Shown here: piece by piece, positions 1-64,000 of the stretch
How the letters are laid out: the number at the start of each line of letters is the position of its first letter
Numbering within the stretch: position 1 is the stretch's first letter
Assembly (NCBI RefSeq): GCF_000372865.1
Contig: NZ_KB889965.1
Span: 3,741,786-3,805,785, forward strand
Length of the DNA stretch: 64,000 bases
Direction: 5' to 3'
Origin: Methylosarcina fibrata AML-C10
GTDB lineage: Bacteria; Pseudomonadota; Gammaproteobacteria; Methylococcales; Methylomonadaceae
Made by a program: the position numbers and the translations under genes
Notes under the pieces: generated by a model
What the model was told of the DNA's origin: nothing
The model's database searches: none
Seen by the model: the letters and a program-made list of their open reading frames with translations, nothing else

Positions 1-1
1 G

Positions 2-790
2 GCCGCCGCCAAGGCCGATCTGGTGGTATTGCCCGAATTGCATCTGGGACCTTACTTTTGCCAGAACGAAGACTACAACAATTTCGACCTGGCGCAACCG
101 ATTCCGGGTCCGGCCACGGAAATCCTGGGCAACGTCGCGAAAAAGCTGGAAATCGTGATCGTCTCGACCATTTTCGAAAAACGGGCGCCCGGCCTCTACC
201 ACAATACCGCCGTGGTGTTCGACAGGGACGGCCGTATCGCCGGCAAATACCGGAAAATGCACATACCGGACGACCCGGGTTTTTACGAGAAATATTATTT
301 CACGCCGGGCGACATCGGCTTCAAGCCGATCGAGACGTCGATCGGCAAGCTTGGCGTGCTGGTGTGCTGGGACCAGTGGTTTCCGGAAGCCGCCCGGCTG
401 ATGGCGCTGGCCGGCGCGGATCTCTTGATTTATCCGACCGCGATCGGCTGGGATCCGGACGATACCCAGGAAGAGCATCAGCGCCAGCTCAACGCCTGGA
501 TCACGATCCAGCGTTCCCACGCCGTCGCCAACGGCATTCCGGTCGTTGCCTGCAACCGCATCGGCTTTGAAGCGGCGCCTAATTCGACGGCCGGCATTCA
601 ATTCTGGGGCAACAGTTTCATTGCCGGCCCGCAAGGCGAAATTCTGACCCAGGCCGACGACTCGGAAGTCAAATTGCTGACCTGCCGCCTCGACGCCGCC
701 AGAAGCGAGCGAGTCCGGCAGATATGGCCTTATCTGCGCGACCGCCGGATCGATCACTACGGCAATCTGACCCGGCGCTTTATCGATTAA
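2..790 (+). CDS. aguB: N-carbamoylputrescine amidase (5' end outside window)
   Basis: Nitrilase-superfamily amidohydrolase expected to hydrolyse N-carbamoylputrescine to putrescine, CO2 and ammonia in the agmatine route of polyamine synthesis. The frame is open from base 2, so the start lies upstream and about 262 residues are visible. Seen in the sequence: the early LPELHLGPYFCQ segment (the Glu is the usual catalytic base), KYRKMHIPDDPGFYEKYYF with the catalytic Lys, and GVLVCWDQWFPEAAR with the nucleophilic Cys. These match the AguB branch rather than generic nitrilases. A GTG at 23 is internal to the conserved core and is not the real start. An agmatine deiminase gene is a usual partner but would lie outside the window. 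Confidence 0.9.
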   Translation, partial: AAAKADLVVLPELHLGPYFCQNEDYNNFDLAQPIPGPATEILGNVAKKLEIVIVSTIFEKRAPGLYHNTAVVFDRDGRIAGKYRKMHIPDDPGFYEKYYFTPGDIGFKPIETSIGKLGVLVCWDQWFPEAARLMALAGADLLIYPTAIGWDPDDTQEEHQRQLNAWITIQRSHAVANGIPVVACNRIGFEAAPNSTAGIQFWGNSFIAGPQGEILTQADDSEVKLLTCRLDAARSERVRQIWPYLRDRRIDHYGNLTRRFID

Positions 791-802
791 GGCGCTCGCA
801 GC

Positions 803-828
803 AAGGATGAGCCGCCCGGCTCATCCTT
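803..828. terminator. Hairpin between convergent aguB and thioredoxin-fold gene
   Basis: A perfect 11-bp inverted repeat (AAGGATGAGCC / GGCTCATCCTT) with a 4-nt loop sits between the two convergent stop codons and overlaps the 3' end of the minus-strand gene. There is no clean U-run on either side, so it may be a weak bidirectional terminator or a 3'-end stabiliser. Confidence 0.5.
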
Positions 829-1384
829 CCTTCCATTTGATGTTACAGCCCATACTGGGAATCTGATCCGGGTTGATCGGGCGGTTGGCCAGCAAATTAT
901 CCAGCGCCTCGCGCAAATCCCTGCCCGTCAGCGGTATGTTGTTTTTCGGCATGGAATCGTCCAGCCGTCCCCGATAGACGCAGAAAAGATCCGCATCAAA
1001 CAAATAAATGTCGGGCGTGCAGGCCGCCTGATAGGCCTTGGCGACCGCCTGGCTCTCGTCGTACAGATAGGCCGCGAAAGGCCGTCCCCAGTCTTCCATC
1101 AATGCTTTCATCTTGTCCGGCGCATCTTCCGGATACTGAGCGACGTCGTTGGAGCTGATGGCGACGGTTCGAACGCCTTTTGCCGCGTAGGTCCTGGCAA
1201 TGTCGATCAACTGCTTTTCCTCGTGCATCACGTAAGGGCAATGATTGCAGATGAACAAAATCAGCGTGCCTTTTTCTCCCTTCAATTGTTGCAAGCTTAA
1301 AGTGTCGCCGGTCACCGTGTCGGGCAATTCGAAATCGGGGGCGCGCGTGCCGAGCGGCATCATCGTGGACTCAGTTAAAGCCAT
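821..1384 (-). CDS. Thioredoxin-fold family protein (AhpC/TSA-like)
   Basis: A 187-residue cytosolic protein with a peroxiredoxin/thioredoxin fold. The N-terminal part (GTRAPDFELPD) is typical of AhpC/TSA and TlpA-like proteins. The active-site region reads ICNHCPYV, so the CXXC-type pair is CNHC, which defines a widespread thioredoxin-family group of unknown physiological substrate. No signal peptide or membrane segment is visible. The gene is monocistronic and converges on aguB. An ATG start at 1384 is preceded on the minus strand by an AGGAG-type site. A thiol-disulfide or peroxide-related role is inferred from the fold only. Confidence 0.8.
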   Translation of the reverse strand: MALTESTMMPLGTRAPDFELPDTVTGDTLSLQQLKGEKGTLILFICNHCPYVMHEEKQLIDIARTYAAKGVRTVAISSNDVAQYPEDAPDKMKALMEDWGRPFAAYLYDESQAVAKAYQAACTPDIYLFDADLFCVYRGRLDDSMPKNNIPLTGRDLREALDNLLANRPINPDQIPSMGCNIKWKEG

Positions 1385-1631
1385 GGTTTTCTCCTGGGTA
1401 GTGTTGATTCAATATTATTACTAGAGAGCTGCATTGTACTTCAGGATTGCTAAAACAATAAATCCCGAAGGTTGGAAGGGAGACGGGATAGATTGGTTCA
1501 AGAACGCCGAGCATGACGTGTGTTGATCTGAAGATCGGCTGCCTTCATTAAAAACCAATGCCTGGATACCTTGGCTTCGGGAACCTGCCGGGCAAATTTC
1601 TATTTCATAGACCTTCAACTTAACAATACGC

Positions 1632-2619
1632 GATGCTCAACTTTAAATGAATTGAAGACATGGCCGCCCGCGGCTCCCAAGTTGTTCTACCAAAAGCAAC
1701 TTATGAAGGAGAAGGGTCATTGTAAAATAGAAGGCTTTATCATTTATATCTATTGCTGTGTAGAAGATATCTGCCGACTTTTCGTCAACCGACCGTTAAG
1801 AAGCCGGGGGGTATGTTCAAGCCGAGCGATGCCGAAGTCATCACGATGGGGCTCGTGGGTGAATTCATGGGCAAAGACCATGACAAAGGCATCTGGCGTT
1901 ATTTTCGCAATCACTGGCATAACCGGTTTTCTAACTTGGGCTCGCGTGCCAACTTTGCTAAGCAAAGCGCTAATTTATAGCAACTGAAAAGGCGCATACA
2001 GGATCACATCGTTTGGCAAATCGGAGTGATGAATGATTCGGTCCACTGGGTGGACGGCTTTCCGATGCCGATCTGCAAGTAGGCTCGAGCCTCTGGCTGT
2101 CGTTGCTTCAAGGGCGAAGCAGAGTTCAGCTATTGCGCAGCGAAGGATGAGAAATATCATGACTTTGAAGGGCATGTGCTGGTCAATTTCGAAGGCATTT
2201 TCTGTGGCTATGCTTTTGCCCCGGCGAATGTCGACGAGCGGGATGTGCTGCCGGAAATGGTCGCCGGTCTGCAAGGGCGGCGGATCGGGGACAAAAGCTA
2301 TATCCGTTCTTCTCTAAAGCAAGCATTGGCGCAACACGGCCTTGATTTGCAAACCCCTTTACGGAAAAACAGGCAAGACTTAAAGCCAAAGGCGTTGGTC
2401 GACCAACTGGTATTAAGCAGACGCTTACTGGAAACCGTCATCGGACAATTGGCCGATCGTTTTCATATTGAAAAAGTGAGGTCATGCGACACTTGGCATT
2501 TGGCTAACCGCTTTATCCGGAAACTGCTTGCCCCCACGATGGGCTGCTTCTTGGGAAAACTCATGGGCAACCCGACTTTGCTTTTTGAATCATTGGTTGA
2601 GATTTAAAAGTTGAGCATC
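1632..2619 (+). mobile_element. Degenerate IS982-family insertion sequence
   Basis: Terminal inverted repeats are visible: GATGCTCAACTTTAAAT at 1632-1648 and its near-perfect inverse ATTTAAAAGTTGAGCATC at 2602-2619, differing by one extra base. The enclosed 988 bp matches the usual size of about 1 kb for IS982 elements, and a broken IS982 transposase fills it. No short target duplication is apparent at the immediate flanks. Family assignment comes from the transposase; the ends are my reading of the inverted repeat. Confidence 0.75.
1701..2607 (+). pseudogene. IS982-family transposase, disrupted
   Basis: Conceptual translation matches IS982 transposases along its length. The N-terminus (YIYCCVEDICRLF) is in one frame up to about 1775; a frameshift then leads into SDAEVITMGLVGEFMGKD and GIWRYFRNHW. 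The second frame runs to 2607 but is interrupted by TAG at 1978-1980 and TAG at 2080-2082. DDE-type landmarks remain: DGFPMPIC, GHVLVNFEG, ANVDERD, IGDKSYI and ETVIGQLADRFHIEK. The first TAG falls where family members usually have Trp (ANLW-QLK), so a single TGG-to-TAG transition explains it. The protein cannot be made intact; the copy is inactive unless trans-complemented. Confidence 0.85.
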
Positions 2620-2622
2620 TTC

Positions 2623-2830
2623 CCTGGATACCTTGATTGAAATCGCCAAACGGTTCAGCATCCTTGAAAGTCAACATCACATGGATTCGAAAGAATTTTT
2701 TTATCGGCACAGCCGGAAAGATGGCCGATGATGCGGAATTGGTCGAATGGGCTAGCGATTACCGGCATTATCTGCATTTGCATCGGGAACTGGATGCGAA
2801 GCTGAAACATGTTGCATGGTGCGCTGAAAA
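2623..2830 (+). pseudogene. Broken small antitoxin-like gene (TumA-like) next to the IS
   Basis: A frame from about 2624 encodes LDTLIEIAKRFSILESQ and HHMDSKEFFYRHSRK. Near 2719 a one-base shift moves the coding signal to the frame reading MADDAELVEWASDYRHYLHL and then HRELDAKLKHVA. Together they look like one small acidic protein of about 65 residues with its 5' end lost at or near the IS insertion. I associate this pattern with the upstream partner of DUF6516/TumE-type toxins; that is from memory of the family, not from a search. Confidence 0.45.
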
Positions 2831-3016
2831 TCTATCTGGATGCCGCCGAACGAACGATTCTTCATTATCACTGTCAGGACGAACAGAACCGTTCGCTGTT
2901 TCGTTACGGCAGTATCCGCATCATGAACATTTACCCGATACGGTTATTGTTTCGGAAAGCCCCGAAATTGCATCGGTCTGCATGAAGTGATGGAAAAACA
3001 GACAGAGGCCGGGTAA
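2809..3016 (+). pseudogene. Remnant of a TumE-like (DUF6516) toxin gene
   Basis: Starting at the ATG at 2809, overlapping the preceding remnant, one frame reads MLHGALKIYLDAAERTI and then YHCQDEQNRSLFRYGS. A shift near 2905 leads to YPHHEHLPDTVIVSESPEIA. A further shift near 2980 leads to LHEVMEKQTEAG and a stop at 3014-3016. The HCQDE..LFRY..(F/Y)PHHxHLPD signature resembles the C-terminal half of DUF6516/TumE toxins. The middle of the toxin appears deleted, so the locus is dead. Confidence 0.45.
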
Positions 3017-3023
3017 GCTTAGG

Positions 3024-3068
3024 CCGGTTGGCCGTCTTTACCGAAGGCACCAACCGGAACTGATTTTT
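3024..3068 (+). terminator. Hairpin plus T-run upstream of dapF
   Basis: CCGGTTGG (3024-3031) pairs with CCAACCGG (3050-3057), followed shortly by GATTTTTG. It would stop transcription leaving the decayed IS/toxin patch before dapF. Confidence 0.4.
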
Positions 3069-3121
3069 GTCTATACTCTTTCTAGAATTCTCTCAAGCTA
3101 TTCTCTCTATACTTCGGATAA

Positions 3122-3952
3122 ATGATCACTTTTACCAAAATGCACGGTCTCGGCAATGACTTTGTCGTGATCGATGCCATGACTCAGCAAATCGCACTGA
3201 CTCCCGAACGGATACGCAAACTGGCCGACCGGCACTTGGGCATCGGCTTCGATCAATTGTTGTTGGTTGAAAAGCCGGTGAGCGGCAATGCCGACTTCAA
3301 ATACCGGATTTTCAATGCGGACGGCGGAGAAGTCGCGCAATGCGGCAACGGCGCCCGCTGCTTTGCCCGGTTCGTCCGCGACAAACGCCTGTCCGACAAA
3401 GATGAAATTCGCGTCGATACCGATTCCGGCCAACTGCTGCTCAGGTTCGACGAAGACAATTTGATAACCGTCAACATGGGCGTGCCTCGCCATACGCCCG
3501 CCGAAATTCCTCTGCTTGCCGAGCGGGAGGCGGCTTTTTATACGGTCGTGATCGACGGCCGGGAATTGTCGTTCGGTGCGGTTTCCATGGGCAATCCGCA
3601 CGCGGTTATTCAGGTTCCCGACGTGTCGGCGGCTCCGGTGGCCGAAACCGGCCGCATTCTGGAAAGCCATCCCCTGTTTCCCGAGCGGGCCAATATCGGT
3701 TTCATGCAGATCATCGACCGCAATCACATCAAACTTCGGGTCTTTGAACGCGGCGCCGCGGAAACCCTGGCGTGCGGAAGCGGCGCCTGCGCCGCGGCGG
3801 TGATCGGCATCGAACGGAAACAACTGGACCGCGAGGTCCGGGTCGAATTGCCCGGCGGAGAACTGAAAATCGCCTGGGCAGGACGGGGCAAGCCGGTGTT
3901 CATGACCGGCCCGGCAATCAGCGTATTTGAAGGCATTATCCATGACGACTAA
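3122..3952 (+). CDS. dapF: Diaminopimelate epimerase
   Basis: Cytosolic PLP-independent epimerase converting L,L- to meso-diaminopimelate, the last shared step of lysine and peptidoglycan precursor synthesis. It has 276 residues, the usual length. The N-terminus ([18 protein letters not shown]) is diagnostic, and the two catalytic cysteines lie in AQCGNGARC (Cys74) and [10 protein letters not shown] (Cys218). ATG at 3122 is fixed by the conserved N-terminus. It is the first gene of the dapF-DUF484-xerC set well known in gammaproteobacteria; the next gene overlaps its 3' end by 11 nt. It provides the meso-DAP that MurE, encoded at 48 kb, would add. Confidence 0.97.
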
Positions 3953-4628
3953 GCAAGCGGCGAGCCTGACCTCGGATCAGGTCGAAAATTATCTTTTGAA
4001 ACATCCCGAATTCTTCAACGAACATCTGCATTTACTGGAAACGATGATTATTCCTCATCCCAGCGGTAATGCCATTTCCCTGATTTCCAAGCAACTGGAA
4101 ATCTTCAGGAACAAGCACCGCGAGTTGGAAAATCAGCTCAATACGCTGATTGAAATCGCAAGGGACAACGATGCTTCGCTGAACCGCATGCACAAACTGA
4201 CTCTGACGCTGCTCGAAGCATCGTCGCTGGCCGACGTTGCCGACAAACTGGACCTGATTTTGTCCGAGTATTTCCTGACCGATTTTGTGGCGATTCGAAT
4301 CGTCAAGCCTCACGACGAGTCCGAAACGGCAGATTTTTTCATCAGACCGGACAGAGAAAGTCTTGAGCCGTTTGCTAAAGAATTGTCCTCGAAGGAGCCC
4401 AAATGCGGCCGGCCCACGCTGGCTCAGGCCAAGGCGCTGTTCGGCGGTTCCGCGTTGGAAGTGAAATCCTGCGCCATCATTCCTTTAAGCCTGGCCGGTA
4501 CCAGAGGGTTACTGGCGATCGGCAGTCGACAGGAAGGGCGCTTCCATTACAGCATGGGCAACCTGTTCCTGAATCAGATGGGCGAACTCGTCAGCGCCCG
4601 GATCATGACGTTATTAACCCGAAACTAA
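3942..4628 (+). CDS. DUF484 family protein
   Basis: A 228-residue soluble protein of the DUF484 family, which has a GAF-like fold; function unknown. Seen: [20 protein letters not shown] near the N-terminus, a probable coiled-coil from about residue 50 to 75 ([19 protein letters not shown]), and a GAF-like C-terminal half containing [22 protein letters not shown] at 3942 lies inside the end of dapF (11-nt overlap), pointing to translational coupling; in-frame upstream codons are not conserved. The gene is nearly always found between dapF and xerC. Confidence 0.88.
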
Positions 4629-4633
4629 TTCCG

Positions 4634-5542
4634 ATGGACGAGTCTGCCGGCCGGATATTGACCGATTTTTTGTCCGAGCTTAAGTTCGAAAAGCGGGTAT
4701 CGCCGCATACCTTAAGCAATTACCGGCGGGATATCGAGCTGCTCGCCCGGTTTTGCCGAGATAAGGCCATTCTTCACTGGCGGGACGTTCAGCAAAGCCA
4801 CATCCGTTCCCACATTGCCCAAAGGCACCGACAGGGGATCGGCAGCAAAAGCCTGCAGCGCGAATTGTCCGCGATTCGCAGTTTTTACCGGTTTCAATTA
4901 AAGAAAGGATGGATCGACAACAATCCGGCGCAGCATGTAAAGGCGCCGAAGCAAGCCAGAAAGTTGCCGAAAACGTTGGATGTGGATCAGATGGTCGGCC
5001 TTTTGGACGCCGGCGCCGATTCCATTCTGGAACTGCGCGATCTGGCCATGTTCGAATTGTTCTATTCTTCCGGCTTGCGTCTTGGCGAACTGGCGGCGCT
5101 GAACCTGGACGATCTGGATCTGCCCGACCGGGCGCTGCTGGTCAGAGAAGGTAAAGGCGGCAAATCCAGGGTATTGCCGGTCGGGTCACAGGCCGTGAAA
5201 GCCGTCGGGCAATGGTTGCCGCACCGGCAGGCGATGGCCTTGAAGGACGTCCCGGCCTTATTCGTTTCCGCCCGAGGAACCCGGTTGAGCCCGCGCAGCA
5301 TTCAATTGAGGCTGGTCCGGTGGTGCCGGCAAAAAGAGATAACGGCCCGTATTCATCCGCACATGCTAAGGCATTCATTCGCCAGTCATTTATTGGAGTC
5401 CAGCCAGGATTTGAGAGCGGTTCAGGAACTTCTCGGGCATAGCAGCATCAGTACTACTCAGATCTATACGCACCTGGATTTTCAGCATCTTGCTGAAATT
5501 TATGACAAAGCGCATCCAAGGGCGAAAATTAAACCGAAGTAG
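4634..5542 (+). CDS. xerC: Tyrosine recombinase XerC
   Basis: Tyrosine recombinase that, with XerD, resolves chromosome dimers at dif. It has 302 residues. The N-terminal SAM-like domain (about 1-95) includes KRVSPHTLSNYRRDIELL. Catalytic residues are visible: Arg149 in SSGLRLGELAAL, Lys in EGKGGKSRVLPV, the HPHMLRHSFASHLL His/Arg pair, LGHSSISTTQIY, and nucleophile Tyr278. ATG at 4634 is 5 nt after the DUF484 stop. A longer in-frame opening beginning at 4403 lies inside DUF484 and is not conserved, so I rejected it. XerC rather than XerD is chosen from the dapF-DUF484 context. Confidence 0.95.
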   Translation: MDESAGRILTDFLSELKFEKRVSPHTLSNYRRDIELLARFCRDKAILHWRDVQQSHIRSHIAQRHRQGIGSKSLQRELSAIRSFYRFQLKKGWIDNNPAQHVKAPKQARKLPKTLDVDQMVGLLDAGADSILELRDLAMFELFYSSGLRLGELAALNLDDLDLPDRALLVREGKGGKSRVLPVGSQAVKAVGQWLPHRQAMALKDVPALFVSARGTRLSPRSIQLRLVRWCRQKEITARIHPHMLRHSFASHLLESSQDLRAVQELLGHSSISTTQIYTHLDFQHLAEIYDKAHPRAKIKPK

Positions 5543-5656
5543 CCATTTGCTTCATAAGCAAAAAAATCAAAAATCTGCTACCATGCGAATTCTCTATCAT
5601 CAATAGACGCTGTCTGCCTTATTGCGCAGAAATATTTTAAATACAGGATACTGGAA

Positions 5657-6685
5657 ATGGCGGCAAACGAAACACTGCAGGATATCAAATCGAGAGGGGT
5701 ACTTTGGGGCTTTGGCGTTTTTATTGTTACGACATTAACCGTTATCCTGATTCTGGGCGCGTGGTGGGGCGGTGAGCCCGAGCAATTCAATATTCAGGAA
5801 GAAGCCCTGGAGCGGGCGAAGATAACGAAGACCACGGATATCCCTTTGGGCTATACCTTTACCAATACTCTGGCCCATATTGCCGAAGTGCTCCTGCATA
5901 AATCCGGCGGCTATATCACCAACGACGTGGCGCCTCCCGGCTTTTTCCTCGACAACATTTCCAGTTTCGAATACGGCGCCCTGGTGATGCTGCGCGACGC
6001 CACCTCGGCGTTAAGAAACCACTTCGCCCGGGACCAGTCCCAATCGGACGAAGATCCTGATCTGAAGGTAGCCGAACCTTATTTTTATTACGAAAACGAT
6101 TCCTGGGCGCTGCCTTCGACCGAAGCCGAATATCAAAAAGGCGTGGACGCGCTGCATGAATACATGTCGCGTCTGCAAAAATGGGGCGGCAAGGTCAAGC
6201 GGGCGCAATTTTATGCGCGCGCCGACAATCTCTGGCAATACACCGAAGTGGTGATCAAACGGCTGGGCAACCTGTCGACCCGGCTCAGTGCCAGCACGGC
6301 CGGCGCCGAAATCATTCCCGGCCTGACCGTGATCGAGCCCGAGGCCAACATCCGCAATCCCAAGGCGGCCGCCGTGGCCCAGACTCCCTGGCTGGAAATC
6401 GACAACGTATTTTACGAGGCCAGAGGTTCCAGTTGGGCCCTGCTGCATATCCTGAAAGCAATCAAATACGACTTTCACGACATTTTGCTGGATAAACGCG
6501 CGATGAATACGGTCGATATCATGATCAAGTCGCTTGAAAACGCCATGGCGCCGATTCTGAGCCCGATGATTTTAAACGGCAGCGGCTACGGGCTATTTGC
6601 CAACTATTCATTGACCATGGCGACTTATATCGCTCGCGCGAACGCTTCCGCTCTCGATTTGCGCGACATCATGAACCGAGGCTAA
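5657..6685 (+). CDS. DUF2333 family membrane-anchored protein
   Basis: A 342-residue protein of the DUF2333 family, found mainly in proteobacteria, with no established function. One transmembrane segment is visible at about residues 15-36 (VLWGFGVFIVTTLTVILILG), leaving a large domain presumably in the periplasm. The remainder is rich in Trp and charged residues, with no enzyme motif I recognise. The downstream DUF4389 gene starts 10 nt after its stop, so the two are probably cotranscribed. Confidence 0.85.
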   Translation: MAANETLQDIKSRGVLWGFGVFIVTTLTVILILGAWWGGEPEQFNIQEEALERAKITKTTDIPLGYTFTNTLAHIAEVLLHKSGGYITNDVAPPGFFLDNISSFEYGALVMLRDATSALRNHFARDQSQSDEDPDLKVAEPYFYYENDSWALPSTEAEYQKGVDALHEYMSRLQKWGGKVKRAQFYARADNLWQYTEVVIKRLGNLSTRLSASTAGAEIIPGLTVIEPEANIRNPKAAAVAQTPWLEIDNVFYEARGSSWALLHILKAIKYDFHDILLDKRAMNTVDIMIKSLENAMAPILSPMILNGSGYGLFANYSLTMATYIARANASALDLRDIMNRG

Positions 6686-6695
6686 TGAACACGCT

Positions 6696-6995
6696 ATGGA
6701 CGAACAAATCAACTACAACCTGACCAACATCGATACCTGGAAAAGAATTTTCTTCATGCTGATCTTTGCCGCCATCGGCGCGTTGGTCAGGATGCTGCTC
6801 TGGGCCGTGATATTTTTGCAGGTGGCGACCGCCCTGCTGACCGGCAAGGCCAACAAACACATTCTCAACTTTGGCCGCGGCCTGTCCATCTACACCTACC
6901 ACATCATGCTGTTTTTGACCTTCAATACCGAGACGCTGCCTTTCCCGTTTTCGGAATGGAATCAGACGGCGGAGCTCAAGCTGCCCGATAAATAA
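6696..6995 (+). CDS. DUF4389 domain membrane protein
   Basis: A 99-residue protein with two hydrophobic stretches (about 19-48 and 65-77) and the DUF4389 pattern: RMLLWAVIFLQVATALLTGK, then NFGRGLSIYTYHIMLFLTF and FPFSEWN. It is likely an inner-membrane protein of unknown role. It follows the DUF2333 gene by 10 nt. ATG at 6696 fits the spacing; no longer start is possible without overlapping the previous gene substantially. Confidence 0.85.
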   Translation: MDEQINYNLTNIDTWKRIFFMLIFAAIGALVRMLLWAVIFLQVATALLTGKANKHILNFGRGLSIYTYHIMLFLTFNTETLPFPFSEWNQTAELKLPDK

Positions 6996-7040
6996 GGCGA
7001 GAGGGGACGGATGACAGGATGCGCTTCGAGCGCAGCAGGC

Positions 7041-7622
7041 TTATTCGTCCTCGTCCCGTCCTTCTTCCGCTTCCATCGTTTCCTCAGCCTGACCGCTCAC
7101 CAGTTCTTTCAGATAACGATACAGCAATCGGGAGGATTTCGGCGGTTTCATTGCCGCCGCTTCCTTTTGCGCATTTCGCACCAATTGGCGTAAATGCTGA
7201 CTGTCCGCAGCCGGCATCTGATCGAGCAGTTCGGCCAGGTCGTCGTTATTGCCCTGAATCAGCCGGTCGCGCCAGCGCTCGGCCAGATGATGCTCGCGGA
7301 TGCCGTGGGCGCTCTGGTTTTTGATCCGCGCCAGTTTTTCCAGTATCGGTTCGACCTCCGTCTTGTGAAGCTGGCCGGCAATGTATTTCAGCAATCGCTT
7401 TCTTGCTCCTTTGTGCGGCATTCCTGCCACTTCGAGCGCCGATTTGCGGACGTTCTCCGGAAGATCAAAGGTATCCAGCACGACCGGAGACAATTTCGAG
7501 AGTTCCTCTCCCAAATCAAACAGCGCGGCGATTTCTTTCTTGATCCGGGTTTTATTCGGTCTTACTGCATAATATTCGACTTCGTCGTCTTCTTCGTAGT
7601 AATAATCTTGTTCTTCATTCAT
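7041..7622 (-). CDS. darP: Ribosome-associated protein DarP (YjgA, DUF615)
   Basis: A 193-residue acidic-tailed protein of the YjgA/DUF615 family, a ribosome-associated factor implicated in late 50S subunit assembly. Seen: RPNKTRIKKEIAALFDLGEE near residue 21, the highly conserved KGARKRLLKYIAGQLHK, and NQSAHGIREHHLAERWRDRL. Both termini are very acidic (MNEEQDYYYEEDDEVEY; EETMEAEEGRDEDE). Length and motif order match the family. It stands alone on the minus strand. Confidence 0.93.
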   Translation of the reverse strand: MNEEQDYYYEEDDEVEYYAVRPNKTRIKKEIAALFDLGEELSKLSPVVLDTFDLPENVRKSALEVAGMPHKGARKRLLKYIAGQLHKTEVEPILEKLARIKNQSAHGIREHHLAERWRDRLIQGNNDDLAELLDQMPAADSQHLRQLVRNAQKEAAAMKPPKSSRLLYRYLKELVSGQAEETMEAEEGRDEDE

Positions 7623-7668
7623 TTCGTATTAAACCATCGTAGTGGTACAAATTGATCCTTTTGCAGTC

Positions 7669-8196
7669 CTACTTTACCACAGACGGCAGGATCGCTCGCC
7701 ATGCCTCCAGTTTTTCTCCGAAATTCAGCGAGGCATGGGCCGGACTGGTGGAAGGGAGGCGTCTGTAGTCCAGGTAGTCAAAGCGAGAAGGCAATCCGGG
7801 CAGAACGTATTTTTTGTAAAAGCCGGCAGCCATGCCGCCGTTAAAGAATACTTGCCGGATGGACGGGAATTGTTCAAAAAACAGAGCAAAATCGTTCACC
7901 CGGATCGATGCCGGTGCGATATTGGCGTCCAGGCTGCCTTGCCTCCGGCAGCTTTGCAGCACGTCCCAGACGGCAATCCCTTGATCGGTCAATATCTTTT
8001 TTCGAAGCAAATAATCGAGACGGTAATCAAAACCGAACAATTCTCCGAGGATTGGCCAGAATGCGTTTTGGGCGTGGCCGTAATATTGTCTTTTTTGCAA
8101 GGAGGTAATGCCGGGCATCGATCCCAGAATCAGAAGATGGGGATTGCCGGCGACGATAGGCGGGAAACCTTCTATGTCGGAAAGGGCGTTCTTCAT
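7669..8196 (-). CDS. Mug/UDG-superfamily DNA glycosylase (hypoxanthine-type)
   Basis: A 175-residue member of the uracil-DNA glycosylase superfamily, close to the family-6 hypoxanthine-DNA (deoxyinosine) glycosylases. Motif 1 is visible as LILGSMPGITSLQKRQYYGH followed by NAFWPIL, with the DNA-contact region NGGMAAGFYKKY and the C-terminal motif LPSTSPAHA. These enzymes excise deaminated bases to start base-excision repair. Substrate specificity (hypoxanthine versus uracil or thymine mismatch) is inferred from motif similarity only. It is divergent from rdgC, with 73 nt between start codons. Confidence 0.8.
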   Translation of the reverse strand: MKNALSDIEGFPPIVAGNPHLLILGSMPGITSLQKRQYYGHAQNAFWPILGELFGFDYRLDYLLRKKILTDQGIAVWDVLQSCRRQGSLDANIAPASIRVNDFALFFEQFPSIRQVFFNGGMAAGFYKKYVLPGLPSRFDYLDYRRLPSTSPAHASLNFGEKLEAWRAILPSVVK

Positions 8197-8269
8197 AAAT
8201 TACTTTAACTATAAAGCGCTAAATTTGGGATAATATACAGCCGTTTTTTATTTGGATATCAACAACAGC

Positions 8270-9181
8270 ATGTGGTTTAAAAATCTGAGCATTTTTCGTC
8301 TTACCGAAGCTTTTACGTTAACGCCGGATGAGTTGGAAGCAAAGTTGCAGGCTTTGGCTTTCCGTCCCACGGGGCCTCACGAAGAGTTCAGCTTCGGCTG
8401 GACGCCGCCTTTAGCCAAGGCGTCGAATCCTTTAGTGCACAGCAGCAACGGTTTTATGATGCTGTGCGGTAAAAAAGAAGAAAAAGTTTTGCCCACCGCC
8501 GTAGTGAACGAGATGGTTCAGGAGAAAATCTCGGACGCCGAGGAGAAACAGGGTCATAAATTATCCAAAAAAGAGCGTTCCGCGATAAAGGATGAACTGA
8601 TCTTCGAATTATTACCCAAGGCTTTCACGTTTTCACGCAAAACTTACGCTTACATCGATCCCAAAGGCGGCTGGCTGATCGTCGATGCAGCATCGGCCAA
8701 AAGCGCCGAGGATCTGCTCAGTCATCTGCGCAAATGTCTGGGCTCGTTGCCCGCCGTTCCGCTCAGCACGGTGGAAAATCCGAGCCTCGTCATGACCGGC
8801 TGGCTTCTGAATGACCAAGCCCCGGAGGACATCGTCATCGAGGACGAATGCGAGTTGCGCTCGCCCGGAGAAGAAGGCGGCATCATCCGCTGCAAGCGCC
8901 ATGATCTGGCAGTCCCCGAAATCAAAAACCATCTTGATTCGGGCAAACTCGTCATTAAACTGGCGGTGAAATGGGCGGATCGCCTTTCTTTCGTGATGGA
9001 CGAGCATCTGGCAATCAAGCGGGTGCGTTTTCTCGACCTGATTCAGGATCAGGTCGCCGAGGTGGATGCTGAAAGCGACGCCGAGAGGTTCGATGTCGAT
9101 TTTTCGATCATGTCCCTGGAGCTGGCGAGTTTTCTGCCGCGCCTGCTGGAACTGTTCGGAGGAGAAAATCCGGCTTCGTAA
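8270..9181 (+). CDS. rdgC: Recombination-associated protein RdgC
   Basis: A nucleoid-associated, ring-forming DNA-binding protein that limits RecA activity. The gene encodes 303 residues, the length of the E. coli protein. The start at 8270 gives the family-typical MWFKNLSIFRLTEAF; an in-frame TTG at 8252 would add six non-conserved residues. Other family blocks seen are AFTFSRKTYAYIDPKGGWL and DRLSFVMDEHLAIKRVRFLD. An AT-rich stretch with TTAACT and GATAAT spaced 18 nt lies just upstream as a possible promoter. It ends at a strong terminator shared with the convergent lipoprotein gene. Confidence 0.95.
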   Translation: MWFKNLSIFRLTEAFTLTPDELEAKLQALAFRPTGPHEEFSFGWTPPLAKASNPLVHSSNGFMMLCGKKEEKVLPTAVVNEMVQEKISDAEEKQGHKLSKKERSAIKDELIFELLPKAFTFSRKTYAYIDPKGGWLIVDAASAKSAEDLLSHLRKCLGSLPAVPLSTVENPSLVMTGWLLNDQAPEDIVIEDECELRSPGEEGGIIRCKRHDLAVPEIKNHLDSGKLVIKLAVKWADRLSFVMDEHLAIKRVRFLDLIQDQVAEVDAESDAERFDVDFSIMSLELASFLPRLLELFGGENPAS

Positions 9182-9216
9182 GCTTCGGTAAACGGTTGAA
9201 GACGCTTGGCCCAAAT

Positions 9217-9254
9217 AAAAAAGCCCGAGCCGGTAAAACCGGTTCGGGCTTTTT
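9217..9254. terminator. Bidirectional rho-independent terminator, rdgC / lipoprotein gene
   Basis: AAAAAAGCCCGAGCCGGT, a 4-nt AAAA loop, then CCGGTTCGGGCTTTTT: a long GC-rich stem with an A-tract on one side and a T-tract on the other, so it can work for both convergent genes. Confidence 0.92.
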
Positions 9255-9277
9255 CATGCGGGAAAAGCAATGATGAA

Positions 9278-9556
9278 TTATTTCATCATGGATCTTTTAA
9301 ACATGTTGTCCAGTTTGCTGTTGGTGTCTTGCGCGTATTGAGCTGCACGGTTGGCGGCAGCTTCTGCAGCAGCAGCTTTTGCTGATGCGTCGTTAGCGGC
9401 GGATTGAGCAGCGGCAGCATCGGAAGAAGCTTGGGCAACCGAAGTTTTCAAGCCGTCAATTTGTGACTGTAAGTTCTCTATGTCACCGTTAGTTGCACAT
9501 CCAACAGCCAGGCTTGCAACCAGAGCAATCATCGATAATTTAACTATTTTTTTCAT
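9278..9556 (-). CDS. Murein lipoprotein-like alanine-zipper protein (Lpp/OprI type)
   Basis: A 92-residue lipoprotein. The signal peptide ends in a lipobox LAVGC (Cys at about 20). The mature part is an alanine-rich heptad coiled coil (ASSDAAAAQSAANDASAKAA and following) as in Lpp and OprI, ending in a C-terminal Lys (FKRSMMK) like the residue used for covalent attachment to peptidoglycan. Expected role: trimeric tether of the outer membrane to murein. A good ribosome site (AAAGGAAAA) precedes the ATG. The neighbouring minus-strand gene is an L,D-transpeptidase, the enzyme type that makes this linkage. The cross-link itself is inferred. Confidence 0.85.
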   Translation of the reverse strand: MKKIVKLSMIALVASLAVGCATNGDIENLQSQIDGLKTSVAQASSDAAAAQSAANDASAKAAAAEAAANRAAQYAQDTNSKLDNMFKRSMMK

Positions 9557-9604
9557 CTTGTTTTCCTTTTGTTAACAGTTATAAAAAACATTACACCTGA
9601 AGAA

Positions 9605-9613
9605 ATTATAGCA
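9605..9613 (-). promoter_or_regulatory. Extended -10 promoter of the Lpp-like gene
   Basis: On the minus strand this reads TGCTATAAT, a consensus extended -10 element (TGnTATAAT). It would start transcription near 9598, leaving a leader of about 40 nt. No good -35 is needed for this class. Strong expression would suit a structural lipoprotein. Confidence 0.6.
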
Positions 9614-9635
9614 TAATCTTAAACAAATTCCATGG

Positions 9636-10178
9636 CTACTTAATTTTTACTAAAGTCCCAGGCTCCACCCACTGGCTTAGGTGGTCGATCTGGCTGTTGG
9701 TCATGGCGATGCAGCCGTGAGTCCAGTTCATGCTTTTGTGAATTTTTGCGTCGGCCCGGCCCAGACCGTGAATGCCGATCTGTCCGCCCAGCGCCGTATT
9801 TTGCGGCGGCACGGCATGGTAGCGATGGGCTTCCACTATCCGTTTGTAAGTGTATTTGTCGATCAATCCCTTATGCAGAGCCAACTCGGCGTTTTCCGCG
9901 GAAGGATAGTTCAAGCCGAAAAACCGGTGGAAGGAACTGCGTTCACCGATCCAGCCGATCCGGTATTCCCCGTGCGGCGTAATATTGTCGCCCCGATGGG
10001 TTTTAATGCCGGCTCCGCCCCGACCGATGGCAATGTCGTTGATGGTGTCCAGGGTTTTCTCACCTTTTTTTACCTCGATTTTAAGGGCCGTCGTATCGAT
10101 CAGCAGCCAAATATTTTCATCTGCCGACGTGATAATGGAAAAACAAACACAAAACAAGAACAAGAAAATGCGCAACAT
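9636..10178 (-). CDS. L,D-transpeptidase (YkuD domain), exported
   Basis: A 180-residue protein with an N-terminal signal sequence (about 1-19) and a YkuD catalytic domain. The catalytic signature is clear: IGIHGLGRADAKIHKSMNWT followed by HGCIAMTN, supplying the His and nucleophilic Cys. These enzymes form 3-3 murein cross-links or attach Lpp-type lipoproteins to meso-DAP. The adjacent Lpp-like gene suggests the second role, but this is inferred from position. No LysM or other cell-wall-binding domain is present. The lipoprotein gene has its own promoter in the 79-nt gap. Confidence 0.88.
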   Translation of the reverse strand: MLRIFLFLFCVCFSIITSADENIWLLIDTTALKIEVKKGEKTLDTINDIAIGRGGAGIKTHRGDNITPHGEYRIGWIGERSSFHRFFGLNYPSAENAELALHKGLIDKYTYKRIVEAHRYHAVPPQNTALGGQIGIHGLGRADAKIHKSMNWTHGCIAMTNSQIDHLSQWVEPGTLVKIK

Positions 10179-10240
10179 GGGATCTACACTGAAAAAGAAT
10201 TTTGGTGTATTTTAGTTCTTCCGGTTAATTCTCGCACTAA

Positions 10241-11884
<1,644 letters not shown>

Positions 11885-11909
11885 CCGGTTGCGGTAGACT
11901 TCAGTCAGA

Positions 11910-11945
11910 GCAAGGTGAACGGAAAATGCCTTCCCTTTACCTTGC
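11910..11945. terminator. Hairpin between pgm and ZIP gene
   Basis: GCAAGGT..GGAA pairs with TTCC..ACCTTGC around an AT-rich loop in the gap between two convergent genes. There is no clear T-run, so this is a weak terminator candidate. Confidence 0.35.
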
Positions 11946-11959
11946 GCCCGGCTCGCATG

Positions 11960-12787
11960 CTAGGCAAATTCCAGGCTGTGGACATAGCCGTGCAGCAGGC
12001 AAATGAGCAATACGCCCGCGCTGATCAAGGCGATCTGTTCCAGCGAGGTCCGTAAATCGGTTTTTTTGTGCAATGACGGAATCAGGTCGGCCACCGCAAT
12101 ATAAATGAAACTCGATGCGGCCAGCGCCAGAAAGTAAGGCAGGCTGGCATGCATTTCGTCCAGGCTGAAATAGGCCAGAATGCCGCCCAACACCGTCGCC
12201 AGGCTCGAAAGAATGTTGTAGAAGAGCGCTTTGGCTTTGCCGTAGCCGCTTTCCAGCAGGATGGCGAAGTCTCCGACTTCCTGCGGAATTTCGTGCGCCG
12301 CCACGGCCAGGCTGGTCACGATGCCCAGTTTGACGTCGGTCAGGAAGGCGGCGGCGATCAGAATCCCGTCGACAAAGTTATGAATGCTGTCGCCGACAAT
12401 GATCAGGACGCCGGCCGATTTGACCAGGTGATGTCCGTGGTGGCCGTGGTCTGCCTCATGCGAGTGTCCGTCGTCGCCATGGGCTTCGCAACTGCCGTAA
12501 TGACAGTGCCTCCAGATCAGCAGTTTTTCCAGTACGAAAAACACCAGAATTCCGGCCAGAATCGTTCCTGAAAGGGGTTGAAACTGTTCCGGCCCGATTT
12601 TTTCAAAAGCGTGCGGTATCAATCCCCAGAACGCCACGGCCAACAAGGCGCCGGTTGCGAAACTGATGCCGTGCGGCAACACCTGATGCCGCTGCCGATC
12701 CGTCAGCAGCAAAAAAACAGCGGCGGCCAGGACGCTCAAAACGCCGCCGACGGCCGTGAAAACGATGATGAATACTAAAAGATTCAA
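11960..12787 (-). CDS. ZIP-family divalent metal transporter
   Basis: A 275-residue inner-membrane protein with about eight hydrophobic segments. The cytoplasmic loop after TM3 is His-rich (HGDDGHSHEADHGHHGHH), the usual metal-sensing or metal-binding loop of ZIP proteins. The TM4-TM5 metal path motifs are visible: GDSIHNFVDGILIAAAF and AAHEIPQEVGDFAIL, matching the HNFxDG and HExPxExGD patterns. It probably takes up Zn2+ or other divalent cations; the ion is not decided by sequence. It sits 4 nt downstream of pgeF on the same strand, so it may be the last gene of a rluD-pgeF-zip operon. Confidence 0.9.
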   Translation of the reverse strand: MNLLVFIIVFTAVGGVLSVLAAAVFLLLTDRQRHQVLPHGISFATGALLAVAFWGLIPHAFEKIGPEQFQPLSGTILAGILVFFVLEKLLIWRHCHYGSCEAHGDDGHSHEADHGHHGHHLVKSAGVLIIVGDSIHNFVDGILIAAAFLTDVKLGIVTSLAVAAHEIPQEVGDFAILLESGYGKAKALFYNILSSLATVLGGILAYFSLDEMHASLPYFLALAASSFIYIAVADLIPSLHKKTDLRTSLEQIALISAGVLLICLLHGYVHSLEFA

Positions 12788-12791
12788 CGGA

Positions 12792-13529
12792 TTACTCTCT
12801 CCATATAAGTGTCGCCATGCGCCCGGTCACCGGCTCCCGCCGATAAGAAAAGAATCGGCCGGCTTCGGTGACCGTGCAAAAATTTCCGCCGTAAACGCGA
12901 GCAATGCCGAGTCCGGCCAATTCGCTTCGGGCCAGTTGATAAATGTCGGCCAGCCATTTGCCGTTGCGTCCGACTTTGAACGCCTCGATCGACGACTCCG
13001 ATTTTGACAGGAAAGCCTCCCGCACTTCGGAGCCGACTTCAAAGCATTCGGGGCCGATGGCCGGCCCGAGCCAGACCAGGAGATCGCGGCCGGGAAAGGT
13101 CGCCACCGTGTTGCCGATGACGCCGGCCAGCAGGCCGCGCCAGCCGGCATGGACGGCCGCCACCCGACTGCCGTCGGCAGCACATATCAGCAGCGGCAAA
13201 CAATCCGCGGTCAGGACGGCGCTCACGATTCCCGATTCTTCGGTAAAGCTGGCATCGAATCGGGGCCTGACGAGGCCACGCTCCGCTCTTGTCACGCCGT
13301 TGCCGTGGACCTGATCCAGCCAGACAGGCTCGGACGGCAGCTTGAGCTGCGTGTTGACGATTTGCCGGTTCTTGCGCACCCTTTCGCCGTCGTCGCCGAC
13401 GTGCAGGGCCATGTTGAGGCTCTCGTAAGGGCCATCGCTCACGCCGCCGGTGCGCAAGGTCACCGCCGACTTGACGTTGGCGGGTGCCGGCCAGTCCGGA
13501 ATGATCAGGTCCAGGTTACCTTTGTTCAT
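12792..13529 (-). CDS. pgeF: Peptidoglycan editing factor PgeF (YfiH, laccase-domain family)
   Basis: Member of the multicopper-polyphenol-oxidase/laccase-domain family (YfiH), shown in E. coli to edit misincorporated residues in murein precursors. It has 245 residues from the ATG at 13529. Landmarks are SAVTLRTGGVSDGPYESLNM, LDQVHGNGV, TADCLPLLICAADG, VAAVHAGWRGLLAGVI and GPAIGPECFEVG; the His and Cys ligands of the metal site are present. The start overlaps the end of rluD by 14 nt (translational coupling). A longer start at 13547 adds six unconserved residues. Gene order with rluD and divergent bamD is conserved in gammaproteobacteria. Confidence 0.92.
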   Translation of the reverse strand: MNKGNLDLIIPDWPAPANVKSAVTLRTGGVSDGPYESLNMALHVGDDGERVRKNRQIVNTQLKLPSEPVWLDQVHGNGVTRAERGLVRPRFDASFTEESGIVSAVLTADCLPLLICAADGSRVAAVHAGWRGLLAGVIGNTVATFPGRDLLVWLGPAIGPECFEVGSEVREAFLSKSESSIEAFKVGRNGKWLADIYQLARSELAGLGIARVYGGNFCTVTEAGRFFSYRREPVTGRMATLIWRE

Positions 13530-14460
13530 TGTCTTCCAGGGCGGCAAGCAAGTTGAGCATGTCGTCCGGCAAAGGCTGTTCCCATTGCAGATACTCGCCC
13601 GTTACCGGATGATGCAGGCCCAGTTTGGCGGCGTGCAGGGCCTGGCGTTTAAATTCCCGCAGCACGCTTTTCAAATGCTCATTGCAGTCCGGCGGCATTT
13701 GAAAACGGCCGCCGTACACCGGATCGCCCAGTAAAGGATGGCGGATATGGGCCATATGCACCCGGATCTGATGAGTGCGTCCTGTTTCCAGCCTGACCTG
13801 CACCAGCGTATGATGGGTAAATCGTTGCAGGACCCGGTAATGAGTCACTGCCGGCTTGCCGGATTCCTTGACCACGTACCGTTTGCGGTCGGTCGGATGC
13901 CGGCCGATCGGCTCGTCGATGGTACCGCCGGCCGTCATGCGGCCCCGGGTAACGGCCAGATATTCCCGGAAAATGGCGCGGTCCTGCAATTGTTGGATCA
14001 GGCTGTTATGGGACTGCAACGTTTTTGCGATCATCAGCAGGCCGCTGGTGTCCTTGTCGATCCGGTGCACGATGCCGGCACGGGGCAGAGTCTCGAGATC
14101 GGAATCGTGGTTCAGCAGGGCATTGAGCAACGTGCCGTGCCAGTTGCCGGCCGCCGGATGGACGACCAGGCCGGCCGGTTTGTTGACCACCAGCAGGCTT
14201 TCATCCTCGTAAACGATATCCAGCGGAATGTCTTCCGCTTCCGAGACGACCTCCACCTCGGGCTCGGCATCGAGCGTAATCTCTTCGCCGCCCTCGAGTT
14301 TATCCTTTGCCTTCAACGTCAGGCCGTTGACTTTTACCCGGCCCGATTTAACCCAGCCTTGCAGGCGGGTGCGCGAATAGTCGGCAAACAGTTCGGCAAG
14401 CGCCTGATCCAGACGCATGCCCGCCATGTCTAAAGGCACCTCGGCCGTTAACCTTACCAT
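13516..14460 (-). CDS. rluD: 23S rRNA pseudouridine(1911/1915/1917) synthase RluD
   Basis: Makes pseudouridines in helix 69 of 23S rRNA. It has 314 residues: an N-terminal S4 RNA-binding domain (about 15-75; RLDQALAELFADYSRTRLQG) and an RluA-type catalytic domain with catalytic Asp in GIVHRIDKDTSGLLMIAK. Other signatures are LVVNKPAGLVVHPAAG and RLETGRTHQIRVHMAH. RluD is preferred over RluA or RluC because of the position divergent from bamD and upstream of pgeF. ATG at 14460; the intergenic stretch to bamD (108 nt) must hold both promoters. Confidence 0.95.
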   Translation of the reverse strand: MVRLTAEVPLDMAGMRLDQALAELFADYSRTRLQGWVKSGRVKVNGLTLKAKDKLEGGEEITLDAEPEVEVVSEAEDIPLDIVYEDESLLVVNKPAGLVVHPAAGNWHGTLLNALLNHDSDLETLPRAGIVHRIDKDTSGLLMIAKTLQSHNSLIQQLQDRAIFREYLAVTRGRMTAGGTIDEPIGRHPTDRKRYVVKESGKPAVTHYRVLQRFTHHTLVQVRLETGRTHQIRVHMAHIRHPLLGDPVYGGRFQMPPDCNEHLKSVLREFKRQALHAAKLGLHHPVTGEYLQWEQPLPDDMLNLLAALEDNEQR

Positions 14461-14568
14461 AACAAATTCTTCTGATTAACCTGTTGTTAAGTTATACTCG
14501 CCAGTTCGATAGCGCACTTTTCGGGATCCGGCGAAAAACTTCTAATATTACAACGTGTCGTTAGTACT

Positions 14569-15411
14569 ATGCGATTTATTTTTATAAAATTTTTATTGGT
14601 CTGCTGGTTGGGCTTGTCTCTTTCAGGCTGCGAATCGCTGAAAAAATTTTCGTTGAACGATGATTCCGAAACCGAAGACAAATATCCCGGCTGGAATGCC
14701 GACAAATTCGGCTCGGAAGCCAAAAAGGCCCTGGAAGCCGGCAATTATGCCAAAGCCATCGAACTTTACGAAGCGCTCGAGTCCCGTTATCCTTTCGGCG
14801 AGTCCTCGGCGCAAACCCAGCTTGACATTGCCTATGCGTATTTTAAAAACGGGGATTCGGAAGCTGCGATCGCCGCGGCCGATCGATTTATTAAAACCAA
14901 TCCGAGAAATCCCAGCGTCGATTACGCCTATTATCTGAAAGGCTTGGTCAATTACAACAAGGGCATCGGTTTTGTCGACCGTTTTCTGCCGACCGATACC
15001 TCGCAGCGCGATCCCGGTACGGCTCGCGATGCCTACAATAACTTCGAGGAGCTCATCCGCCGGTTTCCGGAAAGCAAATACGTTGCGGATGCCCGGCAAC
15101 GGATGATTGCATTAAGGAATAATCTGGCCATGCATGAAGTGCACGTCGCGCGCTATTACATAAAGCGGAAAGCCTATGTGGCGGCAGCGAACCGGGCCGC
15201 CGAGGTCGTTGAAAAATACCAGCGCACGCCGGCCGTGCCGTTCGCCCTGGAAGTGCTTCGCGAGGCGTACGCCAAACTGGAAATGACCGAACTGGCTCAG
15301 GACGTCGCCCGAGTCTACGAACTCAACTATCCGAACGGACCGCCGGTTCCCGAACATAAAAACGCCACCGTCTCCCATCAAATCTGGGATTTCATCGGGC
15401 TGGAAAAATAA
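14569..15411 (+). CDS. bamD: Outer membrane assembly factor BamD
   Basis: Essential lipoprotein of the BAM complex that inserts beta-barrels into the outer membrane. It has 280 residues. A signal peptide with lipobox LSLSGC (Cys at about 22) is followed by TPR repeats from about residue 45 (ALEAGNYAKAIELYEALESR, FGESSAQTQLDIAYAYFKNG and others). VDRFLPTDTSQRDPGTARDA is a well conserved BamD block. It is divergent from rluD, as in E. coli. Confidence 0.96.
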   Translation: MRFIFIKFLLVCWLGLSLSGCESLKKFSLNDDSETEDKYPGWNADKFGSEAKKALEAGNYAKAIELYEALESRYPFGESSAQTQLDIAYAYFKNGDSEAAIAAADRFIKTNPRNPSVDYAYYLKGLVNYNKGIGFVDRFLPTDTSQRDPGTARDAYNNFEELIRRFPESKYVADARQRMIALRNNLAMHEVHVARYYIKRKAYVAAANRAAEVVEKYQRTPAVPFALEVLREAYAKLEMTELAQDVARVYELNYPNGPPVPEHKNATVSHQIWDFIGLEK

Positions 15412-15445
15412 GGAAACAGGAAGGCACGCCCGGCAGCTTGCCGGC

Positions 15446-16273
15446 TCAGCTTTGTTTTTCTTCCTGCCGGCTGATCGATTTCATGATCGTTTCGTAAGCC
15501 TTGCTGATTTTCTGGGTTTTTTCTTTGGCCAGCTTCATCATGTCTTCCGGAAGGCCCCTGGCGGCCAGCTTGTCCGGATGGTGCTTGCTCATTAAGCGCC
15601 GGTAGGCTTTTTTTATCTCGGCTTCGCTGGCGGACGGCGTCAACCCCAGGACGCCGTAGGCCTCCTCGAGACTGGATCTTTTCGGACCGGGCCGGTGACG
15701 ATGCTTCTGTCCCCATCCTTGAAAGCGCTGCTGTGCCTGCAATTGAATCTTGATCCGCTCGTATTCGAAACGTGAAATTCTAAGGTTTCGGCCGATGTGC
15801 AGCAGCAGCCGTTCCTTGTTGTGGTCGAACACGCCGTCGGCAAAGGCCTCCTGCATCTGGATCTCGAAAAACAGACGCATCAGGTCCGCGCGTTGATGGC
15901 ACTCGCGGTAAAATTGCGCCAGGACCTCGTCCAGCGGAAAGCCGGGATTTTTGCCCTGCCGGAACAGATGGATCGCCGTTTTGCGCATGTCTCCGGAAAT
16001 CGACAGTTGCTCCATGATTCGGTTGGCCTGCGCTATTTCCTCGGGTGAAACGCGGCCGTCGGCCTTGGCGATGTGGCCCATGACCGAAAAGGTCGCGGTA
16101 AAAAAAGCCGTCTGTACACGGTGCCGGTCGTCCGGAGGAAAGGTGAACTCTTCGTCGATCCCGTTAAGGCCGAGATCGAACTGATGGCCGACCGACGCTC
16201 CGAGAACCGCGCCCAGGGGGCCGCCCAGAAGAAATCCGAAAGCGCCGCCGATGAATTTGCCGGTCCAGCTCAT
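15446..16273 (-). CDS. djlA: DnaJ-like co-chaperone DjlA
   Basis: A membrane-anchored DnaK co-chaperone of 275 residues. The glycine-rich N-terminal transmembrane segment is typical (MSWTGKFIGGAFGFLLGGPL, with following GASVGHQFD). A TerB-like central domain (about 45-150; SVMGHIAKADGRVSPEEI) follows, then a C-terminal J domain (from about 207; EEAYGVLGLTPSASEAEIKK) with the HPD motif in SKHHPDKLAARG. Domain order matches DjlA. Convergent with bamD, on the minus strand alone. Confidence 0.94.
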   Translation of the reverse strand: MSWTGKFIGGAFGFLLGGPLGAVLGASVGHQFDLGLNGIDEEFTFPPDDRHRVQTAFFTATFSVMGHIAKADGRVSPEEIAQANRIMEQLSISGDMRKTAIHLFRQGKNPGFPLDEVLAQFYRECHQRADLMRLFFEIQMQEAFADGVFDHNKERLLLHIGRNLRISRFEYERIKIQLQAQQRFQGWGQKHRHRPGPKRSSLEEAYGVLGLTPSASEAEIKKAYRRLMSKHHPDKLAARGLPEDMMKLAKEKTQKISKAYETIMKSISRQEEKQS

Positions 16274-16349
16274 CGATGACGCCCTTGTCCGGCAACAATT
16301 AATGATAAAATCATAACATTAGTCCCAATTTGAATCTTTGCGAGGTCTT

Positions 16350-17243
16350 ATGAATGCTCCCGGAGCTCTTTACCAATCGGCGCTGACGTCTTTAAAACTC
16401 CGTGCCCGGGGAAAAGTGCGCGATATCTACGATATCGATGAAAAATACATGCTGATTGTCACCACCGACCGGCTCTCCGCGTTCGACGTCATCCTGCCCG
16501 ATCCGATTCCCGGCAAGGGGCAGGTATTGACCAGCGTTTCCAATTTCTGGTTCGATAGGCTGAAGCATATCATACCCAACCATCTGGCTGCCATTCCGCT
16601 GGAGCAAGTGCTGCCCGATGCCGAGGAACGCCGGCAGGTCGAAGGACGGGCCGTGGTCGTCAGAAAGATGAAGCCGTTGCCGGTTGAAGCGATCGTGCGC
16701 GGTTATCTGATCGGTTCCGGCTGGAAGGACTACCAAAGGACCGGCGCCGTTTGCGGCATTAAACTGCCCGAAGGATTGCAGCAGGCCCAGCAATTGCCGG
16801 CCGCGATTTACACCCCGTCCACCAAGGCCGAGATGGGCCGGCACGACGAAAACGTCACTTTCGAAAAAACCGTCGAGCTGATGGGCCGGGAACTGGCTGA
16901 AAAAGTACGCGACGCCAGTCTGAAGTTGTATACCGAAGCCGCGGCCTATGCCAGGGAACGGGGCATCATCATTGCCGACACCAAATTCGAGTTCGGCCTG
17001 GACGGCAACGGCGACTTGTATCTGATCGACGAGGCGCTGACTCCCGACTCATCGAGATTCTGGCCGGCCGATCAATACCGCGTCGGCATCAGCCCGCCCA
17101 GCTTCGACAAACAATACGTCAGGGACTACCTGGAAACGCTGGACTGGAACAAAACCGAGCCGGGCCCTTCCCTGCCGGCCGAAGTTGCCGAATACTGCGC
17201 AAAAAAATACCGGGAAGCCGAGATCCGCTTGACCCAATCGTAG
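16350..17243 (+). CDS. purC: SAICAR synthetase (phosphoribosylaminoimidazole-succinocarboxamide synthase)
   Basis: Condenses CAIR and aspartate with ATP in purine synthesis. It has 297 residues, the longer form found in many gammaproteobacteria and yeast. Signatures include [60 protein letters not shown] and [18 protein letters not shown] at 16350 is chosen over a TTG at 16338 because it gives the usual N-terminus. Convergent with radC, with only 8 nt between stop codons. Confidence 0.95.
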
Positions 17244-17251
17244 CCGGCCGG

Positions 17252-17926
17252 TTAGATCAGGCCGTGCTCGGCGAAAGAATAAGGCTCTCCGTCGCCGATG
17301 ATGAAATGGTCCAGGACCCGGATGTCGAACAGCGCCAGAGCCTGTTTCAATTTGTCGGTAATCAGTTTGTCGGCCTGGCTGGGCTCGGCGATGCCCGACG
17401 GGTGGTTGTGCGCGAAGATCACCGCCGCCGCATTGTGATACAGCGCTTTTTTGGCTACTTCCCGAGGGTATACCGCGGCGCCGTCGATCGTGCCCCGGAA
17501 CAGCTCGTCCAGTTGGATCACCCGGTGCTGATTGTCGAGAAACAGACAGGCGAAGACTTCATAGCTGTAGCCTCTGAGCTGCGCGCTCAGATAGGCGCGG
17601 GTCGCGTCGGGGCTGGTCAGGGCATCGCCCCGCTGCAGGACCTCCTTGAAATGGCGCCGCGCCATTTCCATGACCGCCTGCATCTGCGCATATTTGGCGT
17701 CGCCGAGACCGTTGCTGCGGCAGAAACGCTGCCGGTCGGCGTCGAGCAGCGCTTTCAGCGAACCGAAGTCGTTCAACAAGTCCCGCGCCAGGTCGACCGC
17801 GCTTTTACCCGGCGTGCCGGTGCGCAGAAAAATGGCCAGAAGCTCGGCGTCGGTCAGGGCCGCCACTCCCCGCTGCAACAGTTTTTCTCTTGGCCGGTCC
17901 TCCGCGGCCCAGTCTTTGATGGTCAT
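17252..17926 (-). CDS. radC: RadC family protein (JAB/MPN domain)
   Basis: A 224-residue housekeeping RadC. An N-terminal UPF0758 helix-hairpin-helix part ([20 protein letters not shown]) is followed by the C-terminal RadC/JAB domain, whose metal motif reads [20 protein letters not shown]. Its biological role remains unsettled despite the historic DNA-repair name. The start at 17926 is preceded on the minus strand by CAGGAG at good spacing; an upstream in-frame ATG at 17992 adds 22 unconserved residues. It is divergent from coaBC, the standard gammaproteobacterial arrangement. Confidence 0.92.
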
Positions 17927-18077
17927 CGGCAACACTCCTGAATGAAGAGATCTTTCTAACGGCTTAAGTATAGATCCGGTTCCGGAATTCAATGCAACGG
18001 CGCTTCAACCGAAAACCGGGCATGGAAGATTTTTCCCTTCCTTGCCATAATAAATTTCCTAAGGCGGATTTCAGGCT

Positions 18078-19280
18078 ATGAGCGAATACAAACGAATTTT
18101 ATTGGGCGTCAGCGGCGGCATTGCCGCGTACAAGTCGGCGGAGCTGGTTCGCCTGATCCGTAAACGGGGAGCCGAGGTGCGTGTGGTAATGACGGCTTCG
18201 GCGATGCAATTCGTAAGCCCCTTGACTTTTCAGGCCTTGTCGGGGAATGCGGTGCAGACCGACCTGCTCGATGCCGAAAGCGAAAACGCGATGGACCACA
18301 TTTCCCTGGCGCGTTGGGCCGACGCCATGGTCATTGCGCCGGCGACGGCCAACGTCATCGCGAAACTGAGCCACGGCCTGGCCGACGATTTGCTGAGCAC
18401 GCTGTATCTGGCGGCGACCGTGCCGGTTTACATCGCGCCGGCGATGAATCAGGCGATGTGGGCCAAGCCGGTGACGCAGAACAATATCGCCACATTGAGG
18501 CAGCACGGCGTTCAGGTCATAGGCCCCGAACCGGGCGAGCAGGCCTGCGGCGAAACCGGGCTGGGACGCATGTCGGAGCCTTCCGACATTTGCGCCCGGC
18601 TGTTCGCAGGACTCGCGGTACGCTGCCTGGAGGGACTGAACGTATTGATCAGCGCCGGTCCTACCCGCGAACCGCTGGATCCTGTCCGTTACCTCAGCAA
18701 CCGAAGTTCGGGCAAAATGGGCTATGCGCTGGCGGAAGCAGCCAGAAACGCCGGGGCTGCCGTGACGCTGGTCAGCGGTCCGGTCTCCCTGGCGCCGCCG
18801 GCCCACGTAGAAACGGTCCGGGTCGAAACGGCGGCGCAAATGTACGAGGCCGTGCTGACCAGGGCGGAAGCCTCGGATATCTATATCGGCGCGGCGGCGG
18901 TCGCCGATTATACACCCGCCGTGACGCAGCCGGGGAAAATCAAGAAAGAAGGCGAGCAAACTCATCTGATTCTGCAAAAAACCGGAGATATCCTGGCCGC
19001 CGTCGCGGCGCTCGGCCGACGTCCTTTTACCGTCGGGTTTGCCGCCGAAACCGATGATCTGAAGGCTTACGCAAGAGACAAGCTGGCGCGAAAAAACCTC
19101 GACATGATTGCGGCCAACTGGGTAGGGCGCGGTTCGGGCGGTTTCGAGAGCGAACAAAACGCCCTGGAGGTGTTCTGGAAAGACGGCAAAAAAAGTCTGG
19201 CGATGACCGGCAAGCCGCGTCTGGCGGAACAGCTCATCGAATTGATTGCCGAGCGAAGAGCCGTCACGGGCCGGAAATGA
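18078..19280 (+). CDS. coaBC: Bifunctional phosphopantothenoylcysteine decarboxylase / ligase
   Basis: Two steps of coenzyme A synthesis in one 400-residue protein. The N-terminal flavin-dependent CoaC decarboxylase (about 1-185) shows GVSGGIAAYKSAELVRLIRK, the catalytic His in MDHISLARWAD, APAMNQAMW, and the substrate-recognition clamp ACGETGLGRMSEP with its catalytic Cys. The C-terminal CoaB synthetase begins at about residue 190 (LISAGPTREPLDPVRYLSNR) and contains the AAVADYTP and KIKK elements. Start ATG at 18078. The next + gene is 126 nt away, so it is likely monocistronic. Confidence 0.95.
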   Translation: MSEYKRILLGVSGGIAAYKSAELVRLIRKRGAEVRVVMTASAMQFVSPLTFQALSGNAVQTDLLDAESENAMDHISLARWADAMVIAPATANVIAKLSHGLADDLLSTLYLAATVPVYIAPAMNQAMWAKPVTQNNIATLRQHGVQVIGPEPGEQACGETGLGRMSEPSDICARLFAGLAVRCLEGLNVLISAGPTREPLDPVRYLSNRSSGKMGYALAEAARNAGAAVTLVSGPVSLAPPAHVETVRVETAAQMYEAVLTRAEASDIYIGAAAVADYTPAVTQPGKIKKEGEQTHLILQKTGDILAAVAALGRRPFTVGFAAETDDLKAYARDKLARKNLDMIAANWVGRGSGGFESEQNALEVFWKDGKKSLAMTGKPRLAEQLIELIAERRAVTGRK

Positions 19281-19406
19281 CCGGGCGGCCCACCGTTTCC
19301 TCTTTCTGTTCACTAACCGATTGCTTTTTGCGGACCTTTTGACCGGCTGTACGGGTCTTATGACTATCAATTCATCTGATCACGGTCGGGAATGGGGAGG
19401 TGTCGT

Positions 19407-21542
19407 ATGCACACGACTGACGAGGTTACCACGGTATGGCCGGGCAAACCTTATCCATTGGGCGCTACCTGGGAGGGCGAGGGAGTCAACTTTGCCCTGT
19501 TTTCCGAGCATGCCGAAAAAGTGGAGCTTTGCCTGTTCGACGGCAAGGGGCGGCACGAAATCCAGCGCATCCGGATGCTGGAGCAAACCGACCAGATCTG
19601 GCATTGCTATCTGCCCGAGGCAAGGCCGGGCTGGCTCTACGGCTATCGAGTCCATGGCCCGTACGATCCGTCCGCCGGAGCTCGCTTCAATCCCCATAAA
19701 TTGCTGCTCGACCCGTACGCCAAAGCGATTGTCGGGACGTTGCGATGGAGCGACGCATTATTCGGCTATACCATCGGAAGCAAAAAAGAAGACTTGTCCT
19801 TCGACCGGCGCGACAGCGCTTCCAGCATGCCGAAATGCCAGGTCGTCAATCCGGCGTTCGCCTGGAAATACGACCGGCCGCCGCAAATTCCCTGGCACGA
19901 CACCGTTATTTACGAACTGCATGTCAAAGGGTTCACCCAATGCCATCCCGAGGTTCCCGCCAAACTGCGCGGCACTTACGCCGGTCTGGCGACAGAGCCC
20001 GCGCTCGACCATTTGCGGCGGCTCGGGGTGACCGCGGTCGAACTCATGCCCATCCATACCTTCATACACGACCGCTATCTGGTGGACAAGAGCCTGCGGA
20101 ATTATTGGGGGTATAGCTCGATCGGCTTTTTCGCTCCGGAAAGTCAGTATGCTTACGGCGAACCGGTCAGCGAGTTTAAAAGCCTGGTCAGCGCGCTTCA
20201 TCACGCCGGCATCGAGGTGATTCTGGACGTGGTATACAACCATACCGCCGAAGGCAATCAATTGGGCCCGACGTTTTCCTTTCGCGGCATCGACAATGCG
20301 GCTTATTACAATCTGGTGTCCGACAATCCCCGCTATTACATGGATTACACGGGTTGCGGCAACACCTTCAACATGACCCATCCCAAAGTTCTGCAGCTCA
20401 TCATGGACAGCCTGCGGTACTGGGTTCTGGAAATGCGCGTGGACGGTTTTCGCTTCGATCTGGCCTCGTCGCTTGCCCGGGAATTGCACGCGGTGAACCG
20501 TCTCGGCGCCTTTTTCGACATCATCGGGCAGGATCCCGTGCTGTCGCAGGTCAAGCTGATCGCCGAACCCTGGGATCTGGGCGAGGGAGGCTATCAGGTC
20601 GGCAACTTTCCGATCGGCTGGGCCGAGTGGAACGATCGCTACCGCGATGGAGTTCGCGCTTACTGGAAGGGAGAAGGGGGGCAGATCAGCGACCTCGCCT
20701 ACCGGCTGACCGGTTCCAGCGATCTGTACGGGAAAAGCGGCCGAAAGCCTTATTCCAGCATCAACTTCGTAACTTCGCACGACGGGTTTACCCTGCACGA
20801 TCTGGTGTCCTACAACGAAAAACACAACGAAGCCAACCTGGAAAACAATCAAGACGGCTCCAATAACTCGATCTCCTGGAATTGCGGCGAGGAAGGGCCT
20901 ACCGACAATGCCGACGTCCAAAGCCTGCGCGCCCGGCAGAAGCGCAACTTTTTGAGTACGCTGCTGCTGTCTCAGGGCGTGCCCATGCTGTTGGCCGGAG
21001 ATGAAACGGGACGGACGCAGCAAGGCAACAACAACGCTTATTGTCAGGACAATGAAATCAGTTGGTTGAACTGGAAGTTGCAGGCCGAGGACCGGGAACT
21101 GTTGTCTTTCGTACAGAAGCTGGTCCGCCTGCGCAAGCAGCATCCTGTTTTCCGGAGGAAACATTTCTTCGAAGGCAGGCCGATCAAAGGAGCGGAGATC
21201 AAGGACATCGTCTGGCTCAATCCGTCGGGTCAGGAAATGAGCGAAGACGAATGGAATCAATCGTTTGCCCGTTGCCTGGGTGTTTATCTGTCGGGCGAGG
21301 CGCTGGATGAGCGGGACGAGCGCAATCTACCGGTGCGGGACGACAGCTTTTTGCTGCTGCTGAATGCGCATGACGGTGAAATTGCCTTTACCCTTCCTGC
21401 TGACCCGGCCGACGGACGCTGGCGCCGGGTACTGGATACCGCCGAGCCGAATGCGGCGGGTGGCGATTATGCAGCCGGCGAACAGTACAGACTCCACGGC
21501 CGATCGACGGCCTTGTTTACCCAGGATGTGTCCGGACAATGA
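19407..21542 (+). CDS. glgX: Glycogen debranching enzyme GlgX
   Basis: GH13 isoamylase-type enzyme hydrolysing alpha-1,6 branches of phosphorylase-limit glycogen. It has 711 residues: an N-terminal CBM48-like domain (about 8-110; YPLGATWEGEGVNFALFSEH), then the catalytic barrel with VILDVVYNHTAEG, the nucleophile region MRVDGFRFDLAS (Asp near 349), the acid LIAEPWDLGEGG, and NFVTSHDGFTLHDLVSYN. ATG at 19407 follows a GGGGAGGTG ribosome site; an upstream in-frame start at 19392 would include that site and is rejected. With pgm it suggests a glycogen store. Confidence 0.94.
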   Translation: MHTTDEVTTVWPGKPYPLGATWEGEGVNFALFSEHAEKVELCLFDGKGRHEIQRIRMLEQTDQIWHCYLPEARPGWLYGYRVHGPYDPSAGARFNPHKLLLDPYAKAIVGTLRWSDALFGYTIGSKKEDLSFDRRDSASSMPKCQVVNPAFAWKYDRPPQIPWHDTVIYELHVKGFTQCHPEVPAKLRGTYAGLATEPALDHLRRLGVTAVELMPIHTFIHDRYLVDKSLRNYWGYSSIGFFAPESQYAYGEPVSEFKSLVSALHHAGIEVILDVVYNHTAEGNQLGPTFSFRGIDNAAYYNLVSDNPRYYMDYTGCGNTFNMTHPKVLQLIMDSLRYWVLEMRVDGFRFDLASSLARELHAVNRLGAFFDIIGQDPVLSQVKLIAEPWDLGEGGYQVGNFPIGWAEWNDRYRDGVRAYWKGEGGQISDLAYRLTGSSDLYGKSGRKPYSSINFVTSHDGFTLHDLVSYNEKHNEANLENNQDGSNNSISWNCGEEGPTDNADVQSLRARQKRNFLSTLLLSQGVPMLLAGDETGRTQQGNNNAYCQDNEISWLNWKLQAEDRELLSFVQKLVRLRKQHPVFRRKHFFEGRPIKGAEIKDIVWLNPSGQEMSEDEWNQSFARCLGVYLSGEALDERDERNLPVRDDSFLLLLNAHDGEIAFTLPADPADGRWRRVLDTAEPNAAGGDYAAGEQYRLHGRSTALFTQDVSGQ

Positions 21543-21633
21543 TTGTCTTCCGGACAAGGAACAGGCAAAAAGCGGACAACAACAAAACCGGAAACTTTTC
21601 CCGCCCGGAAAAAAGAACGGAATCTTCAGTACT

Positions 21634-21816
21634 TCACGAAACCCTAGGCGCGACTCCACCCAGTCCGAATACGTTGAACAGCCAGAGGATCACTGCAACG
21701 ATCACGACAATGTTCAAAATCTGTTTAATGCTGGCCGCCATCGGAATGAAGGAGTTGACCAGCCATAACAAGATGCCCACCACGATCAGGGTGACTACTA
21801 CCGAAATTAAACTCAT
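21634..21816 (-). CDS. Thivi_2564-like small membrane protein
   Basis: A 60-residue hydrophobic protein with two transmembrane segments (SLISVVVTLIVVGILLWLVN and ILNIVVIVAVILWLFNVFGL) joined by a short loop, matching the Thivi_2564 family of small proteobacterial membrane proteins of unknown function. The start at 21816 follows a GGGAGCAAAAAA stretch and gives the family N-terminus. An in-frame extension to 21942 is not conserved in character. It is the last of several small envelope genes on this strand. Confidence 0.75.
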   Translation of the reverse strand: MSLISVVVTLIVVGILLWLVNSFIPMAASIKQILNIVVIVAVILWLFNVFGLGGVAPRVS

Positions 21817-21995
21817 TTTTTTGCTCCCGAATAAAGTGACCGATAAAGCGGAAATACGTAAACTGTCCGTCTTGTCGAACGATGCTACCCTGCCGGTGCC
21901 GGCGCTTCCCAGGCTCTGACCGGGCAGCCGGCTTGCATCCACTTTAAACGCAAGTCATTTTCTGTTACCACCAGGCTGAGACACTGCGATGGCGC

Positions 21996-22334
21996 TCAGC
22001 CGCCACGTATCCAATGTTTGGCCTTGACCTCGGCCGTTGATAGCCGGGGATTTTTTCGATGTTTCCCGTCCGGAATCCAGGAGACTTTTTTCGTGGATTC
22101 GCCTGTTTTTTCGATCCCTTTTTCTCTTCCCGGTCCTGCCGTTTCGGACGACGCGGCCTGTTTTTCCTTTGCCGCTTCCGGTTTCAGTCTTGCCAGGGCA
22201 TTGTCTTCTTCCTGTTCTTCCTGGTCCGTTTGTTGCTCTACCGTTTCCGGCGTCTGTTTTGGCTCACACCCGAAGCCTCCGGGCGGGAAATTCAATAAAA
22301 ACACAATCAACATCAGTTTGTATGCGCTGTTCAT
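21996..22334 (-). CDS. Small putative lipoprotein, charged, function unknown
   Basis: A 112-residue protein. The first 23 residues form a signal sequence ending near GGFGC, an imperfect lipobox. The rest is low-complexity and strongly charged (EQQTDQEEQEEDNALARLKP and similar), with no domain I recognise. The ATG at 22334 is preceded by CAGGAGAAGAAC, a good ribosome site, which argues that the gene is real and starts here rather than at 22394. It lies among other minus-strand envelope genes. Confidence 0.55.
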   Translation of the reverse strand: MNSAYKLMLIVFLLNFPPGGFGCEPKQTPETVEQQTDQEEQEEDNALARLKPEAAKEKQAASSETAGPGREKGIEKTGESTKKVSWIPDGKHRKNPRLSTAEVKAKHWIRGG

Positions 22335-22488
22335 GTTCTTCTCCTGACGGCGTCGACCGTTCGTTACCGATGAATAGCTTTCCTGGAACGTCAAAAATAA
22401 AAGTCTTTCCGAAATGCTCTGACCGATCCGGGTTAAGTGACGGCTTCGGTGCCGCGCCTTTCTCGAAAAACAAGATTGGCCTGTTGCG

Positions 22489-22815
22489 TTAGCCGGATCC
22501 TTTCACGATCAGGCGGTTTTTAACTTCACTCACGTTCTCGACCGATCGGGCCAATTCTTCAGCCTTGACGGATGCTTGCGTGGAGCTGACGAAGCCGCTC
22601 AATTGCACGACTCCTGCGTTGGTTTCCACGGTGATCTGAAAATTTCTGAGCTCGGGATCGCCGGCAATCTTCTGCTTCACGGTGGACGTTATGGCGCTGT
22701 CGTGAAGATATTGATTCGAATTCTCCTCAACTGAATTGGCTGCGCAACCAGCCATGCACACTAACAAAAACAAGCTCGTGAAAAAATACCGTAGCCAAAT
22801 CGAGTGCTTTACCAT
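22489..22815 (-). CDS. BON-domain lipoprotein
   Basis: A 108-residue exported protein. A signal peptide with lipobox CMAGC (Cys about 24) is followed by one BON domain: DSAITSTVKQKIAGDPELRN, ITVETNAGVVQLSGFVSSTQ, then KNRLIVKG. BON domains bind phospholipid or envelope surfaces, as in OsmY and DolP, and are often stress-induced. Single-domain architecture is like many small periplasmic BON proteins. The specific function is unknown. Confidence 0.88.
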   Translation of the reverse strand: MVKHSIWLRYFFTSLFLLVCMAGCAANSVEENSNQYLHDSAITSTVKQKIAGDPELRNFQITVETNAGVVQLSGFVSSTQASVKAEELARSVENVSEVKNRLIVKGSG

Positions 22816-22935
22816 TGTCTGATTCCTCGAGAAAGTTAAGGGTCGTTGCTTTATTGGGATCTTTTCATTTTATTTCTGTCCCGTCTTAAGCGTTGAACTC
22901 CAGAAGTCTCCGTCTGCCGGCATCTTGAAAAATTT

Positions 22936-23292
22936 TCAAATTGGCCGGGCTTCATTGTCCCGTTCATTTTCCATAATGAGGTTTTCAAATTCGTGCTGTT
23001 CCAGTCGGCCGTCCTCGCCGGTATCGACCTTGTCGAAATATTTGAGCAAATAGGGATAGTCTTTTTTAAGCTCTTGTTTGGTGACGTAGTGGTCGCCGTT
23101 TTTATCGGCTTCCCGAAAATCCGGGGATCTTTTGGCCTGCCGGTCTTTTTCCGCCACCGCTTTTTTATCTTGAGAGCCGGATTCGGTTTCTTTCGTCCAT
23201 GCCGTCTCAATCATTGCGGCCAGAGCGATGCCGAGCATCAAGACCAGCCCGGACTTTTTCGTCAATTTTGCAAAAGAAGAAAAATTTTTCAT
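22936..23292 (-). CDS. Exported EF-hand protein
   Basis: A 118-residue protein with a hydrophobic N-terminal segment (about 15-30) acting as signal peptide or anchor, then a charged linker and two EF-hand loops: DKNGDHYVTKQEL (canonical positions D-N-D-Y-E mostly kept) and DTGEDGRLEQHEF (slightly shifted, likely weaker). It probably binds Ca2+ in the periplasm. Neighbouring genes are other small envelope proteins on the same strand. Role unknown; the binding is inferred from the loops. Confidence 0.8.
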   Translation of the reverse strand: MKNFSSFAKLTKKSGLVLMLGIALAAMIETAWTKETESGSQDKKAVAEKDRQAKRSPDFREADKNGDHYVTKQELKKDYPYLLKYFDKVDTGEDGRLEQHEFENLIMENERDNEARPI

Positions 23293-23598
23293 TGTTCGTT
23301 TTCTCCATCGGGATCAAACAGGGAGCTTGACGCCCGTTTCCGGCAAACCCACTGCGGCAATCGGTCATTCTTCAGCAGGCCGGGAACGGCATTTATAGAA
23401 AATTTTATTCTTAATCGCGGCCGGTGTCGGTACGCCATCAAACATAAGAAATTTATTTTTTACTATTGGGAGCGATGGCCATAAGAGAGGCGGCCGGTCA
23501 TTCGGAGGAGAGCGGCGAGGCTTCCACCATGGCCGGAGAAAAATCGGAGCTATTTTGTAGAAACGAGGAAACCGGCGATTGACGGGGATGGCCATGAA
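23293..23598. other. Intergenic region without a recognised gene
   Basis: About 300 nt between the EF-hand gene start and the hydrolase stop. It should hold the promoter of the EF-hand gene on the minus strand. I see no convincing ORF or RNA gene. An AT-rich stretch lies around 23398-23465. Confidence 0.5.
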
Positions 23599-24900
23599 TC
23601 AACGGGAAGAGTCCCGTAAGAGCGGCCGGAAAACCTCCAGAATGTTTTGTTTGTTCATCGGATACCACAGATTGCCCAAATGGCCGCCCCGGGGATAAAT
23701 TTTTGCGCGCTTGTCGAAAACGGTTTCCAGAAAGGCGGCATCGTCGTCGGAGATCAAAAAATCGTCCAGATTGTGCATCAGATAAATATTTTTATTTTTC
23801 AGAGTGGTTTCCAGACTTTTTAAAGAGCCGGCCGTGCCCAGCTTGTCCAGGGTCATTGTCCGGTCGTTCACCTGCCTTATTCTGGGAATCAGGCATTTGG
23901 TAATATATTCCATCAGGGTGAAGGAGTGGATTTCTTCAAACCGGTCGTGTCGATGTCCCCAACTGACCGGAGAATTCAAATAGCCCAAATCAAAAGCGAG
24001 ATCGCTGACATAAATGGCCTCGCTGACCGAACGTTGCAGCACGCTTCCGATCAGGTACTGGTATTGCCAGTCCTTGAGTCCGGTCCGCTGGTCCCAATGC
24101 AAAAAATAGTTGGGATCGGAAGGATCGCCGCGCAGCGTTTCAGCCAGCAGGCCGACGGCATAATCCTCGAGCAATTCCAGTTGCCGTTGCGAGTGATTCC
24201 GCTTCTGGCCGGCCATGGAATCGATTTGCCTGACCGCTTTCAGCAGGTCGACCGGAGGATTGATCAACAGATAGGTGGCGATGCCGATTTTTCGTTGCGC
24301 CGCCTCCTGCTGGGCGATAAACGCCGATTCGCGCGCGCCTTCGCTCATGCCCAGAAGACCGATCGAGCTTATGTCGGCCTGCCATTCTTTCCTGACGGCG
24401 GCGAGGGTGAGCTGCATGACGGTATAAAGATCCCGAACGTCTTCCCGGATGAAACCGGGTACGCCCCAGCGGCTGGCCGCCAAGGCGAAATTCCAGTTGA
24501 ACGGGGACGGCAGGGCCAGCACGTGAAATCCGTTTCCTGCCAGAAACTCGGCAATGTACCGGACCGAGCCGGTATAAGCGGAGCTGGATATTCCGGGAAT
24601 GATGAAAATCAGCGGCGCTCGGCCTTTCTGCTGATAAAACCGATAGAGCAGTTTGCCTTTCCCTTCGAGCAGATAGACGTCGTTGCGGCCCTCGTAAACA
24701 GTAATCCTGAGGTCTCTTATATTGCCCGAAGGCATCGATTCGTGTCCCTGCAGCAAGGCGACCGTGGAAGTGGCGACCAGCGGGTCTTTGTAAGGATAGC
24801 GGTAATAGGCGCCGTCCACGATTTGAGAGAAGGCTTCCGGCAGAAAAAAAAGAATGCCCAACAAGAAAGTAGCTACATAAACGGCTTTGGATAATTTCAT
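23599..24900 (-). CDS. Exported alpha/beta hydrolase-fold protein
   Basis: A 433-residue protein with an N-terminal signal sequence (about 1-25; VYVATFLLGILFFLPEAF). The core has an alpha/beta-hydrolase look: PLIFIIPGISSSAYTGS supplies the oxyanion region and LLGMSEGARESAF the nucleophile elbow G-M-S-E-G; a late LMHNLDDFLISDDD and GGHLGNLW could provide the Asp and His of the triad. The substrate cannot be told from sequence. Predicted location is periplasm or envelope. The long gap to sdaA on the other strand contains its promoter. Confidence 0.7.
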   Translation of the reverse strand: MKLSKAVYVATFLLGILFFLPEAFSQIVDGAYYRYPYKDPLVATSTVALLQGHESMPSGNIRDLRITVYEGRNDVYLLEGKGKLLYRFYQQKGRAPLIFIIPGISSSAYTGSVRYIAEFLAGNGFHVLALPSPFNWNFALAASRWGVPGFIREDVRDLYTVMQLTLAAVRKEWQADISSIGLLGMSEGARESAFIAQQEAAQRKIGIATYLLINPPVDLLKAVRQIDSMAGQKRNHSQRQLELLEDYAVGLLAETLRGDPSDPNYFLHWDQRTGLKDWQYQYLIGSVLQRSVSEAIYVSDLAFDLGYLNSPVSWGHRHDRFEEIHSFTLMEYITKCLIPRIRQVNDRTMTLDKLGTAGSLKSLETTLKNKNIYLMHNLDDFLISDDDAAFLETVFDKRAKIYPRGGHLGNLWYPMNKQNILEVFRPLLRDSSR

Positions 24901-25373
24901 GAAAAGCCTCTCCTACCATTTGGCAAGTGATTGTTTTATTGTTCCAGGTCCCTCGGCTTCACCGTCGGCGCGCATCGGATGCCCTTAATCCTGCCGTGCG
25001 TATGCAAAGCGATAAAAAAGGATGAGCTTCGAAATTTTATAAAAGACAGTGAAGTGACAGCGGATTTTGACAAAAGGTTCAGGGCCGAGCTCGAGAGTCC
25101 GTAGCCCTTGAGGCTCGGTTTTTCGGTGGAAGCGGATTCGGAATGAGGTTTTTTCAGACGCCGGAAACTCTCCAGGGACGGGCTGAATAAGGAACGTATT
25201 GACCTGTTAGTGTCTAATCGCTTAGGTTATATAAGGTTTCGCCAGTATTTTCTCCGCGATGGCCGGATTTTAACGTTAGAGCCGACGACTTTCCGAAAAG
25301 CGGTTTTTGCGGTTTTTACCGCCGCGGAGAAAGAAAACGGTACCGGTTCGGCTCCCGTTGACGAGGTTCGGTG
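24901..25373. other. Divergent intergenic region, hydrolase / sdaA
   Basis: 473 nt between two divergent starts. It holds one terminator-like hairpin on the plus strand (25085-25123, listed separately) and, near 25297-25340, GC-rich short repeats. No ORF or known riboswitch motif was recognised. Confidence 0.5.
25085..25123 (+). terminator. Orphan terminator-like hairpin upstream of sdaA
   Basis: CCGAGCTC pairs with GAGGCTCGG (one bulged C), followed directly by TTTTT at 25119-25123. It lies about 250 nt before the sdaA start with no plus-strand gene in front of it, so it may end a short leader or small RNA. Confidence 0.4.
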
Positions 25374-26753
25374 ATGGCAATCAGTGTGTTCGATATTTTT
25401 AAAATAGGGATAGGCCCCTCCAGTTCTCATACCGTAGGCCCGATGCGCGCGGCCGGAGAATTTGCCGTCAAACTGGAACAAACGGGACTCATCGACCGGG
25501 CCGCCCGGATCATGGTCGAGCTGTTCGGATCCCTGGGCGCCACCGGCAAGGGGCACGGCACCGATAAAGCGGTCCTGCTGGGGCTCGAAGGCGAAGCGCC
25601 GGACCGGATCGACCCGGACCTTATACCGGCCAGGCTGGAAGCGATCAGGGCGCAGGGAAGCATCGCCTTGCTGAAACGCTGGCCGGTCGATTTCAATGAA
25701 AAAAGAGACTTTCTGTTTCACCGAAAGGTGTTGCCTTACCATTCGAACGGCATGCGGTTTACCGTCTTCGACTCCGAAGGAACGCCGCTGCTGCAGAAAG
25801 ATTATTATTCGGTCGGCGGCGGCTTTGTCGTCAGCGGAGACACGGCGGCCGCCGATCGCTTGACCGTCGACGATACGGTTTTGCCTTATCCGTTCAAATC
25901 GGCGGCCGAACTGCTGAAATTGTGCGCGGACCACCGGAAACCGGTCAGCGCTCTCATGCTGGACAATGAGCAAGCCTGGTTGAGTGAACGGGAAATCCGG
26001 AACAGGCTGCTGACCGTCTGGCAGGCAATGCAGGCCTGCGTCGAAAGAGGCCTACACGAAGAAGGCATTTTGCCCGGCGGCATGAAGGTGAAGCGCCGCG
26101 CCGCGAATCTGTACCGGCAGCTCACCGGAGCCATACCCCGGCAAACGCCGGGTGTGCCGGTCGGGACGCTGGATTGGGTCAATCTGTTCGCGCTGGCCGT
26201 CAGCGAGGAAAACGCGGCAGGGGGCCGGGTCGTCACCGCGCCGACCAACGGCGCCGCCGGCATTATCCCCGCCGTGTTGCATTATTACTGGAAGTTTTAT
26301 GCCGGAGCCGACGAAGAAGGCGTCATCCGGTTTCTCTTGACGGCCGCGGCGATCGCCATTTTATACAAGGAAAACGCCTCGCTTTCCGGTGCCGAGGTCG
26401 GCTGCCAGGGCGAAATCGGCGTCGCCTGTTCGATGGCGGCCGGCGCCCTGGCGGAAGTTTTGGGAGGCACTCCCGAACAGGTCGAAAATGCGGCCGAAAT
26501 CGGCATGGAACACAATCTGGGCCTGACCTGCGATCCGGTGGGCGGACTGGTACAGGTGCCCTGCATCGAGCGCAATGCGATGGGCGCCGTGAAAGCCATC
26601 AACGCCGCGCGGATTGCGCTGCGCGGCGACGGCACGCATTTCGTGTCGCTGGATAAGGTAATCAAGACCATGCGCGAAACGGGTGCCGACATGAAAACGA
26701 AATACAAGGAAACCTCGCGAGGCGGTTTGGCCGTCAATTTGATTGAGTGCTGA
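25374..26753 (+). CDS. sdaA: L-serine dehydratase (iron-sulfur, single chain)
   Basis: Deaminates L-serine to pyruvate and ammonia using an oxygen-sensitive 4Fe-4S cluster. It has 459 residues with the alpha and beta parts fused, as in E. coli SdaA. Signatures: [20 protein letters not shown] at the start, [20 protein letters not shown] and [18 protein letters not shown], which carry the cluster cysteines. The usual start is ATG at 25374; a GTG one codon earlier is also in frame. In a one-carbon-metabolising host it could drain serine-cycle intermediates, an inference. Confidence 0.94.
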
Positions 26754-26857
26754 TGCTTCGGATCAGCCTTCCCGGCCGTTTGTCAACTTGAATTTTTTGT
26801 CAGAATCCGCTGGCATGATGGTCCAGCCCCATTATTGAACGATTAATAGGAGTTTGC

Positions 26858-28546
26858 ATGCTTGTTTCAGAGAATGCTTTACCACTGACGTTTCCCCGGC
26901 TGTTGGCGGGCATGGCGCTTGCCGCGTTAATTTTCCCGCTGCCGGGCTGTCAATCCTTGTCGAAATCTTCAAGCGCAGGAGCCATGCCGTTGGCCGCCGA
27001 TCCGGGCGGACATCATTATCCGGTTTCGACCGCCGAGCCCGACGCTCAGCGCTATTTCGACCAGGGGCTGATTCTGGCCTACGGCTTCAATCATGCCGAG
27101 TCCGCCCGCTCGTTCAAGGAAGCCTATACGCTCGATCCGGACTGTGCGCTCTGTTACTGGGGCGAGGCGCTGGTGCTGGGTCCCAACATCAACGCGCCGA
27201 TGGATCCGTCGGTTGCGCCGAAAGCGTATGATCTGGCGCAAAAAGCGCTGGCGCTGGCCAGTTCGGCCGGCGACAAGGAAAGAGCGCTGATCGAAGCCTT
27301 GTCGAAACGCTATGCTAATCCCGCTCCTTCGGACCGCCGGCCGCTCGATGAAGCCTATGCCGGAGCAATGCGCGAGGTCACCGCCCGCTTTCCCGACGAT
27401 GCCGTGATCGCGGCGTTAACGGCCGAAGCCCTGATGGATCTCCATCCCTGGGATTTCTGGAGCAAAGAAGGCGAAGCCCGGCCCTGGACTCCGGAAATTG
27501 TGGCGATCCTGGAGCGCGCCTTGCAACGGGACGCGGACAATCCTCTGGCCAATCACCTTTATATTCATGCTCTGGAAGCCTCGCCCCATGCGGAAAAAGC
27601 GCTGGCCAGCGCCAGGCGGCTACCCGCCTTGGTGCCGGGATCGGGCCATCTGGTGCACATGCCCGCGCATATCTATATCCGGCTCGGACGGTACCGCGAC
27701 GCCATACTGGCCAATCAGGCGGCGGTCAAGGTCGATTGGGGGTATTTGCACCATCCGCATGCCGAGAGTATCTATACCGTTGCTTACGTGCCTCATAATC
27801 ACCATTTTTTGTGGGCGGCGGCGATAAAAACAGGGCGCAAGGACCTGGCCGTTCAAGCGGCGGCCGACACCGCCTCGCTGGTCAAACGGGAGTTGCTCAG
27901 GGAGGCCGCTCTCAGCGGCACCTTGCAGCATTTCATGACGATTCCGTTGTATACCCAGGCCTTGTTCGGCGATTGGGACGCCATTCTGAACGAGCCGGCG
28001 CCTGCTTCGGATCTACTGTATGCCAATGCGGTCCGGCATTATGCCCGAGGTCTCGCCCTTGTCCGCAAGGGTCGAATGGCGGAGGCGAAGCAGGAATTGA
28101 CCCGGCTGGAACACTACCGGGATCATCCTGCGGTCGCCAAACTGTCGGTCTTCGATTTGAATCCGGTGCCGCAATTGCTGGCGATCGGCGCCGATATTCT
28201 GCGCGGCGAGCTGGCGGCCCGAAGCGGAAATTTCGAGGAAGCGATTGTCTCTTTCCGGCATGCGGCCATGCTGGAGGACGATTTGAGCTATACCGAGCCG
28301 AAGAACTGGTATCTGCCGCCGCGTCAGGTGCTGGGATCGTTGTATCTGACCATGGGCAAAGCAGCCGAGGCGGAGACCGTCTACCGGCAGGATCTGGCTT
28401 ATCATCCGCAAAACGGCTGGTCCTTGTTCGGTTTAACCCGCAGTCTCCGCGAGCAAGGAAAGAACGGCGAGGCGGACACTGTGCAGCGGCAGTTTCAGGA
28501 GGTCTGGGCCGATGCCGACGTGACCCTGACCGATTCGCGGTTTTGA
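26858..28546 (+). CDS. Tetratricopeptide-repeat lipoprotein
   Basis: A 562-residue protein. A signal peptide ends with lipobox PLPGC (Cys about 31). TPR-like repeats follow: QRYFDQGLILAYGFNHAESA, SFKEAYTLDPDCALCYWGEA, and near the C-terminus EAIVSFRHAAMLEDDL and EAETVYRQDLAYHPQNGW. The block CALCYWGEALVLGPNINAPMD recurs in a family of periplasmic TPR proteins without assigned function. Cys residues in that block could bind metal or form a disulfide. The ATG at 26858 is preceded by TAGGAG. It lies about 100 nt downstream of sdaA. Confidence 0.8.
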   Translation: MLVSENALPLTFPRLLAGMALAALIFPLPGCQSLSKSSSAGAMPLAADPGGHHYPVSTAEPDAQRYFDQGLILAYGFNHAESARSFKEAYTLDPDCALCYWGEALVLGPNINAPMDPSVAPKAYDLAQKALALASSAGDKERALIEALSKRYANPAPSDRRPLDEAYAGAMREVTARFPDDAVIAALTAEALMDLHPWDFWSKEGEARPWTPEIVAILERALQRDADNPLANHLYIHALEASPHAEKALASARRLPALVPGSGHLVHMPAHIYIRLGRYRDAILANQAAVKVDWGYLHHPHAESIYTVAYVPHNHHFLWAAAIKTGRKDLAVQAAADTASLVKRELLREAALSGTLQHFMTIPLYTQALFGDWDAILNEPAPASDLLYANAVRHYARGLALVRKGRMAEAKQELTRLEHYRDHPAVAKLSVFDLNPVPQLLAIGADILRGELAARSGNFEEAIVSFRHAAMLEDDLSYTEPKNWYLPPRQVLGSLYLTMGKAAEAETVYRQDLAYHPQNGWSLFGLTRSLREQGKNGEADTVQRQFQEVWADADVTLTDSRF

Positions 28547-28662
28547 AATGAAACAGGAGCCGCCTTCGTCGTTAAAAAAACGGACTCCTTTCAGACAAAC
28601 CGCAGACGGTCGGTAATGCCGACGTTTTCTCTCGGGGCCGTGGGGAACCGATGGGTTGCGGA

Positions 28663-29859
28663 TCATTCACCGAACTGCCGATGCAGCAACTTTCTGTAAG
28701 TCGTGGCATGATGCTGCAACAAGGCATCGACCGTACGAGGTTTAAGCGGATACAGCGTGCCGCCGTCGAAATCGCCGAACAACGGCACCAGAGCTCCGCT
28801 CAGAGTATAGTTCAGCGATTTCGCCGGTCTCTCGGCGATAACGGGAGTGCTCTGGAAATAGGAGGTGTCGATGTTCTTCATTTCGCTCTGATGATAGAGT
28901 TTCGATACTTTGTCGGAGACTAATTCGGACGCTGCATTTCTGATCTTGAAAATATCCTGGGAAACCCTGGCCGCACCGCCTATCAAAAAGCTTTCGATGC
29001 GGGTGCCGTCCATCCGGTTTTCCTCGAGCGTGCCGGCAATGGACTCGGACAGGGTTTCCTGACTCAACGGCAGCAAGGTGACCGGATCGAGGCTGTTGTT
29101 GACGACGAAGCCGGCTCCCCGGCTGCCGGCGATCTGGGCAAAATCCAGCGCGAACTGATAATTGCCGGGCTTCGGCTGGGCGAACACGTAGGATTTGAGC
29201 TTGAACTGCTTGGCCTGCAATCCGTATCGGTCACCAGGATCGGTCAGCGCGTAATGCAAAAACGAGTGGACCAGGGTGGCGATGGCGGCGCCCTGGCTAT
29301 GACCGGTAATCATCAGACGGGCGCCGGCCGGCATTCGTTCGGATTGCAGGAACTTGAGGATGCCCAGGTTCTTGTCGAACAGCAGCGTGAAGGCGGCGTA
29401 GGCAAAACCCAGATGCAATTCGGCGCCCGGAGTGGCGGCAAAGGCAATGGGCAGACTCGTCGCTTCGGGAAATTCGATGCCGCCGAAGGCCGCAACCGTC
29501 GTGGCCAGCAAATCGTCCAGAATGCTTTTCGCCTGTCCGATGGTGCCGCGAATGGCCAGGGCATATTCTCTTCCGTCGTTCCGGTTGCGCAGCATGATCC
29601 AGGCGTTCTGGAAAGGACCGAAACCGTTCGTCGCCGGATCCGGGCCCAGACCGTCGCGGCTGTCGAAGACCGTCTGCCATGAGCCCAAATTCGCGCGGTA
29701 TTCGCTGTCGTCCGGATGATTGTTTCGATCGTCCTGATTGTTGAGTTCAATACAAAATTCCAAAAGCTGCTTTGCTTCTTCGGCGCTAAATCCGCTCGGA
29801 TCGGTTCGGTGAGTCGCAAAACTGCGTTGATTTACCAGGGATGGCAGGGCTATGATCAT
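28663..29859 (-). CDS. Lipase class 3-like alpha/beta hydrolase
   Basis: A 398-residue protein related to class-3 (Rhizomucor-type) lipases. The nucleophile elbow is ITGHSQGAAIATLVHSFLHY. Upstream, YALAIRGTIGQAKSILDD supplies the oxyanion strand (RGT), and FVVNNSLDPVTLLPLS holds a probable catalytic Asp. No signal peptide is obvious, so it may be cytosolic or exported by another route. The start at 29859 (MIIALPSLVNQ) follows AAGGTG; an upstream ATG at 29898 lacks a ribosome site. The substrate is unknown. Confidence 0.72.
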   Translation of the reverse strand: MIIALPSLVNQRSFATHRTDPSGFSAEEAKQLLEFCIELNNQDDRNNHPDDSEYRANLGSWQTVFDSRDGLGPDPATNGFGPFQNAWIMLRNRNDGREYALAIRGTIGQAKSILDDLLATTVAAFGGIEFPEATSLPIAFAATPGAELHLGFAYAAFTLLFDKNLGILKFLQSERMPAGARLMITGHSQGAAIATLVHSFLHYALTDPGDRYGLQAKQFKLKSYVFAQPKPGNYQFALDFAQIAGSRGAGFVVNNSLDPVTLLPLSQETLSESIAGTLEENRMDGTRIESFLIGGAARVSQDIFKIRNAASELVSDKVSKLYHQSEMKNIDTSYFQSTPVIAERPAKSLNYTLSGALVPLFGDFDGGTLYPLKPRTVDALLQHHATTYRKLLHRQFGE

Positions 29860-30406
29860 AAAATGGCACCTTAGTCTTAATTTTTGAGGCGAAAACATCG
29901 TTGAGACTACAGGCTATAGCCTAGAACATTTTGCCGTTTTGCCAATGGCAATTAACATGCGGACTCTGTCCTTAATTCGGCGAAGACGAGGGGTTGAGAC
30001 AGAAGAAAGCCTTTATCCGAAGCAGACGAGACCTTTTGGAGAAGGTAAGAAATGCAGCGGAAAAAGACGTGCGGGAGAGGAGCCGGATTGTCCCTGGCGA
30101 TTCTATCCGGCCGGTCCGTTTGCGAGTAACTCAAGAAAGATGCCAGGGCAGGCCAACCCGGCAAATCCAAGAAGATCACTCATGCGAAAATCGCCTTCCT
30201 GTGCACCGGGGAGCATCGACGTCCACCCGGGATCTTGTTCCAGATTCGATGTCCGATCGTCTTTTAAGGGTAAAAGGCTCGAATGAAAAATTTCAATAAA
30301 GCTTCGGGATAATTCTTATATCGGCGGTGCGCGTGATAGAATCGGAACGTTTCAGAAAATACTTCCCTATCCGCTTTTCCGCCGTCTTCCCGAGCCGTAC
30401 TATTCC
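29860..30406. other. Divergent intergenic region before the helicase-nuclease gene
   Basis: About 550 nt separating the minus-strand lipase-like gene from the plus-strand helicase gene. Open frames exist but none has a recognisable protein. AT-rich DNA at 30290-30330 is the best place for the helicase promoter, but I cannot name clear -35/-10 boxes. Confidence 0.45.
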
Positions 30407-33400
30407 ATGTCCATTCAACACGAACGCCTCCGTTCGCTGATCGAATTCGTTCAGTCCTCCGCTAGGCTGCGCAGCCGCCTGGTAACGGACGTCGCTCAGC
30501 ACAATCTCTTTCATGCGCATGAAAACGAGATCGCCTGCCTGCCTGGGCTGCATTTCGCCGAATCGGAAGGAGATGCTTGGCTGCGCGTGGAACGCTTGCA
30601 GGAAATTCCTCCACCGCCGCCGGAGAGCGGGCTGCTGCAAGCCTGGCTCGACTTGAGCCCTCATCCCGGGCGGGAACCCGAATTGCGCCGGCAGATCGCC
30701 ACAAACTCTCCGACGCCGGCCGGAGCCGTGCCGGTTTCCGGCGATGGCCCGGCTGCCGTTGCCGCAGAAATCGTTTTTCTGGAAGCCTGTGACCTGCGTT
30801 CTCAGGTGGAGGCCGAATTTAAAGTGTATTTCGAGACCGTGTGGAAACCCTGGGCCGTCGTAGAAAAGCAAAGGAGGCGAACGATGTCGCTCTATGCGCA
30901 ATTGTTCACGCTGAAGCAGCGGCTCGAAGGCGCCATCGCCGACAGTCCGGTCGAGCTGGTTTGGGGGGTGGGCCACGCGCTCTGGCGGGAGGCCGGAGCG
31001 CAATTGAGCTATCCCCTGCTGACGCAGCCGGTGGAGCTGATTCTCAACGAAAGAACGATGGCGATTGAAATCCGTCCGCGCGAGGTCGATCCCGGGATCG
31101 AACTGGATTTTTTCGCGGCGGCCAACAAGCCGGGCGTGCCCGCGCTGGAAAAAGCCGCCGCCGAATTCTTTAAAGAACCACCGGCTGTCTTCTCGCCGTG
31201 GGATCCCGGTTCGTTCGAACCGCTTCTGCGCACCGCGGTAACGCATCTGGATCCTTCCGGCAGCTACTGGCCCGGGCAGACCGCCGCCGAGGACCGGTCG
31301 CTGCCTCCGGCGGACGATCGGCTCAAGGTGACCGATACCTGGGTCTTGTTTGCGCGTCCCCGCAATGCCAGTTTGCTGATTCAGGATTTGGAGCGTTTCA
31401 AGGCGGCCATCGACGACATCGGAACGCTGCCTCCGGCGCTGTTTGCGCTGCTTTCCGATCCTTCGGGCGAGAATCCCGAAATTTTTCTCCCTGCCTTTCG
31501 CGGCCTGTCGATGATCCAGGGCAGCGGCGGCGAGATCCGGGATTTGTTCTTTCCGGCCGCGTTCAACGACGAACAGGTCCAGATCGTGCAAAAACTTCAG
31601 GCATACGACGGCGTCGTGGTTCAAGGTCCGCCCGGAACAGGCAAAACTCATACCATCGGCAACATCATTTGCCATTGCCTGGCGCTGGGACAGCGCGTGC
31701 TGGTGACCTCGATGAAAGAGCCGGCGCTGACGGTGCTGAAGGAAAAGCTGCCAGAACGGATCCGGCCGCTGGCGGTCAGCTTGCTGACGGCCGAGCGCGA
31801 CGGCATGAAACAGTTCGAGTATTCGATTGCGAAAATCGCTTCGGAAATTCAAGGCATCGACCGCCTGGCAACGGCCCGGGAAATCGACCGGATCGACGCC
31901 GCGATCGGCAATTGCCATGCGCGCCTTGCCCGGATCGATGCCGGGATCGGCGCGCTGGCCGCCAATCATCTTGGCCCGTTCGAGCTGGACGGAGAACTTG
32001 TCGAGCCGCGCGATGCGGCCGCCGAAGTCTCCGCCGCCCGGAGCTCGGTCATACGGCTGGACGATGCCGTTTCGATAAGTCCCGAATTCCGGCCGCGTTT
32101 TACCGACGCCGACATGTCAAAGCTGCGCGAAGCCAGGCGAACCTTGGGACAGGATCTGGAATATTTAGGAGTCGGCCTGCCGCAAATGGCCGCGTTCCCG
32201 GATTCCAGGGAATTGCTTCGCGCGCATCAGGATTTGTCGCGCTGCGCCGAACTCAAGTCGCAAGTCGATAACGGCCGCGTTTCGGCCCTGGCCGATGCAT
32301 CCGAAGCGACGCTGGCGGCGGCGGAGCAGCTCTATCGGGAAATCGAAGAGCTTCAGGCGTTGCGCAAGTCGGTCGCGGATTCCGCCCTGCCCTGGACCGA
32401 GGCGATGCTGCGGGCCCTTCGCGATGATCCCGACAACGAGCTGCTGAGCCTGTTCTCCGACCTGGCGGACGGGTTCGATGCGGAGTTCGCCGGACGCCGG
32501 CGTTTTTTGGCGAAGCCGGTGGAGCTGGGCAGTGACGGCGACGACCGCAATGAGGTGCTGCTGGGCGCGATCCAGCGCTCGGCCGAAGGCAAAAGCCCGT
32601 TCGGGATAACGGATCTGCTCGGGAAAAACGCCGAAAAAGCCAGCCTGAAGGCGATCCGCGTGGACGGACATCCTCCTGCAGGAAACGAGGATTGGCGTCA
32701 TGCGCTCGACTTTGTCCGCCATCGCCGCGCTTTGCGTACTCTGCTTACGCGTTGGAACAATCTGGCTCTGGAGTTCCGGCTGCCGCAGTTGGCGGTCGAG
32801 CCCGCCCAGGCGCCGGTTTTGTCGGAACGTCTCGGCCATTATCGAAGCCTCAAAACCATCGTATCGCTGGAAAGCCGTGTTGCCGGCGCCGCCAAACGAG
32901 TCAGCCCGTCCTGGTCGCATGCCGAAACGGCCGCGCTCACCGACGAGATTCTAGGTGAGCTGCAACAATGGTTGTCGCACCATCTGATGCAGAACCGTCT
33001 GGCCGGAGCCTGGGCCATGAAGGAACGGTGCCAGCAATGGCTGCACGGCTGCGGCGGCGGCATTACCGAAGCCCTCCGCGGGTTCGTCGAACGGACCTTG
33101 GGCGACCCGGCCGTTGCCGAGGCCGATCTGCAGGCGCAGTGGTCGGCCCTGCTCGAGGAACTGCGCCGAATTCACGGCTTGAAGCCGCTGCTGGACACTG
33201 TCGAAAGCGGCGCCCGGCTGATCGGCGAGTCGGGAGCGCCGCGCTGGGCCGAACGGTTGAAAACGAAACCCGCCGGGGAAACCGATCCGCTGTTGCCCGA
33301 GGACTGGCGGAAAGTATGGCGTATCAACCGGCTGGCCAATCATCTGGAACAAATCGACGGGCGCGACGAACTGAAACGCCTGGCCGGAATGCGGACCGAG

Positions 33401-35026
33401 CTCGAATCGGAGCTGGGGCGCGCGTACCAGGATGCGGTGGCGCTGCGCACCTGGCTGAATCTGGCGGAAAACGCTTCGCCCGGCGTCAAGGCGGCGCTTC
33501 AGGCCTATCTCGCCGCGGTCGTGAAAATCGGCAAGGGCAAAGGCAAAAGAGCGCCGATGTATCAGCGGCAGGCCAGGCACGCAGCCATGCTGGCGAGCCC
33601 GGCCATTCCCTGCTGGATCATGCCGCATCACCGCATTTCCGAATCGCTGCCGGCCGAATTCGGCAGTTTCGATCTGGTCATTATCGACGAGGCCTCGCAA
33701 TCCGACTTGTCGGCGCTGCCGGCGATTTTCCGAGCCAACCAAATTCTGGTGGTCGGGGACGACAAGCAGGTCTCGCCCGAAGGCGCGTTTCTCGACAGCC
33801 AGTCGATTCAGAATCTGACGCAGCGTTTTCTGAGCAACCATTATCTTTTGTACCGCGACCAGATGGGGCCCGACCGCTCGATTTACGATCTGTTCAAGGT
33901 CGTGTTCGCCGCTTCCGCGACGATGTTGAAGGAACATTTCCGCTGCGTCGCGCCGATTATCGAATATTCCAAACGCGAAGTGTACCGGCACGAGCTGAAG
34001 CCGTTGCGCCTTCCGAAGGCTTCCGAGCGGCTGGATCCGCCGCTGATCGACGTCTTCGTCGAAGACGGCATCCGCTTGCCGAACGACGACGTCAACCCGG
34101 GCGAAGCCCACTTTATCGTCGAGGAAATCAAGGCGATCGTCGAGAATCCAGAAATGGCCCACCGGTCGATCGGAGTGGTGTCCCTGCTCGGCGACAAACA
34201 GGCGCTCAGGATCTGGGAAATGCTCAATGACGACGATCTCGACGCAGACGGTCGGCCGCAAGGCCTGTCGCCCGAGCTCATCGACCGGCACCGGATTACC
34301 TGCGGCGATGCCCGCACTTTTCAAGGCAAGGAGCGGGACATCATGTTTTTGTCGATGGTGGTTTCCAGGGGCAACGCCAGTGCCCTGGCCCGGGACACGT
34401 TTGCGCAGCGTTTCAATGTCGCGGCGTCCAGGGCGCGGGACCGGATGTACCTGGTCCGGAGCATTGCGCCCGACGATCTGAGTCCGGCCGACAAGCTGAG
34501 GCGTCATCTTATCGATCATTTTGCCAAGCCTTTCGCCCGGGAGGAAAGGCCGGTGAAAAATCCGGAAGATCTGTGCGAGTCCGATTTCGAACGGGAGCTG
34601 TACGACTTCCTGACCGGGCGCGGCTACCGGGTATTGCCCCGGGTGCAATTCGGCGGACAAGATTCCGGAGCCCATGAATTCCGCATCGATCTGGTCGTTG
34701 AAGGAAACGGGGACAACCGGCTTGCGATCGGGTGCGACGGCGACCGGTTGCACGGAGCGGAACGCTGGGACGACGAGATGCGCCGGCAAAGAATTTTGGA
34801 GCGCGCCGGCTGGCGTTTCTGGCGCTGCTTTGCCGCCACCTTCCTGATGAACCGGGAAGCCGTGCTTGCGGATCTGCTCGAAACGCTGACCGCTCTGGGC
34901 ATCGAGCCGGGCGGAAAGGACGAAGGCGGTCCGGGTCTGTACAGCGAACATCGCCGGTATTTAGCCTTTCCACACGAAACGGCCAGTCTGGCGGACGGCA
35001 AGTTGCCGTCGGGCGATGCCGCCTAG
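30407..35026 (+). CDS. SF1 (Upf1-like) helicase fused to a PD-(D/E)XK / DUF559-type nuclease
   Basis: A 1539-residue cytosolic protein. The N-terminal ~390 residues have no domain I recognise. Walker A is QGPPGTGKTHTIGN (about 406-415). A long, helix-rich insertion of about 600 residues follows. The second helicase half carries Walker B LVIIDEASQSDLSALP (about 1089), VVGDDKQVSPEGAF (about 1115), LKEHFRCVAPIIEYSKR, GDARTFQGKERDIMFLSMVV (about 1302) and FNVAASRARDRMYLVRS (about 1336), the DEAS-box pattern of Upf1-like SF1 enzymes. From about residue 1395 a Vsr/MTES_1575/DUF559-like domain begins (FERELYDFLTGRGYRVLPRV), with FRIDLVVEG, IGCDGDRLHGAERWDDEM and RQRILERAGWRFWR. This architecture occurs in defence-associated proteins; antiviral function is inferred. 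Confidence 0.85.
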   Translation: MSIQHERLRSLIEFVQSSARLRSRLVTDVAQHNLFHAHENEIACLPGLHFAESEGDAWLRVERLQEIPPPPPESGLLQAWLDLSPHPGREPELRRQIATNSPTPAGAVPVSGDGPAAVAAEIVFLEACDLRSQVEAEFKVYFETVWKPWAVVEKQRRRTMSLYAQLFTLKQRLEGAIADSPVELVWGVGHALWREAGAQLSYPLLTQPVELILNERTMAIEIRPREVDPGIELDFFAAANKPGVPALEKAAAEFFKEPPAVFSPWDPGSFEPLLRTAVTHLDPSGSYWPGQTAAEDRSLPPADDRLKVTDTWVLFARPRNASLLIQDLERFKAAIDDIGTLPPALFALLSDPSGENPEIFLPAFRGLSMIQGSGGEIRDLFFPAAFNDEQVQIVQKLQAYDGVVVQGPPGTGKTHTIGNIICHCLALGQRVLVTSMKEPALTVLKEKLPERIRPLAVSLLTAERDGMKQFEYSIAKIASEIQGIDRLATAREIDRIDAAIGNCHARLARIDAGIGALAANHLGPFELDGELVEPRDAAAEVSAARSSVIRLDDAVSISPEFRPRFTDADMSKLREARRTLGQDLEYLGVGLPQMAAFPDSRELLRAHQDLSRCAELKSQVDNGRVSALADASEATLAAAEQLYREIEELQALRKSVADSALPWTEAMLRALRDDPDNELLSLFSDLADGFDAEFAGRRRFLAKPVELGSDGDDRNEVLLGAIQRSAEGKSPFGITDLLGKNAEKASLKAIRVDGHPPAGNEDWRHALDFVRHRRALRTLLTRWNNLALEFRLPQLAVEPAQAPVLSERLGHYRSLKTIVSLESRVAGAAKRVSPSWSHAETAALTDEILGELQQWLSHHLMQNRLAGAWAMKERCQQWLHGCGGGITEALRGFVERTLGDPAVAEADLQAQWSALLEELRRIHGLKPLLDTVESGARLIGESGAPRWAERLKTKPAGETDPLLPEDWRKVWRINRLANHLEQIDGRDELKRLAGMRTELESELGRAYQDAVALRTWLNLAENASPGVKAALQAYLAAVVKIGKGKGKRAPMYQRQARHAAMLASPAIPCWIMPHHRISESLPAEFGSFDLVIIDEASQSDLSALPAIFRANQILVVGDDKQVSPEGAFLDSQSIQNLTQRFLSNHYLLYRDQMGPDRSIYDLFKVVFAASATMLKEHFRCVAPIIEYSKREVYRHELKPLRLPKASERLDPPLIDVFVEDGIRLPNDDVNPGEAHFIVEEIKAIVENPEMAHRSIGVVSLLGDKQALRIWEMLNDDDLDADGRPQGLSPELIDRHRITCGDARTFQGKERDIMFLSMVVSRGNASALARDTFAQRFNVAASRARDRMYLVRSIAPDDLSPADKLRRHLIDHFAKPFAREERPVKNPEDLCESDFERELYDFLTGRGYRVLPRVQFGGQDSGAHEFRIDLVVEGNGDNRLAIGCDGDRLHGAERWDDEMRRQRILERAGWRFWRCFAATFLMNREAVLADLLETLTALGIEPGGKDEGGPGLYSEHRRYLAFPHETASLADGKLPSGDAA

Positions 35027-35040
35027 TTTCGCCAAGGTTG

Positions 35041-35994
35041 ATGCCCATGAACGTGACGGCAAAAATGATCACGGTGACCGTCAATACGGCGATCGATCTG
35101 TTTCTCGAAGTCGAAGGTATGGGGCGGCGGGACAATCTCATAGCCAACAGCAGTGCCGAGTTTGTCTGCGGCAAGGGCATTAACGTCGCCAGGACGATCG
35201 AGTCCCTGGGACATCCTGTCCTTTGCCTGGGATTCGCGGGGAAGCAGTCGATGCCTCTGTTCGAGGCGGCGGCGTCCCGAGGGCTCAGGACCGATCTGAT
35301 CGCCGTCGAGGGCAAGACCCGCACCAATCTCACCCTGCTCGATACGCAGGCTCGCCGGGAAACTCATATCCGGACTCAGGGTTTCAGCGTGACCGCCGAG
35401 GACTGCCGGAAACTGGCCGAGAAACTGGACGCCAGCGCCGCAGCCGGCGACATCGTGATTTTTTCCGGAAGCCTTCCGCCCGGAGCGCCCCGGGATTTGT
35501 ACCGGAGCCTGATGGACCGTTGCCGTCGGCGCCGGGCCACGGTCATTCTGGATACTTCGGGTTCGGGTCTTCACGAAGGCTTGAAAGCCGAACCTTATCT
35601 GATCAAACCCAATCGTCAGGAGCTCGAGGAAATCGCCGGGAGAGCGCTTCCGGATGACCGGGCGCTCGTCGGCGCAGCCCGTACCCTGATAGATCAAGGC
35701 GTAACGTGGGTTTATGTCTCCTGCGGAGAAGAAGGCCTTGTGGTGGTCGGCAGAGAAACTGCGATCAAGGCGTCGGTCAACGGCGACTTCGGCCGCGTGG
35801 TCAGTACCGTCGGCTGCGGCGATGCGATGGTCGGAGGACTGGCCGTGGCTCTCTTCGATGGTCTGGATCCTGCGGAAACGATCCGGATCGGAATCGCTTG
35901 CGGCATGGCCAACCTGTATTCCCGGGAGCCCGGAGCCATTGACCGGGCCAGCATGGCGGAAATAATGAATCATGTCGAAACGAGTCCGTTGTGA
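35041..35994 (+). CDS. PfkB-family hexose kinase (1-phosphofructokinase-like)
   Basis: A 317-residue sugar kinase of the ribokinase/PfkB superfamily, nearest in look to 1-phosphofructokinase and tagatose-6-phosphate kinase. Seen: the opening TVTVNTAIDLFLEVEGMGRR, signature 1 GKGINVARTIESLGHP, FSGSLPPGAPRDLY, and signature 2 VVSTVGCGDAMVGGLAVALF. The catalytic Asp is kept, but the usual GAGDS reads GCGDA. Starts at 35041, 35047 or 35062 are possible; a longer reading from 34732 is internal to the helicase. It begins only 14 nt after the helicase stop, so cotranscription is likely. Phosphotransferase partners are not visible here. Confidence 0.82.
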   Translation: MPMNVTAKMITVTVNTAIDLFLEVEGMGRRDNLIANSSAEFVCGKGINVARTIESLGHPVLCLGFAGKQSMPLFEAAASRGLRTDLIAVEGKTRTNLTLLDTQARRETHIRTQGFSVTAEDCRKLAEKLDASAAAGDIVIFSGSLPPGAPRDLYRSLMDRCRRRRATVILDTSGSGLHEGLKAEPYLIKPNRQELEEIAGRALPDDRALVGAARTLIDQGVTWVYVSCGEEGLVVVGRETAIKASVNGDFGRVVSTVGCGDAMVGGLAVALFDGLDPAETIRIGIACGMANLYSREPGAIDRASMAEIMNHVETSPL

Positions 35995-36049
35995 AATGTT
36001 TTCAGTCCGGTTTGAAGAGCGGAGCCGGTCCGTTCGATCCGAACGAACA

Positions 36050-36120
36050 TCGTGATTGTGCTTGCCTTGGACTATAATGACGTGGTCCAGAGCTTACTTT
36101 CCCGAAAACAATCGGGAAGA
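36050..36120 (+). promoter_or_regulatory. Promoter-like elements and leader hairpin before the CsgG-like gene
   Basis: TATAAT at 36073-36078 with TCGTGA 17 nt upstream (36050-36055) forms a plausible sigma-70 promoter. The leader contains TTCCCGA AAACAA TCGGGAA (about 36100-36119), a 7-bp hairpin followed by T-rich DNA and then the GGGAGAACTT ribosome site. Confidence 0.4.
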
Positions 36121-36147
36121 TTACTATTTTTGTTTTTGGGAGAACTT

Positions 36148-37107
36148 ATGAAGTTAAAAACGATATTGACGGGCGTTGCGGCGACCACGCTGCTCGGTGG
36201 CTGCACTGCTTCGGTTGACAAGGCTTCGGTGAAGGCCACCTCGACGGCTCCCGTTTCGGTGCAGGTGGAGACTGTTCGAATTCCTTACGATGCCGCTCAG
36301 CCGATGTATGTGGTCACGGTCGAGCCGTTACAGGTCGGAGCGGACGGGTCCGCGGGCGGGCCGCCGCCCAGCAGCGGTCAATCCGGAGCAAACTATTCCG
36401 GTTGGGGACCGTTCGGCTGGATCGGACCGCAGGGCGGCAGCCCCGCGCCCAAGGCTTATGAAGCTCCGCTGCAAGGCATGAGCGACAAGGTGGGCAAAGG
36501 CATTGCCGCTCAATTGTTAAGTTCTCTGGGCAATTCCGGCAATATCGTGGTCATCGATTACGACCATTATCTGAAACATGCCGATAATCCCGCCAAACTG
36601 CTGCGCCCAGGGGAAGTCGGTCCTTTCATCATTAAAGGCACGGTCACCGAATTCAGCGAAGTCGCCGAAGCCAATAACGAAAGGCAGGGCGGATCGTTAG
36701 GCTGGGCGGGTACGGTATTGGGCGTGGCTGGAGCGATTTCCGGAACTCCCGGAGCCGGAATAGCCGGCGCGGCGATTTCGGCAGCCAATCCCACCTGGGA
36801 AAACACCAAAGCGCGCCGCACCGGCGCCGTAGGGCTCGATCTGCAAGTGGTGGAGCCCGATAGTGGCCGGATGGTGGGCACGATCGTTTCGCACGGAAGC
36901 TTCACTTCGGAATCGGCCAGCAGCGGAGTATCCGTATTCGGAATCGGCGGCGGCGAAACCGCATTCGCAGCCAGCGCATTAGGCCAGGCGACGCGCGCCG
37001 CGATGAACGATACCGTCAAGCAACTGGCTGATCAACTGCGGGTAAAAGGCCCGGCTTACGTCAGGATACAGCCCACCGTTTCCAAAAAAAGCAAAAAAAG
37101 ACGTTAA
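36148..37107 (+). CDS. CsgG/HfaB-like outer-membrane lipoprotein
   Basis: A 319-residue lipoprotein: signal peptide with lipobox LLGGC (Cys about 19). The body resembles CsgG/HfaB proteins: DKVGKGIAAQLLSSLGNSGN and VVIDYDHYLKHA near the middle, GPFIIKGTVTEFSEVAE, then VGLDLQVVEPDSGRMVGTIV. A Gly/Ala-rich segment (GTVLGVAGAISGTPGAGIAG) could be membrane-inserted. CsgG forms a secretion pore for curli, but no curli subunit gene is nearby, so the cargo is unknown. The ATG at 36148 follows TGGGAGAACTT; a longer reading from 36052 would place the promoter inside the gene. The C-terminus is very basic (SKKSKKRR). Confidence 0.65.
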   Translation: MKLKTILTGVAATTLLGGCTASVDKASVKATSTAPVSVQVETVRIPYDAAQPMYVVTVEPLQVGADGSAGGPPPSSGQSGANYSGWGPFGWIGPQGGSPAPKAYEAPLQGMSDKVGKGIAAQLLSSLGNSGNIVVIDYDHYLKHADNPAKLLRPGEVGPFIIKGTVTEFSEVAEANNERQGGSLGWAGTVLGVAGAISGTPGAGIAGAAISAANPTWENTKARRTGAVGLDLQVVEPDSGRMVGTIVSHGSFTSESASSGVSVFGIGGGETAFAASALGQATRAAMNDTVKQLADQLRVKGPAYVRIQPTVSKKSKKRR

Positions 37108-37136
37108 AGTATTTTCGGTTTGTATTGCTTGACTAC

Positions 37137-37168
37137 GGGCAGAGGCGAGTTTTGATTCGCCTCTGCCT
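37137..37168. terminator. Hairpin between convergent CsgG-like and SulP genes
   Basis: GGCAGAGGCGA (37138-37148) and TCGCCTCTGCC (37157-37167) form a perfect 11-bp stem with an 8-nt loop. A-rich or T-rich tracts are short, so termination strength is uncertain; the position between convergent stops supports the role. Confidence 0.6.
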
Positions 37169-37179
37169 GCAAAAACGGT

Positions 37180-38814
37180 TCAGTTTGACGGCTGAACCGT
37201 CGAATCGGCCTTTATTTGGCAAGACGCTTCGGGACTTCTGTTGATCACTACGATGGGCGGATGGTTTTTGATTTTTTCCTTGCCGTGAATATCGATGACG
37301 GTGACGTTAATATTATCGTCCGGCGCCATTGCCAGAAAATCTTCGATGGTTTCCAGAATGTCGTGATCGATGAACTGCGCCTTGCTGGCGTCGATGGTGA
37401 CCCGGCTGTTTTCGGGGATGCGGGTAATAAATTTTCTCAGCAGCGCTTTATTCAGAAACGAAACGTCCTTGTTGAGCGAGATTTCATAATGCGAACCGTC
37501 CTGAGTGAGCGTGATGGCGGCGTGATAGTTGGCCCGAATGACAAAAAACATGCCGATGGTCATGCCGATGGCCATGCCTTGCAGTAGATCGGTCGCGAGA
37601 ATCGCTCCTACCGTGATGATAAAAGGCAGGAGTTGGCTCATGCCTTTCCGGTAATACTCTTTAAATATGGCGGGCTTGGCCAGTTTATAGCCGGTGTGCA
37701 GCAGAATTGCCGACAGACTGGCCAGCGGGATGAAGTTGAGATAAAAAGAAAAATAAACCACGCTGATCAGCAGGCAAATGCCGTGGACAAAGCAGGATAC
37801 GCTGGTTTTGCCTCCAGCGTTGATGTTGGCGGAACTGCGCACGATGACCGCGGTAATCGGCAGGCCGCCCAGCAAGGCGGACAGGATGTTGCCGACGCCT
37901 TGCGCTTTGAGCTCCCTATTGGTCGGCGCTACCCGCTTCATGGGATCGAGCTTGTCTACCGCTTCCAGACTCAGCAAGGTTTCCAGGCTGGCAATGATGG
38001 CGATGGTGGCGGCGATAATATAAATTTGGGTATTGCCGAGGTAACTGAAATCCGGAAACGTCAGTTGTTTTAATATCTCCGAAGGTTGCTCGGTAACCGG
38101 CAGGCTGACCATGTGTTTTGCGCTGACCGCCCATTCGGGAGCGGTTTTCGCCGCAACCAGATTATAGGCAATACCCCAGCAAACCGCGATGAGCGGTCCG
38201 GGTATCAGTTTTACAAGAGGTTGTTTCTTGAACCAGCGTGTCTCCCAGACGATTAAAATCAGTAATGAAACCGCGCTGATGACGACCGAGCCGTTCGATA
38301 CGTAATGGAACGAATCGAACAATTCGACGAAGCTCGATCCTGCGGTTTCTTTCATATAACTTTCGTCGCCTTCGTAGCTGAAGTGGTATCCGGTCGCATG
38401 AGGGAATTGCTTGATGATCAAAATCAGCCCGATGGCCGCCAGCATGCCTTTAATGACGGCCGAAGGGAAGAAAGCGCCGATGATGCCGGCTTTCAAGAAG
38501 CCTAAAGCCAGTTGCAGAATGCCTGCCAGCAGGCAGGCCACCAAAAAACCCTGAAAACTGCCCAGAGATTCAATCGCGTTAAAGACGATTACGGTCAGAC
38601 CGGCGGCAGGCCCCGAGACGCTCAATTGAGAACCGCTCAACCAGGAAACGACCAGGCCGCCCACCAATCCTGCGATCAGTCCGGAAAATAAAGGAGCGCC
38701 CGAGGCCAGCGCAATGCCGAGGCAGAGAGGCAGGGCCACCAGAAACACGACGATGCCGGACGGAACGTCGTCCTTCAAATGACCTAAGTAATACTGAAGA
38801 TGTTTGTGTATCAT
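37180..38814 (-). CDS. SulP-family anion transporter with STAS domain
   Basis: A 544-residue inner-membrane protein. About ten or more hydrophobic segments begin at FLVALPLCLGIALASGAPLF, followed by the SulP signature stretch GSQLSVSGPAAGLTVIVFNA. The C-terminal STAS domain (from about 440) includes VTIDASKAQFIDHDILETIE. SulP proteins carry sulfate, bicarbonate or other anions by symport; the group with short N-termini includes bicarbonate carriers, but no carbonic anhydrase gene is adjacent to support that. The start at 38814 follows CGGAGTCAAGAAA; the upstream ATG at 38898 adds 28 unconserved residues. Confidence 0.9.
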   Translation of the reverse strand: MIHKHLQYYLGHLKDDVPSGIVVFLVALPLCLGIALASGAPLFSGLIAGLVGGLVVSWLSGSQLSVSGPAAGLTVIVFNAIESLGSFQGFLVACLLAGILQLALGFLKAGIIGAFFPSAVIKGMLAAIGLILIIKQFPHATGYHFSYEGDESYMKETAGSSFVELFDSFHYVSNGSVVISAVSLLILIVWETRWFKKQPLVKLIPGPLIAVCWGIAYNLVAAKTAPEWAVSAKHMVSLPVTEQPSEILKQLTFPDFSYLGNTQIYIIAATIAIIASLETLLSLEAVDKLDPMKRVAPTNRELKAQGVGNILSALLGGLPITAVIVRSSANINAGGKTSVSCFVHGICLLISVVYFSFYLNFIPLASLSAILLHTGYKLAKPAIFKEYYRKGMSQLLPFIITVGAILATDLLQGMAIGMTIGMFFVIRANYHAAITLTQDGSHYEISLNKDVSFLNKALLRKFITRIPENSRVTIDASKAQFIDHDILETIEDFLAMAPDDNINVTVIDIHGKEKIKNHPPIVVINRSPEASCQIKADSTVQPSN

Positions 38815-39297
38815 TTTCTTGACTCCGGTTGCGTAATAGTCAGGAGAGAGTTCGGCTCGTCCCGATGCGGCAGGATGAGTTCGCCCGATGGAAGGCAAGT
38901 GTTGTTTTTCCTCCTCTAAGTCCCATTATATAGCGAGTTTTCCGTCTCTTTGTAATGTCTATCCTGTTAAGGCAGTGTAACGGAAACTTTTCTTCAGCCG
39001 TCAAAAGCAAAGCCGGCCGTCTTTTTGCTGAATCGGCGCCGACGACTCCGGATTGGGCTGCTTGGGCGAGAGAAGTTTATTTTGCCGAGTAGATTTATCC
39101 CGATCGGGTTTTTAAAAGAGGACGGCGGAAGGTATAAAAAAGACGGCAAACGCCGGAGCTTCCATCAATACGGCGCGAGCGGCCGATCTGTCCGGAAAAT
39201 GATGACGGACGTCACGGTTCTCAAAAATAAAATTTTTGTTATTTTAAACTTTCCGAATTCTTTCGAGTCATATAACTGCACGCCTTTAACGGCGTCG

Positions 39298-39338
39298 AAT
39301 CAGCCAGGCTTTCCCCCTGCTTTTCGGCTGATTTTCTT
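39298..39338 (+). terminator. First orphan terminator-like hairpin
   Basis: AATCAGCC (39298-39305) pairs with GGCTGATT (39326-39333), followed by TTCTTTG. The loop is 20 nt. Confidence 0.4.
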
Positions 39339-39340
39339 TG

Positions 39341-39382
39341 AGCCCCGGTGCATTTGATAAATGCGCTGGGGCTTTCTTTTTG
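39341..39382 (+). terminator. Strong orphan rho-independent terminator
   Basis: A 15-bp stem (AGCCCCGGTGCATTT with AAATGCGCTGGGGCT, two G-U pairs) and 3-nt loop, directly followed by TTCTTTTTGCTTTT. Orientation is plus strand. There is no plus-strand protein gene upstream for over 2 kb. Confidence 0.75.
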
Positions 39383-39449
39383 CTTTTGTTTAAGAATCGG
39401 TTTTCTCTGCTATGCTCTTACTGTCGTAAGTTTATTCTTGCTGATCGGT

Positions 39450-40292
39450 ATGGAAGACATTGATAAAGACAGACTCATCACTTTGGTTGAGAAAATGCCC
39501 GTTTTTCCCAAAAGCGTCCAAAAGGTGGTGCAGTTGGCTTCCAATATCGATGCGTCGCCGAAAGAAATTATCCAGGTAATCGAATGCGATCCGATCCTGA
39601 CCGTTAAAATCCTCAAAGTCATCAATTCCGCCATTTATGCTTTTCCGACCAAAATCAACTCGGTTCAGCGCGCCGTGGTGCTTATCGGTCTGAACACCAT
39701 CAAAAATCTGGCGTTGAGCATTGCCGGCATGGGCATGCTGAAATCGCTGGGCAAATCGAATTTCGACATCAACGACTTTCTTCTGCATGCGATGACGACG
39801 GCAGCGATCAGCCGGCGGCTGGCCGAGCGGTTAAGTCTTCCGGCTCTGGAATGCAGCGACTGTTTCGTGGCCGGCCTACTGCATGATTTCGGCAAGGCGG
39901 TATTTGCCGAATACCTGCCCGAGCCCTTTGAGCTCGCCTTGCGGAAAAGCCGGGAATCGAATATTTCTCTGCACCAGGCCGAACTGGAATTTATCGGCTT
40001 CAATCATGCTCAAGCCGGTCAGATCCTGGCGACGAAATGGGGATTGTCCGAAGTACTGGTCAATGCCATTGCCTACCATCACGATTACCCTTCGAACAAT
40101 GTCGCAGAATGCATTTATGCGGCCAATCAAATTTCGAAGCAGCTCATGTTCGGCAATGCCGGCAATCCGGTGACCGATCCGTTTCCCGAGGCCATCGTTA
40201 ATAAATTCGGTTTGCCGCTGACTGAGTTGATCGAAGGAATGGGCGATTTATCCTTGGTTAAACTTGAGTCGTTGGCTTTTATCAACCAGTAA
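39450..40292 (+). CDS. HDOD-domain signalling protein
   Basis: A 280-residue protein consisting of an HDOD domain, a relative of HD phosphohydrolases found in bacterial signal transduction. Seen: MPVFPKSVQKVVQLASNIDA near the start, ECDPILTVKILKVINSAIYA, VVLIGLNTIKNLALSIAGMG, and CSDCFVAGLLHDFGKAVFAE, which retains an HD pair, then AIAYHHDYP. ATG at 39450 gives the normal HDOD N-terminus; an opening from 39348 would run through the terminator hairpin. The MBL-fold gene starts 13 nt after its stop, so the two are probably one operon. Its target is unknown. Confidence 0.85.
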   Translation: MEDIDKDRLITLVEKMPVFPKSVQKVVQLASNIDASPKEIIQVIECDPILTVKILKVINSAIYAFPTKINSVQRAVVLIGLNTIKNLALSIAGMGMLKSLGKSNFDINDFLLHAMTTAAISRRLAERLSLPALECSDCFVAGLLHDFGKAVFAEYLPEPFELALRKSRESNISLHQAELEFIGFNHAQAGQILATKWGLSEVLVNAIAYHHDYPSNNVAECIYAANQISKQLMFGNAGNPVTDPFPEAIVNKFGLPLTELIEGMGDLSLVKLESLAFINQ

Positions 40293-40305
40293 TTCAGAGG
40301 GATCG

Positions 40306-41187
40306 ATGAAATTCAAATTTTGGGGCGTCAGAGGATCGATACCTTCGCCGGGGCCGAATACAGTCAAATACGGCGGCAATACCACCTGTATAGAAATCAG
40401 AACGAACGACGGCGATTTAATCATACTGGACGCCGGCACCGGCATTCACGCGCTGGCGCAAAGTCTGCTTAAGGAAATGCCCATCAATGCGCATATCTTT
40501 ATCACTCATACCCATTGGGATCATATTCAAGGTCTGCCTTTTTTCATACCCATCTTTATTCCGGGAAATCAGATCAGTATTTATGGCGGGCTGGACCCTG
40601 TTACCCATGAGCAGATCAACCGGGCGCTCACCGTGCAATTGCAGTACAGCTTCTTCCCGATCCAGGAAGCGCAGCTCAAGGCCAGGATCCACTATTTGAC
40701 CATCAGCGCGGGGATTCCGGTCAAGGTTGGGAGTGCAACCATTACTCCGATTATTCTTAATCATCCCGTCCTGAATTTCGGCTATCGGATCGATTGCGAC
40801 GGGCAGTCGATTTTTTTTACCGGCGACTACGAAATGCCGCTCAATATTTATCAGCCCGACGATGAAGACCATGAGCAATTCCAATGTTATATCGACGAGC
40901 AAAAGAAAGAGGTCCTGCTGGCAATGAAAGACGTCGACGCGCTGATCATCGACTCCCCCTTTACGAAAAGCGAATACGCCAACAAACACGGCTGGGGACA
41001 CGGAACCTACGACTCGGCAATCGAATTGAGCCGGGCCGCCAACGTTAAAAGACTGTTTCTGACCCATCACGAGCCGACTCGGACTGACGCCGAGCTGGAT
41101 AAAATATATCAGGATTTGCTCGAAGCGAATCCCGACCTGAATTTTCAATTAAGCCTCGCGCGAGAGGGCGTCGATATCCTTCTTTGA
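40306..41187 (+). CDS. MBL-fold metallo-hydrolase
   Basis: A 293-residue metallo-beta-lactamase-fold hydrolase. It starts MKFKFWGVRGSIPSPGPNT, typical of the phosphodiesterase-like MBL group (PhnP/RNase Z relatives). The metal-binding motif is FITHTHWDHIQGLPFF, with later ligands in FFTGDYEM and FLTHHEPTRTD. The likely reaction is hydrolysis of a phosphodiester or cyclic nucleotide-like substrate, but the substrate is unknown. The ATG follows AGAGGGATCG. Coupled to the HDOD gene upstream; its 3' end overlaps the convergent engB by 39 nt. Confidence 0.83.
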   Translation: MKFKFWGVRGSIPSPGPNTVKYGGNTTCIEIRTNDGDLIILDAGTGIHALAQSLLKEMPINAHIFITHTHWDHIQGLPFFIPIFIPGNQISIYGGLDPVTHEQINRALTVQLQYSFFPIQEAQLKARIHYLTISAGIPVKVGSATITPIILNHPVLNFGYRIDCDGQSIFFTGDYEMPLNIYQPDDEDHEQFQCYIDEQKKEVLLAMKDVDALIIDSPFTKSEYANKHGWGHGTYDSAIELSRAANVKRLFLTHHEPTRTDAELDKIYQDLLEANPDLNFQLSLAREGVDILL

Positions 41188-41817
41188 TTCCATTCCGGCG
41201 TTTTTGAACAACCGGTCGAGCGCCTCGTGCACCTCGTCGACGCCGATTTTTTTCAACGATGAAAACAGTTGCAGGGTTACCGGAGAACTGACTCCGGCCA
41301 ATTCTTGCCGGACCTGTAGCAACGCGTTTTTGGCGGCGCCGTAATTGAGCTTATCGGCTTTGGTCAGCAATATGTGGAGCGGAAGGCCCGTATGCCGACA
41401 CCATTCAATCATTTGCCAGTCGAATTCGGTCAAAGGATGGCGAATGTCCATGACCAGCACAATGGCGCATAAGGATTTACGCCGGGTCAAGTAACTTTCC
41501 ATCAGATCGTGCCATTTTTTCTTTACGGCCTCCGGCACCTTGGCATATCCGTAACCCGGCAGATCGACAAAACGCTGCTGCTCGGTGATGGCGAAAAAAT
41601 TCAGCATCTGGGTGCGTCCGGGCGTTTTGCTGATGCGGGCCAGCCCTTGTTGCCGGGTCAGCGTGTTAATCGCGCTGGACTTTCCGGCATTTGACCGCCC
41701 GGCAAAAGCAATTTCCATGCCCTGGTCCGGAGGGGCGCTTTTGAGCAACGGTGAACTGTTAATAAATTTTGCTTGATGATAAACTGGATTCATCGGTATC
41801 TCGCTTAGCTTGGCCAA
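41149..41817 (-). CDS. engB: Ribosome-biogenesis GTPase EngB (YihA/YsxC)
   Basis: Essential GTPase for 50S subunit assembly, 222 residues. G1 is AFAGRSNAGKSSAINTL, G2/G3 are SKTPGRTQMLNFF and FVDLPGYGYAKV, G4 is LLTKADKL and G5 is around LQLFSSLKK. The N-terminal ATG could be at 41817 or 41793 (MNPVYHQAKF); the second matches most homologues and sits after ACCG without a better ribosome site. engB, cytochrome c4 and dsbA occur together, divergently, in pseudomonads and relatives. The 3' end overlaps the MBL gene by 39 nt on opposite strands. Confidence 0.94.
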   Translation of the reverse strand: MAKLSEIPMNPVYHQAKFINSSPLLKSAPPDQGMEIAFAGRSNAGKSSAINTLTRQQGLARISKTPGRTQMLNFFAITEQQRFVDLPGYGYAKVPEAVKKKWHDLMESYLTRRKSLCAIVLVMDIRHPLTEFDWQMIEWCRHTGLPLHILLTKADKLNYGAAKNALLQVRQELAGVSSPVTLQLFSSLKKIGVDEVHEALDRLFKNAGMESKKDIDALSREA

Positions 41818-41893
41818 TTAGAGTAGAATTTGCTGAAGTTAGCACGTCCGTGTTTGAAGGCTATATATAATTTATTTCGAAGGGGGGAACCTG

Positions 41894-42571
41894 ATGAAAA
41901 AAAAAATCCTGGCGCTGGCCGCGGGTCTAGCGTTTGCCGGCACGCATAATATTTTACATGCAGAAGGCAAAATCAACGCAGGAAAAGAAAAAACCGCCTC
42001 TTGTGCGGGATGTCATGGGGACACGGGAAACAGTGCCGCGCCCAACTTCCCCAAGCTGGCTCAGCAGCATGCATCCTACATCGTAAAACAACTGCGGGCC
42101 TTTAAATCCGGAAGCCGTCAGGACCCGATGATGTCGCCCATGGCAATGGCCCTGAGCGAAGAAGATATGGCGGACATCGGCGCATTTTATGCGGCTCAGA
42201 AAATCTCTTCCAATACGATGCCGGAATTGGCGCAAGAGGATGACGAGGACCAGCCGGCTTCAGCCGCGCCGGGCAAGACCTTGACGGTGCCCGAACTGAT
42301 CGCCAAAGGCAGCGATCTGTACCGCAACGGCGATCTGGCCCGCGAAGTATCCGCTTGTATCGCCTGTCACGGGCCGTTTGGCGAAGGCAACAAACCGGCC
42401 GCCTTTCCGGCGCTCAGGTCGCAGCATGCCGACTATTTGATCAAATCGCTTACCGATTTTAAATCGGGCGCTCGCAGCAACAATCCGGAAAATATGATGC
42501 ACATGATCGCCAAAAAAATGACCGATGAAGAAATCAAGGCGGTTTCCTATCATATTTCCATGATGAAATAA
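41894..42571 (+). CDS. Diheme cytochrome c4
   Basis: A periplasmic electron carrier of 225 residues with a signal peptide (about 1-24; KKKILALAAGLAFAGTHNIL). It has two class-I cytochrome c domains, with heme motifs CAGCH (from residue 37) and CIACH (from residue 155) and distal methionines in DPMMSPMAMAL and NMMHMIAKKM. It likely donates to a terminal oxidase or takes part in methylotrophic electron flow (inference). The ATG follows GAAGGGGGGAACCTG. The position between engB and dsbA is conserved in gammaproteobacteria. Confidence 0.92.
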   Translation: MKKKILALAAGLAFAGTHNILHAEGKINAGKEKTASCAGCHGDTGNSAAPNFPKLAQQHASYIVKQLRAFKSGSRQDPMMSPMAMALSEEDMADIGAFYAAQKISSNTMPELAQEDDEDQPASAAPGKTLTVPELIAKGSDLYRNGDLAREVSACIACHGPFGEGNKPAAFPALRSQHADYLIKSLTDFKSGARSNNPENMMHMIAKKMTDEEIKAVSYHISMMK

Positions 42572-42652
42572 GCTGAAATTTTCGGAGCCTATATTCTAAT
42601 CGAGCCGATTTTGCCGGAATGTACGGCAGATAATTTTTGGAGATGTGTTTCA

Positions 42653-43273
42653 ATGCTGAAAAAAATAATTCGTACCGGACTGCTGATTCTTTTCTCGTTC
42701 TGTTCATTGTGGGTCAAAGCCGCAGAGCCCCGGTATCAAACATTAATGCCGGCCCAACCTACGCACAACCCCGATAAGGTTGAAGTCATAGAGTTTTTCT
42801 CGTACGGCTGTCCTCATTGTTATAGTTTCGAACCGCTGCTCGAGGCCTGGGTGAAAAAACTGCCTGCCAATGTTGAGTTCATCCGTCAGCCGGTACTGTT
42901 TCAGACTAACTGGGATCAGTATGCGAAAGCCTATTTTGTCGCCGAAGTGTTGGGCGTCGTCGATAAAATTCATGCCGACTTTTTCGATGCGCTGCACGTT
43001 AAAAACCAAAAGTTGGCAAGCGAAGAAGAATTGACCAAGTTTTTTGCCGATCATGGAGTAAAGGAAGCCGACTTTCGCGATGCCTACAGTTCCTTTCTTG
43101 TCGACACTAAAGTCCGCCAGGCTCCCGTGATGCTGTCGCGTTACGGGGTCAACGGCGTGCCGACCTTGATCGTCAACGGAAAATATAAAATTACCAGTTC
43201 TCTTGCCGGATCTCATGAGGGCATGCTCGAAGTCGCCGATCAATTGATAAAGCAGGAATCTTCGGTCAAATAA
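42653..43273 (+). CDS. dsbA: Thiol:disulfide interchange protein DsbA
   Basis: Periplasmic oxidant that introduces disulfide bonds into exported proteins. It has 206 residues: signal peptide (about 1-23; LLILFSFCSLWVKAAE) and thioredoxin fold with the active site FFSYGCPHCYSFEP (CPHC from residue 53) and the cis-Pro loop YGVNGVPTLIVNGKY. The ATG at 42653 follows GGAGATGTG; the upstream in-frame start at 42611 adds 14 residues with no conservation. The redox partner DsbB is not in the window. Confidence 0.94.
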   Translation: MLKKIIRTGLLILFSFCSLWVKAAEPRYQTLMPAQPTHNPDKVEVIEFFSYGCPHCYSFEPLLEAWVKKLPANVEFIRQPVLFQTNWDQYAKAYFVAEVLGVVDKIHADFFDALHVKNQKLASEEELTKFFADHGVKEADFRDAYSSFLVDTKVRQAPVMLSRYGVNGVPTLIVNGKYKITSSLAGSHEGMLEVADQLIKQESSVK

Positions 43274-43746
43274 GCGGTATTCTCGGTTTTATTCCAGGAT
43301 TCGGATGGTTTGCCGACGCAAGACGGAATTCCGGGAAAAGATGACAGGACTGGACAGCCGTGGCGCCCTGAATGCCGATTAAAAGCCGGATTGCTTGACC
43401 TCTTCCTGGCTGATAATGGCAAGAGACGGCGGTGTCGTCTTCGACGTAAAGTCGGGGTGGTTCGGAAAATGATCTCACGTTTTCCGGCGCCCCGTGGGGC
43501 GCCGTACCGAAGGCGCGGCAGACTTGGCGACTCATTTCTAACGTTAGTTGTCTTGGTAACGAAGGACTGGGTCCGGCTTGCTGTGATGATTGGTTTTGTC
43601 TCAAAAATAGTCTTGCATGTTTTTGGGTTTCCAAATGGCTGCTTGAGCCAAAACAGGAAGCCACCAAGTCATTTTCGGTCATTCGGGAATTGAACCTGAG
43701 TCCGACTGCTAATAGGTTAATCGTCGTCAGACCCGGTCGGATGTGT
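43274..43746. other. Intergenic region dsbA to rnpB without a recognised gene
   Basis: About 470 nt. Open frames exist on both strands (for example 43310-43693 plus and 43266-43682 minus) but neither has codon bias, ribosome site or domain features I can support. A GC-rich stretch at 43480-43515 contains GGCGCC/GGGGCGCC palindromic bits. Confidence 0.45.
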
Positions 43747-43752
43747 TACAAT
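43747..43752 (+). promoter_or_regulatory. -10 element of rnpB
   Basis: TACAAT at 43747-43752, preceded by TGT, sits 8 nt before the RNase P RNA 5' end, the right distance for a -10 box. The -35 (TCGTCA, 43724-43729, 17 nt spacing) is weak. Confidence 0.5.
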
Positions 43753-43760
43753 GCAATTTG

Positions 43761-44157
43761 GAAGAGTTGGCTGAGCAGTCGCTGTTTTATCGTGAAAGAT
43801 AAAATAGAGGAAAGTCCGGGCTCCATTGGGCAGGGTGCCAGGTAACACCTGGAAGGCGCGAGCCTATGGAAAGTGCCACAGAAAAGATACCGCCCGGCAT
43901 CAAGTTCTTGTGACGTCCTGCATGGGAAAAGTTACAAGGTCTATATGCCGGGTAAGGGTGAAAAGGTGCGGTAAGAGCGCACCGCGCGACTGGTAACAGG
44001 AGCGGCAGGGCAAACCCCACCCGGAGCAAGATCAAATAGAGGAACAGACGTGTGGCCCGCACGGTTCCTGGGTAGATTGCTTGAGCTGCAGGGTAACCTG
44101 TGGCCTAGATGAATGGCTGTTCTAGACAGAACCCGGCTTATAGGCCGACTCTTTCCT
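43761..44157 (+). ncRNA. rnpB: RNase P RNA (type A)
   Basis: Catalytic RNA of RNase P, processing tRNA 5' ends. Strongly conserved blocks are present in order: GAGGAAAGTCCGGGCTCC, GGGCAGGGTGCCAGGTAAC, GGGTAAGGGTGAAAAGGTGC with GGTAAGAGCGCACCGCG, CTGGTAACAG, CCCACCCGGAGCAAGATCAA, CTAGATGAATGGCTGTTC and ACAGAACCCGGCTTATAGGC. The 5' GAAGAGTTGGC pairs with the 3' GCCGACTCTTTC to form P1, fixing both ends within a few bases. The T-rich CTTTCCTTTTTC at 44151 serves as terminator. It lies directly upstream of the dcw cluster. Confidence 0.97.
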
Positions 44158-44430
44158 TTTTCATTCATGTTCTTTTAACGGTTTCATCAACATCCTCTGC
44201 GTTTTAAATTTATTAGCGCCACATCCCGTTCAAGCAGAATTTCTCATTGATCTTAACGTTTCAGATCATTCTTTTTTTGCCCGGATTCAAATTAAAGCAA
44301 TTTCTAAATAAGCTATATAACGCTCTGATAAGTTATCTTATTTGAGTCGGCTTACGCGGCCTCTTTTGGCTCTTTTATTCCATCGCTCTAAGTCATTGTC
44401 AAAAAAGAAAGAATATATGCGAATTCGCTC
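44158..44430. other. AT-rich spacer between rnpB and the mraZ promoter
   Basis: About 270 nt, clearly more AT-rich than the rest of the window. It contains several promoter-like TATAT and TTGTCA motifs (for example TTGTCA at 44395-44400) but no gene. Confidence 0.5.
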
Positions 44431-44459
44431 TTGACTAACCCTCGATTGGAATCTATAGT
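44431..44459 (+). promoter_or_regulatory. Sigma-70 promoter of the dcw (mra) operon
   Basis: TTGACT (44431-44436), a 17-nt spacer, and TATAGT (44454-44459): near-consensus -35 and -10 boxes. The predicted start is about 44466, immediately before the MraZ box array, so repressor binding there would block initiation or early elongation. Confidence 0.8.
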
Positions 44460-44468
44460 GATTGCGAG

Positions 44469-44503
44469 TGGAAAAAAGTGGAGAAAATTGGAGTTTTCTG
44501 GAA
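44469..44503 (+). promoter_or_regulatory. MraZ operator: four TGGA(A/G) repeats every 10 bp
   Basis: TGGAA at 44469, TGGAG at 44479, TGGAG at 44489 and TGGAA at 44499, each separated by exactly 5 nt. E. coli MraZ binds TGGGN direct repeats with 5-nt spacers just downstream of the mra promoter and represses the operon. The geometry here is identical while the fourth base of the box is A. Confidence 0.82.
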
Positions 44504-44516
44504 GCGGGAGTAATTT

Positions 44517-44984
44517 TTGTTTAGGGGCATCAGTTCGATCAATCTGGATGACAAAGGACGTCTGGCAATTCCCACCAAGTATCGGGAAGAACTGGTGGAA
44601 TGCTGTGACCGTCAATTGATCGTCACTGTCGCCGTCGACGAGCGTTGTAACGGTGAGCCCGGATGTTTGTGGCTTTATCCTCTTCCTGAGTGGGAGAAAG
44701 TCGAAAAAACCATCAAAGCATTGCCTACTTTGAATAAAATGGCGGACAAGCTTCGGCGTTTTGTTATCGGAAACGCTTCGGAATGCGAAATGGACAATCA
44801 GGGAAGATTATTGTTGCCCGAAAGACTTAGACGCTACGCCAAGATGGACAAGAAAATCTTTCTGGTCGGGCAGCTCAGTAAATTTGAGATCTGGAACGAA
44901 GACGCCTGGACAGCCAAGGAAAACGAATGGCTGAACGGCGATGACGACGAAGGTTTGGAAGCGCTCGGGCCGATTACCTTTTAG
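44517..44984 (+). CDS. mraZ: Transcriptional regulator MraZ
   Basis: AbrB/SpoVT-fold DNA-binding protein that represses its own dcw operon. It has 155 residues with two tandem MraZ domains: FRGISSINLDDKGRLAIPTK (N-terminal) and NASECEMDNQGRLLLPERLR (from about 82). The start is TTG at 44517, after GGGAG; reading MFRGISSIN, it agrees exactly with the family N-terminus (usually MFRGA..N.DxKGR), so a non-ATG start is likely genuine. It lies 57 nt downstream of the promoter's -10 box, with the operator in between. Confidence 0.94.
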   Translation: MFRGISSINLDDKGRLAIPTKYREELVECCDRQLIVTVAVDERCNGEPGCLWLYPLPEWEKVEKTIKALPTLNKMADKLRRFVIGNASECEMDNQGRLLLPERLRRYAKMDKKIFLVGQLSKFEIWNEDAWTAKENEWLNGDDDEGLEALGPITF

Positions 44985-45002
44985 TCCGGGGATTTGTTTA
45001 TT

Positions 45003-45929
45003 ATGAAACATTTGCCCGTCATGTATGCAGAAGCACTGGAGCAGCTCGCCATAAAAAAGGAAGGTATTTATGTCGACTGCACTTTTGGGCGCGGTGGCCA
45101 CAGTCAGGGAATCTTGAGCCGGTTGAACGATTCCGGCCGATTGCTGGCCATGGACAGAGATCTTGTAGCGATCGATTCGGAAGCAGCGCAAACCTTATTG
45201 AAAGACAAACGGTTTAAGTTAAGGCACTGTTGTTTTTCGGAATTGGAAAGCGTGGTGGCCGATGAGGGATGGACGGGGAAAGTCGAGGGGATTTTATTGG
45301 ATCTGGGGGTTTCCTCGCCTCAGCTTGACGACCCCGAGAGGGGGTTCAGTTTTTTGCGGGATGGACCGCTGGATATGCGAATGGCCCGGCATGTCGGGCT
45401 TTCCGCGGAGCAGTGGCTGGCTCAGGTAACGGAAAAGGATCTGGCAAAGGTCTTGTTCGAGTACGGTGAAGAGCGGTTTGCGCGGCGCATAGCCAGAGCT
45501 GTTATAGAAAGCAGAGCGAAAACTCCGATCACGACGACACGGCAGTTGGCCGATTTGGTCGAGAATTCGCTCCCTTTCAGGGAGAAACACAAACATCCGG
45601 CAACACGCACTTTTCAGGCCATACGCATCGAAATCAACAGGGAGCTGGACGAACTCAAGGAAGCACTGCAGCAATCCGTTCGTGTTTTAAAGCCGGGCGG
45701 CCGATTAGTGGTCATCTCTTTTCATTCTCTGGAAGACAGAATGGTCAAGCAGTTTATCAGGTCTGAATCGGGGGCTAAATTTGATCCGGGCAAGCTGCCG
45801 GTGAAAGAGGCCGACATAAGTAAAGGCATGCTGAAAAAAATCGGCAAGGCGATCAAGGCCGGTGATCGGGAAATCGGGCAGAATCCCAGGGCACGCAGCG
45901 CAGTGATGCGGGTGGCCGAGAGAGTTTAA
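45003..45929 (+). CDS. rsmH: 16S rRNA m4C1402 methyltransferase RsmH
   Basis: SAM-dependent N4-methylation of cytidine 1402 in 16S rRNA (formerly MraW). It has 308 residues. The opening KHLPVMYAEALEQL matches the family; SAM binding is YVDCTFGRGGHSQGILSRL, then LLDLGVSSPQLDDPERGFSF and GPLDMRM, and GGRLVVISFHSLEDRMVKQF. ATG at 45003 is 18 nt past the mraZ stop; a TTG at 44994 is in frame but less conserved. Its stop is followed at once by the ftsL ATG. Confidence 0.96.
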   Translation: MKHLPVMYAEALEQLAIKKEGIYVDCTFGRGGHSQGILSRLNDSGRLLAMDRDLVAIDSEAAQTLLKDKRFKLRHCCFSELESVVADEGWTGKVEGILLDLGVSSPQLDDPERGFSFLRDGPLDMRMARHVGLSAEQWLAQVTEKDLAKVLFEYGEERFARRIARAVIESRAKTPITTTRQLADLVENSLPFREKHKHPATRTFQAIRIEINRELDELKEALQQSVRVLKPGGRLVVISFHSLEDRMVKQFIRSESGAKFDPGKLPVKEADISKGMLKKIGKAIKAGDREIGQNPRARSAVMRVAERV

Positions 45930-46202
45930 ATGACAAAATATCATTTCATGCTGGCCGGCGTCCTGCTGTCCGGATTGCTGGCGTCGGCGCTGGGGGCGAT
46001 TTACAGTAAATACTATTCGCGCCTGGTTTTTATCGAGATTCAAAAGCAGGAAAGAATCCTGGATCAATACGAAGTGGACTGGGGGAAATTGCAATTGGAA
46101 CTGACGACTTTGGCCGAACACGACCGGATTGAACAACTGGCGCGGCAGCACTTAAAACTGACCATGCCGCAACGGGATAAAATAGTTTATTTAAAACCGT
46201 AA
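45930..46202 (+). CDS. ftsL: Cell division protein FtsL
   Basis: A 90-residue bitopic divisome protein bridging FtsQ/FtsB and FtsW/FtsI. A short cytoplasmic start is followed by one transmembrane segment (about 5-27; FMLAGVLLSGLLASALGAIY), then a periplasmic leucine-zipper-like helix (KQERILDQYEVDWGKLQLEL). Sequence identity is low in this family, so position between rsmH and ftsI supports the call. It begins directly after the rsmH TAA and ends directly before the ftsI ATG, with no intergenic bases. Confidence 0.9.
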   Translation: MTKYHFMLAGVLLSGLLASALGAIYSKYYSRLVFIEIQKQERILDQYEVDWGKLQLELTTLAEHDRIEQLARQHLKLTMPQRDKIVYLKP

Positions 46203-48014
46203 ATGCTGGACTATCAACGAAAAAGCAAAACGAAAGCCGGTGATGGCGATTATTCGTCCAGAAGAAAGTTCGTTGTTTCATTCATGATGGCTTGTATGGC
46301 CGTGCTTGTTTTAAAGGCAGTGGATTTGCAGGTTTTGAACAAGGACTTCCTTAAGGAACAGGGAGACAAGAAACATGTAGACGACGTGTCGGTGTCCGCT
46401 TACCGAGGAATGATCAAGGACCGAAACGGAGAGCCGCTGGCGATTAGTACACCGGTGCAATCCATCTGGGTGAATCCCAGGGAACATCATCTGGCGGAGA
46501 TCAGTTTCATCGAGAAGCTGAAAAAACATAAGCAACCGGACGAGCAAATTGCCGAGGAACTGAAAAATTACCGATCGGCGGACCGCAAACACATCAGCCA
46601 AATGGAAAAAGTGCTGGAGTTGCCTCAAGGCAAAGTGGCCAAGTTGTTTAACAGCGATCCCACCCGGCAATTTGCGTATGTGGTTCGCCGGATCAGTCCC
46701 GGTGACGCTGAGAAGGTGAAGAATTTAAACCTGCCGGGGGTAAATTTCGATCGAGAGTTCAAACGCTTCTATCCGGCGGGTGCCGTTTCGGCGCATATCG
46801 TGGGATTCACCGATCTGAACGATATCGGACAGGAAGGCATGGAGAAAGGGTATGAAGCCCTGTTGAAAGGCATTCCGGGAAAAAAACGGGTCATCCGGGA
46901 CGGCAAGCGTCAGATTATCGATGACGTAGAAAATATAAAAGAACCCGTCTCCGGCGGAACCCTGGAGCTGAGCATCGATCAGCGCATTCAGTATCTGGCT
47001 TATCGTGAGTTGCAGTCGGCGGTGGAAGCGCATAAGGCCAAGTCGGGTACTTTAGTGGTATTGGATGCGAAAAACGGCGAAATACTGGCGGCGGTCAACC
47101 AGCCCTCCTTCAATCCGAATGTAAGAGAGGATTTAAAGGAAAACTTATACAGAAACCGCGCCTTTACGGAAGTGTTCGAGCCGGGCTCGACGGTAAAACC
47201 GTTCGTCGTGGCCGCTGCGCTGGATGGGGGGTATGTCCGTCCCAACGATATTTTTTACACGCATGGAATCTTTGAGATCGGTCGTCATCAGGTTAAGGAC
47301 GTGCATAACTACGGAGCTCTCGATTTAACGCACGTGTTGAAAAAATCCAGCAATATCGCGGTGAGTCAAATGGCCTTGAAGATGCCGCCGAAATATCTCT
47401 GGAATCTTTACCATCAGCTTGGCTTTGGTACGGCGTCCAATGCGGGCTTTCCCAAAGAGGCAAGCGGTATTTTGACGGATTACCGGAAATGGCAGGATTT
47501 CGACCGGGCGATTCTGTCGTTCGGCTATGGTCTGAACGCTTCGGCGGTGCAACTGGCAAGAGCGTATACGGCCCTGGCTGACGACGGCATGCTGCATTCG
47601 GTCAGTTTGCTGAAGCGGGAGGAAGATCCGGATGCGCATCGGGTTTTTTCCGCGAAGACGGCTCAGAGCGTAAGAACCATGATGGAAAGCGTGATCATGA
47701 AAGACGGCACCGCTTATGAAGCCCGCGTGGACGGCTATACCGTTGCCGGAAAAACCGGGACCGTAAAAAAAGCGGGGCGCGGAGGATACAGCAGCAACAA
47801 ATATTTTGCGGTTTTTGCCGGCTTGGCGCCGGCCAGGGATCCGCGGTTGATCATTACGGTAATGATCGACGAACCTTCGGCCGGGGAATATTACGGTGGG
47901 CTGGTATCGGCGCCCGTGTTTTCCAAGGTAATGGCCGGAGCCTTGAGAATCCTGGGCATCGCTCCCGATCAGCAGAGCACCATGCCCCTGTTGTTGACCC
48001 GTAATGATTCTTGA
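46203..48014 (+). CDS. ftsI: Septal peptidoglycan transpeptidase FtsI (PBP3)
   Basis: Class B penicillin-binding protein that cross-links septal murein with FtsW. It has 603 residues. A transmembrane anchor (about 22-40; FVVSFMMACMAVLVLKAVDL) and an N-terminal pedestal with YRGMIKDRNGEPLAISTPV precede the transpeptidase domain: active-site SxxK in EPGSTVKPF (Ser about 329), SSN in KKSSNIAVSQM (about 382) and KTG in VAGKTGTVKK (about 517). Its 3' end overlaps murE by 11 nt. Length and motif spacing are normal for the family. Confidence 0.96.
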   Translation: MLDYQRKSKTKAGDGDYSSRRKFVVSFMMACMAVLVLKAVDLQVLNKDFLKEQGDKKHVDDVSVSAYRGMIKDRNGEPLAISTPVQSIWVNPREHHLAEISFIEKLKKHKQPDEQIAEELKNYRSADRKHISQMEKVLELPQGKVAKLFNSDPTRQFAYVVRRISPGDAEKVKNLNLPGVNFDREFKRFYPAGAVSAHIVGFTDLNDIGQEGMEKGYEALLKGIPGKKRVIRDGKRQIIDDVENIKEPVSGGTLELSIDQRIQYLAYRELQSAVEAHKAKSGTLVVLDAKNGEILAAVNQPSFNPNVREDLKENLYRNRAFTEVFEPGSTVKPFVVAAALDGGYVRPNDIFYTHGIFEIGRHQVKDVHNYGALDLTHVLKKSSNIAVSQMALKMPPKYLWNLYHQLGFGTASNAGFPKEASGILTDYRKWQDFDRAILSFGYGLNASAVQLARAYTALADDGMLHSVSLLKREEDPDAHRVFSAKTAQSVRTMMESVIMKDGTAYEARVDGYTVAGKTGTVKKAGRGGYSSNKYFAVFAGLAPARDPRLIITVMIDEPSAGEYYGGLVSAPVFSKVMAGALRILGIAPDQQSTMPLLLTRNDS

Positions 48015-49509
48015 AACAGCCTTGCAACTGAGTCAGTTACTGGCAGGGATCGCGGTGGTTGCCGAAGACCGGTTGGTAACCGGCCTGTCGCTGGACAGCC
48101 GGACGCTTGTGCCGGGAGATGTGTTCATCGCCTTGGCCGGTTCCAGGCAGCATGGCTTGACGCATCTTGATGAAGCCGTCCGGAAGGGGGCCTGTGCGGT
48201 GGTGTTTGACCCCGCCGGAGATACGGCCGGTTTTGCCCTTCAGTTAAAGAGAATACCGCATATTGCAGTAGATCATCTGGAACTGAAACTCGGGGACGTG
48301 GCGGCGCGTTTTTACGGGGATCCGTCGCGCCGGCTTGACGTTATCGGCTTGACCGGCACCAACGGCAAAACCTCCTGCAGCCAGTTTCTGGGCCAGTTAC
48401 TGGACGATTGCGGCATTATCGGAACCTTGGGCTGGGGCGAATGGGGCAAGCTGAACGAAACATTGAACACCACGCCGGACGCCTTGGCCGTGCAACGGAT
48501 TCTGGCTCAACTGGCGGCCGAGCAAAAAAAATCGGTGGCCATGGAAGTTTCGTCGCACGGCCTGGAACAGGGGCGAGTAAACGGCGTTCGGTTTAAAGGC
48601 GCGGTATTGACGAACATCAGCCGGGATCATCTGGATTATCACGGCTCTATGGAAGCTTACGTGCAGGCCAAAATGAAGCTGTTCGATAAACCGGATTTGT
48701 CCTTTGCGGTCGTGAACCTGGACGACGATTACAGCAACCGCGTGCTGGCGACTGTTCCTAAGAACGTGGCGTTATGGGGATACAGTCGGCAGGGGAACAA
48801 AACGGCACAGGCCGAGTGTCTCGCGCCGGAACGGATCGCCTACCAGGCGGACGGCATTGAATTCGACGTGCGTTGGCAGCATGAATGCCAACGGATACGA
48901 ATCCCGCTGTTCGGCGAGTTCAATATCGATAACGTGTTGGCGGTTTTAGCCGTCATGCTGGCCTTGGGTCATTCGTTGGAAGAGTCGGCTCGCAGGTTAC
49001 GCTCGCTGAAGCCGGTCGCGGGCCGGATGGAGCGTTTCGGTGGCGGCCGGGCTCCGGTCGTATTCGTCGATTATGCGCATACGCCCGATGCGGTGGAAAA
49101 AGTGTTGTCGAGCGTAAGAAAACATTGTAACTCGGCGGTGTGGGTCGTATTGGGCTGCGGCGGCAATCGGGACCGCGGCAAGCGGCCCGAAATGGGCGCC
49201 ATCGCCGAACGGTGGGCGGATCAGGTCATCCTGACGGACGACAATCCGCGTTTTGAGGACGGCCAGGCGATCGTCGACGACATCGCATCGGGATGCCGCA
49301 TGGAAAAGGTGAAAGTGATCCGAGATCGGGAAAAAGCCATACAAACCGCTGTTTTGCAGGCACAACCGGACGACTATGTCGTCATTGCCGGCAAAGGCCA
49401 TGAGCAGTATCAGGAAATAAACGGCGTAAAGCTGCCATTTAGTGACGCCGGAATCGTAGCAGCGGCATTAAATAAGAGAGCGGATCAAAATGCAATTGTT
49501 GTTGAGTGA
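48004..49509 (+). CDS. murE: UDP-MurNAc-L-Ala-D-Glu:meso-DAP ligase
   Basis: Adds meso-diaminopimelate to the UDP-MurNAc dipeptide. It has 501 residues. ATP loop VIGLTGTNGKTSCSQFLGQL, MEVSSHGLEQGRVNGV, the central GRMERFGGGRAPVVFVDYAH and the DAP-recognition region LTDDNPRFEDGQAI. The DDNPR motif indicates meso-DAP rather than lysine specificity and links to DapF encoded at 3 kb. The start codon lies inside the ftsI end, and its own end overlaps murF by 20 nt, both signs of coupled translation. Confidence 0.96.
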   Translation: MILETALQLSQLLAGIAVVAEDRLVTGLSLDSRTLVPGDVFIALAGSRQHGLTHLDEAVRKGACAVVFDPAGDTAGFALQLKRIPHIAVDHLELKLGDVAARFYGDPSRRLDVIGLTGTNGKTSCSQFLGQLLDDCGIIGTLGWGEWGKLNETLNTTPDALAVQRILAQLAAEQKKSVAMEVSSHGLEQGRVNGVRFKGAVLTNISRDHLDYHGSMEAYVQAKMKLFDKPDLSFAVVNLDDDYSNRVLATVPKNVALWGYSRQGNKTAQAECLAPERIAYQADGIEFDVRWQHECQRIRIPLFGEFNIDNVLAVLAVMLALGHSLEESARRLRSLKPVAGRMERFGGGRAPVVFVDYAHTPDAVEKVLSSVRKHCNSAVWVVLGCGGNRDRGKRPEMGAIAERWADQVILTDDNPRFEDGQAIVDDIASGCRMEKVKVIRDREKAIQTAVLQAQPDDYVVIAGKGHEQYQEINGVKLPFSDAGIVAAALNKRADQNAIVVE

Positions 49510-50851
49510 AATTTCCAGATGGGTGGGCGGCGATCTGATCGGTAACGACGTGACCGTTTCTTCGGTCGGCATCGATACCAGGACGATTCAGCCGGGTGCT
49601 CTCTATATTGCCATCAAGGGGAAGACTTTTGACGGTAACGATTTTATCGAACAGGCTGAGCAAGGCGGGGCCGTCGCAGCCATTGTTCGAAAGGGCGTCA
49701 CGGCAGGAATACCGCACGTAACGGTGGCCGATACTCGTTTCGCTCTGGCCGAACTGGCGGGAGCCTGGCGCCGAACCCTGCCGGCATCGATCGTCGGCGT
49801 TACCGGGAGCAACGGCAAGACCACCGTCAAGGAAATGGTTGCCGCGATTCTTTCGGTTAACGGTCAGGTGCTCTACACCCCGGGGAACTTGAACAACGAC
49901 ATCGGCGTGCCTTTAACTTTGCTGCGCCTGAACGAGCAGCATCGGTACGGAGTGATCGAGATGGGCGCCAACCATCACGGCGAAATCGAATATACTAGCC
50001 GCTATGCTCGGTCCGACGTGGTGATTCTCACCAATGCCGGCCCCGCTCATATCGAAGGTTTCGGCAGTGTGGAAGGAGTCGCCCGGGCCAAGGGTGAAAT
50101 CATCCGCACGTTGGGCCGGGACGGCGTGGCCGTCATTAATCGCGACGACCGTTATTACGATTACTGGAAGTCGCTGGCGGGCGACAGGAAAACCCTGTCT
50201 TTCGGACTGCACGACCGGGCGGACCTGACGGCGAAAGCGATTAGAACAGGTATTGTCGACAACCGTTTCGCCACGGCGTTTCAACTGGTAAGCGCCGGCG
50301 GTTCCGCCGAGTGCGTTCTGCAACTGGCCGGCCGGCACAACGTCGTCAACGCCTTGGCCGCTGCAGCCGCCGCTCGTGCATTGGGCATCGGCCTGGATCA
50401 GATTGTATCGGGATTGAAAACATTGCAGCCGGTTACCGGAAGATTGCAGCCTTTGATCGGCCGCAAAGGCAATGTGGTTATCGATGATACCTATAACGCC
50501 AATTCGGCCTCTCTGAAAGCGGCCGTGGATGTTTTAATCGGCCTGGACGGCGAGCCCTGGCTCGTTTTAGGCGCTTTCGGCGAATTGGGATCGGACAGCC
50601 TGAAAATACATAAAGAAATGGGTGAAATGATTAAGGCCGGCGGCGTTACTCGGCTCTTTGCTGTGGGTGAGGATGCCCGGGCTACCGTCGACAGCTTCGG
50701 CAGGGGCGCTGCTTTTTTTGAGACGCAGGAACAGTTGATTGCGTCGCTGGTTCAAGAATTAACAGGGGAGGAAACGATATTGGTTAAAGGGTCGAGAAGC
50801 CAGCGCATGGAAAATGTTGTGGCTGCCCTGGTGGATAATTTCAGGGTTTAA
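49490..50851 (+). CDS. murF: UDP-MurNAc-tripeptide:D-Ala-D-Ala ligase
   Basis: Completes the UDP-MurNAc-pentapeptide. It has 453 residues with the Mur ligase fold: N-terminal domain with SVGIDTRTIQPGALYIAIKG, ATP loop VGVTGSNGKTTVKEMVAAIL, EMGANHHGEIEYTSR, and C-terminal VTGRLQPLIGRKGNVVIDDT followed by YNANSAS. These are typical MurF signatures. It uses the D-Ala-D-Ala supplied by DdlB at 58 kb. Overlaps murE at its start and is followed after 3 nt by mraY. Confidence 0.96.
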   Translation: MQLLLSEISRWVGGDLIGNDVTVSSVGIDTRTIQPGALYIAIKGKTFDGNDFIEQAEQGGAVAAIVRKGVTAGIPHVTVADTRFALAELAGAWRRTLPASIVGVTGSNGKTTVKEMVAAILSVNGQVLYTPGNLNNDIGVPLTLLRLNEQHRYGVIEMGANHHGEIEYTSRYARSDVVILTNAGPAHIEGFGSVEGVARAKGEIIRTLGRDGVAVINRDDRYYDYWKSLAGDRKTLSFGLHDRADLTAKAIRTGIVDNRFATAFQLVSAGGSAECVLQLAGRHNVVNALAAAAAARALGIGLDQIVSGLKTLQPVTGRLQPLIGRKGNVVIDDTYNANSASLKAAVDVLIGLDGEPWLVLGAFGELGSDSLKIHKEMGEMIKAGGVTRLFAVGEDARATVDSFGRGAAFFETQEQLIASLVQELTGEETILVKGSRSQRMENVVAALVDNFRV

Positions 50852-50854
50852 GCC

Positions 50855-51937
50855 ATGCTACTTTATTTTGCGGATTATTTGATGACGTTCGACAGCGGTT
50901 TCAGAGTGTTTCACTATCTGACCTTCCGCGCCATTCTGGGCGTGCTGACCTCGCTGACGATCAGTTTTATCGTGGGTCCCACGATGATCAGGAAGTTGAG
51001 CCGAAAAAAGATAGGTCAGGCCATTCGTGAATTGGGTCCTCAGTCCCATTACGAGAAAAAAGGCACTCCGACGATGGGCGGAACCCTGATACTGGTCGCC
51101 ATCGCCGTCAGCACCCTGCTGTGGGCCGACTTGAGCAACCGTTACATCTGGGTCATCCTGCTGGTGACTCTGGGTTACGGCGTTATCGGTTTTATTGACG
51201 ATTACAGGAAAGTCATCAAGAACAACAGCGACGGCTTGTCGGCCAAGGCCAAATATTTATGGCAGTCGATCATCGGTCTCGCGGCGGCGGTGTTTTTATA
51301 CGAAACCGCGCAGGTTCCGGCGGAAACGCAACTGGTCGTGCCTTTTTTCAAGGACGTCATGCTGAACATGGGCTGGGTCTACGTCGTATTGACCTACTTT
51401 GTCATTGTCGGCACCAGTAATGCCGTCAATCTGACCGACGGTCTGGACGGTCTGGCGATCATGCCGACGGTCATGGTGGCAAGCGGCCTGGGCGTTTTCG
51501 CCTATTTGTCCGGGCATCTCGAATTCTCGAATTATCTGGCCATTCCCTATTTGCCCAATGCCGGCGAATTGATCGTTTTTTGCGCCTCGCTGGTGGGCGC
51601 CGGCCTGGGCTTTTTATGGTTTAACGCTTACCCGGCCATGGTCTTCATGGGCGACGTGGGCGCTCTGGCTTTGGGCGGCGCTTTGGGGGTCCTGGCGGTT
51701 CTGGTCAGACAGGAAATCGTTCTGGTGATCATGGGCGGCGTGTTCGTCATGGAGACGGTATCGGTCATTATTCAGGTTGCCTCTTTTAAAATGACCGGCA
51801 AACGAGTATTCCGGATGGCGCCCATTCATCATCATTTCGAGTTGAAAGGCTGGCCCGAGCCGCGAGTCATCGTGCGTTTCTGGATCATTACCGTCATCCT
51901 GGTGCTCATTGGTTTGGCGACGTTAAAACTGAGATAA
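50855..51937 (+). CDS. mraY: Phospho-MurNAc-pentapeptide translocase MraY
   Basis: Inner-membrane transferase making lipid I from UDP-MurNAc-pentapeptide and undecaprenyl phosphate. It has 360 residues and about ten transmembrane segments. Conserved signatures: [40 protein letters not shown] (Asp pair), [40 protein letters not shown] and the [11 protein letters not shown] loop. Length is identical to the E. coli enzyme. 3-nt gaps on both sides place it firmly in the operon. Confidence 0.97.
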
Positions 51938-51940
51938 CCG

Positions 51941-53311
51941 ATGGATAAGGCAGCGATTATTGCGTCATTGAAGCAGAAAGTGGCTCTGGATCCGGAGAAG
52001 GCCAAGGTGCTGGTCGTCGGTCTCGGCGTGACCGGACTTTCCGTGGCGCGCTTCCTGTGCGAGCTGGGCTATCGGTTCGCCATCACCGACAGTCGCGACA
52101 AGCCGCCCTTTATCGAGGAATTTTTTCGGCAAATGCCGGATACGCCGGTCTTTACCGGCGGTTTCGACGACGGCGCCTTTAAGGTGGCCACTCACCTGAT
52201 CGTCAGCCCCGGCGTTTCGCTGCACGAAAAAGCGATCATCAAGGCGATAGCGGGCGGAGTGAAAATCGTCAGCGATATCGATTTGTTCTCCTGCTCGGTC
52301 CATGCCCCGATTATTGCCATCACGGGATCGAACGGCAAAAGTACGGTCACGACGATGGTCGGAGAAATGGCGAGAATGGCCGGAAAAAAGGTCGGCGTCG
52401 GCGGCAATCTGGGGACGCCGGTGCTGGATCTGCTGGATCAGCCGGCAGAAACGTATGTGCTTGAGCTGTCGAGTTTTCAGTTGGAAAGAACTTCGGTATT
52501 GAATGCTGCGTCGGCGACCGTTCTCAACGTGACCGCCGACCATCTGGACAGGCATGCCGATCTGGCCGAATACGCAAGAGAAAAACAACGGATATTCGGC
52601 GGCGACGGGGTAATGGTGCTCAATGCCGACGACGCCACGGTCATGGCCATGCAGGAGCCGGGCAGAAAGACGTTCACCTTTTCTATCGCCGGCAAGGCTG
52701 ATTTTTATCTGGAGATCCGGGACGGCGCCGAATGGCTGATGCATAACGGCGAATGCCTGATGTCACGCAAGGATTTGCCTCTGGTAGGCCGCCATAACGC
52801 CGCCAATGCGCTGGCGGCGCTGGCGCTGGGAACGGCCGTAGGATTGGATCCGGTAGTCATGTGCAGCGCCTTGAAAAGCTTCAAGGGTCTGGCCCACCGC
52901 ATGCAGCGGGTTGCCGAGATCGACGGCATCGTCTGGGTCAACGACTCGAAAGCCACCAACATCGGAGCCTGCATCGCCGCGCTCCAGGGCAGCGACGGCA
53001 AAGTGATACTGATTGCCGGGGGCGATGCCAAAGGCGCGGACATGAAGGAGCTGACGCCGGTCATTAAAGAGAAGGTCAAGAGCGTGGTGTTGATGGGCAA
53101 GGATGCGGAATTGATCCGGCAGGCGTTAAACGGCTGCGTTCCGGTTTATTTTGCCGCCAACATGAGCGACGCGGTAAAAACCGCCGCCAATCTCGCGGAC
53201 CGGGGCGAAAGCGTGCTGCTTTCGCCGGCCTGCGCCAGTCTCGATCAGTACAAGAATTATCAGGACCGAGGCGAAAAATTTACCGAAGCGGTATTGGAGC
53301 TGGTGGCATGA
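51941..53311 (+). CDS. murD: UDP-MurNAc-L-Ala:D-Glu ligase
   Basis: Adds D-glutamate to UDP-MurNAc-L-alanine. It has 456 residues. The N-terminal Rossmann-like loop is VLVVGLGVTGLSVARFLCEL, the ATP loop IAITGSNGKSTVTTMVGEMA, then the YVLELSSFQLE segment, HRMQRVAEIDGIVWVNDSKA and the C-terminal LLSPACASLDQYKNYQDRGE. These are MurD-specific. An N-terminal extension of roughly 15 residues before the Rossmann loop is a little longer than in E. coli. Its stop overlaps the ftsW start by 4 nt (ATGA). Confidence 0.96.
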   Translation: MDKAAIIASLKQKVALDPEKAKVLVVGLGVTGLSVARFLCELGYRFAITDSRDKPPFIEEFFRQMPDTPVFTGGFDDGAFKVATHLIVSPGVSLHEKAIIKAIAGGVKIVSDIDLFSCSVHAPIIAITGSNGKSTVTTMVGEMARMAGKKVGVGGNLGTPVLDLLDQPAETYVLELSSFQLERTSVLNAASATVLNVTADHLDRHADLAEYAREKQRIFGGDGVMVLNADDATVMAMQEPGRKTFTFSIAGKADFYLEIRDGAEWLMHNGECLMSRKDLPLVGRHNAANALAALALGTAVGLDPVVMCSALKSFKGLAHRMQRVAEIDGIVWVNDSKATNIGACIAALQGSDGKVILIAGGDAKGADMKELTPVIKEKVKSVVLMGKDAELIRQALNGCVPVYFAANMSDAVKTAANLADRGESVLLSPACASLDQYKNYQDRGEKFTEAVLELVA

Positions 53312-54483
53312 ACAAGTGGCTTGAATCGATAACGACCGTCCGGTTTCACGTTGATTACCGGATGCTCGCGGCTTGTCTGGGGCTGCTGTCGATCGGCTAC
53401 GTCATGGTCGCCTCCTCTTCGTTGCATCTGGGCGTGATGCATGCGAAGAATTTCCTGCACTACCCTGTCCTGCAACTGGTGCATATCGGACTGGGGTTGA
53501 CTCTGGCAAGCCTTGTCGCCTGTGTGCCGATGCAGCGCTGGGAGAAACTGGGGCCCTGGCTGTTGATTATCGGCTTCGTGCTGCTGACGGCCGTTTTGGT
53601 GCCGGGGCTTGGGATTAAAGTGAACAGCAGCATCCGCTGGCTGTCGTTATTCGGTTTTCGGATTCAGGTATCCGAAGTGTTCAAGTTTGCGGCGGTCATT
53701 TATATGGCGGGTTACATCACGCGGCATCAGCAAACCTTGAGGGCTTCCGTTTTCGGATTGGTACTGCCGTTGGGTCTGTTCGGCGTCGCTTCTTTATTGT
53801 TGTTGCTTGAGCCCGATTTGGGTTCGGCGGTCGTTATTGTGGTGATCGCCATGGGCATGATGTTCCTGGCGGGAGCGCGCTTATTGAGCTTTATCGCCCT
53901 GTTTTCCGTGGTGGCCGTGCTGGGTTTTCTGTTGGCTTATCTGGAGCCTTACCGTTGGCGACGGGTGGTCAGTTATTGGAATCCCTGGGCCGATCCGGAA
54001 AAAACCGGTTATCAATTGGTTCAGGCGCTGATTTCTTTCGGGCGCGGCGAGTGGTTGGGCGTCGGTCTGGGCAGCGGGGTGCAAAAACTGTTTTATTTGC
54101 CGGAAGCTCATACCGATTTTCTATTCTCGGTCATTGCCGAAGAGCTGGGCTTGCTGGGCGTGGTGACCGTCATCGGCTTGTTTGCATTCCTGATCTGGCG
54201 CAGCTTTCAATTGGCTCTGGCTGCGGAAAAGGCGGGACAGCGGTTTTCGGCTTACCTGGCTTACGGGTTAAGCGTCTGGCTCGGTTTTCAGTCGTTCGTC
54301 AACATGGGCGTCAACATGGGCATTCTGCCGACCAAAGGATTGACGTTGCCGTTGATGAGCTACGGCGGCAGCAGCATGATCGTCATGTGCTGCGCCGTCG
54401 GATTGTTGTTTCGAGTCCACCACGAAACCGCGGAAATTAACGCGAGCACGCCGAAAGGAAAGTCGAAATGGACAAACGCATAG
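53308..54483 (+). CDS. ftsW: Septal glycosyltransferase FtsW
   Basis: SEDS-family peptidoglycan polymerase working with FtsI at the septum. It has 391 residues and about ten transmembrane segments. Family landmarks: NSSIRWLSLFGFRIQVSEVF, LLLEPDLGSAVVIVVIAMGM, GYQLVQALISFGRGEWLGVG, FYLPEAHTDFLFSVIAEELG and GLTLPLMSYGGSSMIVMCCA. FtsW rather than RodA is chosen from the dcw context. It overlaps murD by 4 nt at the start and murG by 16 nt at the end. Confidence 0.96.
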   Translation: MNKWLESITTVRFHVDYRMLAACLGLLSIGYVMVASSSLHLGVMHAKNFLHYPVLQLVHIGLGLTLASLVACVPMQRWEKLGPWLLIIGFVLLTAVLVPGLGIKVNSSIRWLSLFGFRIQVSEVFKFAAVIYMAGYITRHQQTLRASVFGLVLPLGLFGVASLLLLLEPDLGSAVVIVVIAMGMMFLAGARLLSFIALFSVVAVLGFLLAYLEPYRWRRVVSYWNPWADPEKTGYQLVQALISFGRGEWLGVGLGSGVQKLFYLPEAHTDFLFSVIAEELGLLGVVTVIGLFAFLIWRSFQLALAAEKAGQRFSAYLAYGLSVWLGFQSFVNMGVNMGILPTKGLTLPLMSYGGSSMIVMCCAVGLLFRVHHETAEINASTPKGKSKWTNA

Positions 54484-55523
54484 TGATCATGGCCGGCGGC
54501 ACCGGCGGACATGTTTTTCCGGCTCTGGCCGTGGCGCAGTCGCTGGCGGAAAAAGGCTGGCAGGTCAGTTGGCTGGGAACGAAAAAAGGACTGGAAAGTC
54601 GGGTGGTTCCCGAGCAGGGCATCGAGATCGATTGGTTGGCCGTCGGCGGCATCCGGGGCAAAGGAGCGGCCGCCAAAATATCCTCGATTTTGGGATTGTT
54701 CAAGGCGTGCCTGCAGGCCGGACGGATTTTAAGGAAACGGAAACCTCACGTGGTGTTGGGCATGGGCGGTTTTGTCGCCGGGCCGGGCGGATTGATGGCG
54801 CGGCTGCTGGGCATCCCCTTGATCATTCACGAGCAAAACCGGGTTCCGGGCACGACCAACCGGCTGCTGGCGAAGATGGCCACGCGGGTGCTGGAGGCGT
54901 TTCCGGGCAGTTTTAACAGAAACATCGAGGCCGTTTGCACGGGTAATCCGTTGAGAAAAAGTTTTTTACAGCAACCGGAAAAAGAAACCGGCGCGTTGCC
55001 GCAAGTTCTCAGAATTCTGGTTTTCGGCGGCAGCCAGGGGGCCAAGATCCTGAACGAAATCGTTCCCGAGGCCATGGCGCTGCTGCCGGAAGTCGAGGTT
55101 CGGCATCAAACCGGCGCCGCGATGCGCGAGCAGGTGGCGGCCCGGTATCAGGAACTGTCGGTAAATGCCGAAGTAACGGCTTTTATCGAGGATATGGTCG
55201 CCGCCTACCGGTGGGCCGATCTGGTCATCTGCAGATCGGGCGCCATGACCGTCAGCGAAGTGGCGGCGATGGGTGTGCCGGCGATCTTTGTTCCGCTGCC
55301 GGGCGCGATCGACGATCACCAGGTGGCCAATGCCCGGTTTTTGGCCGACGTAGGAGGCGGCATGATTTTGTTGCAGAAAGATTTGAATGCCGAGTCATTG
55401 GCCGAAAAAATAACTCAGGCCAGGACACAGGTGAAAACGATGGCGCAGGCAGCCAGACGATGTGCCCGCCTGGACGCGACCGAGGCAGTGGCAGGCTTTT
55501 GTATGACCGAGGCGAAGGCATGA
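54468..55523 (+). CDS. murG: N-acetylglucosaminyltransferase MurG (lipid II synthase)
   Basis: Peripheral inner-membrane enzyme adding GlcNAc to lipid I to give lipid II. It has 351 residues in the GT28 family: [60 protein letters not shown] in the acceptor domain, [40 protein letters not shown] and [19 protein letters not shown] in the donor domain. ATG at 54468 lies within ftsW; an AAAGGAAAG site precedes it. The stop is overlapped by the murC start as ATGA. Confidence 0.97.
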
Positions 55524-56953
55524 CTTTTCCGAATATTCAGATGCCGACCCAGGTATTGGGCAAGATCGAGCGCATCCATTTCGTCGGGATCGGCGGCACG
55601 GGCATGAGCGGAATCGCCGAGGTGCTCTCGAATCTGGGTTATCAAGTCTCGGGATCGGACATCAAAGCCAGCGCCGTGACACAACGCCTGGCCGAACTCG
55701 GCGTCGCCATCACCATCGGGCATGAGCGAAAGAATATCGAAGGCGTCGATGTGGTTGTCGTGTCCAGCGCGGTAGATCGGAGCAATGAAGAAATCGACGA
55801 GGCCTATGTCAGACGTATTCCGGTGATTCCCCGTGCGGAAATGCTGGCCGAACTGATGCGCTTCCGGTTCGGCATCGCCGTGGCCGGCACTCACGGCAAA
55901 ACAACGACGACCAGTCTCGTGGCCAGCTTGCTGGCCGAGGGCGGGCTGGAACCGAGTTATGTGATCGGCGGGCGTTTAAATAGCGCAGGCAGAAATGCGA
56001 AACTGGGACTGGGCCATTATCTGGTCGCCGAAGCCGACGAAAGCGATGCGTCCTTTTTATATTTGCAGCCGATGATATCGATCGTCACCAACATCGATCA
56101 GGATCACATGGCGACCTATCAGGGCAGTTACCAGCGGCTTAAGGATACTTTCATCGAGTTTCTGCATCATTTGCCTTTTTACGGCATGGCCGTGCTCTGT
56201 CTCGACGACGAAGGCGTCCGGGAAATTCTGCCGCAGTTATCGAAACCGGTAACCACCTATGGCGTGCATGAAGAGGCCGACGTCCGTGCCGTCGATATAA
56301 AACAGCAAGGTATGCATACCTCTTATACCGTTCTGCGCAGAGGCGACTATCCGCCTTTGCGGGTGACGTTGAACATGCCCGGCTGGCACAACATGCTGAA
56401 TTCTCTGGCGGCCATCAGCGTCGCCACGATGTTGGGCGTTGCCGACAGCGCAATCCTTGCCAGTCTGAGTGCTTTCAAAGGCGTAGGCAGGCGATTTCAG
56501 ATTAACGGCGACCTGATGCTGAAAACGGGCCGGCTGACGCTGGTCGACGACTACGGGCATCACCCGCGGGAAATTGCCGCGACGCTGGAAGCGCTGCGTC
56601 AGGCTTGGCCGGACCGCCGGGCCGTGGTCATCTTCCAGCCCCATCGGTACACGCGTACGCGCGATTTGTTCGAGGATTTCGTCCAGGTGCTCTCCACCGT
56701 GGACGTGCTGATTTTGATGGATGTTTATTCGGCCGGAGAGAGCCGAATCCCGGGCGCCGACGGCCGGGCGCTGAGCCGGGCGATTCGGGTGCGGGGGCAA
56801 GTGGATCCGGTGTTTGTGGAGAATTGGGAAGAACTGCCCCAATTACTGAACGGCATCCTGAAGAACGACGACGTGCTGCTGACGATGGGCGCGGGCAACG
56901 TCGGTCAAATTGCCATGCAGTTGCCGCAGCTTCTTACCGAAACATTGAGTTGA
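55520..56953 (+). CDS. murC: UDP-MurNAc:L-alanine ligase
   Basis: First amino-acid ligase of the stem peptide. It has 477 residues from the ATG at 55520 (in ATGA with the murG stop, preceded by GAGGCGAAGGC). UDP-binding loop [23 protein letters not shown] loop [40 protein letters not shown], and C-terminal [20 protein letters not shown] then [12 protein letters not shown] are classic MurC. A longer reading from 55211 is inside murG in another frame and is not supported. Confidence 0.97.
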
Positions 56954-56961
56954 GGCGTGCC

Positions 56962-57942
56962 ATGCGATGGAGTTACGAAAGAATGAAAACCGCTCCAGCC
57001 TGTTTTACGCCGTGCCTTGCTCCGGACCATGACGAGGCGGAGGAAAACTACGAAATGAAAGGCCATCTTCGGCTCAACGAACCTTTGGCGAAATATACCA
57101 GTTGGCGTGTCGGCGGACCCGCGGACCGGCTGTACGTTCCATACGATAAACAGGATCTGATTGAATTTGTGAAAAATCTTCCGGCCGGCGAGCCCGTCTT
57201 CTGGATCGGTCTGGGCAGCAATTTGCTGGTCAGGGACGGCGGCATACGGGGCACGGTCATCAACACTAAAGGCCGCCTGAAACAGATCCGCATGGCCGAC
57301 ACGGGACTGGTCTATGCCGAGGCGGGCGTGCCGTGCGCGCATGTGGCCCGTTTTTGCGGAGATCAGGGCTTGGTCGGCGCGGAGTTTCTGGCCGGCATTC
57401 CGGGCACCCTGGGAGGGGCCTTGAAGATGAATGCGGGCGCCTTCGGCGGTGAAACCTGGGGAATTGTGCACAGCGTCGAGATGCTGGATGCCGCCGGGCA
57501 TGCGGCGGTTCGAGCCCGGGACGAATTCAGTGTCGGTTATCGTTCGGTCAAAGGCCATGACGATGAATGGTTTTTGGCGGCCCATCTGCAGCTCGAGTCC
57601 GGCGATGCCGAGACCAGTCAGCAGAAGATCAAGGAGTTGCTGGAAAAACGAAACAGAACGCAACCGACCAACCAGCCCAGTTGCGGCTCGGTATTTAAAA
57701 ATCCGCCGGGAGATTACGCCGCCCGGTTGATCGAGGCGGCGGGTTTGAAAGGGTACGCCCTGGGCGGCGCCTGCGTCTCGGTCAAGCATGCCAACTTTAT
57801 TGTAAATACCGGCCATGCCACGGCGGCCGACATAGAAGAACTCATTCAATGGGTCCGGCTTAAGGTGCAGGAACAACATGGCGTCGTTTTACAGACGGAA
57901 GTGTGCATGGTTGGAGAAAAACAGGAGAACTCAGGTGGTTAA
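56962..57942 (+). CDS. murB: UDP-N-acetylenolpyruvoylglucosamine reductase
   Basis: FAD enzyme reducing UDP-GlcNAc-enolpyruvate to UDP-MurNAc. It has 326 residues from the ATG at 56962. FAD-binding blocks are YTSWRVGGPADRLYVPYDK, FWIGLGSNLLVRDGGIRGTV and GIPGTLGGALKMNAGAFGGE; the catalytic Ser lies in TNQPSCGSVFKNPPGDYAA. The first ~31 residues are not typical, so ATG at 57055 (MKGHLRLNEPLAKYTSW), preceded by GGAGGAAAACTAC, is an equally good start. It overlaps ddlB by 8 nt. Confidence 0.94.
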   Translation: MRWSYERMKTAPACFTPCLAPDHDEAEENYEMKGHLRLNEPLAKYTSWRVGGPADRLYVPYDKQDLIEFVKNLPAGEPVFWIGLGSNLLVRDGGIRGTVINTKGRLKQIRMADTGLVYAEAGVPCAHVARFCGDQGLVGAEFLAGIPGTLGGALKMNAGAFGGETWGIVHSVEMLDAAGHAAVRARDEFSVGYRSVKGHDDEWFLAAHLQLESGDAETSQQKIKELLEKRNRTQPTNQPSCGSVFKNPPGDYAARLIEAAGLKGYALGGACVSVKHANFIVNTGHATAADIEELIQWVRLKVQEQHGVVLQTEVCMVGEKQENSGG

Positions 57943-58861
57943 AAAACCGGAAGAATTTGGCCGTGTGGCCGTATTGATGGGCGGAACGGCGGCGGAACGG
58001 TCCGTCTCCCTGCGCAGCGGCGCAGCGGTTTACGAGGCTTTGAAACGTAAAGGGGTGGATGCGGTAGCCATCGACGTCACCGGCAGCCCCATCGAGGCGC
58101 TGGCGGCGCACAAGATGGACCGTGTATTCAACATCATTCACGGCCGCGGCGGCGAGGACGGCGTTCTGCAGGGCGTGCTGGAGGCCATGAACATGCCTTA
58201 TACCGGCAGCGGTGTGATGGCGTCGGCCTTGAGTATGGACAAGTTGAGGACCAAGTTGTGCTGGCAAGGTTACGGTCTGAGCACGCCGAAATGGCATCTG
58301 TTGCAGGATGAACGCGATATCGATCCCTGCATCGAGAAACTGGGCTTCCCGGTCATCGTCAAACCGGCGCAGGAAGGATCCAGCATCGGCATGAGCAAGG
58401 CGAAAACCCGGGACGAACTGGTCAAGGCACTGGCTTTGGCGGCCTCCTACCGCTGCGACGTCTATGCGGAAGCCTGGGTGACCGGCAAGGAATATACCGT
58501 GGCGATCCTGAACGGCGAGTCCTTGCCGCCCATTCGCCTGGAAACCCCGAACGAGTTTTACGATTACGATGCCAAATACGCGGCAACGACCACGCAATAC
58601 CATTGCCCTTGCGGACTCGACCCGGATCGGGAGGAACAATTGAAAAAACTGGCGGAAACCGCCGGTAAGGTTGTCGGCGTCAAAGGTTGGGCGCGAGTGG
58701 ACGTGTTTATCGATCAGTCGGGTCAATCCCAACTGATTGAAATCAACACCGTTCCGGGCATGACCGATCACAGCCTGGTGCCGATGGCCGCGAAGCAGGC
58801 CGGGATAGATTTTGACGATCTGGCCTGGCGCATACTCGAAACCAGCCTGATCCGGGATTGA
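57935..58861 (+). CDS. ddlB: D-alanine:D-alanine ligase
   Basis: ATP-grasp ligase making D-Ala-D-Ala for MurF. It has 308 residues. Motifs: FGRVAVLMGGTAAERSVSLR at the start, NIIHGRGGEDGVLQGVLEAM, MPYTGSGVMASALSMDK, VIVKPAQEGSSIGMSKAKT, and the C-terminal RVDVFIDQSGQSQLIEINTV then PGMTDHSLVP. The start is probably GTG at 57935, after ACAGGAGAACTCA; an upstream reading from 57878 is nested in murB and lacks a ribosome site. The 8-nt overlap with murB suggests coupling. Confidence 0.95.
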   Translation: MVKKPEEFGRVAVLMGGTAAERSVSLRSGAAVYEALKRKGVDAVAIDVTGSPIEALAAHKMDRVFNIIHGRGGEDGVLQGVLEAMNMPYTGSGVMASALSMDKLRTKLCWQGYGLSTPKWHLLQDERDIDPCIEKLGFPVIVKPAQEGSSIGMSKAKTRDELVKALALAASYRCDVYAEAWVTGKEYTVAILNGESLPPIRLETPNEFYDYDAKYAATTTQYHCPCGLDPDREEQLKKLAETAGKVVGVKGWARVDVFIDQSGQSQLIEINTVPGMTDHSLVPMAAKQAGIDFDDLAWRILETSLIRD

Positions 58862-58887
58862 GCCGGAACTATTGAATTGGGAATGAT

Positions 58888-59760
58888 TTGTTTAGCAGTT
58901 CTTATGAGTCATTGCATTCGCCCGCGGATGCCGGTTGCCGAATCGGTCTTGGGAATGGATTGATGCAGGCAGTGAAAATAGTGGCAACTCTGTTGTTGCT
59001 GGCAGGCGTGATATGGATTTACGGTTATAAACTCAAGAAATACGGAAACGAAGCGATTCCGATCAAATATGTAAGAACCGAAGGTGTATTTCAGCATATC
59101 AGTAAAGACGAAATAAAAAGGATTCTGCTGCCGTTGGTCAAAACCGGAATACTGACCGCCGATATGCAGGCCATACACAATGCAGTAGGCCAACTGCCGT
59201 GGGTGGATACGGTTTCGGTCAAGAGGGTGTGGCCCGATGCGATCGATATCCGGATCAAGGAAAAAAAACCTTACGCGCGTTGGGGAGAGAACAGTTTGAT
59301 AAATGAACAAGGCGTGATTTTCACCCCCGACAACGTAGATCAGTTTCAATCGCTGACCTTGCTGAACGGTCCGGAAAAGCAGCAAATCAAAGCGCTGGAA
59401 ATCATGAAAGGAGTGAAAACGGCATTGGCGGACCAGTCCATGGAAATGGTGGAGTTCGATATCAACAACCGATGGTCATGGAAAATCAGGTTGGCGACCG
59501 GAATGGAAATATTGTTGGGAAGGACGGATCAACTGATGAAATTACAACGGTTTTTAAGAACCCTGGCCCTTCTGGGCGAAGACAGAGTCAAGGCGATGTC
59601 GGTGGTTGATTTGAGATACCCGAACGGATATGCGGTTTCATGGAGGCCTGGAAGCGAAAAGGTGGATTGGGAAAAGATGGCAAACCCGCAGCAAACGACA
59701 GACAGGCAACCGGAAACAGCGACAAAGAGTAAACAAAATGGCAAAAAAAACAGAACGTAA
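58888..59760 (+). CDS. ftsQ: Cell division protein FtsQ
   Basis: Bitopic divisome protein recruiting FtsL/FtsB. Up to 290 residues: a cytoplasmic tail, transmembrane segment (around 32-45 in this numbering; IVATLLLLAGVIWIYGYKL), a POTRA domain (KYVRTEGVFQHISKDEIKRI, LPWVDTVSVKRVWPDAIDIR, EKKPYARWGENSLINEQGVI) and the C-terminal FtsQ domain (MVEFDINNRWSWKIRLATGM, MSVVDLRYPNGYAVSW). The start is uncertain: TTG at 58888 gives a normal tail of about 25 residues, while ATG at 58963 leaves almost none. Its 3' end overlaps ftsA by 23 nt. Confidence 0.92.
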   Translation: MFSSSYESLHSPADAGCRIGLGNGLMQAVKIVATLLLLAGVIWIYGYKLKKYGNEAIPIKYVRTEGVFQHISKDEIKRILLPLVKTGILTADMQAIHNAVGQLPWVDTVSVKRVWPDAIDIRIKEKKPYARWGENSLINEQGVIFTPDNVDQFQSLTLLNGPEKQQIKALEIMKGVKTALADQSMEMVEFDINNRWSWKIRLATGMEILLGRTDQLMKLQRFLRTLALLGEDRVKAMSVVDLRYPNGYAVSWRPGSEKVDWEKMANPQQTTDRQPETATKSKQNGKKNRT

Positions 59761-60964
59761 TTTAATAGTCGGGTTGGACATCGGCACTACCAAGGTTGCC
59801 GCTATTGTGGGTGAGCTTACCAGTGAAGGTCACATTGAGGTTATCGGCATCGGTTCGGCTCCGTCCCGAGGATTAAAGAAAGGCGTCGTGGTCAATCTGG
59901 AGTCGACGGTCACTTCCATTCAAAGGGCCATCGAAGAAGCCGAATTGATGGCGGGCTGTCAGATTAAATCGGTGTTCGCCGGCATTGCCGGCAGTCATAT
60001 CCGCAGCCTGAACTCTCACGGTATTGTCGCGATCAAGGACAAGGAGGTGACTCAGTACGACATCGACCGGGTCATCGATTCGGCCCGAGCGGTGGCGATT
60101 CCGGCGGATCAGAAGATATTGCACATTTTGCCCCAGGAGTTCGTGATCGATCTTCAGGAAGGCATTAAAGAGCCGGTCGGCATGTCGGGCATTCGTCTCG
60201 AAGCCAAGGTTCATATGGTGACCAGCAGCGTCAGCGCGCAGCAGAACATCATCAAATGCATCCGCCGATGCGGATTGGAAGTCGATGACATCGTTCTGGA
60301 GCAACTGGCCTCCTGTACCGCGGTACTGACCGAAGACGAAAAGGAACTGGGCGTCTGTCTGATCGACATCGGCGGCGGGACCACGGACATCGCCATTTTC
60401 GTCGATGGCGCCATCAAGCATACCGCCGTCATTCCGATCGCCGGGGATCAGGTAACGAACGACATAGCCGTCGCCTTGCGTACGCCGACGGTCAATGCGG
60501 AAGAAATCAAAAGAAAATACGCCTGTGCTCTCACTCAACTGGCCAGCGTTGAAGGAGCCATTGAAGTGCCGAGCATCGGCGATCGGGCGCCGCGAAAGAT
60601 TTCCACTCAGAATCTGGCCGAAATCATCGAGCCGCGGTATGAAGAACTGATGTTGCTGGTGCAGTCCGAGCTCAGGCGCAGCGGTTATGAAGAATTGATT
60701 GCCGCCGGTATCGTATTGACCGGAGGCAGTGCAAAAGTGATGGGATTGATCGAACTGGCCGAGGAGATTTTCCATATGCCGGTACGAATGGGAGTGCCAC
60801 AGAATGTCACTGGGCTGGCGGAGGTCGTAAAGAATCCGATCCATGCCACAGGAGTAGGTTTGTTAATGTACGGAAAGGAGCATCAAGTTTTAGGAAAAAG
60901 TGTAGATTTTGAAAGCGGTGGATGGCTTTCAAAGATAAGAAATTGGTTTCAAGGTAATTTTTGA
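59738..60964 (+). CDS. ftsA: Cell division protein FtsA
   Basis: Actin-like ATPase that anchors FtsZ to the membrane. It has 408 residues. Phosphate-1 loop LIVGLDIGTTKVAAIVGELT, 1C-domain region SAPSRGLKKGVVVNLESTVT, phosphate-2 GVCLIDIGGGTTDIAIFVDG, adenosine site AAGIVLTGGSAKVMGLIELA, and a C-terminal amphipathic membrane-targeting helix (GGWLSKIRNWFQGNF). ATG at 59738 gives the family N-terminus and overlaps ftsQ by 23 nt; the reading from 59630 is not conserved. 25 nt before ftsZ. Confidence 0.97.
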   Translation: MAKKTERNLIVGLDIGTTKVAAIVGELTSEGHIEVIGIGSAPSRGLKKGVVVNLESTVTSIQRAIEEAELMAGCQIKSVFAGIAGSHIRSLNSHGIVAIKDKEVTQYDIDRVIDSARAVAIPADQKILHILPQEFVIDLQEGIKEPVGMSGIRLEAKVHMVTSSVSAQQNIIKCIRRCGLEVDDIVLEQLASCTAVLTEDEKELGVCLIDIGGGTTDIAIFVDGAIKHTAVIPIAGDQVTNDIAVALRTPTVNAEEIKRKYACALTQLASVEGAIEVPSIGDRAPRKISTQNLAEIIEPRYEELMLLVQSELRRSGYEELIAAGIVLTGGSAKVMGLIELAEEIFHMPVRMGVPQNVTGLAEVVKNPIHATGVGLLMYGKEHQVLGKSVDFESGGWLSKIRNWFQGNF

Positions 60965-60989
60965 TTTAGTTTTTTAAGGGGCAGCGGCA

Positions 60990-62144
60990 ATGAAATACGA
61001 ATTGATGGATATGTGTAGCGAAACAGCGGTTATCAAGGTAATCGGTGTCGGGGGTGGCGGCGGCAATGCAGTCAGCCACATGGTGGGCAGTCATATAGAA
61101 GGTGTTGAGTTCATCTGTGCCAACACCGACGCTCAGGCATTAAGAAAGTTGAACGTAAGTACGATTATTCAGTTGGGAGTCGAACTTACCAAAGGTTTGG
61201 GAGCAGGCACGAATCCGGAAATAGGAAAACAGGCGGCAGAAGAAAACCGCGAGCGCATCAAGGAAGTGCTGCAAGGCGCGGACATGGTGTTCTTAACCGC
61301 CGGCATGGGCGGTGGAACGGGTACCGGAGCCATTCCGGTGATTGCCGGCATTGCACGCGAAATGGGTATTCTGACGGTGGCGGTCGTGACCAAACCGTTT
61401 CTGTTCGAAGGCAAAAAGAAGCAGGCGATCGCCGAACAGGGCATTGCGGAGCTTGAGAGATACGTGGATTCGTTGATTACGATACCCAACCAGAAATTAT
61501 TGCCGGTTCTGGGCAATAACGTGTCGCTGGTCAACGCGTTCAAGGCGGCTAACGATATTTTGCTGGACGCCGTACAGGGCATTACTCAGTTGATCGTGCA
61601 TCCCGGCATGATCAACGTCGATTTTGCCGACGTCAAGACCGTGATGACCGGAATGGGAGCGGCCATTATGGGTACGGGCTCCGCATCCGGCGATCAGCGC
61701 GCCCGGGAAGCGGCCGAAAAAGCCATCGCCTGCCCTCTGCTGGAAGACATCAACCTGCAGGGTGCCAAAGGCATTCTGGTGAACATTACCGCCTCGGACA
61801 TGGGCATTGCCGAGTTTGACGAAGTGGGCAGCATCGTCCATGAATTTGCCTCGGAAGATGCGATCATCAAAATCGGTACGGCCATCGATCCGGCTTTGGG
61901 CGATGAAATCAAGGTGACCGTAGTCGCAACCGGCATGGGCTTGCCTCGTCAGATGCAGAAAGCTCCGGTAAAACTGGTGCAGAAAGCCTCGGCCGGCGAA
62001 GTCAGTTACAGCGAGTTCGATAAACCGACCATCATCCGGAACAAATCGGAAAGCAGGGAAACCCGTTTCGGCGTTCCGCCTAAAAACGACGACAACCTGG
62101 ATTATCTGGATATTCCAGCTTTCTTGAGGCGTCAGGCCGACTGA
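60990..62144 (+). CDS. ftsZ: Cell division GTPase FtsZ
   Basis: Tubulin-like GTPase forming the Z ring. It has 384 residues. N-terminal nucleotide loops: IKVIGVGGGGGNAVSHMVGS and ICANTDAQALRK; tubulin signature AGMGGGTGTGAIPVIAGIAR (from about 104); T7 loop NVDFADVKTVMTGMGAAIMG with its catalytic Asp residues. The linker is short, and the C-terminal peptide YLDIPAFLRRQAD would contact FtsA and ZipA. A GGGGCAGCGG ribosome site precedes the ATG. It has the usual position between ftsA and lpxC. Confidence 0.98.
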   Translation: MKYELMDMCSETAVIKVIGVGGGGGNAVSHMVGSHIEGVEFICANTDAQALRKLNVSTIIQLGVELTKGLGAGTNPEIGKQAAEENRERIKEVLQGADMVFLTAGMGGGTGTGAIPVIAGIAREMGILTVAVVTKPFLFEGKKKQAIAEQGIAELERYVDSLITIPNQKLLPVLGNNVSLVNAFKAANDILLDAVQGITQLIVHPGMINVDFADVKTVMTGMGAAIMGTGSASGDQRAREAAEKAIACPLLEDINLQGAKGILVNITASDMGIAEFDEVGSIVHEFASEDAIIKIGTAIDPALGDEIKVTVVATGMGLPRQMQKAPVKLVQKASAGEVSYSEFDKPTIIRNKSESRETRFGVPPKNDDNLDYLDIPAFLRRQAD

Positions 62145-62216
62145 TCGGGCAAACGATGAAAAAACCAAGGAGATGAACGAACAGTAGATCCGGTTTCTTT
62201 TCAACGCCTATTTTTG

Positions 62217-62256
62217 ACGGATACCCTGCAGGATTGGCCTCCTGCGGGGTATCGTT
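62217..62256 (+). terminator. Hairpin between ftsZ and lpxC
   Basis: CGGATACCCTGCAGG pairs imperfectly with CTCCTGCGGGGTATCG around ATTGGC. It lacks a T-run, so it could be a processing or attenuation element separating lpxC from ftsZ rather than a full terminator. Confidence 0.4.
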
Positions 62257-62357
62257 GAATAAAGTAGACGGTCGGGAAGTCCCGTCCCTTTACCTCTTAC
62301 GGGGCGGATCATGATAAAATTCAATCTCTAGCTCCCTATCCCTGACCTTTTATAGTT

Positions 62358-63281
62358 ATGATCAAACAACGAACTTTAAAAAATACCATCAGAGCCACAG
62401 GCGTAGGCCTGCATACCGGCGAGAAAGTGTATTTAACGTTACGTCCTGCCGAACCCAACACCGGCATTCGTTTCCGCCGGGTGGATTTGCCCGAACCGGT
62501 CACCATTCAAGCTTCTCCTGTCAACGTCGGCGAAACGGTGCTCTCAACCACGCTGGTTTCGGGCAACGTCAAAATCTCCACGATCGAACACCTGCTTTCG
62601 GCTTTTGCCGGTCTCGGCATCGACAATGCGATTATCGACGTCAGCGCGGCCGAAGTTCCCATTATGGACGGCAGCGCCGGGCCTTTCGTGTTTTTACTGC
62701 AATCGGCCGGGGTCGAAGAACAGGACTGCCCGAAGGAATACATTCGCATCAAGCGCAGTATTCGGGTGGAAGACGGAGACAAATGGGCGGCTTTCGATCC
62801 GTTCGACGGATTCAAAGTCACCTTCACGATCGATTTCGAACATCCGGCTTTCAAAAAACACGTCAAAACCGCCACCATGGATTTTTCTTCCACCACGTTC
62901 GTGAAGGAAGTCAGCCGGGCACGGACTTTCGGTTTTATGAAGGATATCGACATGCTGCGGCAAAACAACCTGGCTCTGGGCGGGAGCCTGGACAACGCCA
63001 TTGTTGTCGATGAAGACAAGATTCTGAATGAAGACGGCCTGCGCTATGCCGACGAATTCGTCAAGCACAAGATTCTTGATGCAATCGGAGACTTATACCT
63101 TCTGGGGCACAGTCTGATCGGCGAGTTCACCGGCTATAAATCGGGGCATGGCCTGAACAATCAACTTCTCCGGACCTTGTTGAACGAAAGGGACGCCTGG
63201 GAAATGATTACTTTTTCCAATGAAGAAGAGGCGCCCATTTCGTTTATGCGTTCAGCCGTGTCGCCGCGGCCGGCGGCCTAA
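62358..63281 (+). CDS. lpxC: UDP-3-O-acyl-N-acetylglucosamine deacetylase
   Basis: Zn-dependent, committed step of lipid A synthesis. It has 307 residues. Opening [20 protein letters not shown]; Zn ligands in [17 protein letters not shown] (His about 79) and [18 protein letters not shown] (His, Asp); [11 protein letters not shown] and the [17 protein letters not shown] segment are also typical. The 213-nt gap from ftsZ suggests a separate promoter, as in other gammaproteobacteria. Protein turnover by FtsH is known in E. coli; here the C-terminus ends SAVSPRPAA. Confidence 0.97.
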
Positions 63282-63444
63282 GATCCGGTTCGATTTTCCC
63301 CGGCACGGAGTCAGCGGGGCTGGGGATTCACCTCTTTCCTTTCACCTTCGGGTTTCCTGTCATACACCTCAGCGTTCTGCCTGTCAAAAAGCGCGCCCAA
63401 AATTCGTGTATCGGGCGGCGGGTATCCAGGGAGACAGCGGGGCT

Positions 63445-63879
63445 TTACAGCCTGGCCAGGGTCGCGCTTAATTTTTGCAGCGCCCGTTTCAATTCCTCGT
63501 CGGCAATATTTTCGCTGTGGTTTCGGATTAACAGGATGTTTTCCGGCGATGGAACATGCGGTTTTTCAATGCTCTTTTTTTCAGGGTCGAACCGGTCCGC
63601 AAGAATGCGAATCTGCAAACTTTCTGCCGCAGGTTCATCCGTCGAGGCAATGGCCGTCAATAAGTCATTGTTATAGAATCGGATCTGGGAAGCCCATGCC
63701 GCCGAATCGGTATAAATCAGCAATTTTTTGTCATTTTTTACACAATGAAAAACATGCCGGGACAAGGGAGGCGGCAATACCCCGCGGATTCGGTCGAGCA
63801 TGCGTTGTTGTTGCTCCAACTGGCTCGAATATTGCGCGAGCAGCCGATTGGGAAAGGACGCTGCGGTTTGGAAAGGCAT
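63445..63879 (-). CDS. DUF721 family protein (DciA-like)
   Basis: A 144-residue protein of the DUF721/DciA group. DciA loads the replicative helicase DnaB in bacteria lacking DnaC. Seen: LLAQYSSQLEQQQRMLDRIR, GVLPPPLSRHVFHCVKND, and KKLLIYTDSAAWASQIRFYN, the conserved KH-like core, with a predicted coiled or disordered C-terminus. It is convergent with lpxC; a DUF721 gene at this place, between lpxC and the secA region, is common in gammaproteobacteria. Whether it is a full helicase loader is inferred. Confidence 0.82.
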   Translation of the reverse strand: MPFQTAASFPNRLLAQYSSQLEQQQRMLDRIRGVLPPPLSRHVFHCVKNDKKLLIYTDSAAWASQIRFYNNDLLTAIASTDEPAAESLQIRILADRFDPEKKSIEKPHVPSPENILLIRNHSENIADEELKRALQKLSATLARL

Positions 63880-64000
63880 CGGGAACAGGCCAAATCAAAA
63901 ATCACATCATCCTATGGGGCGATGGGTTTGGCAAGGAAATTTGAGCGCCTTATCCCAGGATTATGAAAGAACGGCGTACGATAGGCGGCAAGATCCAGCC
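63880..64000. other. Right window edge, no gene called
   Basis: About 120 nt upstream of the DUF721 gene. It holds that gene's promoter and perhaps the first codons of a divergent plus-strand gene from ATG at 63963 (MKERRTIGGKIQ, then cut off). The fragment is too short to identify. Confidence 0.3.

Follow-up and report, generated by a model that had tools for sequence, protein, structure and literature searches.

A solo SF1B helicase-nuclease of a putatively defensive, horizontally mobile family, with a probably impaired nuclease, in Methylosarcina fibrata AML-C10

The locus and its surroundings

The window, i.e., the whole stretch of 64,000 nucleotides analysed here, carries on its plus strand a complete gene for a single protein of 1539 residues with an Upf1-like SF1 helicase (Table 1), as the first-pass annotation had described it: the open reading frame is intact and the two helicase parts were recognized by the Pfam models AAA_11 (residues 386–450, 5e-14) and AAA_12 (residues 1168–1350, 8e-12). 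A minus-strand gene annotated by Pfam as a class-3 lipase flanks it on one side, and its stop codon is separated by 20 nt from the start of a PfkB-family kinase gene on the same strand (window positions 35026–35047). Because of this short gap and the shared strand, co-transcription of the helicase-nuclease gene and the kinase gene may be possible. The farther flanks encode, according to Pfam, a serine dehydratase, a TPR protein, a CsgG-like protein and a sulfate permease.

The 56 other open reading frames of the window were scanned with PADLOC, which returned only a GlgB-type match and one weak candidate match, and the window is therefore without a defence island. The candidate match was to PDC-M44A (3e-13, one open reading frame). 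Neither a partner methylase nor another restriction-modification (R-M) gene was present among the Pfam-annotated flanks, and no R-M family was returned by the PADLOC scan of the window, which agrees with the earlier description of housekeeping flanks without a methylase, BREX, CRISPR or restriction partner. The composition of the gene gave no signal of recent transfer (GC3 of 0.74 vs 0.61–0.73 in its neighbours), and no terminal repeats or target-site duplications of at least 10 bases were found around it. Orthologs of the pfkB and lipase genes lie in other gene contexts in relatives than in the window; the genomes compared included no second one of the window's genus. Elsewhere in the same genome (G000:C1:1422647-1425287; L050:8321-11297) a remnant of a second, distant helicase-nuclease was observed, which consists of a 417-aa helicase-end and a 186-aa nuclease-end open reading frame with an IS5-family transposase between them.

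Table 1. Features of the helicase-nuclease gene (window positions)
Feature	Position	Strand	Basis
Solo SF1 helicase-nuclease open reading frame, complete, 1539 aa	30407..35026	+	ATG to stop; full-length homologs
N-terminal region, residues 1–375; beta-rich core after long helix (131–175)	30407..31531	+	Without Pfam match; AlphaFold pLDDT 75.5
RecA1, first part; Walker A GPPGTGKT (residues 407–414, bases 31625–31648)	31532..31786	+	Pfam AAA_11; invariant in all homologs
Insertion of ~590 residues inside RecA1, stalk-like	31787..33556	+	AlphaFold model m38ee5e9c0aec; location with respect to motifs I and II
RecA1, second part; motif II DEASQ (33686–33700), motif III GDDKQ	33557..33886	+	Homolog alignment
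RecA2 (AAA_12); motifs V and VI, FQGKERD and VAASRARDR	33887..34486	+	Pfam; homolog alignment
C-terminal MTES_1575 (Vsr-like) nuclease, degenerate in window copy	34586..34888	+	Pfam 1.4e-24; predicted fold; relative-rate excess
Asp1428 of RIDLVV, conserved catalytic position	34688..34690	+	Homolog alignment
Gly1442, codon GGG; Glu in 27/27 other aligned homologs	34730..34732	+	Homolog alignment

Domain architecture and relation to known systems

The structure was predicted using AlphaFold with 12 sequences, and the model has a mean pLDDT of 74 with a low pTM of 0.42. Motifs I, II, III, V and VI together with the fold identify the motor as an Upf1-like SF1B helicase, and the Foldseek matches of the helicase were to IGHMBP2, SETX, Upf1 and Dna2 (E-values from 6e-7 to 4e-4). 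The insertion of about 600 residues that had been noted between the helicase halves is present at nearly that size, but its placement needs correction: it falls between motif Ia and motif II (DEAS at residues 1094–1097) and is thus inside RecA1, where Upf1-like helicases carry their 1B/stalk insertion. Nearly all of it was predicted to be helical, and several of its helices reach 30 or more residues. Fold searches with the N-terminal region, which the first-pass annotation had considered a possible sensor, gave no match in the PDB at E ≤ 0.001 and no significant match in BFVD.

The C-terminal domain had been proposed to be Vsr/DUF559-like, of which the Vsr-like part holds, since the REase MTES_1575 model (PF18741) matched residues 1394–1494 with 86.4 bits against a gathering cutoff of 38.2, and DUF559 matched at 0.07 only. 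The order of its predicted elements, alpha-beta-beta-beta-alpha-beta, is that of a PD-(D/E)XK nuclease, in which Asp1428 falls on the second and residue 1442 on the third strand. Structure prediction, suggested earlier as a check, thus returned a nuclease fold rather than none.

The best PADLOC model for the protein was PDC-S37, a candidate single-gene system (2e-56; 189.6 bits in two stretches, partial), with which it shares an SF1 helicase with a large insertion and an MTES_1575 nuclease in one protein. However, proteins of the window subfamily reach 190–255 bits compared with 1218 for a genuine member (L105), the first ~290 model positions are unmatched even in homologs of the subfamily with long matches, and the N-terminal region of the window protein is unrelated or too diverged, with DUF4011 not detected. 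PDC-S37 was rejected as the identity of the protein on the grounds of the partial match and of a score far below that of genuine members. Hhe, a DUF4011 anti-phage protein (PADLOC and NF042953), has a homologous SF1 helicase core and MTES_1575 nuclease, and a profile comparison using hhalign aligned the window subfamily with DUF4011 proteins over most of their length (E-value 2e-57), which confirms shared descent. The window protein nevertheless reached 136.9 bits where the cutoff is 2000, compared with 1811 bits for a genuine Hhe of the same bacterial family. It had no Pfam match to DUF4011 at E ≤ 1, whereas the Hhe and PDC-S37 members of the same bacterial family matched that model at 4e-39 and 6e-46; the hhalign match between the N-terminal segment and the DUF4011 region of Hhe-type proteins was weak and non-significant (E=0.079). 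The C-terminal DUF3320 of Hhe is absent as well; it is present in one homolog (L035) and weakly in another (L004). With DUF4011 not detected and the score far below the cutoff, identity with Hhe was also rejected.

Among NCBIfam models the best match was the anti-phage protein ProA (NF058533), which covers residues 379–1497, yet with 183.8 bits against a cutoff of 1500. The MTES_1575 giants (HEPN-transglutaminase-SF1 helicase-Vsr-wHTH) described in a 2013 survey of HEPN proteins (PMC3710099) are methylase-free and were predicted to act as solo defence genes independently of modification. Like them, the window protein combines an SF1 helicase and a Vsr-like REase and lacks a methylase, but neither HEPN nor transglutaminase was detected in it, and the winged-helix DUF3320 occurs only in some homologs. 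Mokosh (MkoA, MkoC) has a related SF1 helicase domain; the match covers the helicase only, and the nuclease of the window protein is of the MTES_1575 type instead. Druantia DruE (PMC13192584) resembles it in its working, as a large helicase-nuclease effector on replication intermediates, but has an SF2 helicase, a PLD nuclease and a partner sensor. In summary, the subfamily is not resolved by PADLOC or NCBIfam, lies together with Hhe, PDC-S37 and ProA in a superfamily of single-protein defence systems, and appears to be distinct within the kind already predicted by the 2013 survey (PMC3710099). A literature search on PDC-S37, ProA and Hhe returned nothing useful, and no phage-resistance experiment was found in the literature for the window subfamily.

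The nuclease of the window copy

The family motif hh-E-[C/L]-D-G-D-x-[Y/F/W]-H reads AI-G-CDGDR-L-HG in the window copy. When 28 homologs were aligned, the 27 other intact sequences, which range from Streptomyces to Fusobacteriota, all had Glu at residue 1442, where the window has Gly, and an aromatic residue at 1448, where the window has Leu. Although D1428, D1444, H1449 and the RQR-LER-GW motif are kept, the complete D...E-x-D-G...H set of MTES_1575 is broken by Gly at the place of Glu1442. The first-pass annotation had taken the nuclease core (FRIDLVV, CDGDRLHG) to be intact, which these two replacements contradict.

The changes are concentrated in this domain. At columns that are invariant in 16 other sequences the window copy has five private changes, four of which (Q1412R, E1442G, D1457E, S1477A) fall into the nuclease of about 100 residues (Fisher p=0.003). 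Relative-rate counts of private changes were made for the window copy versus its closest relative, the homolog in genome G135, with four outgroups. For the nuclease they were 15/1 with outgroup L085, 11/2 with L004 and 13/2 with L066, compared with balanced counts for the rest of the protein (110/92, 108/119, and 107/89, respectively). With the fourth outgroup, L086 from a viral contig, the N-terminal region and the insert were asymmetric too; the test may have been upset by recombination on the sister's branch, and the rate argument therefore rests on L085, L004, and L066. The asymmetry seen only with this outgroup suggests recombination between the lineages of the G135 homolog (L005) and L086. 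In the analysis of dN/dS by domain the synonymous sites were saturated.

We infer that the nuclease of the window copy is relaxed while the helicase core stays constrained. With an invariant Glu lost, a relaxed nuclease and a conserved helicase core, the present allele is most likely nuclease-impaired, and its nuclease probably weakened or dead. Residual activity is possible because D1428, D1444, and H1449 remain, and because Vsr itself is not known to have an acid at the position equivalent to Glu and holds its metal without one. The invariance of this Glu in the 27 other aligned homologs suggests that it matters in the window's family. The consensus sequence could be in error at the codon of residue 1442, since a single change from GAG to GGG would suffice, but the other private nuclease changes make such an error unlikely as the whole story.

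According to one alternative the window copy would be a fully active standalone defence effector in which Glu1442 is dispensable and the site needs no more than Asp1428, Asp1444, and His1449, as in Vsr. The retention of these residues and of the RQR-LER-GW motif, the intact reading frame, the MTES_1575 score well above its cutoff and the conserved helicase core all speak for it, but it is rather unlikely given that the Glu is invariant across such distant hosts and that three of the four outgroups place the surplus of private changes in the nuclease and nowhere else.

Another alternative is that selection acts on the motor alone, which would block or remodel its substrate by ATP-driven translocation, with the nuclease fold retained to bind nucleic acid. 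The helicase motifs are fully conserved and only the nuclease is relaxed, as expected from such a protein, and a viral-contig homolog (L094:63-3440; left out of the 28-sequence alignment) has a destroyed nuclease motif (AIKCIGTSEG); the Glu, the Asp and the His of its site are gone, a loss that is independent of that in the window copy. We nevertheless regard this alternative as improbable, since early decay predicts the same pattern and a single close relative is at hand for comparison. Only slightly less improbable is a version in which the nuclease is off and the motor under selection, ATP-driven roadblock or remodelling of invading DNA being the effector, and in which sensing falls to a new N-terminal module that has no relation to DUF4011.

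Distribution, defence neighbourhoods and putative function

Near-full-length open copies were found in 10 of 201 genomes of the same bacterial family, the window included (about 5%), and in three of 368 other genomes of the class; in addition, 24 plasmid records hold copies that cover at least 80% of the query. Among further copies in same-family genomes two are cut by contig ends and one, in G082, is broken (L049, helicase gene at 6345–11193) and is a pseudogene with frameshifts and a stop, i.e., copies decay in this family. In the phylogenetic tree the closest relative, the G135 homolog (L005; 63–64% identity), is the sister of the window copy, and the pair is nested in a clade that also contains two viral contigs and a Nitrospirota MAG (50–54% identity). 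The other same-family copies (36–41% identity) belong to distant clades with plasmid copies from Variovorax, Microvirga, and Acinetobacter. As the window copy and its sister group with viral contigs and the Nitrospirota MAG, apart from the same-family copies, the family spreads horizontally, and it is sparsely distributed; the universal vertical conservation that would speak against a defence role did not emerge.

In G135 the homolog (L040:9037-16371) is the sole gene between cbiG and a cbiJ/methylase fusion gene of the cobalamin operon, at an occupied site of about 5.0 kb, and has a GC3 of 0.38 compared with 0.61–0.67 in most adjacent operon genes. In four genomes of G135's genus the site is empty, cbiG and cbiJ being 129–178 bp apart with nothing between them. 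From the lone gene in G135 and the intact empty sites elsewhere it follows that the helicase-nuclease gene moves, and is maintained, with no partner. No terminal repeats or target-site duplications of at least 10 bases were found at the G135 insertion. The insertion splits the operon between cbiG and cbiJ.

Known defence genes lie near homologs in many contexts. On Acinetobacter plasmids homologs are located directly 3' of brxL (BREX), and on sphingomonad plasmids they follow immediately 3' to a type III R-M pair, in one case with AbiE; others are near HsdR and HsdS of a type I R-M system (G093), near type I R-M on a Fusobacteriota plasmid, and, in G405, adjacent to an integrase and Abi_2 and not far from an OLD-type gene. 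On a Variovorax plasmid DUF4194 and AAA genes ~4 kb from the homolog were read as a Wadjet-like cluster. The association that the first-pass annotation had suggested looking for is therefore seen, as a pattern and not as an enrichment statistic; about half of the homolog contexts examined, the window's included, show no known defence gene.

Some homologs have a small gene immediately upstream, namely a 65–85 aa RHH-like protein on two Variovorax plasmids and a MerR/excisionase-like HTH gene on two viral contigs (kinds read from the sequence), and a gene annotated as PC4/YdbC-like on the Fusobacteriota plasmid. Four of these five genes (L036:11729-11986, L037:11789-11986, L092:5618-5977, L093:5618-5977, L102:9327-9554) overlap the start of the homolog by 4 nt. 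A constant partner gene was rejected, as these genes differ in kind and the window has none.

These contexts bear on two further alternatives. The positions directly 3' of brxL and of type III R-M genes would fit a protein that serves BREX or R-M systems as an accessory subunit and is not a system in its own right, but the adjoining system varies by lineage and the gene is solo in both G135 and the window, so that we give this explanation little credence. A host repair enzyme of the Dna2 or RecB kind, and not a defence gene, would be consistent with the fold match to Dna2 and with homologs that often lie among housekeeping genes; presence in only about 5% of same-family genomes, copies on plasmids and viral contigs, the pseudogene in G082 and the repeated proximity of BREX, R-M, and Abi genes make it improbable.

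The proposal of a standalone defence effector, as put forward in the first-pass annotation, accordingly stands for the family (a single gene with no constant partner, a sparse and horizontal distribution, defence neighbours and a solo insertion) and falls for the intact, active nuclease of the window copy. Our preferred reading, to which we assign a probability of roughly 0.62, is that of a solo, horizontally mobile defence SF1B helicase-nuclease with a nuclease that is impaired in the present allele. In the putative mechanism of the family, an Upf1/Dna2-like motor would load onto the single-stranded nucleic acid of an element that is invading or replicating, translocate 5'-3' by analogy with SF1B enzymes and pass the strand on to the Vsr-type PD-(D/E)XK nuclease at the C-terminus, which would cut it. 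The N-terminal region, together with the helical stalk, may gate the loading. No methylase would be needed, since the protein would be triggered by a structure or state of the nucleic acid rather than by a modified site. The window allele would then represent either a defence gene that weakened recently or a motor whose main mode of action is now ATP-driven translocation or blocking.

The analysis outlines a subfamily of methylase-free single-protein helicase-nucleases that is not told apart from Hhe and PDC-S37 by PADLOC or NCBIfam. The occupied and empty cobalamin-operon sites provide a clean natural experiment in which the gene moves alone, and with a natural active-site variant and its active-looking sister the need for cutting, as opposed to translocation alone, becomes testable.
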